Assembly: GCA_963971405.1 (NCBI GenBank)
Contig: OZ020485.1
Span: 51,829,469 to 51,893,468 of the forward strand
Origin: Psococerastis gibbosa
Lineage: Eukaryota; Arthropoda; Insecta; Psocodea; Psocidae
Direction: 5' to 3'
DNA: 64,000 bases
The notes below the pieces were generated by a model. That model did no database searches and was not told the origin of the DNA. It saw nothing but the letters and a program-made list of their open reading frames with translations. The position numbers and the translations under genes are program-made. Below, piece by piece: positions 1 through 64,000 of the stretch. Within the stretch, counting starts at the first letter, position 1; each line of letters starts with the position of its first letter.

Positions 1-616
1 CTACATACCTAACCAAACTATTTACTACTGACTAAATAGCCTACTGCGCGAATATACATTTCTCTTGAGAGTGTTCGTCTTAACGCCCTTTAGCTAATTT
101 CCTTAGAGTTAGGTATCCCGTAGGGCAAAGACTTATTTGAATAAAAAACACTAGGCCTTACTACGACTACCTACTTAGTTTTGAAGAAGAAAGAAATCAG
201 GGGCCCGAGCCTTTTCCTATGCTGTAGGTTCTGACTACCCAGTTAGTTCCTGCGTAATAACCCTAGTTTACTTTGCCTAATCTTGGAGTATAGATAAGCT
301 TTGTTCTGCCCTAGAAGGCATTCTCTTGCTCAATAAATGCAAGGCATGGTCAGTCCAGACCCACAATAGTCTATCGAAAGCTCAGAAACACTTGAGAAGA
401 ACACCTAGTCATATCAATCTTGATGCTCTAACCCTCTTATTCAGAGCTTTATGCATTCACATTGTCTTTGAAATTCCATAGAGACTTAATTCCAGTGCAG
501 ATAGTTAGATAAATTAATTTTTTTCCGTCAAAATTAAGATATTTTCTATTGTCTCTAGTATGAAATTCGTACTTGGCGCCATTAACGATCCACCTATATG
601 GCGGATTCGAGACTTT
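1..616. other. No gene seen at left edge
   Basis: AT-rich sequence with no supported gene. A 95-codon open frame on the minus strand (736-449) overlaps the promoter-like block and has no recognisable domain or splice structure. Confidence 0.6.
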
Positions 617-720
617 CCAATGGAGTTCTTGCGTAGTGACGTCACAGTAAGAGGGCGGAGCTAACAGCGCATGCGTGATTGCGAAAATAATGTAAACAAA
701 ATCAGCTGTTCGGCCATTGG
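617..720. promoter_or_regulatory. CpG-type promoter candidate with CRE, GC box and NRF1-like site
   Basis: In an AT-rich background this block holds a CCAAT motif (618-622), a perfect palindromic CRE TGACGTCA (637-644), a GC box GAGGGCGGAG (651-660), an NRF1-like GCGCATGCGTGA (667-678) and an inverted CCAAT (about 713-719). No TATA box is obvious. It lies about 115 bp upstream of the THAP start codon at 792. Such combinations are typical of broadly active animal promoters. Whether it drives the THAP exon, an opposite transcript, or is a relic is inference. Confidence 0.5.
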
Positions 721-980
721 AGGATATGAAATGCATTGAGCGCTATTGATTTTTACAGTTTTAAGTTGCTATTATTCATATTTCTACCGTTATGGTCAAG
801 CATTGCTGCTATGGCTTGTGTTATAGTGATAGCCTACACCAGGAACGAACACATATGAGAGAGGTCCGAATTATATCGTTCCCCAAGCCACTGGAAAAAA
901 TTAAGAAATGCAAGTGGAGGTTGCATCTTTGTGGCAGATTGAAGTCCACAATAATCAAAGTTACAAAATACACATATATG

Positions 981-2286
981 CATGGCCGTGCCCAGGAGGT
1001 GGTCCATGGGGTCCGCATCCCCCCCCCCCCCCGAAATAAATTTCTGCAGGTAAACCTGTATGGTTTGAAGAATTACTTGACTTGACTTAAGTTGGCGCTG
1101 TCAGCCCTGGGGGACTTTTGGCCGCATTCACAACACCACGCCACCAGATCCTGTCCTTCGCCAGATCACACCAATTATCGGCCTGAAGGCCAACTTCCTG
1201 CATATCTTCGTTTAGCTGGTCGCCATAGCGTCGTCTCGGACGCCCCAAAGGTCTTCTTCTGTTGGGACATGCCATCCATACTGCTTGTGCTGTTCTATCC
1301 GCTGGCATACGGACGACGTGTCCCATCCACTGGAGCCTTCTGCTTCGTAGTATTTGTGTGACGTCTGGCGAGCCGAAGAGTTGGTGGATTTCTTCGTTCG
1401 TTCGGATTCTCCAACTGTTGTTTTCAAAAACTCTTCCGAATATTCTCCGTAACATCTTGTTCTCGAAAACAGCCAACGCTCTTGATTCTTTCTTTGTCAG
1501 GGCCCATGCTTCACCACCATATATAAGGACAGGTAGGATTAGCGTCTTGTAAAGCCCGATCTTTGTTGTCCATGATAGAATCCGAGTCGAGATTAGTGCT
1601 CTTGTTTGGAAGAAAGCTACATTGGCTGATTTAATTCTGTTAAGAACGTCTTGACTGATCTTGTTGTCGGACGTGATGATGGACCCAAGGTATTTGAAAT
1701 CTTGCACTCTTTCAAAGCGACCTGTGCAGGTATCTTGGTCTCTTCCCACTAATAGGTACTTGGTTTTTTCAACGTTTATTTTTAGACCTAGCTTCAGAGC
1801 TTCTTCTTCAAGGGCTTTCACTGTGGTCTCGGCTTCTTCTTTTGCATCTGCCATGACGTTCAGGTCGTCAGCATACCCGAGAAATTTAATCTTTACTCCC
1901 ATGTCGATCCCGCCCGGTGTTTGTATAGCGCGTCTTACCGCCTTTTCTAGGACCAGGTTGAATAATAATGGTGATAGGCCATCTCCTTGTTTTACTCCCG
2001 TGAGTACTTCGAAGGGGTCTGAGAGCTTGCCATCCACCTTGATCCTAGCTCGTGATCCGTCGACACAGATTTTCGCCATTGTGCGTAGTTTTTTTGGGAT
2101 GCCAAATTCCTCTAGGATTTCCCACATCTTCTGACGTTGTATGGAGTCGTAGGCCTTGCAAAAATCGACGAATAGGTTGTGTACCTCACCACCGTATTCC
2201 CAGGATTTTTCGATAAATAAATTACGTAAAAAAATGTTTGGACCCCCCCCCCCCAAAAAAAAGTCATAACCTGGGAACAGCCTTGT
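981..2286. mobile_element. hAT-like MITE, interrupted by a LINE
   Basis: The left end (CATGGCCGTGCCCAGG) and right end (reverse complement AAGGCTGTTCCCAGG) form imperfect inverted repeats, flanked by a 7-bp repeat ATATATG (974-980 and 2287-2293). An uninterrupted relative is at 2598-2756. Left part 981-about 1077 and right part about 2206-2286 flank the LINE. Both halves carry the poly-C tract typical of this family. Confidence 0.65.
1087..2215 (-). mobile_element. 5'-truncated RTE-like LINE (reverse transcriptase and C-terminus)
   Basis: The minus strand is open from about 2,215 to the stop at 1,087. It encodes the C-terminal half of a non-LTR reverse transcriptase: FVDFCKAYDS (fingers), TGVKQGDGLSPLLFN, catalytic FLGYADD, KYLGS, and a C-terminus with RRLQWMGHVVRM and GRPRRR as in RTE-type LINEs. 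The endonuclease and N-terminal reverse transcriptase are missing. 3' of the stop is a short AAGTC-unit tail (about 1,073-1,087). A possible 6-bp target duplication AATTAC lies at both junctions inside the MITE. No stop interrupts the remaining frame, so the insertion looks fairly young. Autonomous movement is impossible without the 5' half. Confidence 0.85.
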
Positions 2287-2368
2287 ATATATGTTCAAAA
2301 CATTAAGTGGATCCTAGTGGGCCAACAAAAGATTTTCCAGATCCAATCAGACAGTCGATTGAGATCAT

Positions 2369-2540
2369 GGCCGTAGCCAAGGGGGAGTTCAACCTCCTCC
2401 CCCCCCCCCCCCGTGATGAAATGGCTTCATACTAAATAGAATCGGATTTTGAGAGGAAAAATATAAACTACTATGTAATATCCAATTAATTTTCTGAACC
2501 CCCCTCCCCCCCCCCCCCAAAAAAAATCCAGGCTACGGCC
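2369..2540. mobile_element. Short MITE with 10-bp perfect inverted ends
   Basis: Ends GGCCGTAGCC (2369-2378) and GGCTACGGCC (2531-2540) are perfect reverse complements. The interior carries two poly-C tracts. No coding capacity. No clear target duplication. Confidence 0.55.
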
Positions 2541-2597
2541 TTGATTGGGATGAATAATGTATATTAATATATATCGTTGTTACTTTCCAGTGGCCAT

Positions 2598-2756
2598 GGC
2601 CGTGCCCAAATGGGTGGTCCATGGGGTCCGGACCCCCCCCCCCCCAAATAATTTTTTTATGTAAACCTGTATTGCTCGATGACCATTAATTCAATAATAA
2701 ATTACGGTAAAAAAATTTGGACCCCTCCCCCCGAAAACAAAAGCTGAGCACGGCCT
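2598..2756. mobile_element. hAT-like MITE with 8-bp target duplication
   Basis: Ends GGCCGTGCCCA and (reverse complement) AGGCCGTGCTCA. It is flanked by a perfect 8-bp duplication GTGGCCAT (2590-2597 and 2757-2764), the length expected of hAT transposition. It is related along its length to the interrupted copy at 981-2286. Non-coding, with poly-C tracts. Confidence 0.75.
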
Positions 2757-2764
2757 GTGGCCAT

Positions 2765-4015
2765 ACGAAAATTAACTGCTTTGGTGCTCAGATACTAAAT
2801 TGAATTCTAGTGATAGTATTATGGAGAGACAATAACCCTTTTTACGCTACTAATATTTACAAACAACATGATAGGCTAGCGTGTCGGCAGCCCAGCCGAC
2901 TAGGCTATATTTCATGGTAGTTATACAGTAAAGTTGTATGGTTATGGTAATAAATCATTACTAATTCATTAATTGTAATATGTATAAGCAAGCTTAGGCT
3001 CACATACCCATTTAAAAATCTATTCTGCCCTCGCGGAAGCATCACAACCAATGAAGTAAAATTAGATACACAAGTAAATAATATTTTTCGACAATTACTT
3101 GCAGCTACTTTGCCGCAATTTTTTGTCAGTACCCGCGCAAGTATTGAAGGAACATATAAATAGCACTAATTTTCCGTTGAAAAGCGAAAATTTCTTAAAA
3201 TAAAATAAATTTCATTGGAAAGCCTATACACTCCAAGTTAAAATGAGGGGGTGATGTCCGAGAATCAGGGGTACCCCCTCCCTTTCCGACAGCCCACCAT
3301 CTTTGTTTAACTGCGCAAGAACTCCATTGAACCCCCGGTCCGCGGCGTTTTCTAACATTTTGAAAACTTTGAAACCTTTGAAATAGCATTAGCGTAGTAA
3401 ATAATCGTGTTTTGGGATCTCTAGTCGTGGCTTTAGAGTAAGAGACATATTCCTGATTCCAAATAATAATATTGTTCTGGATTTTAGCAATCTTGAATCT
3501 ACCACATTGGCTTTACTACCATTATTATTAATTATTAATAGACCTATATTGAAATATATACGCACTAATCTGAATTGATTAAAGAAATGGATTTGAATGG
3601 AAATATAGCAATATGCAACATAGCAAGTTACAATCATGTGAGTTGCCTAAATTAACTTCCAATAATATGTAGCTTCTAGCTTGTAACATTTGTCTGTAGT
3701 GCTGTTAGGGACCACTAATGGTTACTGTGTTGGGATCATTTATTTCAATCCATTATGGGTTCAAGAATTGAAATTGAAACAGGAAGCTTACCAATTGAAT
3801 AGGCTTAGGTTCACTGACAGTATTATGCCAATGGACATAGCTATATTAATTGCTCTCTTGCAAAACATGGGTATCTGCGACTTCCATACATTAAAATCAA
3901 GTGAAATCAAAAATTTCGACCGTTAATAAGCATTCCTTATACTACGTATACATAGGGAAGCAAAAGAAGGTCCTGTTAATGTCAATTCGTCTTGGTTTCA
4001 TTAAAGGTTAAAAGA
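2765..4015. other. No gene seen
   Basis: AT-rich sequence with short unsupported open frames. The stretch at about 3,316-3,331 is an inverted near-copy of 617-632, next to the promoter-like block. Confidence 0.5.
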
Positions 4016-4440
4016 CTTGCTGTTCCCTCCAGATTAGAGCCCCGAACGCGGAGAGTGATTGTGTGAAGCTGTTGGGCTTAATAGTGGACTCAAGTTAAAT
4101 TGGACTGCTTACTCATAGCATTTTTGAAATAAAAATGTCAAAAGTACCAAAAAGTATATGCTAATGGCATATCATGCTCCTTTCCATAGACACATTAATT
4201 ACGGCTTACTTTTATGGGGTCATTCTCCAAGGGTGGTTAATTTTCTTCTATTGCAGAAGAAGACTGTCAGGATTGTGGTGTCCCCAGCAGTCTTGCTATT
4301 AAAAAAAATTCAGGATTCAAGCCCGTTGTCACGAGGAGGATGAAGGAATGTCCACTCCACAGCATGGATGAGTTCAGGGAACTGGGATACATAACTCATT
4401 AAACATGACAGAGCATTCAGCAATGCGTACATGAGGGAGC
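4016..4440 (+). mobile_element. Jockey/CR1-like LINE fragment (C-terminal reverse transcriptase)
   Basis: Degenerate pieces read KLLGLIVDS and then AYHAPFHRHINYGLLLWG followed by LLLQKKTVRIV, the region after the catalytic core in Jockey/CR1-type LINEs. The DNA matches the minus-strand fragment at 17.95-18.35 kb (shared CCCCGAACGCGGAGAG and following bases), so both belong to one family. Frameshifts and small deletions are present. Inactive. Confidence 0.65.
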
Positions 4441-5507
4441 TGCCGGCCATTTTTTCATATACTGTAAGTTATAATGAGAAAAAGTTTTGAGATAAACTGG
4501 AACATTCCAACTACAAACTATAATACCTATTATATATTGACACTTCACTGATTCACCGCTAATACCAGAGTACTTAAGTTCTTAATGAAGGGCGGTAGGC
4601 AGATAATATTGTTTTTTTGACGAACCCTATAAATAGTAAAAGTGGGTCAACTCGCCACGACGGCCTGATAAGGACGTTTAACTGAGCTGAACCATTTTCT
4701 ATGTCTGCATCATGTAGTCTTTACATGAATTAGGCTGAGATGCGAATGCTAACAACTAAAAACCCAGTCAAATAACTTTAGTGGAGTGAGGCATCGGCAT
4801 GACACAGTCATATTTTTTTATGATTTAAAATTCGGCATGACGTGTACCTATTCAAATGGAAAATATTTTGAATTGCTACTTTTGTATTAGCAATACTTCC
4901 TGAATCACATAACCACCAGTTCCTACCCACAACTCAATTTTGGAAGCTAAATATGAGATTGAGGAGTAGCAATGTAATGCTAACGAATTTGATTTTAGTT
5001 TAGCTTATCTTTTTATTGCGAAAAAAAATAGAATCGAGACAATAGATATGTTGTTTCCACGAAAACATTAATTTGAAGGCCCAATAGTTTGACGAATTCA
5101 TCTATGCTGGTTATATAGTATTTCTCTCTCTCTTGGCTTGTAGATCACCTTTTATTCAGCCTTACATAATTTGAATTGTTATAGGTCTTAAAAGTTCTAG
5201 CAACCGACCACGCATTAGATTCTACTCGCCACTATTCGCAAGGGGAGAGTCCGAAACTAATACCTGCTAACCTATTCAGCATTGAATTAAACGCTTCAAA
5301 TCAGCAACATAGTAGTTCATTACTGTGACGTCAGGTTAAATGGAATAAGAAGGAGAAGCTCCTTCAATCTTACCTGATTTTCGTAAGTTAGTTTAATAAT
5401 TATTTTATGTTTTACGCAGAAACAAATGTAACCTGACCTAGAATGTGTCTTAACATCATGAGTGGGCAACTTACCCAATCTTATTAAGAATGGTAAATTC
5501 ACATTAT
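4441..5507. other. No gene seen
   Basis: AT-rich. No open frame with a recognisable domain and no clear repeat end. Confidence 0.5.
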
Positions 5508-5745
5508 ATTGTTGTATTAAATGGTGTATATAACACTAACATTAAATTAACTTTGGTTGAAGAGATAACCCCCACGAAATTAGAGGATATAGAAAAACTG
5601 AGCTTGACGGGATTCGAGCCCATGATCTACGCCTAGCCGGAGCGTCGTCTTAACCGCTGGACCAGAAGCCCCGACAAGAACAGTTGATGTACTTATATGC
5701 TCGAATTGACATGATTCGTATTGTCAGTCAGGTTAGCACAGCTAC
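5508..5745 (-). mobile_element. tRNA-cored foldback SINE, copy 1a
   Basis: On the minus strand a tRNA-like core (about 5,673-5,599) with a B box (GGCTCGAATCC in sense) is followed by a T run, an ATATCCTCTAATTTC block and the AT-rich tail shared with copies at 27.0, 33.0 and 37.0 kb. The side upstream of the core carries a spacer also found in copy 1b. The inverted tail arm expected at this end is missing or degenerate. Confidence 0.65.
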
Positions 5746-5792
5746 CGAACTAGTCTGTGAGCTTCCTTAATGCTATAAAGGCAATGCTTTAC

Positions 5793-6030
5793 ATATTATA
5801 TTGAAGTATTATATGGTTTATATAACACTGGTCTTAATTTAACTTTGTGTTAACCTGGATAACATTACGAATCATGTCAATACGAGGTTATAACTTGAAG
5901 GTATACATCAGTTACTGTTCTTGTGCGGTCTTACGTTCTTGTGCAGTTAAGACGACTCCCTGGTTAGGCGTAGATCATGTGTTCGAATCCCGTCAAGCCC
6001 AGTTTTTTTATATCCTCTAATTTTGGTGAA
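5793..6030 (+). mobile_element. tRNA-cored foldback SINE, copy 1b
   Basis: Inverted tail arm (about 5,800-5,865), spacer, tRNA-like core with B box GTTCGAATCCC (about 5,925-6,000), then the T run and TATCCTCTAATTT. Same layout as the 37.0-kb copy, more diverged. It lies head to head with copy 1a. Confidence 0.65.
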
Positions 6031-6654
6031 CTTCACATTTTTAATCGCATGTTAAGACTTTATAAAATTGCCATAGTATGCCCGCAGGTAGCCTATATGC
6101 CATAAGTGAGTACCAACGGCCACCAGGTTCCCCACTCTCCCTGTCGATATCTATAAGAACCCTGCAACGTTTCGGAAAAAGGGAGATAGCAAACTCTTTA
6201 ACTGGACAAGCATAGCATCTGAATTTGAAACCCCGAGCCGGTCCAGAAGGCATAATTTGCATTGGATTTGGCTTTATGTTATGTGTCATATTGTCTCGCC
6301 AATTAGTGACTGGACGTCATACCATGAAATTTGTCCTTACTACGTTTACTATACATGCGTACAATGGTTATTATTGCTCTATATTTATGTATTATTATAA
6401 TTTTCAGGATGTTTCAATGTTGGTGATATTTGAGAAGGATCTGTAGAATCAGGAGGACCCATTACGCCATCCTGCACTTCAGTTTATTCAGGAGAAGCTG
6501 CGAGAAAAGTTGTATGTGCTGAAAAGGACTGGCACTTGTTAAAATTCAGACCATCATTGTTATATATTTAAAATTAAATAAATAAGTCTGGAATGTAGAA
6601 ACACACAGTTCATAAATTTTGCAATTGTACAAACAAACCATCAATCGCAATTTT

Positions 6655-6776
6655 GTGCACGGGTTATACATACCTAATTTTATTGCTTTTATACCCAGAA
6701 ATAAGATAAGAATTTTGTTTCTTTTCTTATTTCTGGGTATAAAAGCAATAAAATTAGGTATGTATAACCCGTGCAC
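6655..6776. repeat. Perfect inverted repeat, 52-bp arms, 18-nt loop
   Basis: Bases 6655-6706 are the exact reverse complement of 6725-6776, with an 18-nt AT-rich loop between. Both arms end in GTGCAC. No mismatch was found by eye. It would fold into a long hairpin as RNA or cruciform DNA. No coding meaning: the open frames on the two strands are mirror images. It may be a recent snap-back duplication, a tiny foldback element, or a hairpin RNA source. Confidence 0.9.
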
Positions 6777-7426
6777 ATTGTTCTTAATTTGCTTTTATAT
6801 GTAAAAAATGGAAAAGTTCCAATAAATGAAAATATATATATAAGAAGTGGACGTAGAGATAATTTATCTTATATGATTATGATGATTTTTAATATTTTCA
6901 TCCGTTGATGGAAAAACTCGTAATCATGTCAGTTATCATTCATAATTTTCAGCTCTATGGTTTCCAAGAAAATAATGTACTAGGCCTACTGCCTGAAAAC
7001 ATTTCCAGGCTTTTTTCTACTCATTGCTAAGCAAGTCCGGGAAAATATCACAATCCATAATTTTTAAGACCGCCATTAATTATACGCGAAAGTAAATAAT
7101 GCTATGTACAAATTCTTAAGAGTGTACGACCCGTGGGAAATTGACAGTCCAAAATTTAATAGGCCTACTTATCTTTTATTTAATTCATAATAATAACCTT
7201 TATTTTCATTATATAAATGTAATGGGATAACTAAGCAAGTTATTAAAATATTAGTTCATTTAAGTAATTGTAGAAGACTACTTTAAGCATAATATACGAT
7301 AATAGGGTATTATTAATTTTTTGTTTGTAGTTTTTTCATGTTATCTATTTTATGAGAAATTTTAGCCCTCAATAATTTTTATGAAAAAGCTACAGTAGGT
7401 ACCAATGACGTAGTCTTCTGCAACTT
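6777..7426. other. No gene seen
   Basis: Very AT-rich, only short open frames, no recognisable feature. Confidence 0.5.
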
Positions 7427-8258
7427 AAAGAACCGGTCCGAGTTTACTCGAAAATGCTTTCCAATTTATCAGAATTTGTAGACAGAGAAAATGAGTAATT
7501 TCATAGTAAATAATTTTCCTATGGTTAAATTTCCGATGTGCCGGGGGGGGGGGGGGGGGATTGTCCACCTGACGTCACTGGAGGTGAGGTAAATTCTAGA
7601 TAGGTCCGACCAACACATTAACACAGAGCAATACTGGCAGGGCACGCAATGCGTTTGAGCGTGAATTTTCTATAATTTAAAAAAAAAAAAATTTTGTACA
7701 AAACCAAATACTTTTCTGGGAAAGCAACCTGTCCGATTTCTTTACTCAACACCTAAAACATACCTGAAGGTAGAAATCATCGATAGAAAGGTTTCGCAGA
7801 AAAATTATTTTTAGTCATTTTTCATTAAAATTTAGTTTTTTTTTACCCCCAGAAGCAAACTATCAAGGGGCAAGCGACCCCCCGCATTTTATCAATATTA
7901 ATAGCAACTACAATACATGTGGATTTAATAGAAATCGTTGGAGCCGTTTTTGGGAGATAATTTTTTTTAGAGGTTTTTTTGGAGTTTTTTGAGAATAAAA
8001 CCCCCCCAAATTGAGTTAGCCCCAAATAAAAAAAACTATCCCGAGGTTTAATAATTTTTGTGAACCTACATGCCGAATTTCATCAAAATCGACCGGGTAG
8101 TTTGCCCGGAAATCGACGCACAGACTGACATTTCGTAAAAAAACACTTTTGGGTTCCTGGCACCTTAAAACGTGTATAATTGTTGAAATCTCGGAATCGA
8201 AAATTTCGGCCGTCACAAAGCTTTCCTTATACTAGCCTACGTATAAATTGGAAAGCAA
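7427..8258. repeat. Family-A interspersed repeat, near-complete copy
   Basis: Family A is a repeat of about 0.85 kb seen at least eight times in the window. One end carries ACCGGTCCGAGTTTACTCG then GCTTTCCAATTTAT. The other ends TACGTATAAATTGGAAAGC, so the outermost segments are inverted relatives. Internal landmarks are a poly-G tract, AAGCAAACTATCAAGGGGC and CATTTCGTAAAAA. No intact protein. It looks like a non-autonomous element. Confidence 0.7.
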
Positions 8259-10686
8259 TGAACAAAATTTTTAATAACTTGAGAGTTAATTAAATAAAAA
8301 ATTAGGACCGTATTAAATTTCGGGCTGCCAATTTCCTGCGGGACGTTAGGACGTAGGCTATACTCAGTAAAGCAAATATTTTCGATACGTGATCGCAATT
8401 TTTTAAACATACCTACTTGTTTACGTAATTACAATATGTATAGTATTTCAATGGGTTTCAAATTATTAAAGTTTAGACTAAAACCCTCATAAATAGGTTT
8501 CCTGCTTTTAGTATTTAGGCTTTAGCTAGCTTCTTGGGCCCCTTTGATAGAGATACTTGATACTCCCCTAAGCAGCTGCATTTTTTCCTAGCTGGAAAAG
8601 GCAGTATGCACCTATAAGTGATTATTGAGGTAATTATAGCTAGGCGATCGACACCAGGCCTACTATAAGTTGGTACATGGTCTAGCTAATAATAATATAA
8701 GTAAAAGAACAATACCTATTATAGCCTCCCAAAATTCAGTTATGCAACCTAGGCCTTTAATTCTATCATGACTAGGCTACCTACGTAATTGGATACGAAT
8801 ATGCACCTAATGTAACTATTCGTGCCAAAAGACTCGTTAAAAGAGTTTTAAATGAGTTCAGTTGTGGAATCTAGTGGGTATAACATCTGAATTAGTAAGA
8901 CCAGTAAGTCTGTCGAACATTGAAAAAGGGTAAGCTTCCAAGGTCTCATACAAAAAAATTCAGCACCAATTTGATATCCTATGGTAAAAACATTGTATTT
9001 GACATCCGTCTATTGCTATTTACAATAAATGTGCTATTTTTTGGCCTGCTTAATAAGCATACTTTAGTTGTATTAATTTTCAATGTTTTAAAAGACCAAC
9101 AAAATTAGCGCGGATCTGTTCAAACTTCAATCTGTTGACACGATAGATAAGTAGATAACCTCAAATATAGGTTAACAACCGCGTCGGTCAACAAGGCAGA
9201 AGAAAAATCAAGAAAGGTAAGTTCTAATATAGTTTTGCATACTGTGTACTACTTAAATAGATTGTTTTTGTTGGCAGAGCTTAAATTAAGATATTATGCA
9301 GGTTAATTTGACAAGATTTGTATGAAATTCTTCAATTGAAATGGGGTTGTATTTCATTGTTTTTTTTTAAAAGACGTGGCAGTAGCTTTTTTAAATTAAA
9401 GCGGGAAGAATGTGGAGGGGCCACGTGACAGCTAGAACCACGTCTTTTTTTAAAGTTAAAGCGGGAAGCACGGGTATTTTAGCATTCAGATTGACACTGG
9501 ATTCCGATGCACACAATACGAACATGCTACCTCGTTTCAATTTTTGTACATAGGCCAATCAATAGCTTAATAATTTACTTGGCAATAATATCATTACTCC
9601 CTAGTTTTATATTAATTAGGCTAGGTCACTTGCTTTAATCATTTTAATGTCTTTCAATGAGCGGAAAGCGCTTACCTGAAAAATATTTAATATGTTGGCT
9701 TAACAGTACCGCATTACTCTTACTATTATCTAACTAAAGGTGTAGCTTACTTCATTGTCTTCTTTGTTTTAGGAAAGAAAAAGGAGACACTGTGGAAACT
9801 TAATATTAACTTACAATATTAAAACATCTTCATAAAATTAATAATAATGCACTAATCCAAATCCAACTTTTTGCTACTGAGATATACATTTTCGAAGTCA
9901 ACGTGGTGCCACAGAAGAAACCAACTGCAGCTGGAACAATTTGGAAATCAGCGACGATCCATTAGCCTGGATTCTTCAGGTCCATTAAAATTTTGTCTAG
10001 TTTCGAATTTGTCTTTATTTTTCATTCAGCCGGCCCACTTTCCGTAGATATATGCTAATGCTATTCTCGGATAAATGCGTTTCTTTAATTAGTTTACAAC
10101 ACAAATAACTAACGATTTACCCTGATAATGTTATAGAGGGCTATTTCAAGCATTTATAATTTTCAGCGTGCGACTTTTCCATGAATTTTACAATGTGTTA
10201 AATTTTATGCTCCAGTAATTTTCATTAATTAAATTACAGCTCCAAAATTTAGAAATCCCTCATGATATTATGATATTAGGGTGTATGGAAGCCTTCTACA
10301 CCTTTAGTCTACAATACTATACCTAAAACTGACAGAAAAAATAAAGGCAAGCATAGGGTAGTGTATGTAGTGTAATACGAATAAACATAATAGTCTCCTT
10401 AGTAACTTTGTAAAACTTGCTGTTTGTTAAAAATAAGTGTAATACGAGATAATCCATAATGGAAGAACATCCGGGTTCTAATGTTCTATTATTAAAATTA
10501 TAGCGTTGATGATATCTTTCAACTCAAAATAACGTACCAGCATGGAAAATACTACATTTTTACGTCCCAAATAATGTTTTTCTACATATCCCGTCTGCTA
10601 CAGTCTTTTTTTGCAGTTTTTCTCAGCTGGTCGCTCACGTTTACACTTGCTTTAACATAAGTAGCCCTGATTTATGAAATTAGGCG
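8259..10686. other. No supported gene; splice-like signals only
   Basis: A donor-like AAGAAAG|GTAAGT near 9,217 and an acceptor-like TTTTAG near 9,771 could bound non-coding exons, but no coding frame joins them. An inverted pair of AAAGACGTGG-type sequences lies at about 9,370-9,455. A piece at about 10,385-10,430 shares ATAATAGTCTCCTTA and following bases with 53.65 kb. Confidence 0.4.
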
Positions 10687-12286
10687 CTACTGACTTATGG
10701 CCTTCTTTACACCAAGACCTAGATTAATAGCTGCAACGACGTTAGCGACAGTGTTGCTCACCGCCGCAATTACTTTTTCCTCCTGGATGATTCCTGAGGA
10801 TTCCATGATCTTCTTTAGACATTTCCACAAGTTTTCAGCTGTATGTGTGATGCATCTATTTCTTTCGTTGCGATGTTAACGCAATGACGACAACCAACTG
10901 AAAAGAATTCAAAATAATTATGAAAACCATTGAAGTGAAAACCATTTCTGAAACGTTGGGCTCTGTGTGCACTAAGAATACAGCAATTTGCAGCCAAAAT
11001 ATATGACTCAACACATTAGGTATAGACCTACATAATACGTATTTCTGTAAAATTATTATAAATGGTTATTTAATCGCCCATTGAAGACAGATATTAAAAT
11101 AAAGTGTAGGCCTATACGTTTTAGACCTATTATACGTATATTTTGCAGCATAACCTACATAAAAATTTAATTATTTTTTAAAAAGTTTATTATTCAGAGC
11201 TTACAGATCAGCAATCAGAAAAACGATGTGCACGTTTAATAAACTCTGCTGGAAACCATAGATTCGCTTTTGTAAAAAAAAAACTTTCCATAATGGATTT
11301 TACCATTTACCTAATTTTGAATAATCATGCATTCTTAATTTTTTAGTGCAAACGTTCAACTAGGCGTGGCTTGCTAAAATACTACATTAGGTTACATAAA
11401 AAAATTGACTTTAAATAATACCTTTAAATGCTGCAATATTGAATGAAACGTGTCTATGTCTAAATTGAGCTTGAGGTTGACTTGACTTGACGCTGGTGAA
11501 AACGGTTGTTCATCAAGTGCAAAGACGATTTGGTGGAAACAGAGTTGTAAAGAATCTATATGGACAACAATAGAACGCCTATACAGCGCCACATTGCTGT
11601 TCTGTGACACGTCATCATCCAGCCAATAGATGTCAAACATCCAGTCTTTTTTCTGAAATCATAGAAAATACTACAATACATACTATAATCAACAAGAGCG
11701 TGCACGCATAACTAGACTAACGCTCTTCCGATTTGGATGTTAATAGATTCGTGGCGGCTCATTCCTGCTTGGCTGATCCATAGGATAAGTGTGAAAAATG
11801 TTTTGCTCGTTTCACTATTGATTCCCAAGTTATTGCATAAGGGGGTTGGAACCCCATCGTAAAAAAAAACAAGCCTTTTACTCGAGGAAATGTCAATTCT
11901 ATAAAAATATTATAGTAGGCTACATAAAACACAGGACATGTAGAGTAGTGGTACAGACTTCAACAATCAACCGAAAGGTTGTGGGATCGAGTCCCAAACT
12001 TGCTAAGTTTTCTGGCCATGCTTCGGAGGGCATTTACAGCAGGTGATCCCGGGCCTTCCTAGTAAAGTGGAAGAGAGGGCCTTATAGCCCTAACTCCACT
12101 AGGCTAGTTCGGTAATAGTACAAAAAGTCAATATTATAAAAAATTAATTTTAAAATAATACCTTCGAATACTGCGATATTGCAGAAAACGTGTCCGATTT
12201 CTGCATCAGGCTTCATCGAGCTTGAGGGCGACGAACATAATGACTGCTCAAATGCTGGTGAAAACGATAGTTCTCCAGGCTGCAAT
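10687..12286 (-). CDS. Possible 3' exons of an unidentified minus-strand gene
   Basis: Two exon-like pieces join in phase. The upstream one (12,286 or 12,279 to 12,162) reads PGELSFSPAFEQSLCSS and on to NIAVFE, then a donor GTATTA leaving one base. The downstream one (10,838-10,687) follows an acceptor CATACAG, needs two bases, reads ENLWKCLKKIMESSG, then a helical stretch ending KKAISQ and stop. Amphipathic composition and matched phases suggest real coding, but I recognise no family. A degenerate duplicate of the upstream exon lies in the intron at about 11,414-11,560. Could be a transposon-derived open frame instead. Confidence 0.35.
11939..12135 (+). mobile_element. tRNA-derived SINE, second family, old copy
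   Basis: A tRNA-like head with an A-box-like TAGAGTAGTGG and a degenerate B box (GGGATCGAGTCCC) is followed by the body TCTGGCCATGCTTCGGAGGG. It continues through GCAGGTGATCCCGGGCCTTC to TAGCCCTAACTCC. Same family as 44,869-45,076 and 29,610-29,755. Confidence 0.75.
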
Positions 12287-12412
12287 CTGCAAAGAGGATT
12301 TGGTGTCAACGTGAAAAGATCGAAAAAAATGTAACGTCCTTGAGCTTCTAGTGCTGTGTTCAGCTAAAGTTAAGTTAAATCTAGTGTGTTAAACTTTATA
12401 CATTGAATCTTG

Positions 12413-12720
12413 GCTTTTCGCTTTCCTATCTATACGAAGGTAGTATAAGGAAAGCTTTGTGATGATTAAATTTTCGACGGATTTATACGTTTTGAGATCC
12501 TAGGTTTTTATGCAATGCCTATTTGTCCGGCGGATAAGAAAGAAAGAAAATTGTCTTTACTTTTCATGTGGGCGAATTTAATTTTGGACCTTGGAATTTG
12601 ACAAAGTTTTGTACGTAGGTTCACAAAAATCATATCTCGGGACCCTTTTTGGTAAAGTCTAGTTAAGCTACTCTGCGGTTCAAAAAGTCAAACAAAAATT
12701 GGTATAAAGTGGAAGGCAAA
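12413..12720. repeat. Family-A repeat, partial and diverged
   Basis: Contains GCTTTGTGATGATTAAATTT, the degenerate block GGATTTATACGTTTTGAG, and GGTTCACAAAAATCATATCT, as in the other family-A copies. Both ends are incomplete. Confidence 0.55.
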
Positions 12721-13040
12721 GTTTCCATTGGTAAGGTAATTTATATTTTAAGCATAGATTGTTATATTTGCATCACATGTTCTTTCTATCAAGTTGGTCA
12801 TAAGCAATTAGTGCCTATACCTGCAATGCGAACATTAGACGTAAAATAGAATGTGAGTAAATAAGTACGCTTCGCCGACCTTAAATTCTGTGTTGTTGTT
12901 GAAACTCAGAAGCGCCGCGCGCTTATTTAGAATCTCCAACTTCAGATTATGGATTGTCTATAGCCTTTGGTGCTGTATACAATACAATGCGATAATTATT
13001 ATATTTCCATAAAAAAGTTATGTGACATTAACAATAATAT

Positions 13041-13704
13041 CAGGGTTACCAGATGTCCTCCTTTTTCGCCTTATTTAATAATGAAAAAAAATCCTAGTTT
13101 AATATTATTTGATCAAAATTAGTCCATTTGCTTCACTGACACACTAGAAAGTCTTTTATACATTCGAAGTAATGGAGGGTTGGAAATCGATGACAACAAA
13201 CTGTTTGATCAGTTCCGATGCCTGCAAACCTTTGTGACTTGCCAAGAAGAAGGCTTTTTTGAACAATTGATGCATTTGCAATGGATGAAATTTTTTGACT
13301 GCACAAGTGAATTAGAAAATTTTTCGGAGCTGTTAAAAATTTGTCAGTTCTTCTTCGCTATACTGGGATCCAACACCACTCGAAACAGTGTTTTCTCTTA
13401 TAAATACTCAATGGACTGACGAGAGGAATAAACTCTTGGTTGAGTCGGTGAAGGGAATTGTAGCTGTTAAGTGCAATTAATTTTAAACATTTAAATTGTA
13501 CTGATTTTTACAAATATATTTCTAGCAAACCGAATTTACTGAAAGAAATATCATCAAAAGTGAAATACGAATAAAAATTATGTTAGTAGATATGTAAGTC
13601 TTCAATAAATGGGAATTTTTTGCGTATGTCCTCCTTTTTCATAAAATGTCCTCCTTCTTCGATTGAAATGTCCTCCTTTCCAAAAATTTGATCTGGTAAC
13701 CCTG
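13041..13704 (+). mobile_element. hAT-type element with C-terminal transposase remnant
   Basis: Ends CAGGGTTACCAGAT (13,041) and its reverse complement (ending 13,704) match at 14 bases and begin CAGGG as hAT ends do. Flanks show a 7-bp repeat ATAATAT (13,034-13,040 and 13,705-13,711). Subterminal copies of GTCCTCC occur at both ends. Inside, an open frame from 13,180 ends in LLKICQFFFAILGSN, and a second frame continues VFSLINTQWTDERNKLLVES to a stop, the hAT dimerisation region. A one-base shift separates the two frames, and the catalytic part is absent. A non-autonomous deletion derivative. Confidence 0.8.
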
Positions 13705-13881
13705 ATAATATGCTGCAGGGCTCAGCCCGTGTGCAGCTTAAATTTGGAAAAAGCTTAATCTACGTGAATGTAAGTAAGTCAGTCTTCTTTGTATTCTTAA
13801 AAACGATGCATAACAAAATTATAGGATTTTGTTAGGGGTAGCTTTACTAGACTTTTACTAGCCTATGTTACTTATTTACAG

Positions 13882-14139
13882 CTACGTACTTAGCTTCTTT
13901 ACGCCGTATATGCCATGTACGGTTACGGTTATAGGAGCTTGTTTCACAATTTTCCTCTCAAACCTCCAGCTGCCTGAGATCTGTCCGTAACCTGTTCTCT
14001 TACAGTACTCTCTCACTTCAGAGGCTTCGACGCACCTTCTGCCTTTTGTGCTAAAGCCGTCCCAATACTCATTCCACATCACAAAGTCGCAAACCGACAT
14101 GATTCTATTCTTCACAGCTTCTGCCACTATGGCATGCAT
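13882..14139 (-). CDS. Coding-like open frame, unidentified (possible exon)
   Basis: The minus-strand frame reads AEAVKNRIMSVCDFVMWNEY, then FSTKGRRCVEASEVREYCKR, then a Trp/Arg-rich part and a stop after KKLST. Balanced composition and mixed aromatics look more like protein than chance in this AT-rich region. Possible donors are GTAAAG after GIYG or GTACGT near the stop, which would make it an internal exon on the same strand as the 12.3 and 10.8-kb pieces. No family recognised. Confidence 0.35.
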   Translation of the reverse strand: MHAIVAEAVKNRIMSVCDFVMWNEYWDGFSTKGRRCVEASEVREYCKRTGYGQISGSWRFERKIVKQAPITVTVHGIYGVKKLST

Positions 14140-14965
14140 ATATATACATTAAATTCAAATATAATTTTATTACAATCCGTGTAAAATATTGAATCTTTTC
14201 TCTCAGTTTTTATTGCCCTTAATAAAATTTGAAAGTCTCAATCACTTAACCAGTTAACCAACACTCATTCAAAATGAAAGGTTTGTTTATATTTTAGTTG
14301 CGGAATGCTAGTGCCCTAGACAAAAAACTAATTAGTTAGGCTAGTGCGCTACAACAATTAAAATTTAATTAAAATTCATTTTTTCTGTTACAAATATTAA
14401 ATCCTTTTAGGAAATTATTGAATTTTCAAACGCAATTTATGTTTTATAGTGAGAATAATAATAATAGTAATAAGATAATTAGGTTTAAATTATCTAATTT
14501 AGTTTCTTTTGCCACGAAAATGCCCCCCTGAAGACAGGTGCCTCTTCCAAAACAGGCATAAATGAAGTAAAAAATGTATATTATTTTATACGTAAAAATA
14601 TACGTCAATAATTCATTAGACAATAGATAATTAATAAATGTCTAGTTTGTATTTCAGAAATTGTTTTAAACTAATTTTCTAGGGAGAAAATAATGTTTTT
14701 ATCAAACGATAGTCGAATGGGTCTATTGTACTGCGTACATAACAGGCTTTAAACACATTGAACGACCATACTTGATAGCTCTTTTATGCACATACTATAT
14801 TTTTGCAGATAGAACCTTTTTGCACGTACTTAATGTTTTCAAACTTTTCAAAGTTTTCAAAGTTTTCAAATTGTTAGTATAGCTCCCGGTCCGCAACGTA
14901 TCGCATATGGTGGTGGTGGTGGGGCTTGCTGCCAACATCATTTCTTTTTTTTCGTGAATTTTTAC
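14140..14965. other. No gene seen
   Basis: AT-rich, with a short tandem GTTTTCAAA-type run near 14,845-14,870 and a GGT run near 14,909. Confidence 0.5.
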
Positions 14966-15052
14966 TATGGACAAGCATCTTCATCTCTATTCGCTCCGGC
15001 CAATCACAGAAGAGCGTCAAACTCTTGTGTACTTCTTCTGTTTTGGAATTGT
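14966..15052 (+). repeat. Interspersed repeat R3, copy 1
   Basis: Shares CGTCAAACTCTTGTGT and a TTCTGTTTTGGAA block with copies at 46,448-46,535 (same strand) and 17,650-17,805 (reverse). All three include an AATCA(C/T)AGAAGAG core. No inverted ends were defined. Confidence 0.6.
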
Positions 15053-15960
15053 ACCCTGTCGGTCTTCTGCTTCTGTGTACAATTACCTGCTCATGCTCGT
15101 GGACAGTTGTTTGTCGTGTCCTGACCATAGCCTGCCAATCGAAATAAGCAGACTGGCATCCCTATGCTTATACATAGGATGCAGTATTTCAGGGCTTTAT
15201 GATTTTTTTCACGAAATCACAGGATCGAAGTTACAAAATATTTGCGTTCCACTTTCGGATTTTGGCCACTTGAAAGCGCTTGGGTGTTTCCCGCACAAAT
15301 TTAAAAATTGAAATGTAGTAGTCAATATAAATTTAATGTGTCGTTTCATATTAATAAATCCATAATGACCCAAATTTAATGAAACAAACTAGTTTTTTGC
15401 ATCATTCGCACACCTAGGCCTATCTACAGTGCAATGGTCAATGAATATTTAAAAAAAAAAAATGCTCGTGATATCCTACGCAGTATGTCTTAATATATGG
15501 AAGTACCACATACAATACTTTAAATTATATTCCAACATGAGTTTAGAAAGAGTACTGTACTATACGTTACGGCAAGCATTCATTAGGGCCTTTTCGTACA
15601 GGTCACTGGGGGTTTAACATTTTAAACCAAAACCCTGTATGAGGAAAGTGGCAAAAAACGTCTTTGCGTCGTGCTCATTAGTAGACCATGTATTTGGACA
15701 TTTTCACAACCCCTATTTATTCAGGCAGGTAGTTCCTCACTAACGCAATACGGTGACACCCACCATGATCCCTTCCTTTTGACTCTGTAAGCCATGGGTG
15801 ACAAGTGAAAACTCAAGGTGAGTGAGTGAAAAAGGCTTTTAAAATTCAGCATAATGCAATAACATTAATGTAATAACAAATATACAGTAATTTGCAGTGA
15901 AGAGTATGGAACACAAATAATATTTTTGACTTTTTCCTTCTGGTAGGAATTGTCTTGCAT
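15053..15960. other. No gene seen
   Basis: AT-rich. The open frame running on from the R3 repeat to 15,311 has no domain and is probably chance. Confidence 0.45.
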
Positions 15961-16051
15961 TCACTTAAAGTTTCCACCATTTCCTTGCTTGAACATTTTC
16001 TCTGCCGGGACGAGACGCCTCCTCTTCTCCTGTTCCTCGAAATCTGTTGCC
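15961..16051 (-). CDS. Possible terminal exon, weak
   Basis: An acceptor ATTTTTAG precedes a short stretch open in two frames. One reads ATDFEEQEKRRRL to a stop at 15,961, the other GNRFRGTGEEEASRPGRE to a stop at 15,965. The high charge is coding-like, but neither frame is recognised and no partner exon was found. Confidence 0.2.
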
Positions 16052-16091
16052 CTAAAAATGTCAATAATATTAGCCTACCGATACATACCAA

Positions 16092-17640
16092 TTAAAATAA
16101 GACAACCTATTTTGTTTTAGTTAATGTAGTGGGCCCATAGAGGGAAGTCATTGTCACAAATTATTACTTCGCAAGCCCCATGCATGGAAAGGCTTAAAAA
16201 TGTTTCTTGTAGGCTGCACAGTAACTTGTTGTACACAGGTGTGTTTGGGGGGTGTGTTAAGTGACTTAATTTGGCTACAAGACGGCAACAATGCAACACA
16301 TACTACATTTTAAGAAGAATTAAAGCTATCGTGGGTAGAATATAAATTACTAACTTACCTTTTAGAAGTATTATTTTAGGCCTACTGTACTTTACATAAT
16401 GTTTAGTATAGTGTGAAGTTTTCAGTCCAACAACTGACCTTATTTTATTAGTAAAGTAGGTATTGCTGTAGAGATAGAAATAATAAATAATTTTTATCAT
16501 TTTTGTTTATCAAAAACCCACTCATTACGGCTGCGTTGTTTTTGTTTTGAATATGAATGTTGACTTCAAAACAGGCAGCCAATAGTAGGCCAAGTTTTAT
16601 AGAACGTTCGAATACACTCACAATTGTTTCTTATAATAAAATAATTTGATTGGTTAAAACTGGGACGCAAATATTTTGTGACTCGGCTCATGTGATTTCC
16701 CTAGTTGGAATCACATACGGTCCTATACCGACTAGCATTCTATAGTAAATATTATTCTATGGTCCTGACTATGGTTGGTCACTGTGAATACATAGACAAT
16801 AGATATGAATATAATAACCACAGGATAAATATTTATGATAATGACATACAGAATAACATTTATATAATGATATTGTGTAATATATAGGCCCACTAGGCTA
16901 CTAATAACAATAATGTCTACAGTGTACCTATTCTATACTATCACCAATCGTAATACAATTTAATGGGTTGAGCTTAATAAGTTTACAGTTTCCCCCTTGT
17001 TTATCATATGGTGAGCTGTGAAGCACTTTATTTATGAATAAGAACAGTAGGTAGTAGGTACTGTACGTAGAGCACAATGAGAAGGATTTTAATACTGTAA
17101 TTTTTTTTGGCCTACGGTATTGCTGGCTATTACATAATATGGTGTTCTGTGCTGCTGACTAATCTGTAAAGTGTACATTTTCAATGGCATAATAATTAAA
17201 TTTTATTGTTTTATTTTAATTTTTCCGTTAATTATTTAGTAATATCAAAACACAACAAACTTCTTTAATCCTATTTACATACATACTTTGAAAATTAGGT
17301 GTATCACACTGCTTCATTTAGTTTAGTCCCCCCCCCCCCCCAAATTTGGAAAATCTATTGTACCGGTAAGTTAATTTATTGTGTTATTATATTTAATAGA
17401 TACTACATGCTATGTTCCTTCAATTTTGACCCCAACTACCCCCCTCCCCCCATGGGCTGGATCCGTCCCTGCAGTAGCCTACTTAGGCCTATATCAGGTG
17501 TAGGCCTAACCAGGCACGTCTACGTGTACCCTTGATAAAATGTCTTGGACAGCCACTACATCCTTATTAGGTGCGGTAGTAGATAAAAGTGGGCTACGAT
17601 CCATATACAGTAATAATAATATTATTATTGTATGATCTGT
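16092..17640. other. No supported gene; poly-C MITE remnant
   Basis: AT-rich with short chance frames. At about 17,327-17,475 lies a poly-C sequence ending CATGGGCTGGATCCGTCCCTG, resembling the poly-C MITEs elsewhere in the window. Confidence 0.4.
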
Positions 17641-17649
17641 AGTACGATC

Positions 17650-17805
17650 TACGTGCAAAGTCCACGAGCATGCGCAATGCAAACGAATGTGGTAACAGGA
17701 ATGTCTCACAATTCCAAAACAGAACAAATACACAAGAGTTTGAAGCTCTTCTGTGATTGGCTGGAGCGAATAGAGATGCTTCAATGCTTGTTTACTATGG
17801 CAGAT
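17650..17805 (-). repeat. Interspersed repeat R3, copy 2
   Basis: Reverse-orientation relative of 14,966-15,052, with ACACAAGAGTTTGA and CTTCTGTGATTGGCTGGAGC. It has a longer flank on the tail side than copy 1. Confidence 0.55.
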
Positions 17806-17861
17806 GACGATCTATATTAGTATATTAGTATTAATAGTATTTACTATTTAGATTTTAGTTA

Positions 17862-19422
17862 TTTGTCTATGGTAATGGCGCTGTATTCATCACAACAATG
17901 TATTATTTCTTCCAGAGCATTGCCTTCTTCAACATTTAGAAAGCTTTTACTTGCCTTGTCCGAGGATGAAGCGTGGAAAAAACTTGCTGTCTGCCTTACT
18001 GAACATGGAATATTTGTGTAAGTTACTGCTATTGGGCTGACGGCCTTTTTCTGCAACAAAAGAACATCGGCCACTCCTGCAGAGTGACCATAAGAGTATG
18101 CCGTAGTTTATGTGGCTGTGGAAAAGAGCATAATATGTCAATAGCAAATATTGTTTGGTGACCAAGTCCTTTAGTTTTCTTAATAGAAATATTACTTTAG
18201 AGAGTTTTTTACAAAGCTGCTCAGAGTGGGCAGTCCAATTTAACTTAGAGACCACCGTGAAGCCCAACAGCTTAACACTATTCCTCTCCGCGTTCGGGGT
18301 TCCAGTCTGGAGGGATCAGGTAATCTTTTGCGTCTTTCCTTCGTTAAGTAACAGCTTGTTGTTCTCGAACCACTGGGTTGCCGCCGCTAGCAAGGCATCT
18401 GGCAAACTGCCTGCATGCCTCCTCTGAGTCAATAAGAAATATTCAAGTGGCAATTAATGTGGGGCTTCGAAATATACTAAATGTTCCATTGTATCGGACG
18501 TCTGTTGATTGGATGCTTCGAGAACTTGCAATGTTTACCGTACGTGAAGAAGTTTTTATTGATACGATGGTTTTCATTTTTAAAATTATGAACCAGTTAC
18601 TACCCGAGTATCTACGCTCAAGAATAACTATATTTGGTGAAATTCACACTTATTCTACTAGAAATGTTGGTGACGGTGTGTTGGTGCTGCAGACGTCGGA
18701 ATTTGTAAGGAAGAGCATATTTCAAGACGGTCTAACCGTCAAATATAATTCTCTTCGAAGGGATATCAAATTGGCTTCATCCTTGTTGAAATTTAAAAAA
18801 AAAAAAACATTTACAAGAGGATGTGCGAAGTGGTTTACTCGATAGGTGGATGACTTAATAGTGAAAGTGGTTGTTTTTTATTAGCATTCTTGCTATTTCT
18901 CCAAACACTACTACTACTACTACTGCACCGTCAGCAAATAGCAGGGTTTGCAGGCCTAAATCATTCACTATTATGAGGAACAGTAGGGGACCTAAGACAG
19001 ATCCCTGAGGGACTCCGTACCTGTCAGTCATTTTGAAATTGCTCCCTGAATAGACACACATTGCCGCCTGTTTGAGAGATAGGAGGTGAAGGTCTGAAGA
19101 ACCACCCCATCTATTCCATATTTCTTTAGTTTCTCAAGCAACACCACATGGTTAACACAATCGAAAGCTTTGCTGAAATCGCAGAGGGTAGGGTGAGTGA
19201 TAGAGACTGGCCATTTTCAAATGCCTCCAGTATCTCCTTAGCCAAAGGAAGAAGTGCGCTGGTTGTAGATCTACCTTTCCTAAACCCGTGCTGGTTTGGG
19301 TTAAATAGGCCATTGCTCTCGAAGTAATACATTAATTGGCAGTTCATGACAGTCTCAAATACTTCAGCCAGTGTTGGTATGATTGAAATTGGCCTAATGG
19401 CTTGTTGGTAAGTCTGTTCGCA
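17862..19422 (-). mobile_element. Jockey/CR1-like LINE fragment, broken by other insertions
   Basis: Minus-strand blocks in order: PISIIPTLAEVFE and HGFRKGRSTTSALL (19,390-19,240), YGVPQGSVLGPLLF (about 19,025-18,985), a damaged catalytic site LLFADG followed by a Val run encoded by an AGT/ACT microsatellite (18,906-18,923), then the C-terminal part KLLGF and ALFHSHINYGILLW (18,290-18,090). A plus-strand LINE piece (18,427-18,845) sits in the middle and a Penelope-like element is inserted at 19,440. Frameshifts separate the blocks. Dead. Confidence 0.75.
18427..18845 (+). mobile_element. LINE C-terminal fragment inserted in the opposite strand
   Basis: Open frame ending at a stop at 18,843-18,845. 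It reads LRNILNVPLYRTS, then FIFKIMNQLLPEYL, YSTRNV and a Lys-rich end TRGCAKWF, the C-terminal segment after the reverse transcriptase in Jockey/CR1-type LINEs. It is opposite in direction to the surrounding LINE. A poly-A stretch (18,797-18,808) lies inside it. Confidence 0.6.
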
Positions 19423-19439
19423 CACTTCAAAAATTCTGT

Positions 19440-20188
19440 AACTGCAAAGGCTTTCACGGCCGGAGTCAAATGAAGAACCAGTAGAATCCGGGCTGATGGG
19501 CCGTGGTCGAATTGAAAGTGAACTTCCAAACGTTTCGTCAACATCTGCGGTCGACATCTTCAGTGGCGCTGCGTAGACTTGGAAGGTTGTACCTCGGTGG
19601 CTCTGTAGCGAGTGACTGGGTAGGGGGCTGAGCACTGACCTTTATGCCTGGACGTTGTTGTTGTTGTTGTTGTTGTTGTGTTGAGAGCGAGCGAATCCTC
19701 GCTCTCAACACAACATGTCCCTCTGGGGAATTTCCATTACCTTGTTTTTCCCAATTGGCTGACGTCATCCTTTTCGTTGTTGTTTTGTTCAGCGCCGGAT
19801 ACCAGAGTTTGTTCACCTTTAAGCCTTCTTCCTTTCTGTTGAAATTGTGTTGGTGCTTGTATATTTCAATAGCTTCTCTGTGTAGTCTGGGGAAATATTG
19901 AGTAGCCCGTGACAAGACAGTCGCCTGTTTGTAGTGCACCGTGTGTCCAGATTGTGTTAGTACGTGCTCGGCAATCGCGGACTTCTCCGGTTATAGACGG
20001 CGGCAGCTTCGTTTATGTTCTTCTATCCTCGTATTTACGCTGCGTTTAGTCGTACCTATGTATACTTCTCCACAAGAGCAAGGAATTCGGTACACACCGG
20101 CTGATGTTGATGGGTCTCTCTGATCTGATGTTTGGAAGTTCACTTTCAATTCGACCACGGCCCATCAGCCCGGATTCTACTGGTTCTT
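19440..20188 (-). mobile_element. Penelope-like element, truncated, with GIY-YIG remnant
   Basis: The minus strand carries the Penelope endonuclease region (CGEVYIGTTKRSVNTRIEEHK) and the conserved sequence after it (REAIEIYKH, FNRKEEGLKVNKLWYPAL). The reverse transcriptase part is absent. About 60 bp at each end are inverted copies of each other (19,466-19,530 and 20,131-20,188), a terminal layout known in Penelope elements. A 17-bp duplication CACTTCAAAAATTCTGT flanks it (19,423-19,439 and 20,189-20,205), so the insertion is clean. It interrupts a LINE. A GTT microsatellite (19,655-19,678) lies inside. It looks broken, of moderate age. Confidence 0.85.
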
Positions 20189-20205
20189 CACTTCAAAAAT
20201 TCTGT

Positions 20206-21626
20206 TTAAAAAATTGTGTGTGTCAGCTCCGACGCACGACTGGAGTTAACTCCTCAAGTTCGATTGTCTAAACAGGCGCAAAAAGCTTACTAGACTAAGA
20301 AAAAGTTCGATGTACTATATCATGGCGTAAATAAGTAAATCAATGGAACAACTTAAATAATTTATATATTTTAGGTAAAATTCTGTTTGAGCTACCCCTA
20401 ACGAAATCGCCAAATTTGATTACCTGTCGGTTCCTTAATTGAAAAGAAGTCAAAATGTGAAAAAATTAAATGTCGGACAAGAATAGTTATTTAATTATAT
20501 CAAATGAAAAGTGTACTTTTTTGAATATTGAAAAATGAAGTGCGGTCAGATTTGTATACAATTTGGTTTCGATTTTTTGGGGCCCATTATTATTTGTATA
20601 TATATATTTACGTACATATGTATAGGCTAGGGACGCACTAGGCAGGCTGCAAGTGCATTATCCAACCATAATAATGATTGGGCTGTGAACCCCCTGTGGT
20701 GGTCCACCCCTTTTATGATGTTGGGATTCAATGCGCACAAAAGGAACTATTTTGGCACACTGGGGCTGTTGTTGGGCCCCCTGCTGAGGTGGCATTTGTT
20801 TGAAGCTGCGCACAATAGGTTGCGCACGAAACGTTACATGGAAAACCTAACGCGATCACCTCATAAAATTCTTGTACCGGGCCTCTAAATATGAAAATCG
20901 ATTCTTAAGGAGTAAACTCCAAAACTATTGGTAGTAATCTTCATAAAAATTGATACAAGCTACAAAAATACTTGCTAGGCCTATCTGTGAAAACTGTCTG
21001 CAATTTATTCTTGACCGTGTGCAATAAAAGAGTTTTCACCCTAAGAATTTTTGATCAAACGACCATTTCACATTTTTACAACAAATACAATAATAAATTA
21101 AAGAGAAGGTCTCCACAAACTTCACACCATATACAGTATATATATATACATACATATATATGTATACAGTATACATATATAACATTTTGAACGGAGGGTG
21201 GTTTTGTGCTCAGGGGGTCATGAAATGAAAAATTGTGAAGAAATTTTCTGAAAGTCGAACATTGGTCGCCATCTCAATAGGTAGATGAATCTCCTTAAAA
21301 TAATAATAATAATAATATAATATATAATATAATATAATATATATATATAATATAATAATCCCAAATCGCCGTGATCGGGCTGCAGACACAACTTTTGTTT
21401 CGTCGGTTTGTGACACATATTAATTCGCACGCTTTTGCTGAATCCTCTTTTGGTTTAACAAAACGTCAAATTTTCTTCCTTCGTCAAGTCTAACATGTGA
21501 AAAGTGTTGAAAAATATTGTAACACCTTGTCTTGTCGACATATAAACCTAGCGCTACCCTATTGTAAATTGTCTTTAGTTTGCATTTAAATCATGTATCT
21601 CTTGTAGGGAAGAAGATGTTTTGCAG
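20206..21626. other. No exon recognised; AT microsatellites
   Basis: The first part continues the LINE interrupted by the Penelope insertion. TA/CA-type runs occur at 21,130-21,180 and AAT/AT runs at 21,300-21,356. The exon encoding the N-terminal part of the MALT1 death domain should lie here or further upstream, but I could not find it. Confidence 0.4.
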
Positions 21627-24600
21627 CTCAAACAGAGTCTAAACCCGGCGGAGCATTTGCTGAACGAGTTGGGCTACCGCCTGTGCAATGTGGAGACGTT
21701 GTGTGTTCTGCTCGACGACTGCCAGCTTTACGATGCCCTTTTACTTTTCAGGCCGCCAGGTATGTAAAACCAAACTTGACATTTATCATATGGCAAAACT
21801 GCTTCAGTATGAGCTAATCTAGAAATCATTTAATAACTTATAGTAATATTGTATCGTTCTAGCCATGTAGCGTTCAGTACGTTGCCAAGGCACTTTCATC
21901 TGTTAAGAAGGTTATGCAACGCTTTCTCACGATATTTATAGTCGCACTTGGCATGCAATACATTGGAAATGAACTACGGATACTTATGATTGCAGAGTCC
22001 ATCTCGATTGTGGAGCAGCCCTGCGGCAACGGGGAGGAGAGGAGCCTGATGGTGGAGCGGGGTCGTAGTCTGCGCCTGCGCTGCCGCGCCACAGGCCTCC
22101 CACCCCCTACCTACCACTGGTTCTGCGAGGACGACCCCCTGCCTCACTGCGACAACTCTCTGCTGGTCCTTCCCGACTTTGGGTGAGCCAGTAACACAGT
22201 CCAATGACTGTCATGGCAAATGTTTAGCATTACTCACCCTGCACGCCTTCACAGAGTGAGGGTGACTCTTACATACTGCCTGGCCATTAAATTTAGCGGC
22301 CAATTGTGTCTGTCTGCTGCTACCGTATTTACCAATGCTTTCAATAATATTTCTTGTTCTACAACCTATTTCAATATCTTTTCATTTTTTATTAATTAAT
22401 TAAGTCCAACATCCTGCAGTTTTGTTGTCGAAATCTAACGTTGTCATTAACTGTTACCATGTTTCAGTGAGGAGCTTGAAGGAGACTACTATTGTATGGT
22501 GAGCCAGAAGGGTTGTGAGCCCGTGTGTTCGGACGTGGTGGCCGTCAGCCTCGTGCCCGAGCCGCCACATATCACTACTGAGCCCGCTAGCCAGCTCGTG
22601 GCCCGTCTGGGCCAGTCCCTAGATATCTCAGTCAGGGCCCGAGGACACCCCCGGGTCAGCTACCAGTGGTACTGTGAGAGCCGACAGCTAGACGGGCATA
22701 ACCAGCCCGACCTCAGGGTACGTACCACGTCCTGTCTGCAGTTTATTGTGTGAGCCATAATTATGAAGTTAATAGCTCAAAATCAATTCACAATCAGAAA
22801 TTGGAGCCACAATCTGATTGCAGGTGGTGGTGGCGAGTGAGCGCGATGAGGGTCACTACCGGTGCTTCATGTGCAACAGCGCAGGTGAGGTCTGGTCGCA
22901 GCCGTGCCTCTTGACCGTCGTCATAGGCCCCGACGACGTGACGCCGCGCCCTGTCCCGGCGGCCAAAGTGGCGCTCCTCATAGGCAACCAGGAGTACGAC
23001 AACATGGCGGCCCTCAACACACCTGAGGAAGACGTGCGCACGCTCGCCGACATCCTCTCCGCCCACGATTTCCACATTGTCGCGCTCCAGAACTTGAATC
23101 TCATCGAGATGCAGAACGCCGTGAAGACGGTGTGCACGATCATTCCCAAGGACGCCTACGGTTAGTATTGCAATAATAGGGGGGCGATCATAGGACATGT
23201 TATTATGTATTTTGAAACTGTTTATTTTGCAGTGGTGTTCTACTTTGGAGGCCACGGGTTTGAGATGAAGGAAAAATACATGCTGCCTGTGGACGCACCG
23301 CCCCCACACGCCTACTTGAAGTCAGATGCCCTGTCGGAGAGTGAGCTCCTCAGGGACATTCTCGACACCCAACCCCAGGTGAATATCACTACTCAAACTT
23401 GACTCCCATTCTTAGCTAGCCTATAATTAGTTACCAGCAGTTGTTTAGCATAATCAATATTGTAGTTGCACGTGTCCCCGGCGTCATACATCATTTGTGT
23501 GTGCGAGCAGGTTCTGCTGGCCCTGCTAGACTGCTGCCTCGAGCCACCTGATGCCGAGAACAAGGCCATCTTCAGCGAGGTGCCGGCCCTTCACACGTAC
23601 ACTGCAAACAACAACCTGATCCAGGGCTACGCCACGACCAGCTACCTGGCCGCGTACGAGCGTAACGATGCCAACAACGGTCTGTTTGTGGAGTACCTGC
23701 AGAAGTACCTTGTCCACGACATAACTATGGTCGATGTTCTCATGAATGTCGCCAAAGGTAACCTAACTTACTTCTTCTCAAACCCATTTGGCTTTACCCC
23801 ACCCTTTCTCTGGCTAGGTACGAAGTTGTTGCGTTAGAGCGCCTTATCCAATTCAGGCCCCCTCGCACATTCGTATTGGACTTAGACGGAGCAGCGTACT
23901 GGGCTTCTATGAGATCTTACCCTCGAATTTGATAGTGATGATAATATGAGCCATAATTTGTGTACAGACATGGAAAAGGAGAAGCAGAAGCCGTACAGGG
24001 GGACTAACGTGAGCCGGGACTTCCGGCTAAGCGACCTCAGTGCTCCATGTGAGTTCGTGCGCAGGCGCATAGACGGGCTGCTTCGCGTTCCTGACATCGC
24101 GGTGGCGACGCTGGAGCGTAGCGGCGTTGAGTCGCTGGTTACGTGCTCGCCCCACCTCGGCGTCTTCTGCAATAGTCTGCAGGTGACCTTGACAAATCTA
24201 CAAGGATTCAAGGTCACATGTGACACCAACGACCCGCACCTCGAGCTGCTCATGGAGCGTCAAGGAAAGGTAAAACGCATCAGTAGCGTGCCGAGGGGGG
24301 GGGGGGGGGACTGTCTGGCCCGGCCTATATTGCCTAAGGGCGCCAAATACCAAATTGAATAAACAAAATAGTCAAATGCATATGCTGCAACAAAAAATAA
24401 GAATACCAAAATAGGTATACTGTAATTATTTGGATTTCATTGTGGAGTGGGGTTGATAGGCACCAGCCTATCTGCAGTAATGCTGGTTTATAAACTTTTT
24501 GACAATGTCTCTATTGTTGCCACCTGTGAGAGGTCTTTCTCTAAATAAAAATCAATAAAAAAAGCTATTTACGAATGGCATTGTCTTAAAATAGACTGAG

Positions 24601-26916
24601 CTGTATTTTGTCCAGTGGCGCCATTAAGCGAATAAGGCGACCACTTTAAGCCCCGCACTTTTGTATTTGGCTCATATTTATTCAAGTAATTTCCCCCCTG
24701 TTTCCAGTTTTGTTAATAAAATGCGTTGAACCCCACTATTTCGCACCTTAGCTTTAAAAAAATGAACTGCAGGATCCCCATGTTTCGAGAACTTTCAATA
24801 AGTTTAGGTGGCTGATATCAAAACACGTAAACGCCCACAACTTTGGTCCTATTTTCTTGCAGTTGGGTCATTTCAGAATTTCGGCCATTTTTAATTTTCC
24901 TAACATTAACATCATGAAAGTATGCACTATTTTTCGACAATACAGTAGTTATAAAGGCTGTATTAGGAACGTTCAAAATAAAATTCAAGCAGTTTATTGT
25001 TTTTTACTAATAAAATAGCCAAATGGCAAAAATAGCTGGTTACGGAGTGGAGACTGCCTTCGATGAGATGGTAATGAACACCGTTTACACAAGATACAAT
25101 GAGTTTATTGGTGTAGAATTACAGCAAATAAACAGATATTTTGTAAAAACGTCGTTTTGAGAACAGTTTCGGTTCGGGGATTTTCTTCAAAGAGGGTAGG
25201 TGCAAATAAATGTCCTCAACTTTCGGCCATTTCCATGAATTCCGGAACTGTCGCATACATTTAACTTTAGCTTGTCGCTTATTGTCGAATTCATTGTGAA
25301 TCAGTTCAATAATTATATACCCGGATAAACCTCATCTAAGTATTGCACCAGGACATAATCACCAACTTTAAAAGATGGAGATGGACTTGTATCCTCCTCA
25401 TCTGACGATTTCTAAAAAATGACGCGAAAAAATTCATTTCCAGCAATCCCATTTGAATTGCATGGGCGGGTTTAAAGCAATTTTTTGGGCTGATGTGGAA
25501 GGCTTTTATCTTAATTTAAATTATACCCATGTCTTCGTCTATTCTTCTTCTTTCAGGCCATGCTATATTTGTGGAGATCAAGCATGGGGTTTGGCTTTGG
25601 GGGTGTGAAACGTCAGGGGGTGCGCACGATATTCAAACTACTTAAGGGCTTTTCCACATTTATTTCTCTTTCCAGTCATATATTATTATTTAAGTAAGAT
25701 TTAGTAATTTAGGCGTTGTCACGCTATCGTCCGTTCATCTGTAAAATGTAAACGGTACTGCTACTTCAGGCCTATTTTATCAAAACATTTCCCATGCCCC
25801 CTAATTTAAAAGCTGGGTATGTCCATTAGTGTTAGTTAGAATGGATGTCTCCTTTTGTTTACATTTGACTGTTGGTTGAAATTCAGTTACGTATCGGTGA
25901 TATACCTGTATTATAGTGACTTGTGTCTTACCTATAGAATATGCTTTGTTACAAGTTGTTTAATGTCATTTTATTGTGGGGTTTGTTTTTCAGTAAGAGA
26001 AAGTCATGTATTCAGTATAAGTCATTATGTTTTGAAATGAGAGAGCAGCAACAGAATTAGCTCTTTATAATAGCAGTCCCCTATTGGAGTAAATTGTCCA
26101 AAGTGTTTAATTCGTGTTGTCGTACTGTAATTGGGGAGCCAGGTGCCATTGAAATATGTGTTGCCCATTGCCAGAATGCTGTTAAGCGAAGAGAGTCCGG
26201 CTGGTCTGCCGTATTCAGTGTGGATTACATGTACTTTGTCGGCAGTATTCCACATCGACCACGGCTCAACAGCCTGGTTCTCTCGCCTCATGATAGTGTC
26301 CGCCTTGATTTTGTTTTTAGGATTTAGTGATAACGGTGAAGAACTTGCAGCGATTGCGGTGTAGCCGCGTGTTGTCACTGTCGCTGGCGTCCCGGGACGG
26401 GCCGCTGCTGGACCACGCTGACTGGTGCCTGGGCAAGCCCATGATTGCCGTCGCCGACCTCTGGTAATTCATTAATTAACTATATCTTATTATACTAGCT
26501 AACATAAGCTAATTTCAACAGCATTTATTCAAAGGCCCTCACAAATGTAGGGAATTCTTTTATCATAACAACACCAGTATTATTACCAATCGTTTAAAAA
26601 CGTCAGAGAAAACTGATAATAGCTATAAATAGCTGGCTACATGTTGTATTGAATAAGGCTGATGAGATTGGGTTTAGAAGAAAGAAACAATTCAAGTTGG
26701 CCATGATTAATGAGCTTTGCCGTATTCCTGCCATGCAGTCAGCCAATGTCGTCTCAGATATGAATTTAAAAAAACGTGTTTATTTCTATTACTAGACTCA
26801 TTACGACCATTTTCGTGGGATGGTGCGGAAATGTTTGCCTGGATTCTCTTACATCATTATTAAACGTCATGATTTATTTGTATTGCAGGATGCCAGTTCA
26901 ACAGAACCCCAGCTAG
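21627..26916 (+). CDS. MALT1: Paracaspase, MALT1 family (5'-incomplete, nine exons)
   Basis: MALT1 is a cytosolic scaffold and Arg-specific cysteine protease downstream of CARD-BCL10 signalling to NF-kB. Exons: 21627-21759, 21996-22182, 22468-22717, 22824-23160, 23233-23378, 23511-23757, 23968-24269, 26321-26463, 26889-26916. All have GT-AG borders and phases agree, giving 590 residues to TAG. Order: death-domain end (1-44), Ig1 (about 47-125; C74, W86, C116), Ig2 (about 135-222; W174, C204), caspase-like domain (about 238-440), and a C-terminal Ig-like region with VGKP-like LGKPMIAVADL. Catalytic His is H310 in FYFGGHGFE. Catalytic Cys is C360 in LLDCC, aligned to human C464. The Ig2 B-strand Cys is Val162, while an extra Cys follows each Ig Trp (C88, C176). 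Coding exons are GC-rich against AT-rich introns. It ends soon after the third Ig, without the long human tail. The death-domain start is missing. Confidence 0.93.
24270..26320. other. MALT1 intron 7: repeats, no exon seen
   Basis: Contains a poly-G tract (24,297-24,309), CCAGTGGCGCCATTAAGCG (24,615) typical of poly-C/G MITE ends, and generic AT-rich sequence. The open frames around 26,025-26,380 on both strands lie mostly in the intron and are not supported as exons, apart from exon 8 starting at 26,321. Confidence 0.5.
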
Positions 26917-27001
26917 CGTTGCCTTCACTCATTCAAACATCTTACTGTGATATTGCTTTGTATGTATAATAACAATAACTGCCTTTCATTGTCGCCCCTT
27001 T

Positions 27002-27268
27002 CACCGAACTGTATAACACTGACATTAAATTAACTTTGGTTCAAGAGGCAACCTCCTCGTTATGTATATCAGAATATTTTGTGGTCCAGCGGTTAAGACG
27101 ACGCCCCGGTTAGGCGTAGATCGTGGGTTTGAATCCCGCCAAACCCAGTTTTTTCCATATCCTTTAATTTCGGTTATAACGAGGAGGTTACCTCTTCAAC
27201 CAAAGTTAATTTAATGTCAGTGTTATACAGTATATACCATATAATACTACAATGTAATAAATAAAGCT
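27002..27268 (+). mobile_element. tRNA-cored foldback SINE, copy 2, with 10-bp target duplication
   Basis: An inverted tail arm (27,011-27,063) and a direct arm (27,176-27,228) match over 53 bp with two differences. Between them lies a tRNA-like core (about 27,077-27,148) with B box GTTTGAATCCC, then a T run and ATATCCTTTAATTTCGG. The unit is flanked by TCGCCCCTTT at 26,992-27,001 and 27,269-27,278. It lies between the 3' ends of MALT1 and PLGRKT. Confidence 0.85.
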
Positions 27269-27924
27269 TCGCCCCTTTAACTTTGCTCGTCATATCGACC
27301 TATTTAGTAATGAAAAAAAACGAGAAAATAGTGTTATACGTAATATTATACGTGTTGATTGATTAGCGGTGTCCATCACCATCCAACTTGCTTTGAGTAT
27401 GAAAGAATTAACTGAAACACTGGCTGTGTAGATTCCGATGCATAATAGAGCTCATACCAGGATGTTATCATGGTCATTCCAAGCGTAAAACTAGGCTCAC
27501 GTTATTTAGACTAGAAATATTTTGCTGCTTTTCCAATTGATCTGTAGTTTAGTTTTGTAAAGGCACCTATGTGATCTGATAGGTATCTTTTTTTTCTGTT
27601 TAATGTTGGCCAAAATCGTTAGGGGAAACTAAAAGTAGGCCCAAATGAAATCGTACGCCCTATCTGAGTTGGATACTAAAAAAACAATGGAATAAACAGT
27701 TTTTTTTTTCAATTTCTAGATCAAACTGTAGTTTAATATTCAATGGACGCATTAATTGTTGAATCAGGCTGCGATTCTATAGTATTAGTAGAAAATGTCG
27801 CACACATGGAAAGTTTACATCAATCCAGTGTAAAGCCAAGAAATGTAGCCGTGGTTATAGGGGTCTGTGTCGAATGCACCTTGAGCTAATGTGCGACGAT
27901 ACAAATGTAGGGCGTAGGCGTGGG

Positions 27925-30250
27925 TTATATTGCGGGTGTCGCGGGATGCAGCCGTTTCTGTTCGTGGTCCTGAATTCGGGCCTGATCGATGGTCGACGGC
28001 GTGGGCAGACCACATGGCAAGTCCACCAAATCACTCTCGAACTGAAACAAAATAAATTGGCCGTCATCAGACGATAAAACTTGTATTCAGAAAAGCGCTA
28101 AATTGATGCCCCAAAATTGATACTATCATGTGAGTCATGGACGGATCTCTTGAGAACCATAGAGTCAGATGTTGCAACTGGAAATTAGCTCATCTTCTTA
28201 TAATGGAGGAGCACAAAATTTCCACTATTTACCTAGTTACAAGATGGTGGCCGATTGAAACCTTATGTAATTTTTTTTTCTACGGCCACTTGGCTAAGCC
28301 TATATCAATAATATTTGTTACTCCCTAAATTGTGACTACGCATCGTCCAACTCCCTTGCAAGGCATTGCAGGACCGATACCCCTATGTCAAGGTCCAACG
28401 CCATAATGTCCGTTACTTCCGTAACCGAGTACACCAAACCTTGACCAATGGCAACTGTTAGTCTATCCCTCGCGGCTAGATCCATGCGTGGGCAGTCCGA
28501 TAAAATGTGTTCCACCGTTTCCGGTTGGCCACACTGATCGCAAGAGGCAGAGTCCACAATTGGCATTCGTTGTAGGTGACACTTCGTCCTGGTGTGTTCT
28601 GATATCAGGCGTGATGAGGCTGTCAATTCATATCTCAGTTAATATTAGTCGCAGAGGAATGAATTAAAATTTGACTGAGAGCCCGTATTATTGTCTACGA
28701 TAATGGTTATCAACACTTTTTACGACAAATCAACGATTTCAAGATGACGTCCAGTCAAAGTAAAAATAATTTAATAAGTAAAAGTTCATAGTCGTCATTG
28801 TTTGGAACACAAGAGTGTTTTGTGTGTTGATGTTGTGGTCGGGAAAATAATGAAGTATTTTTTATTACATACCGGTACATAGCGTAGGAAGCGTATAGGA
28901 AAAGCAGGGTCTGCGGAGTCTCCCTACACCTGATTGGTCAGAGCCGAAAGGGATGTTTTTTTTTCATATAGGCCTACACGTAGGTGCGAAATTGATGTGT
29001 TTACGCATTTTGAAAGTAAAAAATCCTAAGGATTTCACAGACGAAGACTTAGCCTATTTATGGAAAATTGAAAACAGGGGGCTCAAAAGGTTTCCCCAGG
29101 ACATATTTGTTTTACAAAATAAATAGGAGCGAAACATTTTTTTATACACAACGACAGGGCAAAGCTCCTACACGTTTTGTATTATTATGAGTAGTTTATA
29201 ATCACAATTTTCAAATGTATAGCTACTGTATATGAAGATTAACTTTAGCCTACTTGGATAAGTCAAAGTTTCTTTCGCAGGGAACAATAAATTGGAATTT
29301 AATATGATGCCATAATTTATCTTATATGATTATATATACTTTATGAAGGAAATGTATACATAGTGCCAAGTTATAGGTATTTAACCAAACTGAACAAAAA
29401 AAAGACGACTAAAAAATGCCTACGCGTACCTGTAGTATCATTTCCGCTTCGTTTATGACGCGGTGGACCGCGTTGCCGTAAGCTTGATCCACCTGCAAAC
29501 CAAAATATTACCCAAATTTATAAACCTTTATAAAAGTACACGTGCTGGTACCGTACCGATACCATGCACTGGCTAGCTATAGTTTTCGATCCCTACCAAT
29601 AACACTGGCTTCATTTTCTGGCCAAGCTTCGGAGGGCATGTAAAGCAGGCGGTCCCGGGCCTTCCTATAGTTGAGTGTATAAGAGAGGGCTTTATAGCCC
29701 TAACTCCGCTAGGTTGGCTTAGTAATAGAAACAATAAAAAGTCCTTATTTATAACATATCTTCAAATCCTATTACTGCAAGTACGCAGGAAAACAGGCCT
29801 GCGGGTAGGTCAGTCAGTATACATGGTAGGAACTCACGAATTCACGCAAATACTTAGTTATGCAACAGTGCAATAAACTAGCCTATTAGCCACTGGACGT
29901 GATTACTCATACAACTACAATATAAGTTTACAGTACCGTATAGGCGCATGACATTTATTTACCTGATATGCTAAAACGAATGTGATTGGCAGTATGGGTG
30001 CCAAGTAGGCATAGTTCTTGGTTCTGGTCCAGCCTAAGTAGAGGACAGGCACGCAGGTCGCGTACGCTGCGACGCACCACAGCGACAGCTCGCGAGTATG
30101 TGCTATCTCTAGGGCGCGCCGCCTCTCTCGCAGCTGGTTACCCATCTGGATATGCCGCTCCATCTTAATTCTGTTCATCTCTGTGATGAACTCCTGGTTG
30201 TCGCGGAACGTTTCAGCCATGGAGGGGCCGTGCCCTAACACGCCGCCCAT
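27925..30250 (-). CDS. PLGRKT: Plasminogen receptor (KT)-like membrane protein
   Basis: In vertebrates PLGRKT is a small integral membrane protein that binds plasminogen. Three minus-strand exons, all phase 0: 30250-29963 (96 codons), 29492-29430 (21 codons), 28041-27925 (38 codons and TAA), 155 residues in all (human 147). Residues 12-60 match the helical N-terminus (NQEFITEMNRIKMERHIQM, LRERRRALEIAHTREL). Two membrane segments follow (about 58-77 and 82-96, ending PITFVLAYQ). Exon 2 aligns with the YGxxxxRVxxEAExIL region and exon 3 with LPxGLxTxxxIDQAR. The protein ends ATPAI, so the C-terminal lysine that gives the family its name is absent. ATG 30,250 is chosen for the exon-wide match. 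Convergent with MALT1. A LINE fragment lies in intron 2. Confidence 0.9.
28336..28626 (-). mobile_element. LINE C-terminal zinc-knuckle fragment
   Basis: The minus frame reads RLISEHTRTKCHLQRM, then SCDQCGQPETVEHILSDCP, the Cys-Cys-His-Cys motif found at the C-terminus of RNase H-bearing or I/Jockey-type LINEs. It lies wholly in PLGRKT intron 2 in the same orientation. The 5' portion is missing. Confidence 0.65.
29610..29755 (+). mobile_element. tRNA-derived SINE, second family, 5'-truncated
   Basis: Body only: TTTTCTGGCCAAGCTTCGGA through GGCGGTCCCGGGCCTTCCTA to a tail of AAAAAGTCC then TTATTTAT. The tRNA head is absent. It lies in PLGRKT intron 1. Confidence 0.75.
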
Positions 30251-30365
30251 CTTGCAGCCACTGCGTGTCAGCTGCCGGCCATTTTGAGCTGACGCAGGCG
30301 CCTCACCCCCCCCCCCCCTCCCCCGACCCCGCGCGTCCCAGGGCTTACCAAAATGTCGTTACTGC
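30251..30365 (-). promoter_or_regulatory. GC-rich PLGRKT promoter and leader with short upstream ORF
   Basis: Directly upstream of the PLGRKT start is a GC-rich block with a poly-C/G tract (30,307-30,317) and CGCGCG-type CpGs, unlike the surrounding AT-rich DNA. The leader has an upstream ATG in an AAAATGGCCGGC context that opens a four-codon frame (ATG GCC GGC AGC TGA) just before the main ATG, which could lower translation. The AAAATGGCC motif also resembles a YY1 site. Confidence 0.5.
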
Positions 30366-30481
30366 GGTGCAGCTTGAATTGAAGTGAATTTTAACTGTTT
30401 AAGTCAATAACGTAACTTACCTATGTTGTGTCTGCGTTGTGGGTTAAGGTGGCTTTTCCACTGGTCAATTTGTTTTTTGTA

Positions 30482-30670
30482 TTTTGAGATTTTTTGTTCG
30501 TTTTATTTTAAGGAGACTATTATGTAAACATACTTAACTTACCTATTATAAATTAAGTTATTATATTATTAATGATGTCTGCTACCATATTATAATTTAA
30601 CGTATAAGATAAGTTAGGTATCTACATATAATAGTCTCCTTAAAATAAAACAAACAAAAAATCTCAAAAC
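30482..30670. repeat. Inverted repeat with 45-bp arms
   Basis: Left arm TTTTGAGATTTTTTGTTCG through AAGGAGACTATTATG (30,484-30,525) is mirrored by 30,627-30,669, with one small mismatch, around an AT-rich centre of about 100 bp. GGAGACTATTATG also occurs as ATAATAGTCTCC at about 10,390 and a diverged form at 53,645, suggesting a MITE family. Confidence 0.65.
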
Positions 30671-31271
30671 ACAAGTGAATATTTAGTGAAGCAAATTTGC
30701 CGGTTGAATAGCCGCCTAAATCAGATCATTATAAGAAATTGTACTGCAGCATAGTATAGGATTACCTATATTGAACTATATTTACATTTTTGCACACAAT
30801 TCTTACGACATTTCAATTCAAGTGGCATACTGGATGCGTGATAGCATGCGTGATATTAAAAGCATGATGAATAGTCTGTCAACATTATAGCTATATTAAA
30901 TTTATCAATTTAAAAATAAACATTGCTGTTGTAAACCAAAATAAGTTGACATCAGACTGACATCAGAGGTGTAAAGTATTAGAATGATGGCGGGGGCATA
31001 ACTATAAGTATAGGCCTTATGACGTCATCAAGCTTTCCGTATAGGCTTCCCCAACACGGAATCACAGATTCACAAAAATTTAAAGCGTTTGATAGTTCTG
31101 AACTTGAAATGATGTAGGGCCTCAAGGGCATAGCCAGTGTCTCTACCTCTAACTAATAAGAGAGTAAGACTAAGTAGTAAGTACTATGGCGGCTATTCCA
31201 CCGACTTCGTTTTTCAGGGTGAAAAGTGAATGTGCATGACACACATCATTATAATAAGTCTCTGTACTCTG
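30671..31271. other. No gene seen
   Basis: AT-rich intergenic sequence with no supported open frame or repeat end. Confidence 0.5.
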
Positions 31272-32806
31272 CAGCGTTTCCACTTTGAGGGAAATTTCCA
31301 TTTTTTAGGGAAAATCCGGGTTTATTCACTGCACTAAAGGTAAATATAGAAGGGAAAAGGGAATTTTGAGGGAAATTTGCAGAAATAAGAGAGATTTTGA
31401 GGGAAAACTGGTGGAACAGTCAATGATTAAAAAAACTAGCTGAAAATGGAAAAAGTTACAAGGAATAATTAAAACACATAAAATTCGATAAATGTGAATA
31501 AACAACAGTTTCAAATTTTAGCGCGGATGTTATGATACCATTCTGATACCACGACTTGGTGGGAATTTTAAAAACAGGAGTATAGCCTACATGGTACATC
31601 AGTGCTTTGTTTATGATATGATGATTTGACTAGTTGTAGCAGCTAGCAGCATAACTGCATGAGGTAGAGGCACAGGCACGTGTTTTGGGTCCGGAGATAG
31701 AATGGAGTTTTAAATAAACAGTAGAATCTGTTTATTACAACATCGAAGGGAATTGACAAACATGGATGTCATACAAGGCGTATAGTATATACAATATATG
31801 AAAACCAAACTTTCTTGTGTAATTCGTCATAATAGGCGTTTGGTCAATATAGACGGAGTCTTAATAAACGGATTCTACTGTACATTGAGGTTACACCAAT
31901 TTTAGAAAAACTCGTTGAAAGAGCGAGGGAACATCATTGGCGTAAATATGGGGCTCCTCCCCAGGATTTCTGGTGACAAATGTAGGCTAAAGGCGTAGTA
32001 TCCATAATATCGAAAGGGAAATTAATTCTTGGTGTGCTTATTTCACATGAAAGACATAATAATAATAATAAACAAATTGACCAAGCACTTTCACAAAAAA
32101 GATACTACTCAAAAAGCTTCAAACCCCAATACTACAGACCTATTTTTTCAATTTTTTTCTCCGGGGGTGACCCCCGGGCCCCCCTCAGTGGTAGGTTTAT
32201 TCGTCGGTAAAATCTCAACTGAACTGCTTGCTAAATGCGTGAAATCTCACTAATTTGGGCCTATTAATAATTTTTTTTCTCCGTGGGAGACCTCCGGGCC
32301 CCCCTGACTCCAGGGTATAGCATGTGTATTAGTCACTTATACCCTACTTGAAAGATGAATGCATAGGTTCCAATTTTATAGGCAAAATTCTCCCGCACCC
32401 ACCGAGAAAAATATCTAAATCCGCGCCTGGATGGTACCAACATTCAGACCAGGTTTAGCAATTTGGCCGTCATGCATACAGAGAATGAGACGACTAGGCC
32501 GCTGGGCGTGTCAGAAGCAAAAAGTTTACTTTTTTTTCCTGAACTTAAAATAGTTTAGTGTACAATGTATTTCATACACATTAAAAAGCAAGAAAATTGA
32601 AATAAAATAAAGTCATATAATTTGTTAGACAGACTTCAGAAGTGAATGAGTAATGAATCAGTTTTGGGGGCCCAAAAGCCCCCCCCCCAGAAATTTTAGG
32701 AATTTATAAAATATAGGAAAATTAGCGAATTGGGCGGGCGAGGGAAAATAGAGAAATTTTGAGTTGCCGCTGAGGGAAATGTGAAGTATCGCAAGTGGAA
32801 ACGCTG
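31272..32806. mobile_element. Non-coding DNA element with 14-bp inverted ends, host to a nested MITE
   Basis: Ends CAGCGTTTCCACTT (31,272) and AAGTGGAAACGCTG (ending 32,806) are perfect reverse complements. Several GAGGGAAA motifs lie just inside both ends. CAG...CTG ends suggest hAT affinity. No transposase is recognisable. A related copy of the 61.7-kb MITE (starting CATTGGCGTAAATATGGGG near 31,937) lies inside, with poly-C/G-rich segments to about 32,430. I could not define a matching target duplication. Confidence 0.6.
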
Positions 32807-32984
32807 GTGGCGACTGTGATTCTGTCTTGTGTAATAAATTGTTTTCTTGAGAACTCAATTGCATCTAGTGTATTCTTTAAAGGTTATGTCTGGACTTATG
32901 GTGTTACTCATATATTATATGATATAGCGCGTAGGCGTACATCAATTCTTCACTTCACTTCAATTTATTGGCGGATTTAGCTTT

Positions 32985-33146
32985 ACATTGTAGTATTATA
33001 TGGTATATACTGTATAACACTGACATTAAATTAACTTTGGTTGAAGAGGTAACCTCGTCGTTATAACCAAAATTAGAGGATATGGAAAAAACTGGGCTTG
33101 GCGGGATTCGATCCCACGATCCAGTTTTTTCCATATCCTCTAATTT
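32985..33146 (-). mobile_element. tRNA-cored foldback SINE, copy 3, 13-bp target duplication
   Basis: Read on the minus strand: a short inverted piece (AAATTAGAGGATATGG...), then half a tRNA core with B box GGATCGAATCC, the T run, CATATCCTCTAATTTTGG and the full tail ending near ACTACAATGT. Flanked by CGGATTTAGCTTT at 32,972-32,984 and 33,147-33,159. The 5' inversion and long duplication are what twin-primed reverse transcription leaves. Confidence 0.85.
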
Positions 33147-33159
33147 CGGATTTAGCTTT

Positions 33160-33788
33160 GGTGCGGACCCAGGCAGATAATATTTTGCGGGTATATGCGG
33201 ACTAAATCTTAATGTTATTATTACGACGGTTTAGAATGTATAGAAATAATATTGCAAATAACCAAAGAGGGGGGTTCGGGGGTCTCCCCTGGGTAAAATA
33301 TTTGAAACTATAAGTGCAAAATAGTAAGGTTTCACGCATTTTAAATATTAGGCCCTAGTAAAGTATAGCTGTAGATTATACAATTAAGCTAACAAAGGAA
33401 TGCTTACATATTCATAGGCTATTGCTGCAAACAGGGGGCCCGGGGGTCTTCTTACAATGCTGGAGGCTGGAGGGGTTCAACCCCCGGGTTTGCCCCCCCC
33501 CCCCAAAGTAGCTGGTGGGGGCAAGATGCGGACCGTGCCCCCACAAACTTTACGCCCCTGCTTCACATACTTTTTATGCTTAAACTGAGTCTAGCCTAAC
33601 ACAATAATTTGATATATAGACTATATAGAAGGTAAGCCGACAGCCACGTAGCAATCGAACATTTTTCTTTGCTTGATGGCATGCCTTTGTTAATTTTATT
33701 CCGACAAAATTCTACGAATTAAATGGAACCAAATGGAATTGAAAAAAAGTAAACTAAATCATTTATTTTTAATTTAATTTTGGCCATA
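33160..33788. other. No gene; poly-C/G MITE-like sequence
   Basis: Two G/C-rich stretches (GGGGGTTCGGGGGTCTCCCC near 33,270 and a poly-C tract at 33,494-33,504), with GCGGACCGTGCCCCC near 33,528, resemble the window's poly-C MITEs. Boundaries not defined. Confidence 0.4.
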
Positions 33789-34601
33789 ATAGCCCAGGGT
33801 AGATCCCCTGAAAAGGTGAAAAAAAAAACATTATTATAGTAGAATGAAACCCATTGGAAATGGAAGATAATATGACAGACATTGAAGGAAAAATAAATTA
33901 CGGGTGATCTGAGTTCGGGAGGCAGGTAGGGGTGGTTTTTAAGGGTGAAATGCGGTACATATCTTCATTTCCGACAAAACTACAAGTCCTATGGAAAAAC
34001 GTGAAATAGCAAAAAGGTAGATAATAAAAAGATGTACAACGTTAGTGATAACACTTTTTTCATATAACCTCAAATTTCATGAAAAAAAATGCCAAAAACC
34101 AGGGTTTTGGTTTTTATTTTTAACTTTTACAGAAAAAAATATTTTTGGTACGTGAAAATTGGGGAAAACTTACGTTTTTATATTCTAAATACACTGTAAT
34201 TTTTTTGATTTAAAATATCAATTTTTTCTAGCTAATTTTGAATATAGCCTATATGGAAAAAACACCCTAATTTTCAATCGAAAAGTCTCACGTCACAATG
34301 TCGATTTTTTTAAAAAATTAGGTAAGCTTTTTTTTCGTTGAAATCTCCACTTTCCGATGGTATAAAGAACAGTATACACTACTGTGCAAAAGTTTCTTAA
34401 GAAATGTAAAAAAACAAATCAAAAAATGATAATGGTAAATTTAGTCACCCAAAATTACAATAACTCGCATCTAATACTGTACTAAAATATCATTAGATTT
34501 TATTTTTTTAGGTTATATAACGGTAAACATACTATTTAAGAACGAAAATATTACTATTTTTTATTTTAGAACTGATTGACACAGATATATATTGGCTTAT
34601 A

Positions 34602-36130
34602 CAGTGTTGCTCATAATAATAGGGACACTTCGAATTTTTCAATTTTTTTTTTAAACCCAATGAGATACCACAATTATAGTCAGCAGTAGTGGACGGCTTG
34701 GTTATCTGAATATTTTGTGTGAGTTTGGTTAAAAAGTATCAAGAACTTAAAGCGTTCAAGAATTTTTTTAAATTTTCGCTGGTCATAATAATAAGGACGC
34801 GAGTCTAGTTTTTGTTTTTATTTAAGCCAAAAGCAAAGAAAATTTAAAAATCTGCCCAAGGCCTCTTGCCACTTAAAATCTCAAGATATTTTGAGAAAAT
34901 GGGCCGCATGAAACATTGCTCCGATGATGAAAGAAGAATTATCTGCGGCTTGCGGAAGAAAGGGTTTAGCATCAGAAAAATTGCTGATTTAGTCGATCGA
35001 TCAAAAACAATGGTGGCCAACGCCTTAAAGGAACAAACTGCGGTCGAAAAAAGAGGTCGGCCTAGGAAGACATCCGAAAATTTTGACCGTTTCCTTGTCT
35101 GCGAATCCAAACTCGACCCATTCGCCTCCTCAAGAACGCTAAATGAAGGTGTTGGTGCGTCAATCAGCCCCGGTACAATTCGACGACGTCTTTTTGAAGC
35201 TGGAGTGCCATCCAGGATTCCCAGGAAGTGCCATTGTTGTCCAAAAAGAACATAAAAGATCGCTTGAGGTTTGCTCATATACACCGCCATCGGGTCAATT
35301 GGAGGAACGTCCTATGGAGCGATGAAACCAAGATAAATCTCTTTGGGTCTGATGGCCAGCAATTCGTGAGACGGCCAACTAACGCCGCATTCAATCCTAA
35401 GTACACCAGGAAGACTTTTAAGTTCGGTGGAGGTATGGGGTTGTTTCTCGTTCAACGGAGTTGGTCTTATTCACCTCATCAGGGACATTATGACTAGGGA
35501 AATCTATCGGGACATATTAGAAAATGAAATGCTTCCTTATGCAGAAGAAAACATGCCACTATGCTGTGGCAATTCCAACAAGATAATGACCCAAAACATT
35601 CATCGAAGTTGGTGAAGAACTGGTTCGCGGGGAAAAAAATATCTGTTATGGAGTGGCCAGCACAATCACCGGACTTGAATCCGATAGAAAACTTATGGAA
35701 TGAACTTAAGAGGAGTATTGCTAAAGATACAATCAAGAACAAAGACCACCTTTGGCAAGAAGTTCAAAAAGCGTGGTACAACATCCTTGTGTCTGTTTGC
35801 CAGAATTTGGACACTTCAATGAACTCAAGATGCAATGCTGTTCTTCATAACAATAAGGGACAATTTACCAAGTATTGATGATTAAATTGTAATTTATTGA
35901 TTTATCTGCATTTTATTAAAGAAGTAAAGGTAATGTCCCTATTATTATGACCGACGTGTTTTTGAAAACCTTCATTAGATTCTCACGTTCATGGGCAATT
36001 GGGATGAAATTTACACAACATATCAAACTTCTTACCATGTTATTTACTGCTAGCAATCAAGGCCAAAACTCTTGCCATTTTGGAGATTTTAGGAAAAATC
36101 ACTGTGTCCCTATTATTATGAGCAACACTG
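34602..36130 (+). mobile_element. Tc1-like transposon with IR/DR-type ends
   Basis: Terminal inverted repeats start CAGTGTTGCTCATAATAATA and match over about 27 bp. TA dinucleotides flank both ends (34,600-34,601 and 36,131-36,132). A second inner copy of the core (TCATAATAATAAGGACGC at 34,783-34,800 and its mirror at 35,934-35,955) gives the double-repeat arrangement known from some Tc1 elements. It carries one damaged transposase gene. Ends are well kept, so the copy is not very old. Confidence 0.9.
34899..35878 (+). pseudogene. Tc1 transposase, frameshifted
   Basis: The frame starts MGRMKHCSDDERRII with a helix-turn-helix (residues about 8-45), a GRPRK hook, and a second DNA-binding region (SPGTIRRRLFEAGVP). 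The DDE core follows: first Asp in VLWSDETKINLFG, second in QQDNDPKHSS, and Glu in SPDLNPIENLW, a DD34E-type spacing. It is spread over at least three frames with shifts near 35,230, 35,430 and 35,560, so no functional protein is made. The C-terminus ends at TGA 35,876-35,878. Confidence 0.88.
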
Positions 36131-37017
36131 TATAACTAAATTGACCGGATTTTTTTAAATATTAGACATCATTTTTCGATTTTTTTTTTCATTTTTAAGA
36201 AAATTTTGCACAGAAGTGTAGGTATATTGTTCTTTATACCACCGGAAAGTAGAGATTTCAACGAACAAAGGAAAGGCCCACCTAATTTTTTTAAAAGAAT
36301 CGACATTTTGACGTGAGATTTTTCAATTGAAAATTAGGGTGCTTTTTCCATGTACAGTCAAAATTAGTCGAAAAAAATCAATATTTAAAATTTAAAAAAA
36401 TACAGTGTGTTTAGAACATAAAAAAGTTACTTTTCCCCAATTTTCACGTAAAAAGATTTAATTTTTGTGAACGTTAAAAATAAAAACCAAAACCCTGGTT
36501 TTTGGCATTTTTCTCATGAAATTTGAGGTTATTTGAAAAAATTGTAATCACTAAAGTTTTATTATCTAACTTTTTGCTATTTCACATTTTTCCATAGAAC
36601 TTGTAGGTTTGTCGGAAATGAAGATGTACCGTATTTCATCCCTAAAAACCACCCCTACCTGCCTCCCGAACTCAGATCGCCCGTAATTTATTTTTCCTTT
36701 AATGTCTGTCATATTATCATACATTGTACTATAATTTAATGGCCTAAAAAAAATTGTCTGCCCTGGGCTATAAAACCTAAGAATATTATTAAAAGGATGC
36801 TGCCTAGTGATTAATTGGTTTCTACGCTTAACTTGAATATTTTTGTAGTACACCATACGACGGTACCAAATTTATGTGTTTTAAAAAAGAAAGGGACAGT
36901 TGCATGGAATTTGATGGGGGACGGTCGTCAATTGAGTGGGAGCCGGGAGCATAGACAAATAACTAATATGGCCGGGAGGCTGCTGTTTATATTACCCAAT
37001 TCATTAACAAACTAACT

Positions 37018-37276
37018 TACTTATATTGTAGTATTATATGATATATACCACTGGCATTAAATTAACTTTGGTTGAAGAGGCAAGCTCCTCGTTATAACCG
37101 GCTTAGATAGTAGTCTATAACAATACCTAACAGCATATAAGTAGAGGACGTAATTATATCAACTATTCTCGTCGGGGCTTGTGGTCGAGTGGTTAAGACG
37201 ACGCCCCGGTTAGGCGTAGATCGTGGGTTCGAATCCCGCCAAGCCCCGTTTTTCTATATCCTCTAATTACGGTTCG
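37018..37276 (+). mobile_element. tRNA-cored foldback SINE, copy 4, 12-bp target duplication
   Basis: Left: inverted tail arm (37,023-37,098). Then a spacer of about 75 bp, an intact-looking tRNA core, a T run and TATATCCTCTAATTACGG. Flanked by AACAAACTAACT at 37,006-37,017 and 37,277-37,288. This is the best-preserved core of the family. The arm at the right end is truncated. Confidence 0.88.
37175..37246 (+). tRNA. tRNA-like core of the foldback SINE (not a host tRNA gene)
   Basis: Folds as a cloverleaf: acceptor GGGCTTG/CAAGCCC (7 bp), D stem GTC(G)/(C)GAC, anticodon stem ACGCC/GGCGT with loop CCGGTTA, T arm GTGGG-TTCGAAT-CCCGC. A box TGGTCGAGTGG and B box GGTTCGAATCC are intact for RNA polymerase III. 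The loop lacks the usual U33, so decoding is doubtful. It is embedded in a mobile element with a target duplication. Confidence 0.7.
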
Positions 37277-37288
37277 AACAAACTAACT

Positions 37289-38193
37289 GTTGCACTCAAA
37301 ACCAACCCCCACTATAGAAGCTGGGGAAGTTTGATAATAATTCTGTCAATGTCGTCATATCGATAAATATCGGCGGCGGCTACTTCCATGCCGGTAATTC
37401 AGTTGTTATTGACTGCAAACCAGGGCAACCCTACCCTCCAGCGAGAGTATTTCCTGTTAAATTCCTTCTCTTCTCCTTTCTGCCAGCATTGACCAACACA
37501 GCTAGGGATACGCGCCATCGTGCAGTGATCCCCGTTCTTAGTCTATTGAGGCTCCGCCATCAGGTGGGTTATATATATACGTTTGGCGCATGACTATATA
37601 GGCTACTTAATTTTGGTTGATTCGGAAAAATAAGCATTGAACAATCAACTCCAAATACGAGTATATGGCTTCTTCTCACAAGTTTAAATCAGTACCGTAG
37701 GCTACAAATAAAACTCCTGACCAAGGCAACGGAGGAAATTATACTCCTGCGGAGCCAGGTGGGCCAGCAGCATTAGGTACGCTAATCTATTATCAAGTTG
37801 AATGGCTTCAGCTACATCTCTTTGCTCAAGCTCGGATTTCATGGGAAACCGATCGAGAACAGAAATCTATACAATATATATTTCTGTTAAATTATACAAT
37901 ACAGCAAGTACAAGAAAGTATAAAATAAAATCGTCAAAATATTGTCAAAATCTAGGTAGTTCTGTCATTGTCATTGTGTTAGTGCCTCAGTGACAGTGTA
38001 GAAAACTTTCTCTAAGAGATGGTTTCTAAGCAATTTAGGGAAGTTAGAAGCATTTCTCGCCGCTCTCAGTTCAATCGGGAGTTTTCAAAGGTAGGCGATG
38101 TCAGGTGCTCCAGGCACCTGCCTGTGGGGTGGGCACCGTGTATATTTATTAATTTATAGTTGTTGGCACATTCTGTATTTATATCTCATATAT
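37289..38193. other. No supported gene
   Basis: AT-rich, with a small GC-rich patch (CGGCGGCGGC near 37,371). A 63-codon frame at 37,802 has no recognisable domain. Confidence 0.45.
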
Positions 38194-38497
38194 TGTAACA
38201 CCCTGTATAGCTGTCAATGAATTGCTTTCTACGGTCTGTGCTAGAAGAGTGCTGAATTAGCAGTACAGTCCGTGAAAGCCTGTTCATGTGACGTAGCCAA
38301 GCGAGGTTATAAATATGAGTAGGGACAGCTCTTGGAGCTCTCAGGGCTCTCAGAGGTTCCTAGACGTGAGACCCGACCGACCCTGCAGGTCTTGTCTTTC
38401 TTTGTCCAAGTGCTCAAGTGTACAATATAATGTAAATCGGTGAGTGTCTTAATATATCTAATGTATATAATGTAAATCTAAAACCACATTTACTACA
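38194..38497 (+). mobile_element. LTR-like fossil (possible solo LTR)
   Basis: About 300 bp starting TGTAACACCC and ending CTACA, with a TATA-like TATAAATA about 60 percent along the way: the layout of an LTR from the BEL/Pao or Gypsy groups. No internal coding region is seen beside it and flanking target repeats are not evident. Looks like an old, incomplete relic. Confidence 0.35.
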
Positions 38498-39498
38498 GCA
38501 GCCCCAGGTTAGACCCACTCGTGATGAAGATCGTCTGCTAGCTTGTGTAGAGTCCGTTAATTTTTGAATCAAGTATATTTAATTTTTCTTCGGTTGAAAT
38601 CTTATTATTTTGTGCGTCAAATAATCGAAATTGGGCAGATAAGGGTCAACGCTGAAGACAACAGTACTTGGAACCAAGTAAAATTGACGGAATATACCTG
38701 AATATTGATATTTATTGTATCATTATATCATCTTTTGGACCTCAACCATCAGACGGACAACTTGTCATAGTCAGCTGAGTAGTGTTGTTATTTGACTTGT
38801 TTCGTAAATAATAACAAACTGATACGAGAATACGACTACTATTTTGAAAAGTCACTCACCACTGGATGAACCATCAAGGTGAAGGGAAATTATTGCAGTA
38901 CAACGCTTGAAAGACCAATTTCTCTTCACTAAATACAAATAGCCACGGCTGAACATCACCATTCACCGCACTTTGTAGTAGCCTGCTTGACTAGGACACC
39001 ACACTGTAGGATCAGAACACCACACTACCGAACTGAGCAGGAAAGCATCAACCAAATACGGTAATATCACACAAGTACTTTTAGTGAGGCAATTTGCTAG
39101 CTTGCGTTGTAAATTTTTTAAACTGCATGAACTTTGTTAACTTGTTGTGCCGCGTGTTTACTGTTTATATTTACAATTTTCATTTCTGAATGACGTGTCA
39201 ATAGATAGATTCTGGTTACTGAAGCGCCCACATACTTTTAGGCGGCAAATTCAAAATTAAAATTACAAACGGGACTATCTTAAATCGATTTTTATTTTTA
39301 TATTTTTATAAGTAATCTGAATTGAATCTGCGACTTATTGACTATATTGAGAAATTGTTATAACTGATTGGTAAGTTGTACTAACTTTCAGTAGGTATAT
39401 TGTATACATAGCCTACATATTGCACAGTATATATTTTGTATCGTTCAATTATCTAACTCACTTGACCCATCAATTTATCTAAGCCTACCTACTTCAGA

Positions 39499-40890
39499 AT
39501 GTCTTTGCTAGATCTGAGTATTCCAATATCAAACAATGACTCTAGCTTTAATGTAACTATGTCAAACGACACTTTTATTGAATCTAAGGCAAATGAAGTG
39601 TTTCAATACTATGCTGATAATCGAGATAGCCTGCCTGTATTGCTGTATGATAAGACAATGGGCTTCTTTAAGGAGATTTTTGACCTGGCGAACAAGGTTA
39701 CCCTTGAAAATGAGCGCTTGCAGAATACCATCAGCGAGAAGTCGGTAATATACGAAGAGCTGGATAGAGCTTATCTCCAGTCTCTTAAAACAGCTCACCT
39801 CCTGCGTAGCCAGCTTCAGTATATCGAAAAATCTGTATCTTGCGCCACTATTGCAACGCAAACTCCGATTGCTGAAGCTGCTATTGAGCAGTTCAAACCA
39901 AAAATTACTTTCTCTAACGCCCATACCTCTACTTGTGATTTAAATGTTTTAGACGACTTAAAAATGCAGGTAGGCACAGAGAGTACTCCGTTGTTAGCCA
40001 AACGACCAAGTCACGCTAGTGAAATTTTTAATATTGTAAAAACTCGAAAAATCACTAAACCTACAACAGTGACTTTAAGAACTATCGAAGTTCAGCCCTT
40101 TGAGGCTTTGCCCAGCACTGTCTCTTCTCCCAACCCTAAAATTTTTATCCTTAGTGACGAATATGGTAAAGGGCTGGGCCCATTGTTAAATACCCAGATC
40201 CAAATGAGTGGTTCATCTTCTGTGGCCCTGGGCGTTACGAAAACAAATGGTAAGCTAATGGATGTGGTTGAAAGTCTAGCTTCCATTTCTCACAATCTAT
40301 GTACGAACGATACTGTGATTATACAGGGTGGGTCAAACGACGTGCATGGTATTTACTCATTCCCTATCTCTCTAAGCCGTGCCCTGCAAAAGATTTTATT
40401 GTATAAGGACAAGTGTAAAACTATTATGTTAAATATCCCGTACCGATTTGACAAACCTGAACTAAATAGCGAAATATTTCACGCAAATGAACAAATAAAA
40501 AAGTTCTGCTTAAGAAACGGCATTTCTTACAAACTGGTTGAGTTACCCCGTTCAGACTACTCAAAATATGGTCGTAATTTGTCTCGTCGGGGGAAAAATG
40601 TATTAGCAAGGAAGTTAGTTGACTATTTATTACCGAACCTCATATCTCAAAGCGAAAATGTTATGGATACCCCCACCCAGATAGCTGCAGATATCTTAAA
40701 CGTCATTTTTGAAAATGCAACCAAGGCAGTTCAAATGCTATCCCCCTCTCAAGCAAATCAAGTTAATGAGAGTGAATGCCAGGTTCAAACTGGCCAAAAA
40801 ATTCAGATCGTTGAGGGCAGGGGTAGGCGATTGGAGCATTTTTTATTCAAAGGTCTATCTACCAAGAAAGGCCGCCACAAACGTATATAG
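39499..40890 (+). CDS. LINE ORF1: coiled coil plus SGNH-like domain
   Basis: ORF1 proteins of CR1/L2-type LINEs bind element RNA and often carry an esterase-like SGNH fold. This 463-residue frame has an N-terminal coiled coil (about 55-115, FDLANKVTLENERLQNTI and on) and an SGNH-like domain (about 210-375): KIFILSDEYGKGLG, then VIIQGGSNDVHG, then NLSRRGKNVLARKL. The GGSND block is kept, but the position usually holding the catalytic Ser (GDS) reads SDE, and the usual DxxHL His is replaced (RNL). So it is probably a non-catalytic fold. A basic C-terminus (KKGRHKRI) follows. No internal stop. Confidence 0.85.
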   Translation: MSLLDLSIPISNNDSSFNVTMSNDTFIESKANEVFQYYADNRDSLPVLLYDKTMGFFKEIFDLANKVTLENERLQNTISEKSVIYEELDRAYLQSLKTAHLLRSQLQYIEKSVSCATIATQTPIAEAAIEQFKPKITFSNAHTSTCDLNVLDDLKMQVGTESTPLLAKRPSHASEIFNIVKTRKITKPTTVTLRTIEVQPFEALPSTVSSPNPKIFILSDEYGKGLGPLLNTQIQMSGSSSVALGVTKTNGKLMDVVESLASISHNLCTNDTVIIQGGSNDVHGIYSFPISLSRALQKILLYKDKCKTIMLNIPYRFDKPELNSEIFHANEQIKKFCLRNGISYKLVELPRSDYSKYGRNLSRRGKNVLARKLVDYLLPNLISQSENVMDTPTQIAADILNVIFENATKAVQMLSPSQANQVNESECQVQTGQKIQIVEGRGRRLEHFLFKGLSTKKGRHKRI

Positions 40891-40904
40891 CCGTACCTGT
40901 TACC

Positions 40905-43748
40905 GTGACGAGGACCAATGACGCTGCACAGTGGTCAAATCTCAGTCTCTTACACATTAACATTCAATCACTAAATTCTAAGTTGTCATTCATTAAATCA
41001 CTCCATACAATTAATACCCTACCTACCGATGTACTGTGCATTTCTGAGCACCATATGCCTCAGCTTCAAATTAATACAGTAAACTTTGAAAATTTCTTCT
41101 TGGCCACTTCTTTTAGTCGCAAAAACCACGGCCGCGGAGGTTCGTGCATTTTATTGGCAAATAGGTGGAAAGACAAAAATCGTCCCCGTACGGATTTAAT
41201 GGCTAGAAATAGCGAATTTCATTTTGAGATATGTGCTGTAGAGCTTGTTGAGAGTAAATTAGTCATCTTGTCAGTGTATAGGTCCCCAAATTATGGCTGC
41301 CGCAATGTCTTTCTAGAAAGTTTAAATTGGGTAATAGAAGAAATTGCTACTGAGGGCAAAAACATAGCCCTCGCCGGAGATTTTAATTTCCACTTCTTAG
41401 ATCCTAACGATGCTTTACCACTTACTGATCTCACTTTCTCTTACGGGCTGGCAAATACCGTACAATGCCCCACAAGAGGCAACCAGTGCTTAGACAATAT
41501 TTTTACTAATTTAGCTTTTAATGACCCGGATGTTTTTGAAACGGGCATGTCTGATCATAAAGCAATCCACATAAAGCTTAGGATATGTAAAACTATACGT
41601 CAAACGGTTACACCGCAAATTAGACGGAAACTAAATAAAGGTAATTTGGAGAACCTATCTTCATATTTAAAAACGGTATGTTGGTCGGATATATATGAAT
41701 TGCCCTGTCAAGATGTAAACACCCTTTTTAAAAACTTCTTGCAACACTTTCAAGGAGCACTAAATTTATTTTGTCCATTTACTCCCCACTGGAAAACTAA
41801 CCGTATTTCTGTCAATTCCCCTGAACTAACGAGTATTTATGCTAGAATGAAAGACACTAATGTACTAATAAAAAGTTGCCAGGACCAAACATTGAAAACT
41901 GCCCTTCGTAAGCAGTACAGGATACTAAATAAGTTGGCGGAATCCACTGTAAAAAACATAAATGACGGAAAGATAAAAAACGATTCTAACTTATCTCGTG
42001 GTGCTTGGAAACTAATAAGGGAAACTGTGCACATAAAACCGGTTAAAACTGGGCCGAAGGAATTGTGTGTGGGAGGTTCGGTCACCTCAGACGCAAATGA
42101 AATGGCTAAACATTTTATAAACCACTTCTCGCAACTACCGGTACCGCCTAAATCAGACCTATCGCCCATTGACATCATGAGGAGAGTAACAGTCAGTCCT
42201 GTCGACTCATTTTTTTGTCGCCCAGTGTCTCATGATGAACTAACTCGTTTATGCAAGAGTTTTAAGAATAGTAAAGCTCTAGATACATATGATATGTCAT
42301 CCACACTAACAAAACTTTGTTGGCCTTCTATAGGTGAAATTGTAACTTATTTAATAAACACGGTTATATCAGAGGGTGTTTTTCCCTCTTGCTTGAAAGC
42401 TAGTGAAATCGTACCTGTATATAAAAAGGGGGACAAAACTGAGGTAGGAAACTGGAGGGCTATCTCCATCTGCCCATTTCTTTCAAAGTTAATAGAAAAA
42501 GTATATTGTGACCAATACTTAACCTTTTTAACTACAAAGGACATCCTTAGTCCCGATCAGTTCGGTTTCCGCAGGAGGCGGAGTACAAATGACGCACTGT
42601 ACTCTTTCATGTCATCAGTATATGAACTTGTGGACAACAGAAATACACTGGGTGGCATTTTCTGTGACCTGAGTCGTGCCTTCGAAATGGTCCCCCATTC
42701 TATATTGCTTGATAAATTAAGTCATTACGGTCTTCGTGGACTACCTCTTCAATTTTTATCTTCATACCTCGAAGGTCGGGTACAGAGGGTTCGTTTGAAT
42801 CAGGACAGTGGAGACACAGTTCAGTCGGAATGGGTACCAGTAGAAAGGGGCGTCCCGGCTGGTTCAGTTTTCGGTCCAATCCTGTTTATCTTATTCGTAA
42901 ATGACTTGCCTGCGTCCATGCGCCCCCACTGTACACAGTGCACCTTATTTGCCGACGACACCAGCCTGTTAGTGTCAGGTAATAGGAACGCAAATTTAAG
43001 TCAGTTAACTGAAGTTTCGCTACTGAAGGCACAAGAATGGTTTGACGCTAACCAATTGGTGCTTAATACTAATAAAACGGTGCTTGTGAACTTCACAAAA
43101 AATGATATTTCGTCGTCATTGTCAGTAAATGGTCAGGTTCTCGCGCTTAGTGCAAAAACTAAATTTCTGGGCTTAATTATTAACAGTGGTCTAAGCTGGA
43201 CTGATCATATTGACGCACTTAGTGCTAAGTTGTTATCAGGGCTGTATCTTCTCCGTACGCTTGCCAGTCAGGTCAGCAGAGAGGCTCTTAAGCTAGTATA
43301 CCATGCCTGTTTTGAGTCCCATCTCAACTATGGAATAATTTTTTGGTATGGCTCGCCTCAAAATGTTTTAAATCGACTCTTAGTGTTACAGAAACGAGCC
43401 ATTCGTACCATGTGCCGCCTCCATCCTCGCACCCATTGCAAGCCATACTTTAGGGATCTGGGGATTTTGACACTGCCAGCACTCTATGCGTTAAACCTAC
43501 TTATGTTCGTGAGAAAGGACCTATCAATTTTTGATACTAGAGATGGAAGGAACGGTAGAGTGTTGCGGGGGTTGAGAGTGCATTTTGAGAGCTTTCGCTT
43601 TTCCCCGCAGTACCGGGGAATAGCGCTCTTTAACAGTCTTCCTCGGCATTTGAGGGACGAGCCTAGTGTCAAGATCTTCAGAGTTTCAGTTAGGGAATTA
43701 TTATTAAAATTGAGCCCATATGATGTGCGTTTCTCCTTTGAACAGTGA
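40905..43748 (+). CDS. LINE ORF2: APE endonuclease and reverse transcriptase, intact frame
   Basis: The 947-residue frame has all APE endonuclease motifs: LLHINIQSLNSK, ISEHH, VYRSPNYG, AGDFNFHF, MSDHKAIH (1-about 230). The reverse transcriptase follows (about 500-780): FGFRRRRSTNDAL, IFCDLSRAFEMV, RGVPAGSVFGPILF, catalytic LFADDTSLL, KTKFLGL. The C-terminus has FESHLNYGIIFW and LQKRAIRTMC. It starts 14 bp after the ORF1 stop. No in-frame ATG lies near: the first codon given is GTG, the frame is open further upstream, and the first ATG is at about 41,056. Translation may therefore use re-initiation or read-through. Jockey/CR1 superfamily. Confidence 0.92.
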   Translation: MTRTNDAAQWSNLSLLHINIQSLNSKLSFIKSLHTINTLPTDVLCISEHHMPQLQINTVNFENFFLATSFSRKNHGRGGSCILLANRWKDKNRPRTDLMARNSEFHFEICAVELVESKLVILSVYRSPNYGCRNVFLESLNWVIEEIATEGKNIALAGDFNFHFLDPNDALPLTDLTFSYGLANTVQCPTRGNQCLDNIFTNLAFNDPDVFETGMSDHKAIHIKLRICKTIRQTVTPQIRRKLNKGNLENLSSYLKTVCWSDIYELPCQDVNTLFKNFLQHFQGALNLFCPFTPHWKTNRISVNSPELTSIYARMKDTNVLIKSCQDQTLKTALRKQYRILNKLAESTVKNINDGKIKNDSNLSRGAWKLIRETVHIKPVKTGPKELCVGGSVTSDANEMAKHFINHFSQLPVPPKSDLSPIDIMRRVTVSPVDSFFCRPVSHDELTRLCKSFKNSKALDTYDMSSTLTKLCWPSIGEIVTYLINTVISEGVFPSCLKASEIVPVYKKGDKTEVGNWRAISICPFLSKLIEKVYCDQYLTFLTTKDILSPDQFGFRRRRSTNDALYSFMSSVYELVDNRNTLGGIFCDLSRAFEMVPHSILLDKLSHYGLRGLPLQFLSSYLEGRVQRVRLNQDSGDTVQSEWVPVERGVPAGSVFGPILFILFVNDLPASMRPHCTQCTLFADDTSLLVSGNRNANLSQLTEVSLLKAQEWFDANQLVLNTNKTVLVNFTKNDISSSLSVNGQVLALSAKTKFLGLIINSGLSWTDHIDALSAKLLSGLYLLRTLASQVSREALKLVYHACFESHLNYGIIFWYGSPQNVLNRLLVLQKRAIRTMCRLHPRTHCKPYFRDLGILTLPALYALNLLMFVRKDLSIFDTRDGRNGRVLRGLRVHFESFRFSPQYRGIALFNSLPRHLRDEPSVKIFRVSVRELLLKLSPYDVRFSFEQ

Positions 43749-43972
43749 ATCTCTGATATTTTTAAAATGAAATTATTTAATATATACACTGTGCAATATC
43801 GTTGGTTTTTAGGTTTTAGCTTTTGACTACATATATATACTGTATATACATATATTCATATTCCATAAGATTGTTTGACTTAGACAGTAAGGGGTTGGAG
43901 AAATTTTGTTACATTGAGTATCTATCCTCTGTTGCTTGTCCAAATATATACATTACATTACATTACATTACT

Positions 43973-44269
43973 CGGCTGTTGGTTCCCGGGGTCAAATAGT
44001 ATGCACATTTATAGTCAATTATAGGAGCCAGCAGCAGCCTAGCAATTACTGGGATTGTAACTTAACAGGGAAACCTTATTGTAGTATACGATCCAGTCGC
44101 TCACACTTGGCTGTGCGTGGCGTAGGCCTTACAAGGTCTCCCCATTGCCTCGTGTTGTATAGGTGGGAGTGTCCCCGTTTTGTTTAAATGTCCCCCACAC
44201 CTCAGGCTTCAAGATACGTAAAATGCATCTAAATAACTTATGTATACATTACAATATCTACATTTTGGA
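43973..44269. other. No gene seen
   Basis: Short intergenic stretch. The overlapping 83-codon frame begins in the LINE tail and has no domain. Confidence 0.5.
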
Positions 44270-44610
44270 ATATACCTTTGGGCAAACTACTCGATGGATT
44301 TGATTACAATTTGGCATGTAGGTTCATAAATATCGTACCACAGGACCTTTATTGCTTTCCAATTTATGTAAGCAAAGCTTTGTGATGGTCAAAATGTTCG
44401 ATTCCGAGATTTCAACGGATTTACACGTTTTGTGGTCTCAGGAACAAATTATAAAAGTGGTTTTTACAAAATGTCTGTCTGTCTGTCTGTCTACTCATCG
44501 ATTTGCGGGCAAACCACTGGGGGGATTTTGGGGGGGGGGGGGGGGGATTTTGATGAAATTTGGAAATTTGGCATGTACTAATATAGGTTCAAAAAATCCC
44601 TTTCGGCTCT
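44270..44610. repeat. Family-A repeat, partial copy with TCTG microsatellite
   Basis: Contains GCTTTGTGATGGTCAAAATG, GAGATTTCAACGGATTTACA, a TGTC run (44,471-44,491) and a poly-G tract (44,530-44,545). A duplicated end segment precedes it, so it may be two overlapping fragments. Confidence 0.6.
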
Positions 44611-44868
44611 GGCCGATCAGGTGTAGAGAGAGAGATTCCGTAAAAGCACCGAGCCCGCTTGGCCTCACTAAATCAGGATTACAGAATAAATATAGGCTAA
44701 TAAATATGAACATCAAATCACATCGGGGGTAATTGCTATAGCCAATGACAAATCCCTCTAAAAGAGAACGACCAAATAGTATCATATCAACTTTGGATTT
44801 TGTTAGTAAACAACCAAGCATGAATATAAATAATACATCACTGAAAGTAAACAGTAGTGTTATATCCA

Positions 44869-45076
44869 TGTAGAGTAGTGGTACGGACTCCAACTTTCAC
44901 CCGAAAGGTTGTTGGTTCGAGTCCTACACTTGCTACATTTTCTGGCCATGCTTCGGAGGGCATGTAAAGCAGGCGGTCCCAGGCCTTCCTAGTTGAGTGT
45001 AAGAGAGGGCTTTATAGCCCTAACTCCGCTAGGTTGGCTTAGTAATAGAACAAAAAGTCCTCATTTATTTATTTAT
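44869..45076 (+). mobile_element. tRNA-derived SINE, second family, complete copy
   Basis: Head TAGAGTAGTGG and B box GGTTCGAGTCC, then CTGGCCATGCTTCGGAGGGC, GCAGGCGGTCCCAGGCCTTC, TATAGCCCTAACTCCGCTAG and a tail AAAAAGTCC with ATTT repeats. Flanked by a perfect 9-bp duplication TTATATCCA (44,860-44,868 and 45,077-45,085). The body is well conserved between the three copies in this window. Confidence 0.88.
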
Positions 45077-45085
45077 TTATATCCA

Positions 45086-46092
45086 AGGCCGTATCCAGAA
45101 GGGTCCAGGGGTCTAACCCCCCCCCCTGCACAAAATTTCTGGCTACGGTCATGGCATGGGGATATTTTTCTTTCTTTTGTGAAATAGAGCCCCAGCCTTG
45201 ATATAAGAAATAGTGGCGACCGTACCGGTTTCGAATACCAAGGTCAAGTAGGCCTACTGAAGAAAATCAGAATGGAAGGATGAATAGTCTGCCCTAGGAC
45301 TGTTGTCTGAATAGAATAGCCTGAATGTTAGTGTAAACCATGGGCCGGCCGCCATACCAAGTTGAATCCAGCGGACCAGAGCAGGTTCAAAGCTGCAGAT
45401 AAATTGGTCGTGTGCACAGTGCCGGTAGGGAAACATGGTAGGACTTGTCCTGGTCACCTCCGAACTAAGCGTGTGTCTTCACTGTGTTTCCCAAGTGGTT
45501 CGGAAGCCACTATAATCAGGAGGTCCACTGGAGTCCTATGACCATACTACTACTAGTGTAAACCATATCGGGGATATCGAGGGATCACAAATTTATAACC
45601 ATAGGAAAATTATTTATTATGAATAATATTCTTACTTCAGGTATGCTTTTAGCTGTAACAAAACCGAACAGGTCGCTTTCCCAAACTTAAGATTTGGTGC
45701 TGAAGAGAAAATTATCTTTTGAAGAATTAGCCCATAAGATAATTTACGCCGCAATACATAGGCCTGCCAGCACTATTAGGCCCATACTGTTTTTTATCGT
45801 ATTATATTAGTCTAGCCATTCTTGACTATGTAATCGTCACAACGATCAATTCAGCTAGTGCTTTGAAATAGGGAACTCTAAATTTATCTAACCCTAGGAC
45901 AATATTATTTAGGAATGAATTATTAGAGTAGGCCTACCTATATTAATTCATAATTAATAAGAAAGCATGTACGGGTTCACTTGTTTACGCAGTGCTAACA
46001 TGTCGACTTCGGTTTCTCATTGCCATCATGCTATAATTTCCTAACTAATATGCATATTCAAAAATTAAATTTCAATGTGAAAAAGTATGTTA
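45086..46092. other. Downstream of the minus-strand gene; no gene seen
   Basis: A poly-C segment GGCCGTATCCAGAAGGG to GGCTACGGTC (45,088-45,149) is a MITE-like fragment related to 2,369-2,540. The rest is AT-rich. 45,340-45,540 is less AT-rich, but I could not match it to a known RNA or SINE. Confidence 0.45.
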
Positions 46093-49000
46093 TCAGCACC
46101 GTGAATTTGATTTCGGGACATACATGACCCGGTACTTGTCGAGGAACTGGTTTTTTGGCCGCCGCAGCTCCGGGGGGTCCAGGAAGACGCGTGTGGCGTT
46201 GCGCACGAGGGCGTGTACCACCCTGGTCCAGAGCGGTGTGGCGTGGATGTCACCGTCACTCGCCAACAGCATGAAATCAACCAGCTCGTGCCCCAGCTGC
46301 TGCAGTGAGGGATCTGCAAGTATAGTAATATAGCCTATAGTGGTTAGACAGACTAAAATATGTAAACATGCTTATTTCTACTCTTGATACACTTCACATG
46401 GATGATCTTTGTTTACACATATTTTTTTTTAATTCAGTCACATCTGACGAGAAGCATCTTCATCACCATTCGCTGCAGCCAATCATAGAAGAGCGTCAAA
46501 CTCTTGTGTATTTGTTCTGTTTTGGAACAGGCACAAAATGAAAAGAACCGGTACGAGTTTATCGAACATGCTTTCCAATTTATAAATTAGTGGATAGGCG
46601 TAATGTGTAATTTCATAGTAAATAATTTCCCTATGATTAAATTCCAGATCCCTCCACCTCAATATTTAAAAAAAACCTTAAAACTCGATTGCATATTCTG
46701 GAACAAACAGACCAAAAACACCAATACATTAGTAACAGTATAGTAACAATGACAGGGCACGCAATGTATTGGAGCGTGAATTTTTTTGCATTGAACCAAA
46801 AAATTTTTTTGGGGAAATCAACCTGTTTGGTTTTGTTACTCTATTGAACACCTAAAACATGCCTGAATTTAGAAATCATCGATAGAAAGGTTCCGCAGAA
46901 AAATTAGTTTGCCCGCAAATCAGACATTTCGTAAAAAAACACTTTTTTGGGTTCCTGGGACCTCAAAACATGTACATCCGTTGAAATCTTGGAATCGAAA
47001 ATTTCGACCATCACAAAACCTTCCTTATACTACGCATAAATTGGAAAGCTAAAAGAACGCGTCACTCACCTACCTCATAGTGATGTGGAAATAAGTTTTT
47101 GGCCAGATCGAATGTTGACGGAGACTTTGCGGCGCTCGTACGCTAAAACTATTGATTTTACCGAAAAAGGTTAATAAATAAATTTTATCATAGGAAATTT
47201 TCTCTAGTTTAATTTGTTATATAGGTATTTTTTTCGAAAAACGAGTCGGAAAGGAGATATTGTCAAAAAACTGTTTTTAGCCTCAATTTTTCAAAGATGG
47301 CGGCAAGATACGAGTTCGCACATCGAAATTCATAAAATCACCAATTTTCAAAACTGCCGGAAAACTTTGCAGGTAACCTAATTTTTTTGCTCCAAATGAC
47401 TGGACTATAATCGGCTATATACACAACTTGTTGGCCATTCAAAAAACCGGTACGAGTCAACCCGTACATGCTTACCTATTTATGAATTAGTACCAAAATA
47501 GATAATACGAGTAGTTCCATATAGTAAATAATTGTCCTATGGTTATACATTTTGGGGGCCCCGACTTTCCTTATCCTAAACCACTGAATTGGTCGATGGG
47601 ATGACGATTACCCCCACATAGCTCGATAGAACGGCTTGCAATGTATTAGGACAAGGATTGTCCATGATTTGTTTCATTCAAAACCTCTTGTTCGTTTTTT
47701 TCTCTATATTTAACACTTAAAGCATATCTGAATTTAGAAAGCATTGATAGAAAGGATCCGCAGAAAAATTATTTTTCATTTTTTTTGTTGGTAAGTTTTC
47801 ATTCAAATTGAATACTTTTTTATTTTTTTGCCCCATTACCAAACTATCAAGAGATACAGAGCCGGGTTTGGGCATGCCGCATGTGGGGCCCCTGGGCTGG
47901 AACTTCTCGGGCAGAAAAGTCTTGCACCCTTATACTCGAATATTCTACTATCATCTATAAAGAACCGGTCCGAGTTTACTCGAACATGCTTTCCAATTTA
48001 TCAACATTAGTAGATAGAGAATATGAGTGATTTCATGATAAAAAAATTTCCAGTGGTTTTTTTGCAAAACCAAATAGTTTTTTTGGAAAACAGCCTGTCT
48101 GGTTTCGTTATTAAATTTAACACCTAAAACATGCCTGAAGGTAGAAATCATCGACAGAAAGGTTTCGCAGAAAAATTATTTTTTAGTCATTTTTCATTCA
48201 AATGTAGTTATTTTTTTTTTTTTACCCCCAGAAGCAAACTATCAAGGGGCAAGCGACCCCCCGCATTTTGCCAAAATTAATAACGTCTACAATATGTGTG
48301 AATTTAAAAGAAATCGTTGGTGCCGTTTTTGAGAAATAATTTATTTAGACGTTTTTTTAGAGTTTTTTGAGAATTAAACCCCCCTAATTGAATTGGCAAA
48401 AATAATAATAAATAAATAAAAAAATAATCCCGAGGCATGATTTTTGTAAACCTAGGCTACATGCTTAATTTCATCAAAATCGACCGAGTAATTTCCGATC
48501 GATGAACAGACAGACAGACATTTCGTAAAAACAACTTTTTTGGGTTCTTGGGACTTCAAAACGTGTAAATCCGTTGAAATCTCGGAATCGAAAATTTCGA
48601 CCATCACAAAGCTTGCCTTATACTACGTATAAATTGGAAAGCAAAAATAGAGTCACAGGATGCAAAATAGAATGGAATACAAGTGGGTAAGGCCACGACA
48701 CATTCCAATTTCCCACCAAATACAGTATATTTTGACAAGTGTATTTATTTGCTTACGTTTTTTATCTTATCTTATATGCTATCATTTTTTTAATCTGTTG
48801 CGATTTTGTATTTTGCACCTTATTGTTGGACCCTTTTTTTTGTGGCCCTGGCCCCATAGCGAAATCCAGCACTGAAGGGATAAGTAACATACTGGGTTTT
48901 GCTTACATTAATAACAACTATACAATGAATGTGAATTTAAAGAGAATCGTTGGAGCCGTTTTGAGATTTTTTTTTTATATAGTTGTTTTGGAGTTTTTGG

Positions 49001-52000
49001 TTGCATTGGCACTGAAATCTCGAGATGGAAAATTTTGACCATCGATCACAAAGCTTTCCTTATACTAGGGCCTGTAGGGTACTTACGTACTGTAAGTAGG
49101 AAAGCAAAAATACTATGAACCAAAATATTTTTTGTAACTTTCGAGCAAAATATGGAAGCTGTGAAAGTAGGCGTGTATAGGTACGCCAAAACTGCCTTTT
49201 TAATGACTCTTTCTTCAGTTTACGTAAATGCGATAGTCTATTATTTATGATTATTACCTTCCTTGGCTATCATTTTGATGATGCGAAAGCGCAGTATGCT
49301 GGGCAGCGCGAGCACGCGGATGAGCCTGCTGGCGTGTAGCATCAGCTTGGACCCGTGACACCTAAAAAGACAATCATCCAATAACAACAGATTTTAATTA
49401 TTCACCATTGTTTATGAAAGGCTACTATATACAAGTAACGGAAAATTAAAAATAATGCTTACACTATATTGCTTTCCAGTTCCGCCTTCTCGTGCCAGCG
49501 CTGCAAAACGTCAACAATTTGGTTGGAATGCTTGTGGTAAAACGGTTTTATCGACAATAAAATTGTTAACATTTTGAAATATATCATGTAGACATACCAG
49601 ACCCTCCAGGGGCAGAGCTGCTGAGTACAGGGGCAGACCCACCACTTCCTCTTCCAGGGCCAGTTGTGCGAGTGTTTGCAGCGACGGCTGCAACACAAAA
49701 ATAAAGGACGTAAGGTGAGTGTTGACCAGAGCAGTAGTGCAGGTGACATCGAGGACAATTCTTTGGCAATGGCGGAATATTCTTAATTTCCTATACAAAG
49801 CAAACTCACAAAATTTTTACAAACAAGTTGAATAATTGCAAAGTTGCAGGACAAGTCAGTGTTTGGTTGGAGATCATTGCCCCGTAGGTAGTCTGCACTC
49901 AGCTTTATTACTGACTGCTTACTGGCCTTTATATTACTACGGGCCGCACTACGTGTTCCATGCGGGCACTATTATCATGATGTGTTTCATGAGGCTTTGA
50001 GGTCTCTAAAAATATAACTTTAAAACCATTCATGGCGGAGGCCCACGACATCGAATTAATTTTAGATTCCGATATTTCAACGGATTTACACATTTTGAGG
50101 TCCTAGGAACCAAAAAAAGTGGTTTTTACGAAATGCCTGCCTGTCTGTCGGCCGGTCTGTCTGATTTGCGGGCACAAAAAGCATATATCTCGGGACCGTT
50201 TTTATTTTATTTCAGGCTAACTCAAGTTCGGGGGGGGGGGGGGGGTGTTTCACACCAAAAAACGACGACAAACAAAATTATTTCCCTAAAACGGCTTTAA
50301 GGATTTCCTTTAAATTCACGTAGTCTATATTATTGTTGTCGTTATCAATGTTAAGAAAACCCAATAGGTCGCTTGCCCCCTGATAGTTTGGTTCTGGGGG
50401 GGGGGGGGGGAAATGACGACTCAATTTTCATGAAAAATAACTAAAACATCATTTTTCTACGGAACCTTATTCTATCGATGATTTCTGTACCTTCAACCTT
50501 CAAGTACGTTTTAGGTGTAGGTGTTAAATGTAGTAACAAACCGAAGAGGTTTCTTTCCCAAAACAGACTTGATTTTATGCAAAAAATTATTTTTTTGAAG
50601 AAATTATGGAAAATTTACGCTCCAATATATTGCGTAACTTATTACTGTATGGGTATATTATATATGTTACTGTATCCCAACAATAACACTCCGTGTGTAA
50701 AAACAGGCCAAGTTCCTAACACCGATCTTGCAAAAAGTTTAGCCATTCAAAGTAATGAGATCTAAAATTTGGCCAAGTTCTTTGGCAATTAAAAGTTATG
50801 AGATAGGGATGAGGGCCAAGTTCATAGGTCACAGAATTTTTCAAAATATATGGCTGCGTTGTAGATAACTTGGCCTGGGTCTTAACCTAAAAAATAGCAC
50901 AACTTCACCAGGAGCGTCTTATTTCCATACAAATAGGCGACCCAGTAATTGTATTCTAGCCATAATGACGGTATCGAAATATAGGCTCACAATGACCTAA
51001 TGAGACTGCTATTGAATAGCACAGTCCTAAAACATCATTTTCCAGGTTACATTATTGCACTGCAGCACAGTCCTAAAACATCATTTGCCAGGCCAAGTTA
51101 TCTATAACGCAGCCATATATTTTGAAAAATCCTGTGACCTATGAACTTGGCCCTCATCCCTATCTCATAAATTTTAATGGCCAAAGAACTTGGCCAAATT
51201 TAAGATCTCATTACTTTGAATGGCTAAACTGTTTGCAAGGTTGGTGTTAGGAACTTGGCCTGTTTTTACACGGAGTGTTTTTGTTCTCATAACTTTTTGC
51301 AGTAGGTCTACTTGTGACATCATACTTTTAATATAACACACGTAATGTACGATTGGATGTAGGCGAACTGCTAGATGGACGCTGCTGTTTGTATTTTAAG
51401 TGGTGTACACTGACTGAGGACTCAAACTTTAATGCAAAGTCGCAAAGTCATGTAAACACCACGGTTAAGGTTAAGACAAAGATTTGAAAATCACAACAAC
51501 AAAAACAAAAAACAACAACAACAACAGCAGAAACAACAACAGGAACAACAGCAACAACAAAAGCAGAAACAGCAGCAACAGCAGAAACAACAGCAGTAGA
51601 AACAACAGCAACAGCAACAACAGCAGAAACTAAACAGCAGCAACAGAAACTACAACAGCAACAACAACAACAAGCATGAAAGCACACATTACCATGCAAC
51701 ATGCATCTGAAAACTACAAGCCGCATTAGTTTTTTATTTCTCCACTGTTGTTCAGGTACGACAGCGAATATTTTGGATTTTGGAACTTTGCTGTTAGTTT
51801 TAGTTAATTACCTACCTACATGCCAAATTTCAGATTTCTAGGTCCAAGGGATGTCATAGTAGAAAAATCTCAGAATAGGCACATTTTGCGCTGTAGTTCA
51901 GAAACGACAGCAGATATTTTGGATTTCATAAGTTTTCTGTTGGTATGAACAGATTACCTAACTACACGCAAAATTGCAGGTTTCTAGGTCCAGCGAATGT

Positions 52001-55000
52001 CATATTAGAAAAAGCTCGGAATAAGCATATTTTGCGCTGTAGTTCAGAAACGACAGCAGATATTTTGGATTTCATAATTTTTCTGTTGGTTTGAATACAT
52101 TACCTAACTACATGCAAAATTTCAGGTTTCCAGCTACAGTAAAAGTGCCTAAACATTATGATCAGTCACTCATCTTTACATTATATCTTTTTCGGGGTTT
52201 TCAGGCATCTGTATCTCAGCCATCTGTAAGCCTTACTTTTTTAATATGTTACAGAGAAGTATAACTTTAGGAAACATTCAAAATGTCATTGGGGGCAAGC
52301 TACAGGGGCTCAAAAGTGCCAAATTTCGCGTTTAAGCTCTTTCGTGTATAACTACTGGGTCGCGCAACAGTCGGGCGGGTGTTGGAACTTGGCTCGTGCG
52401 CTTCCGCACACGTTAATTGGTCTGCCTGTCTCAGTATATGATGTAATCCCATCGATCAATTCAGTGCTTTGGGATATGGGATGTCGAGGGATCCGAAATT
52501 TAACCATAGGCCTAACTTACATAGGAAAATTATTTAGTATGGAATTACTCATAATATCTAATTATTTACTAATTATTAATAAATGGGAAAGGACGTTGGA
52601 GTAAAGTTTTGATGGTACCCGTTTTGTGGTCACAGCCACCAAAATATCCTTCTTATGAAATATCCGGTCCGTTCTTCGATTTCTAGGCACACTAGGCCTA
52701 CACATAGTGCATTTTAATTAAATTTGGTATATAGGTTAGGTATTTATAACTCAATTTTATAGGGTTTTATTCTATTCAAAAAATAAAACAATTTTTTTTA
52801 CTTCTAAAAAAACTCACGATTTCTTTTAAATAAAACGTAACACCGTGTTCAATGCCATTATCGTTAGGTAACCAACCCATATACTATATAATTATGAAGA
52901 TTTTGATCGGCCACCTTAATTGAAATTAAATGGCGCAGATCTGGCTGGTTAACGAATTCGGACATACATATGTGCCCTCTGAACGTAACTAAGGTGAGCA
53001 TTGCAACACGCAAGACGACATCTTCAGGGAGACAGCAAACCTGCCAAGGGGCATTGGCTAGGTTAACGCATTTCATCAAGACAGTGATACATTTTTGTGC
53101 GACGTTTCATCAAAATTCGATAATAGGCTATTAACGTAAGTATACTAATAATAATTATATTATCACATTACTTTCACTTTCACATTATACATATATATAT
53201 ATATATATATATCACATTTCACTGTCCACCATCTTGAAATTAAAGCCGTTTCTTTGTCGTAAAAATTGTTAATGACCATGAATGACATGGGCATTTTTTT
53301 ATTTGTCTTTTCAATCTGTGTACAAGTACAGTTAAAAAAAAAAAAAACAGGCTTTTCGTCACATCTTAGTTCATCCCTTCATGAAATGAAAAAGTTATGA
53401 AGGCATTATTTTTCTGGAAATTGAACATGGTCGCCGCCCGAATAGGTAAGATCCCTTCTAGTATGATCGCCTTCGATAGTATTTAGCATAAGCTTGAACT
53501 TGGGCAAGTCTCCACACACGTGATCGGGGGCGCGTCGTAACTCGATCAACGCGGGCAATAGCCCAGAGGGGCGACTCAAGTGGTCAATTGGATACATATT
53601 CATTAAATTGTTGGTGTGCGGTTAACATTTTCTTTATAAATAATATAGTCTCCTTATAGTAACTTTGTAAAACTTGCTGTCATTCATTGTGAATAAATTG
53701 CTTTGTTAGGCCTAAGTCTTACGTTACAGTATATCATTAAAAAAAACACAAGCGGTTTTCGCTGACTCAAGTGATAAACTTTTAAGGTGACTTCTCAGAT
53801 GCAATTACAACACGATAGTCTAACATAGCGCACATACTGTTATGTTGCAGCATAATTATAATACAGACATTAAACTAACTACTAACTTAGGCCTATGTCC
53901 AACAGTCAACCTCCTCATTATAACCGAAATTTGAGGATTTAGAAGAATCTGATTCGAATAGTCATAGATTGTGGGTAATTTATACGTAGTATAAGTAAAG
54001 CTTTGTGATGGTCCAAATTTTCAATTCTGAGATTTCAACGGATTTACACGTTTTGAGGTCCCAGGAACCCAAAAAAGTGGTTTTTACGAAATGTCTGTCT
54101 GTCTGTATGTCTGTCTGTGCGTCGGTTTCCGGGCAAACTACTCGGTCGATTTTCATGAAATTAGGCATGTAGGTTCACAAAAATCTTACCTCGGGACGAT
54201 TTTTCTTTATTTGAGGCTAACTCAGTTTGGGGGGGTTTTATTCTCTAAAAAACTCCAAAAATAACGTCTAAAAAAATTATTTACCAAAACGGCTCCAACG
54301 ATTTCTTTTAAATTCACATAGGTATATATTGTAGATGTAATTAATGTTGATAAAATGTGAGGGGTCGCTTGCCCCTTGATAGTTTGCTTCTGGGGGTAAA
54401 AAAATAAAAATAACTAAATTTTAATGAGAAATTACTAAAAAATAATTTTTCTGCGAAACCTTTTTATCAATGATTTCTACCTTCAGGTATGTTTTAGGTG
54501 TTAAATTGAGTAACGAAACCGGACAGGTTGCTTTCCCAGAAAAGTATTTGGCTTTGTACAAAAAAATGTTTTTTTGAAAAAATGATAGAAAATTCACGCT
54601 CAAATGCTTTGCGTGCCCTGCCAGCATTGCTGTGTGGTAATGTGTTGGTCTGACCTATCTAAAATTTACCTCACCTCCAGTGACGTCAGGTGGGCAACCC
54701 CTCCCCCCTCTCCCCCGAGATATCGGAAATTTAACCATAGGAAAATTATTTACCATGAAATTACTCATTTTCTCTATCTACTAATTTTGATAAATTGGAA
54801 AGCATGTTCGAGTAAACTCGGACCGGTTCTTTTGCCATTTACCTCTACCAATACATTTTGGGCAATGCAATGAATGGGTTATTTTCGGTCCAAAATGAAC
54901 GGGGTACATGCCCTAGAAGTTTGTCACCCTTTGTGTATAATGTACCGTATATAATAGGTTTAGCTATAAAATAAATATATAGGTGAGGGCTACTTACACA

Positions 55001-58000
55001 CCGTACATCCTTGCCATCCATTGCCAAGTTGCTTTCGCTAATGGGAACACCGGCAATACTTTCAGAGAACCTGCATCACACATTACAGCCTCCATTATTG
55101 CTAGTCACACAAAATGGCAAAAAAAGTTACAAATTATTTTTTGCACAAATCGAAATGAGAAAATTCATAAGATAAGCTACCTAGTAAAAAAATTGAATAC
55201 AACTCAAATTAAAAAAAAAAAAAAAACAACCTTTTAAACTTACAAACAACTTGTGACCCCCCTCCCCCCAATTTACCGCTGGATCCGCCCTTGTCACTCG
55301 GTACCTATTTTTAGACTATGTTGGGGAGGTAATTAATAAGCAGTAAAGTCGGATTCCCCCCCCCCCTCAACCGAAGTAAAATCCTGGTCATGGGCCTAAA
55401 TAGATTATATAATTATGTACTTACTTAACCCTGAGCCGTGGCATCTGAAAGCATAAGTAACACAGGTCATAAGCCTCGCTATCTGGAAAATACTTATTAC
55501 ATTGTTTGCTTAAAAATGATTCGATAATAGGCTATGTCAAACATAAGAGGGACTGCATGTTTAGTCTAAGACACACAATACAACTGCTGTTGTTGGTGAC
55601 CATTTTGAAGGTACCATTTTTTGGTTTGTCGCTTATATTTCGGAAACTGCGTGCCCGCTCTAGCGATATTTCCGCGCTATTCCAAATTGACACTGATTAA
55701 ATTTGCTACAACATGCATATGAAGTTATATTTTCCGATATCTTACATAGTTTTTGCGAAATCCACTCGCTCGGGAAAGTCAGTGATTTTGGTAAAAAAAA
55801 ACCTTTTTTCCTAACATTTATTGATCATTTCGACTGGATAACTCTTCAACGATGCAACTGAAAAATAAATGCAGGTCATAGGGCTGTGGAGCATTACATG
55901 CCCTTCAATAATTTGTATTATTTTACTGTTTGATCTATTTTTCTTCCAATTCTAGTACGTATTGAAAGGCGTCAAACGTATTGGCCGAAATATACTGTAC
56001 ATCATTATTATACAGATATATACAATAATATATAGATATATACGGACAACTAAATAACTCTCTATAAAACCATTTTAATGGGAACATGCATTCGTTGCTA
56101 TATGAACATGTTTGTGCATTTGGCAAAAAGAAGAAAAAACATGAAAACGAGGTTTATTGGTACGGTATTAAAGTAAAAAAAAAATACAATAGTAAGTACA
56201 ATATCAGTCAATTTTGTTCGTCTTGGATTTCCCCTTCTTTTTCAAATGCATTCTCGGACAAAAAATAGACGGATACAGGGGAGGCAGGAGGATAGAAAAC
56301 TAAAAATCTATTGTTAGTTAATTTATTAGATACTACACATTATGTTTCTTCTATTTTGACCCAATATTGGTATAGGGCAGAAATATCGGTAGGGCACGCA
56401 GTTTCCAAGATACAATATATGCGACAAGCCTCCTAACTAGTCTAAACAATGTTACCAAGTCAAAAATTGTGTTCCAAAAAATTCCCTGTAAACCTTTTCG
56501 TTGCCTATGTACTAACAGACTATGCCTACAAGTCAGTGCTAGATATTACACAAAATTCAAATCGCCATTTAAAGCGTGTCAATGGCCCATTTATCGATTA
56601 TTAAGAAGAACTCATCTCATCGGTAAACGGTCCATCATTAGGAAGCTCTCCATAGCCTGCGGATGTTATAAACGAAAATATTCTAGTGGATGGTTAGGTA
56701 GGTACCGATTTGCGGCGCTTGATGCAGACGCACTTGCCCGCATCCTTGACTTCGTACATCTTCTTGACCTTCTCGTGAACGGGGTCTTCCACGAACTTGA
56801 TCTGCTGCTTGTCCCCGAGACTTTCCCCGAGACTGCTAGTGATGATCTGCTGTCGTGACAGCCCGCGCCGACCGTCATTCCTAAAGTCATGCCATTATCA
56901 CAATCAATTAATTAATAAATGTAATAATATCTATACACCATGGTTACAGTGCTCCATGATACACTGGAAATTTCAAGAACTCAATTTGGTAGGTAGCCTA
57001 TAATTCGACCTAAAGTGTTCACACATGACGAGATCCTGGTAACCCAACAATAAAAATATACGCGCTCATATGTGTCTTAACCTTTGCTAATCTATGAAGC
57101 TAATATACTTACTTACTTTATCCAACACCCGAACGTGGTAGTTCAACCATTCGTCGCCGAGCTTCCCAATAGCTGTTCACCAAGTCATCGTTCGGGTGGT
57201 CTTCGTCCATTCTTCCACCGTGACATAGTGGACATGTGTCATCGGCGGCAAGGCCAATGCGGTGTAGGTGGGCCTGAAGGTAGTCATGGCCGGTATTGAG
57301 GCGGAATCTAGCAACAGCTTCAGCTCTCTCAAGGTTCCTACAGATGGGTCCCACTGTAGCAAGATTCTCCCACTTCTTGCCAGTGCTTAGGGTCTTGAGG
57401 GTGTTCTTCGTGGCATTGCAGATTGCTGCATTTATTTGGCTCTTGGCTCGGTTCAGGGTTAGTGGCACGTTTAGTTGGTCCATTTCCGCTCCTTCCTTGG
57501 CTTTCGCGTCAGCTTTTTCATTGCCATATATTCCCACATGGCTAGGTACCCACTGTAAGGAAGCTGCCCACCCTTCCAAAATGAGTTCCTCTAGTTTTTT
57601 CGGCAATTGATTGTCTCCTCACAATCGGTGGGGGCGTTGCTGCTTAGCATTAATATAGCCGCTTGGGAGTCTATCAGGAAAACCGCTCTTGCCAGACGCA
57701 GGTTAGTAGCAAGGAGCTGGTTAGATGCTTCGTATACGGCGCGAACCTCGTCGTCGTAATTAGTGGCGTTTCTTCCGACTGCTCTCGAGTTCTCAAAAAG
57801 GTGACAATACCATCCTGCTCCAGCTAAGGATCTAATATAATGTTTAAAGCTACGAACCTGTCTCTTTACTCTCATTTACTAATTTGATACTATTTGGGGG
57901 TTTCAGAAAATATCAAAAAGTCAGGCAGATCATTCCAAAGGCCATAATTTTTTTTATTAATTTACTGCGTGTACGGTAACATTCTACAGACCTAAATAGA

Positions 58001-61000
58001 AACTACAGTTTTACAACAAAAATCACTTCGGAAAAAAAATTGGTTGGTCTGTAAAGTCGGTTTACAGACGATAGTTTTACGTGACAACGCCTAAATCACT
58101 AAATATTACTGGCTGTGGAATTTTGTTACTCTATGCATGTAATGGGAAAAGTACCCTTTCAACCTGTTTTCCGCCGAAACACGAATGGCTTATCAACTCA
58201 CCTGAGCCTGAACGAAGAGACGAATAGTAAAACTGAATATACTGTATGTCTGGAAAGAGTAGGAAATGTAAAAAGAACTAAAGTAGTTTTAAGTTTTCAA
58301 ATCGATATTAACACCCCCCAAAAACGCGGTCGAAAAAGGCCTATTTTCGATGAAAATTGGTAAATTTGGACGCACCTCCTCACGTTTCCTCCCCCTAAAG
58401 TCGAACTCTTTGCCCTATCACAACAATTATAGCATGGCCTGAAAGAGGAAGAATAGACGAAGACATGGGTATAATTTAAATTGAGATAGGCCTTCTACAT
58501 CTGCCGAGAAACCGGTTTAAATCCGCGTAACGCTTTTTTGGGATAATGAGCTTTTTCGTACATACACCCAGTGTTTCAGCCAGCGCTCATCGATTTTTTT
58601 AGACGTTGTCACGTCAAAAATAAAAACGCATGAAATGATTCAATAATAGAAAAAAAGTAGGCGTATTACAATTTTATAAGGTCCATATTAAATATTAATA
58701 AACAATTTTATTGCATCAAATTTTGGCCATGATATTTGCACTTTTTTCAGGCTGATCGCCTAGAGATAATATGTGGCCCACAGGAGAGAAAAACAATTAT
58801 TGCTCATGTTGATTATTAGGTTTTAGAAAGATGTTGGAAATGACAATACACAATTACATACGTACGTGATCGTGGAGCGTGACGCCGCCGCTGGCCGCAC
58901 GTGTCTGCCCAGGCGGGACAGGTCCGCCACCACCTCCATCAGGATCGTCACCAACAGCTTGGTCGCGTAGTCGTGGATTGCGCGCTCCAGCATACAGTCT
59001 ATCACGTACGATACTGGCACCGGCTAGCAATGCAGTACAATGAGTAAACACAAAGAGGCTGAGTAATAACAGTGTGATTAAGACATACAGCATGGATGAC
59101 CGATGAAATCCTTGCACTATTAGAGGAGAAACGAAAATGGGTGTCGAGAGACCGTTATTAAGTACCGAGATGAAAACAGAGGAAACTTGGAAAGGCTTAG
59201 GAAAAAATGGAACAAGAAACTGTAGGGAACTGGAAGAGATACAAAAGAGACACGACTCGTCGTTTAATCTCCACAAAAGAACGAAGGAAATCGCAACAAG
59301 AAAAGAAGGGAACCACCACGACTCTCTTAAGCAGTCAGGAAAATGTTACAAGACAAGCTGAGCACATGGGAGAAGCATGTTCAAAATCTCTACGGCGATG
59401 AGAGAAACGAGGAGTATGCGGAATTGAATCCGAGAGATTATGGATGACAAAGAACCAGGGGCTGACGAAATCCATGGTGGAGTCATGAAGCTGTATTGGA
59501 TGAGGGCTAGCTTGCTGGCCCTCCATTGTGGCTATTTCTTGTAATGGAGAAACAGTTTACTGCTCATATTCTGGACAAGAATATGACGGAAATTTATAAT
59601 GCTGAGATCCTGAGGCAAATGGATACAGAGACCAAGAATTGCTGCTGATGGTTAAGATACGGAAACTAACGTACTTCGGCCATTTCATGAGGAACGAAAA
59701 GTAAAAATGCATATATGTAATAACTCAAGGGAAGATAGAGGGCTCCTGGCAGAAGAAGAACATTCTGGTAGAAAAACCTGAGGCAGTGGTGTGGCAAGAA
59801 CAGTAGTCTCCAAATTGTCATGATGATCGCCAATCTTAGATAGAAGAGGCATTTAAGTTTGAAGAATGATATGTGGCTGTGTATCATGTCTATCACGCAT
59901 GATGCTGGCCCAGGCTAAAGATACAATACACTAAGGGAGTATAATAATAGTCTAATAGAAAAATGCACATAATTTTCACGTTTCATTAAATTTAGTTAAA
60001 TACTTGTACCATTCGAATCCTCTACAAAAGATGTATATATATATATATATATATATATAATAATCGTGAAGCACAACGAAACTCAGCTTCTCCATGTGCC
60101 TGCACCATAGCCAAATAATGAATATAAGGCTAGCATACATTATTGGAAGGGAGGGAAACGGATTTTTGGTCGTGGATGGCACGGTCCAGAAGGCAGTAAT
60201 GTTTATCACTGACGATACTGGCCCAGCATATATCACATACGATAGGCTACTGGCATCGGCTGCCAATATAATTCAAGACCTAAAGAATATGAGGTTGGTA
60301 ACAGGAAAACCTCTTCATTTATAAATGTTTTTTGTTATATTTTGATTTAAGGTTAGCATGAAAACAAGACTTTATAGTCTTATTGTTCGCCTTTTGTTTT
60401 GTTTACAATAAAGTCGTATTTTCATTTCATTTCATTTCAGCACCCTCAATCTCCGGTGTGCTCGAATTCTAAATTTACTTTTTGTACGGTGCATCAAAGT
60501 TCTCAAACAATAAGAGTCGATCTGCGTATCTGATAATTCTCTTTCCACTTTGATGCTGGTCGCACGGTGGTTAATCCAGTGAGTTCCTTACCAAGACTAA
60601 GCGAATTACGGCGAGCGTTCCGTATGTCATCAATTTACAGTAAAAATCATTGAATGTAGTGGACATCGCCATCTTGTACAATAGAAAAGTGTCCCTAATA
60701 GGTCTCTAGTTGCGAATACTATTAGCCTCCATATTAATTTTCATGATATGTTCCTAGCGTCTCAACTATTGACATGCCAGTTAAGTCAAGCCTAGGCTAC
60801 TGTTTGGCGTACGCCATGTACCCGTACCAAAAATGTTACTTACAATTTGTTTTTCCTTTTCATATTGGTTTTTAATATCCAAGATAGACATGTACGAATT
60901 GCCTGGAAGCAAGCATCAGTGTTAATGTTAGTGTATGTATGTAGGTATATAATATTCTTAGTATTAGTACGCATAAAGTTTTACCTGCAAAACTGCCCTT

Positions 61001-63953
61001 CCTATTTTGATTGTTCATGGTTACAATGACTAACGATTTTCTTATGCGAAATTCAGCGTCGTCTGCATCTATTGCCTGCAAGATAATGTGACACTTAGTA
61101 CTGTATCTACTTATTTGTATATTATCCTATTACCACCTTGGTCTATATTTCTGCTTTTTGGCCAGTCCTCTTCCTCATGAAAATTTTCCGATTGTAAAAA
61201 TTTCCCGCTTTGCATCTATTGCAATAAATGAAGAACCAGTAGAATCCGGGCTGATGGGCCGTCGTCGAATTAAAAGTGAACTTCCAAACGTTTCCTCAAC
61301 ATCTTCAGTGGCGCTGCGTAGACTTCGAAGGTTGTACCTCGGTGGCTCCGTAGCGAGTGACCATTCGACCAACGCCCATCAGCCTGGATTCTACTGGTTC
61401 TTCATTTGACTCCGGCCATGAGAGCCTTTGCAGTTACATTATATTGCAATAAAAATTATAATATTTTTAAGTTCCATAATTGCACACTTCGGTCAGCTGC
61501 CCTAAATACTACGTGTACAATACTGGATATTGCAGGTATAGCTTTAGTATAGCTTTACAGTATGCAGCAATTGAAATGAAAATGTGGGTCTCCGAATTTG
61601 TATAGATCTTAAAATTGAGGTTGTGGTACAATTGAATTACCCATCTATCTGTCAACTGGGATAAATAATTGTTAACATGATATAAAATATAAATTGACAT
61701 GAGTGACATTGGCGTAAATAGGGGCTTAGCCCCCCCCCCCCCAGGATTTCTGGTGACAAAGACGTTATGGAGGCTAAAGGCATAGTATCCACAATAACAA
61801 AAGGGCAATTAATTCTCAGTATGCTTACATAAAAAAACATCACGAAAAAAATCAACCTGCAGGTATTGACCAAGTACTTTCACAAAAAGTATATTAGCCT
61901 ACCTACTCAAAATGCTTAAAACCCCAATACTTCAGACCTATTTTTTCAAAAAAACATTCTCCAGGGGAGATCCCAGGGCCCCCATCAGTGGTAGGTTTAT
62001 TCGTTGGTAACATACTGCTTGCAAAATGCGTAAAACCTGTTTATCAATTTTGCCTAATTTTTTTTCTCCAGTGTATAACATACGCAAAGCCTCAATAATT
62101 TAGGCCAATTTATCAATTTTTTTTTTGGCTGGAGGAGACCCCCGGGCCCCGTATTTCATACATATTAAAAGATATATATATATATATATATATATATAAT
62201 AAAAGTCATATAATTTACTAGGCATACTTCAGAAGGGAATATGTAATGAATCAAAGTCTTGGGGTCCTAAAGTCCAACCCCCCCAGAAATTTCGGGAATT
62301 TCCGCCAATGATGAGTGATCAGCTAACCTTCAATTAGCCTACATGAAATGAATAAGTAAGTGCAGAAAAGTGCTTAAAATTGGAGCCCCAAAATTAAATA
62401 CTATCCCTTTCGGCTCAGTCCATCAGAATAGAAAATGTACAAGTATATCCCTTGAGAACAATGCTGTCCGATTGAAAATTACGTATTCTTATAATAATTT
62501 AGCTCTCATAAAAGAAGGCATCCTGTGGTCCAATTGGCAATCAGATGATTATGCTCTCAGCACAACGAAACCCTATATTTAAAAGTTTGACTAGGTATAC
62601 AGTACATTGCATAAATGCGTATTATAGAGGATCCTGGGGTCCGTAATTGAGGAAAGTTCAATTAAAATATAGTTTCAGCCATTTCACAGGAAATTATTTG
62701 TTTGCTATTTAAAATTCTCCGTCCCTGAACAAACTAAGACTTTGTTTCTTGTTTCTTTTTATGCAAGTTCTTCCCAAATTTAAACGAGATCGCTCAATTT
62801 GGGCTCTTGCTCTGTTTAAATAATTATGGTAAAGCTGTCCCTGAGGGGGATATATATATTTTTGGCAAAAAGAGTAAAACCCCACCATTTCGCCCCCCCC
62901 CCCTGTTTGAAGTTATATGAATCGTATACGGCTAAATCTGATCCTTGCTGACCCCCGGGTTCTCCCCACTGACTACTTGCAGCTGAAATAGGCAATATAA
63001 CATGCTACTTATCTGGCTATAATTTTCCAACATTTCACGTGGGTAATGTACTAGCGACTGATGCATATATACGCAGATAATACTATTGTTACCTGTTGTC
63101 CCCAGACGCGGAGCATGGTGTTGAGCAACTCAGAGCGACGCTGCACCAGCTCTCGTTCCATTTTCTCCTCAACCGCCTTGATTTGGTACAGCTCCGTACG
63201 TCCTGCAAATCACATACTTTCAACTTTCAACACTTCGCACACCTCAAAAACTTACATTAATAATCATCTTAATAGAAAATAGGCCACTTGAGTCGCCTGA
63301 AATCCAAAGTAGTTCTCTCCAAAATTTTCAATTTTTTGATTTTGGCGCCATTTCTTTGACTGGATGGCTGCGCATCTATCTGAATTTTGGTTGGAATCAA
63401 AACCAGTCTCTTTCCTATTAAATTTGGCTTCAATGTCCCTTGGAATCAAAAACAAATTCTGCCGGACACGGACTATGTTAGTAGGCTTTAGTAAATTCGA
63501 AACATTCCCCGGAGAGACCTTTGGTCTCCCGAAACCTCGGGTGCCTGCGAAAGGGACATTAAGATCCCTAATTAGAAGCTGTGGACGTCCATGAGAATGG
63601 CTTTCATCTTTTTCAATATTTTACAAAATGGGGGGGGGGGGCGCCAAATGAAACACCTCCCCCCTTCGAAAACCCATCGTTTCACCACTGGTCCGTAGTA
63701 CTCGTAAATGGGGAAATTGATGTTGCAAATCCCCCGAAAATCTGTCCTGGACCCGCCCTTGACTAGAATACCAGATTCCATTGAGTTGACAGGTTGCTGG
63801 CTTACTCTCAGCTTTCTCTTTGGATATGAGGGCCGCCTCAATGCGCCTTTGGATCTTGTGTTGCCTCTCTGCCGCTATTTGGTCGTAGGCCTGCTGCTCC
63901 AGCGCCAGTCTCCGCGAAATGTCCTCTCTCTTGACCTGCCACCGCTCAGCCAC
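46093..63953 (-). CDS. Unidentified helical/coiled-coil protein gene, 3' part (ten exons)
   Basis: Exons (5' to 3'): 63953-63806, 63202-63093, 61075-61025, 59023-58866, 56880-56706, 55070-54998, 49687-49598, 49500-49463, 49361-49258, 46313-46093. Borders are GT-AG and phases agree, except between the fifth (ends phase 0) and sixth (needs phase 2), where one exon is probably unseen in 55.1-56.7 kb. The first two exons encode a charged coiled coil (AERWQVKREDISRRLALEQQ, RRTELYQIKAVEEKMERELV). The fourth reads YVIDCMLERAIHDYATKLL, the fifth FVEDPVHEKVKKMYEV. The last four form armadillo-like helices (LQTLAQLALEEEVVGLPLY, IRVLALPSILRFRIIKMI, HELVDFMLLASD) and end VPKSNSRC. Exons are GC-rich and introns are full of repeats. 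I do not recognise the family. A ciliary or centrosomal role would be a guess from composition. The 5' end is outside the window. Confidence 0.8.
46448..46535 (+). repeat. Interspersed repeat R3, copy 3
   Basis: GAAGCATCTTCATCACCATT, then CCAATCATAGAAGAGCGTC and TTCTGTTTTGGAA, matching 14,966-15,052. It directly abuts a family-A repeat. Confidence 0.6.
46538..47052. repeat. Family-A repeat, internally deleted copy
   Basis: Starts GAACCGGTACGAGTTTATCG and ends TACGCATAAATTGGAAAGC. The middle (AAGCAAACTATCAAGGGGC block) is missing. It lies in the last intron of the minus-strand gene. Confidence 0.7.
47446..47958. repeat. Family-A repeat, 5' portion
   Basis: Starts AAACCGGTACGAGTCAACCC and runs to ACCAAACTATCAAGAGATAC, where a different sequence and then another copy begin. 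Confidence 0.6.
47959..48645. repeat. Family-A repeat, near-complete copy
   Basis: Starts AAGAACCGGTCCGAGTTTAC and ends TACGTATAAATTGGAAAGC (48,642). It contains AAGCAAACTATCAAGGGGC, the ACAGACAGACAG run and CATTTCGTAAAAA. Tandem with the preceding copy. Confidence 0.75.
48890..49112. repeat. Family-A repeat, 3' portion
   Basis: Short copy holding AATCGTTGGAGCCGTTTT, GAAATCTCGAGATGGAAAA and the GGAAAGCAAA end. Confidence 0.55.
50056..50660. repeat. Family-A repeat, reverse-orientation copy
   Basis: TTCAACGGATTTACACATTT, a TGTC/CTGC run (50,137-50,162) and two poly-G tracts (50,229-50,245 and 50,396-50,410). It is cut by, or abuts, the palindrome starting at 50,685. Confidence 0.65.
50685..51279. 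mobile_element. Foldback MITE with arms of about 200 bp
   Basis: Left arm 50,685-50,880 and right arm about 51,088-51,279 are inverted copies with few differences. Tips read AACACTCCGTG, followed by GTAAAAACAGGCCAAGTTCC. The loop of about 200 bp contains a short direct duplication (CAGTCCTAAAACATCATTT at about 51,022 and 51,066). No open frame. Clear target duplications are not visible. Confidence 0.8.
51490..51685. repeat. CAA/CAG trinucleotide-rich tract
   Basis: About 195 bp of imperfect CAACAA/CAGCAG/GAAACAACAG units. Open frames here on either strand are only low-complexity (poly-Val/Ala or poly-Gln-like) and are not genes. It lies in the intron between the sixth and seventh exons of the minus-strand gene. 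Confidence 0.85.
51744..52135. repeat. 146-bp tandem repeat, about 2.7 units
   Basis: Units begin near 51,744, 51,890 and 52,036, an exact 146-bp spacing. Each has (A/G)CTGT(A/T)GTTCAG, CGACAGC(A/G)(A/G)ATATTTTGGATT, TTACCTA and AATT(T/G)CAG(A/G)TTTC. The last two units are closer to each other than to the first. Confidence 0.85.
52136..53979. other. Intronic sequence, no exon seen
   Basis: AT-rich, with an AT microsatellite (53,190-53,212), a degraded relic of the foldback SINE tail (about 53,865-53,935) and a piece shared with 10.39 kb (TAGTCTCCTTA, 53,647). An 86-codon frame at 52,344 has no domain. Confidence 0.45.
53980..54835. repeat. Family-A repeat, complete reverse-orientation copy
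   Basis: From ATTTATACGTAGTATAAGTA through GCTTTGTGATGGTCC, a TGTC run (54,091-54,118), TTTGCTTCTGGGGG and GACGTCAGGTGGGCAACC to GAGTAAACTCGGACCGGTTC. The best full-length example in the window. Confidence 0.8.
57118..57875 (-). mobile_element. LINE 3' fragment with RNase H and zinc knuckle
   Basis: The minus strand encodes an RNase H domain in two frames. The first has GWYCHLFENS, NYDDEVRAVYEA and DSQAAIL. After a frame change near 57,600 the second has LQWVPSHVGIYGNEKADAKA. A C-terminal region follows with RFRLNTGHDYLQAHLHRIG and CPLCHGGRMDEDH. RNase H plus C-terminal zinc motif is typical of I/R1/Tad-like LINEs. The 5' part is missing. A short TAAG-type tail (57,103-57,117) is at the 3' end. 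Confidence 0.8.
59410..59845 (+). mobile_element. Old LINE relic (reverse transcriptase fragments)
   Basis: Degenerate plus-strand pieces: MDDKEPGADEIHGGVMKL (fingers-region motif), then RKLTYFGHFMRNEK, TQGKIEGSWQKK and KPEAVVWQE, the C-terminal sequence of RTE-like or related LINEs. Stops and frame changes are many. The catalytic centre is gone. Much older than the 1-kb RTE-like copy and of a different subfamily. Confidence 0.6.
61229..61441 (-). mobile_element. Penelope-like terminal fragment with target duplication
   Basis: About 210 bp matching both ends of the element at 19,440-20,188: GAAGAACCAGTAGAATCC at the left and its mirror at the right, with the shared ATEPPRYNLRSLRSATEDV-coding segment between. 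It is flanked by a perfect 12-bp duplication TATTGCAATAAA (61,217-61,228 and 61,442-61,453), so the short form inserted as a unit. Confidence 0.85.
61707..62310. mobile_element. hAT-type MITE with 8-bp target duplication
   Basis: Ends CATTGGCGTAAAT and CGCCAATG form inverted repeats, flanked by ATGAGTGA (61,699-61,706 and 62,311-62,318). The interior has a poly-C tract near the left end, an AT microsatellite (62,172-62,199) and GGAGACCCCCGGGCCCC-like segments. No transposase. A relative lies at about 31,937-32,430. Confidence 0.85.
62319..63092. other. Intron of the minus-strand gene, no exon seen
   Basis: AT-rich. A poly-C tract (62,895-62,903) and GACCCCCGGG near 62,951 suggest another poly-C element, without clear ends. 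Confidence 0.45.
63203..63805. other. Intron of the minus-strand gene with poly-G element
   Basis: Contains a poly-G tract (63,629-63,641) followed by GCGCCAAATGAAACACC and ending near GGACCCGCCCTTGAC, a likely short MITE. No exon. Confidence 0.5.
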
Positions 63954-64000
63954 CTGCGCAAATTCGTGTCAGTTGCAACGTTTAACACGCAAAAATGAAA

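What the first reader, a model, noticed from the sequence alone, without database searches (positions are those of the whole stretch)
27002..27268. tRNA-cored foldback SINE: looks like a MITE, inserts like a SINE
Copies near 5.5/5.8, 27.0, 33.0 and 37.0 kb share a tRNA-like core and an AT-rich tail, and several carry the tail again, inverted, at the other end (53 bp with two differences at 27.0 kb). Inverted ends would suggest a DNA transposon, yet three copies have perfect target duplications of 10, 13 and 12 bp, which differ in length as in LINE-driven insertion. A heritable palindromic SINE with an internal tRNA is unusual and I do not recognise it.
Basis: partly seen in the sequence, partly recalled or inferred. 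Interest (0 to 1): 0.75.

Follow-up and report, generated by a model that had tools for sequence, protein, structure and literature searches.

The report
tRNA-carrying hitchhiker of Penelope retrotransposons
A short repeat carrying a tRNA-like core, present in thousands of places in one large genome, looks palindromic because each new copy seems to be built from two DNA strands copied off its RNA in opposite directions, as Penelope retrotransposons do, and not because a palindrome is inherited.

Summary
In detail: tRNA-like core, inverted arms (56 bp, two differences at 27.0 kb), target duplications of 10, 13 and 12 bp. The 5.5 and 5.8 kb copies are one insertion. A 46-bp core has 2441 genomic hits, reversed control 0. 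The unit is 323 bp, tandem in places. Copies have two fixed outward-facing sense 3' ends, A and B, about 78 nt apart, joined at an inner point that varies. Of 61 two-segment insertions 47 are A/B, 1 A/A, 0 B/B, 13 have an end off-site. Of 24 young A/B insertions 23 have 11-15 bp duplications. A young Penelope-like family in the same genome (RT + GIY-YIG) shows the same grammar in 7 of 7 pairs, 6 with 11-14 bp duplications. So this is best read as a non-autonomous, tRNA-bearing element moved by Penelope-type two-site priming, not a LINE-driven SINE or a MITE. The Penelope partner is inferred; no shared end sequence was found. No hammerhead was found. Paper searches listed no tRNA-bearing Penelope-dependent element.

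The parts
27002..27268 (+). insertion given in the finding: antisense body arm 27008-27063, tRNA-like core 27079-27146, body arm from 27176, reaching about 15 nt past end B
26992..27001 (.). left target duplication TCGCCCCTTT
27269..27278 (.). right target duplication TCGCCCCTTT
5502..6027 (.). one old insertion: antisense from end B (5502-5847, holds tRNA 5599-5671 minus), then sense to end A (5846-6027)
32985..33146 (.). insertion: antisense from end B into the tRNA, then a short sense piece to end A
32972..32984 (.). target duplication CGGATTTAGCTTT (second copy 33147-33159)
37018..37276 (.). insertion of an older subfamily: antisense B arm 37021-37100, then a diverged stretch, tRNA and end A in sense
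37174..37248 (+). tRNA-like core (ARAGORN tRNA-Thr ggt; Rfam RF00005, 59.8 bits)
37006..37017 (.). target duplication AACAAACTAACT (second copy 37277-37288)
53908..53951 (-). 44-bp fragment of the element (86% identity)

Best explanation
A non-autonomous retrotransposon, 323 bp per unit, moved by the enzyme of a Penelope-like element (PLE). The unit reads: tRNA-like core (about 1-74), T6 at 76-81, end A at about 101-104, a 76-nt stretch with stem-loops, end B at about 180, a 143-nt leader, next tRNA. Shown by the sequences: copies with both ends resolved have one A and one B end, both sense 3' ends facing outward; the inversion point varies; many cDNAs read across the unit boundary; young copies have 11-15 bp target duplications. 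Inferred: an RNA continuous across unit boundaries (multimeric or circular) is bound by PLE enzyme; the enzyme cuts both target strands about 12 bp apart; each cut end primes reverse transcription at one of two internal RNA sites, A or B; both cDNAs run towards the RNA 5' end for a variable distance and are joined, often through short homology, giving an inverted insert. The likeliest partner is the young PLE family sampled in L092. The tRNA is conserved in the source copies, perhaps as a Pol III promoter, a processing site or a fold that the enzyme meets; which is open.
For: Ends: of 94 clusters, 48 have both ends on A or B and all 48 are A/B; with a 12-unit reference, 61 two-segment insertions are 47 A/B, 1 A/A (an old 71% copy in L043), 0 B/B, 13 with an end elsewhere. 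Among loci fetched with queries that did not ask for the other end: 27 A/B, 1 A/A, 0 B/B, 7 off-site. Orientation of the 94 clusters: 61 antisense-sense (outward), 0 sense-antisense, 32 one strand only, 1 complex. Duplications: 23 of 24 young A/B insertions 11-15 bp, twelve of them 12 bp. 16 of 24 A cDNAs and 14 of 24 B cDNAs cross the unit boundary. Partner grammar: the L092 frame carries RVT_1 and GIY-YIG; 7 of 7 inverted pairs of that family have one end at L092:3516-3520 and one at 3556-3560, 6 with abutting duplications of 11-14 bp; its end-A pattern has 2674 hits, reversed control 0, and in the 100 listed, neighbours within 4 kb are 17 divergent, 0 convergent, 0 same-strand; the 150 scored EN matches are 98-100% identical. 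Print: a purified PLE enzyme cuts and extends both strands and starts at two adjacent internal RNA sites that bound the genomic tail (PMC11167929); PLE repeats can move unrelated sequence in trans (PMC3846280). Fixed differences, old against young copies: tRNA 0 of 73, unit 74-180 2 of 107, leader 10 of 143 (Fisher p 0.018 tRNA against leader, 0.007 for 1-180 against leader).
Against: No clear sequence similarity links the element's ends to the L092-family ends: 51 against a maximum of 52 in 500 simple shuffles; with dinucleotide-block shuffles L092 51 (mean 34.7, max 64), L098 54 (38.8, 67), L096 48 (37.8, 63), and L095, L097, L099 34-38, near the shuffle mean. The A-B distance differs (about 78 against about 41). 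One of the sampled PLE ends, L095, stops at L092:3501, on neither site. A T6 run just after the tRNA should stop Pol III before A (rule recalled). 33 of 94 clusters do not resolve into two opposite segments. Only 8 of 24 older A/B insertions keep a shared 11 bp. The seven PLE pairs were chosen as inverted; only the A/B pairing was free, and at C14:38.09M the 13-bp match does not abut the end.
Confidence: 0.87

Rival explanations
1. An ordinary tRNA SINE moved by a LINE, with frequent twin priming giving 5' inversions.
For: tRNA-like core and duplications of varying length; twin priming (recalled) gives an antisense-sense structure.
Against: Twin priming as recalled starts the second cDNA at varying places; here both starts are narrow and strictly paired (47 A/B, 1 A/A, 0 B/B of 61). 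cDNAs cross the unit boundary. The 37.0 kb copy has no match in the LINE-like frames at 39466-43748 at E up to 1. Other LINEs of the genome were not searched.
Confidence: 0.05
2. Same mechanism, but the partner is a PLE family other than L092, such as the one with a fragment in the window (19423-20205 minus), its relative sampled in L110, or one not sampled.
For: That group is also young and numerous (150 scored matches; the best 30 at 93-100%). No end similarity singles out L092.
Against: The one window copy has a 17-bp flanking repeat, against 11-15 here and 11-14 in the L092 family; L110 does not resemble the unit clearly (score 39, reversed control 28). Only one copy of that group was measured for its duplication.
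Confidence: 0.27
3. A foldback or MITE-type DNA transposon that captured a tRNA.
For: Inverted arms at both ends of several copies.
Against: Arms are not of fixed length or position, the two outer ends differ, duplications range 11-15 bp, and head-to-tail units occur.
Confidence: 0.01

Closest known systems
Penelope-like elements, Penelope/Poseidon type (PMC11167929: parts 1-2 of 4 and passages; PMC3846280: parts 1-3 of 5)
   Same: Two adjacent internal start sites with a tail between, inverted pseudo-LTR, partial tandems, target duplications, both strands extended.
   Different: No room for the ORF, 323-bp unit, a tRNA in the unit, no hammerhead hit, start sites about 78 nt apart against 30-40 in the papers and about 41 in L092.
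Metazoan retrozymes (PMC7229834: passages only)
   Same: Short non-autonomous units (about 170-400 nt) in tandem; PLEs named there as a strong candidate for their mobilisation.
   Different: Those carry a type I hammerhead; here a tRNA-like core and no hammerhead hit.
Helenus / TRIMp3 (PMC10886601: abstract and outline only)
   Same: A tRNA-like sequence inside the terminal repeat of a short non-autonomous retroelement.
   Different: Helenus is LTR-type with PBS, PPT and 4-5 bp duplications; here two-site ends and about 12 bp.
tRNA-derived SINEs (recalled)
   Same: Short, many copies, tRNA-like region with a B-box sequence (consensus recalled).
   Different: Two outward 3' ends, tandem units, T6 directly after the tRNA, Penelope-type grammar.
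Short nonautonomous Penelope elements of heliconiine butterflies (PMC6685494: two passages)
   Same: Non-autonomous Penelope-related repeats.
   Different: No tRNA or end analysis in the passages seen.

Membership tests
Penelope-like element (autonomous member) | ORF with RT and GIY-YIG | tested here: not met
   The unit is 323 bp, too short for such an ORF; the L092 family has it.
Penelope-type mobilised element | two adjacent internal cDNA start sites, one at each end of an insertion | tested here: met
   47 of 61 A/B, 1 A/A, 0 B/B, 13 off-site; L092 family 7 of 7 pairs.
Penelope-type mobilised element | inverted arrangement and (partial) tandems | tested here: met
   61 of 94 clusters outward-inverted, 0 inward; tandem array L091.
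Penelope-type mobilised element | terminal sequence shared with the mobilising PLE | tested here: inconclusive
   Weak alignment not clear of shuffles.
tRNA SINE | a single 3' end, shared with a LINE | tested here: not met
   Two outward 3' ends; sharing with LINEs outside the window was not searched.
tRNA SINE | Pol III transcription through the body | not testable with these tools
   No RNA data; T6 lies at unit 76-81, right after the tRNA.
Metazoan retrozyme | type I hammerhead ribozyme | tested here: not met
   No hammerhead among Rfam matches at E up to 5 in L091 or up to 10 in L092 and L094.
Metazoan retrozyme | circular RNA intermediate | not testable with these tools
   Reading across unit boundaries fits a circular or a multimeric RNA.
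MITE / foldback transposon | fixed terminal inverted repeats and one duplication length | tested here: not met
Helenus (TRIMp3) | 4-5 bp target duplication | tested here: not met
   11-15 bp in 23 of 24 young A/B insertions.

The most novel reading that the evidence does not exclude
A Penelope-dependent counterpart of both SINEs and retrozymes, in which a tRNA has taken the place of the hammerhead: the tRNA's own maturation (RNase P and RNase Z cuts) sets RNA ends, and unit-length or circular RNA is the template. Hints: inner cDNA ends pile up at unit 69-102 (23 of 82, 8.6 expected) and at 1-10 (8 of 82, 2.5 expected), at the two edges of the tRNA (the 82 are those of 108 with at least 85% identity; windows chosen after seeing the data). 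A tRNA fold that stalls the enzyme would explain the first pile as well.
Probability: 0.2. Interest if true: 0.85.

Novelty: new variant of a known kind. Interest (0 to 1): 0.66.

Why it matters
PMC7229834 names PLEs as a strong candidate mover of short tandem animal retroelements; the passages I saw give no insertion-level proof. Here a short tandem element and a PLE of one genome share an unusual insertion grammar, which makes that proposal directly testable. It also shows that a foldback shape need not mean a DNA transposon, and it offers a natural template with two priming sites on a 323-nt RNA. A tRNA scan reads some of these copies as tRNA genes.

Tried and rejected
LINE partner in the window: no match of the 37.0 kb copy to the LINE-like frames. 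Hammerhead or another known ribozyme: none among the Rfam matches in L091, L092, L094. A shared end sequence with the L092-family PLE: a long gapped alignment over AT-rich DNA that does not place end on end and is not clear of shuffles. A shared RNA fold at the start sites: the element folds better than shuffles (z -4.2, -3.2), the PLE region does not (z +0.58). A heritable palindrome: rejected because inner junctions differ, although L045, L052 and L062 have near-equal junctions (L045 and L052 with different duplications, none found for L062). One template molecule per insertion: doubtful, since in L072 one cDNA has 13 mismatches in 131 nt and the other 3 in 430, and L065 is similar (14 in 264 against 2 in 183), while L071, L074 and L091 show none. 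A Pfam family that I recalled for PLEs was not in the library. One paper was not held.

Full report
What is in the window. The given locus, 27002-27268, has inverted arms of 56 bp with two differences around a tRNA-like core and sits between perfect 10-bp repeats. The copies at 33.0 and 37.0 kb have perfect 13- and 12-bp repeats. The copies at 5.5 and 5.8 kb are two halves of one 526-bp insertion. Rfam calls three tRNA-like stretches above its cut-off, ARAGORN two genes.

Copies in the genome. The window lies in a 409-Mb assembly of 68 unnamed contigs. A 46-bp core pattern has 2441 hits at up to 3 mismatches, the same pattern read backwards none. The 37.0 kb copy raised 2743 first-look candidates, 40 of them scored.

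The unit. L091 shows eight head-to-tail tRNA-bearing units of 323 bp, seven complete and without a difference among them, the eighth ending at B. In unit coordinates the tRNA-like core is about 1-74, T6 76-81, end A about 101-104, end B about 180, then a leader to the next tRNA. The whole array is one insertion with a 12-bp duplication: a 109-nt inverted piece from A on the left, and 2571 nt in sense ending at B on the right.

The grammar of ends. After dropping repeated fetches, 94 clusters of matches were classified. Their orientations are 61 antisense-sense (ends outward), 0 sense-antisense, 32 one strand only and 1 complex. In 48 both ends fall on A or B, and all 48 are A/B. With a longer reference, the 61 two-segment insertions are 47 A/B, 1 A/A (an old copy in L043), 0 B/B, and 13 with an end elsewhere, the 27.0 kb copy among them. 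Loci, whose queries did not ask for the other end, give 27 A/B, 1 A/A, 0 B/B and 7 off-site. The longest repeat shared by the two flank windows is 11 bp or more in 31 of 48 A/B insertions, in 23 of 24 young ones (11-15 bp, 12 in twelve) and in 8 of 24 older ones, against 0 of 938 mismatched flank pairs.

The inversion is made afresh. In 24 young A/B insertions the inner ends are spread over the unit, cDNA lengths run from 25 to 2571 nt, 16 of 24 A cDNAs and 14 of 24 B cDNAs cross the unit boundary, and 16 of 24 junctions share 1-7 bp (one more shows a 35-bp overlap, the rest none). So the foldback shape is a by-product of insertion. In L072 and L065 the two cDNAs of one insertion differ in divergence, which suggests two template molecules; in L071, L074 and L091 they do not.

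A Penelope-like family with the same grammar. GIY-YIG matches are plentiful (707 candidates, 150 scored). L092 holds a long frame with RVT_1 and GIY-YIG. Five further picks match L092 at 95-100%: L096 and L099 end at 3518-3520, L098 at 3558, L095 at 3501 (neither site), and L097 runs on in the frame. For the seven inverted pairs that I picked, one end lies at L092:3516-3520 and the other at 3556-3560 in 7 of 7; six have abutting duplications of 11-14 bp, the seventh is unclear. The end-A pattern of this family has 2674 hits, reversed control 0; among the 100 listed, neighbours within 4 kb are 17 divergent and 0 convergent. The 150 scored EN matches, of 2684 candidates, are 98-100% identical in protein, so the family is young.

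Mechanism. PMC11167929 reports that a purified PLE enzyme cuts and extends both strands and starts reverse transcription at two adjacent internal RNA sites that bound the genomic tail. PMC3846280 reports inverted pseudo-LTRs, tails, 8-10 bp duplications, and movement of an unrelated gene between pseudo-LTRs. The element described here fits this grammar. That the L092 family is the partner is inferred from abundance, youth and duplication length; no clear end similarity supports it, and another PLE group is also young, though its one measured copy has a 17-bp repeat.

What the tRNA does. Old and young copies differ by 0 fixed changes in unit 1-73, 2 in 74-180 and 10 of 143 in the leader (Fisher p 0.018 for tRNA against leader), so the source copies seem to have kept the tRNA and the A-B stretch. 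In overall mismatch rate of old copies the tRNA (0.099) and the A-B stretch (0.097) are alike, the leader is higher (0.194). A B-box sequence is present (consensus recalled), but the T6 run should stop Pol III before A (rule recalled). Inner ends pile up near both tRNA edges (post hoc). Promoter, roadblock and processing site all remain open.

Novelty. Searches and 78 of the open-licence library listed no tRNA-bearing Penelope-dependent element; listings were read, not every paper, and most subscription papers and Repbase are not covered, so an entry may exist. I place it as a new variant of a known kind: a non-autonomous Penelope-type element with a tRNA. Confidence in the main reading was lowered by 0.01 on checking, because one sampled PLE end lies off both sites.

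Noticed in passing
window 19423-20205 (minus): Fragment of a second Penelope-like family: 34% identity to the L092 EN region (E 3.7e-5), inverted ends and a 17-bp flanking repeat; young relatives abound.
   Followed up: partly
L094 (C1:13690700-13691900): A 483-bp tandem repeat whose unit already contains an inversion of the element, so rearranged copies can be amplified in tandem too.
   Followed up: partly
L066 about 907-1457: Another repeat with long inverted ends (seen by eye) sits inside a copy of the element.
   Followed up: no
window 50695-51271: Inverted repeat of 184 nt, 96% complementary, 209 nt apart.
   Followed up: no
window 39466-43748: Two long frames that look by eye like a LINE with little damage (not searched against families).
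   Followed up: no
L045, L052, L062: Three insertions with near-equal inner junctions (B side 308-319, A side 92-94); L045 and L052 have different duplications, none was found for L062.
   Followed up: no
the 24 young A/B insertions: Five of 24 A cDNAs are 332-340 nt, just over one unit, as if the enzyme stops soon after one lap; fits a circular template but is a small, unplanned count.
   Followed up: no
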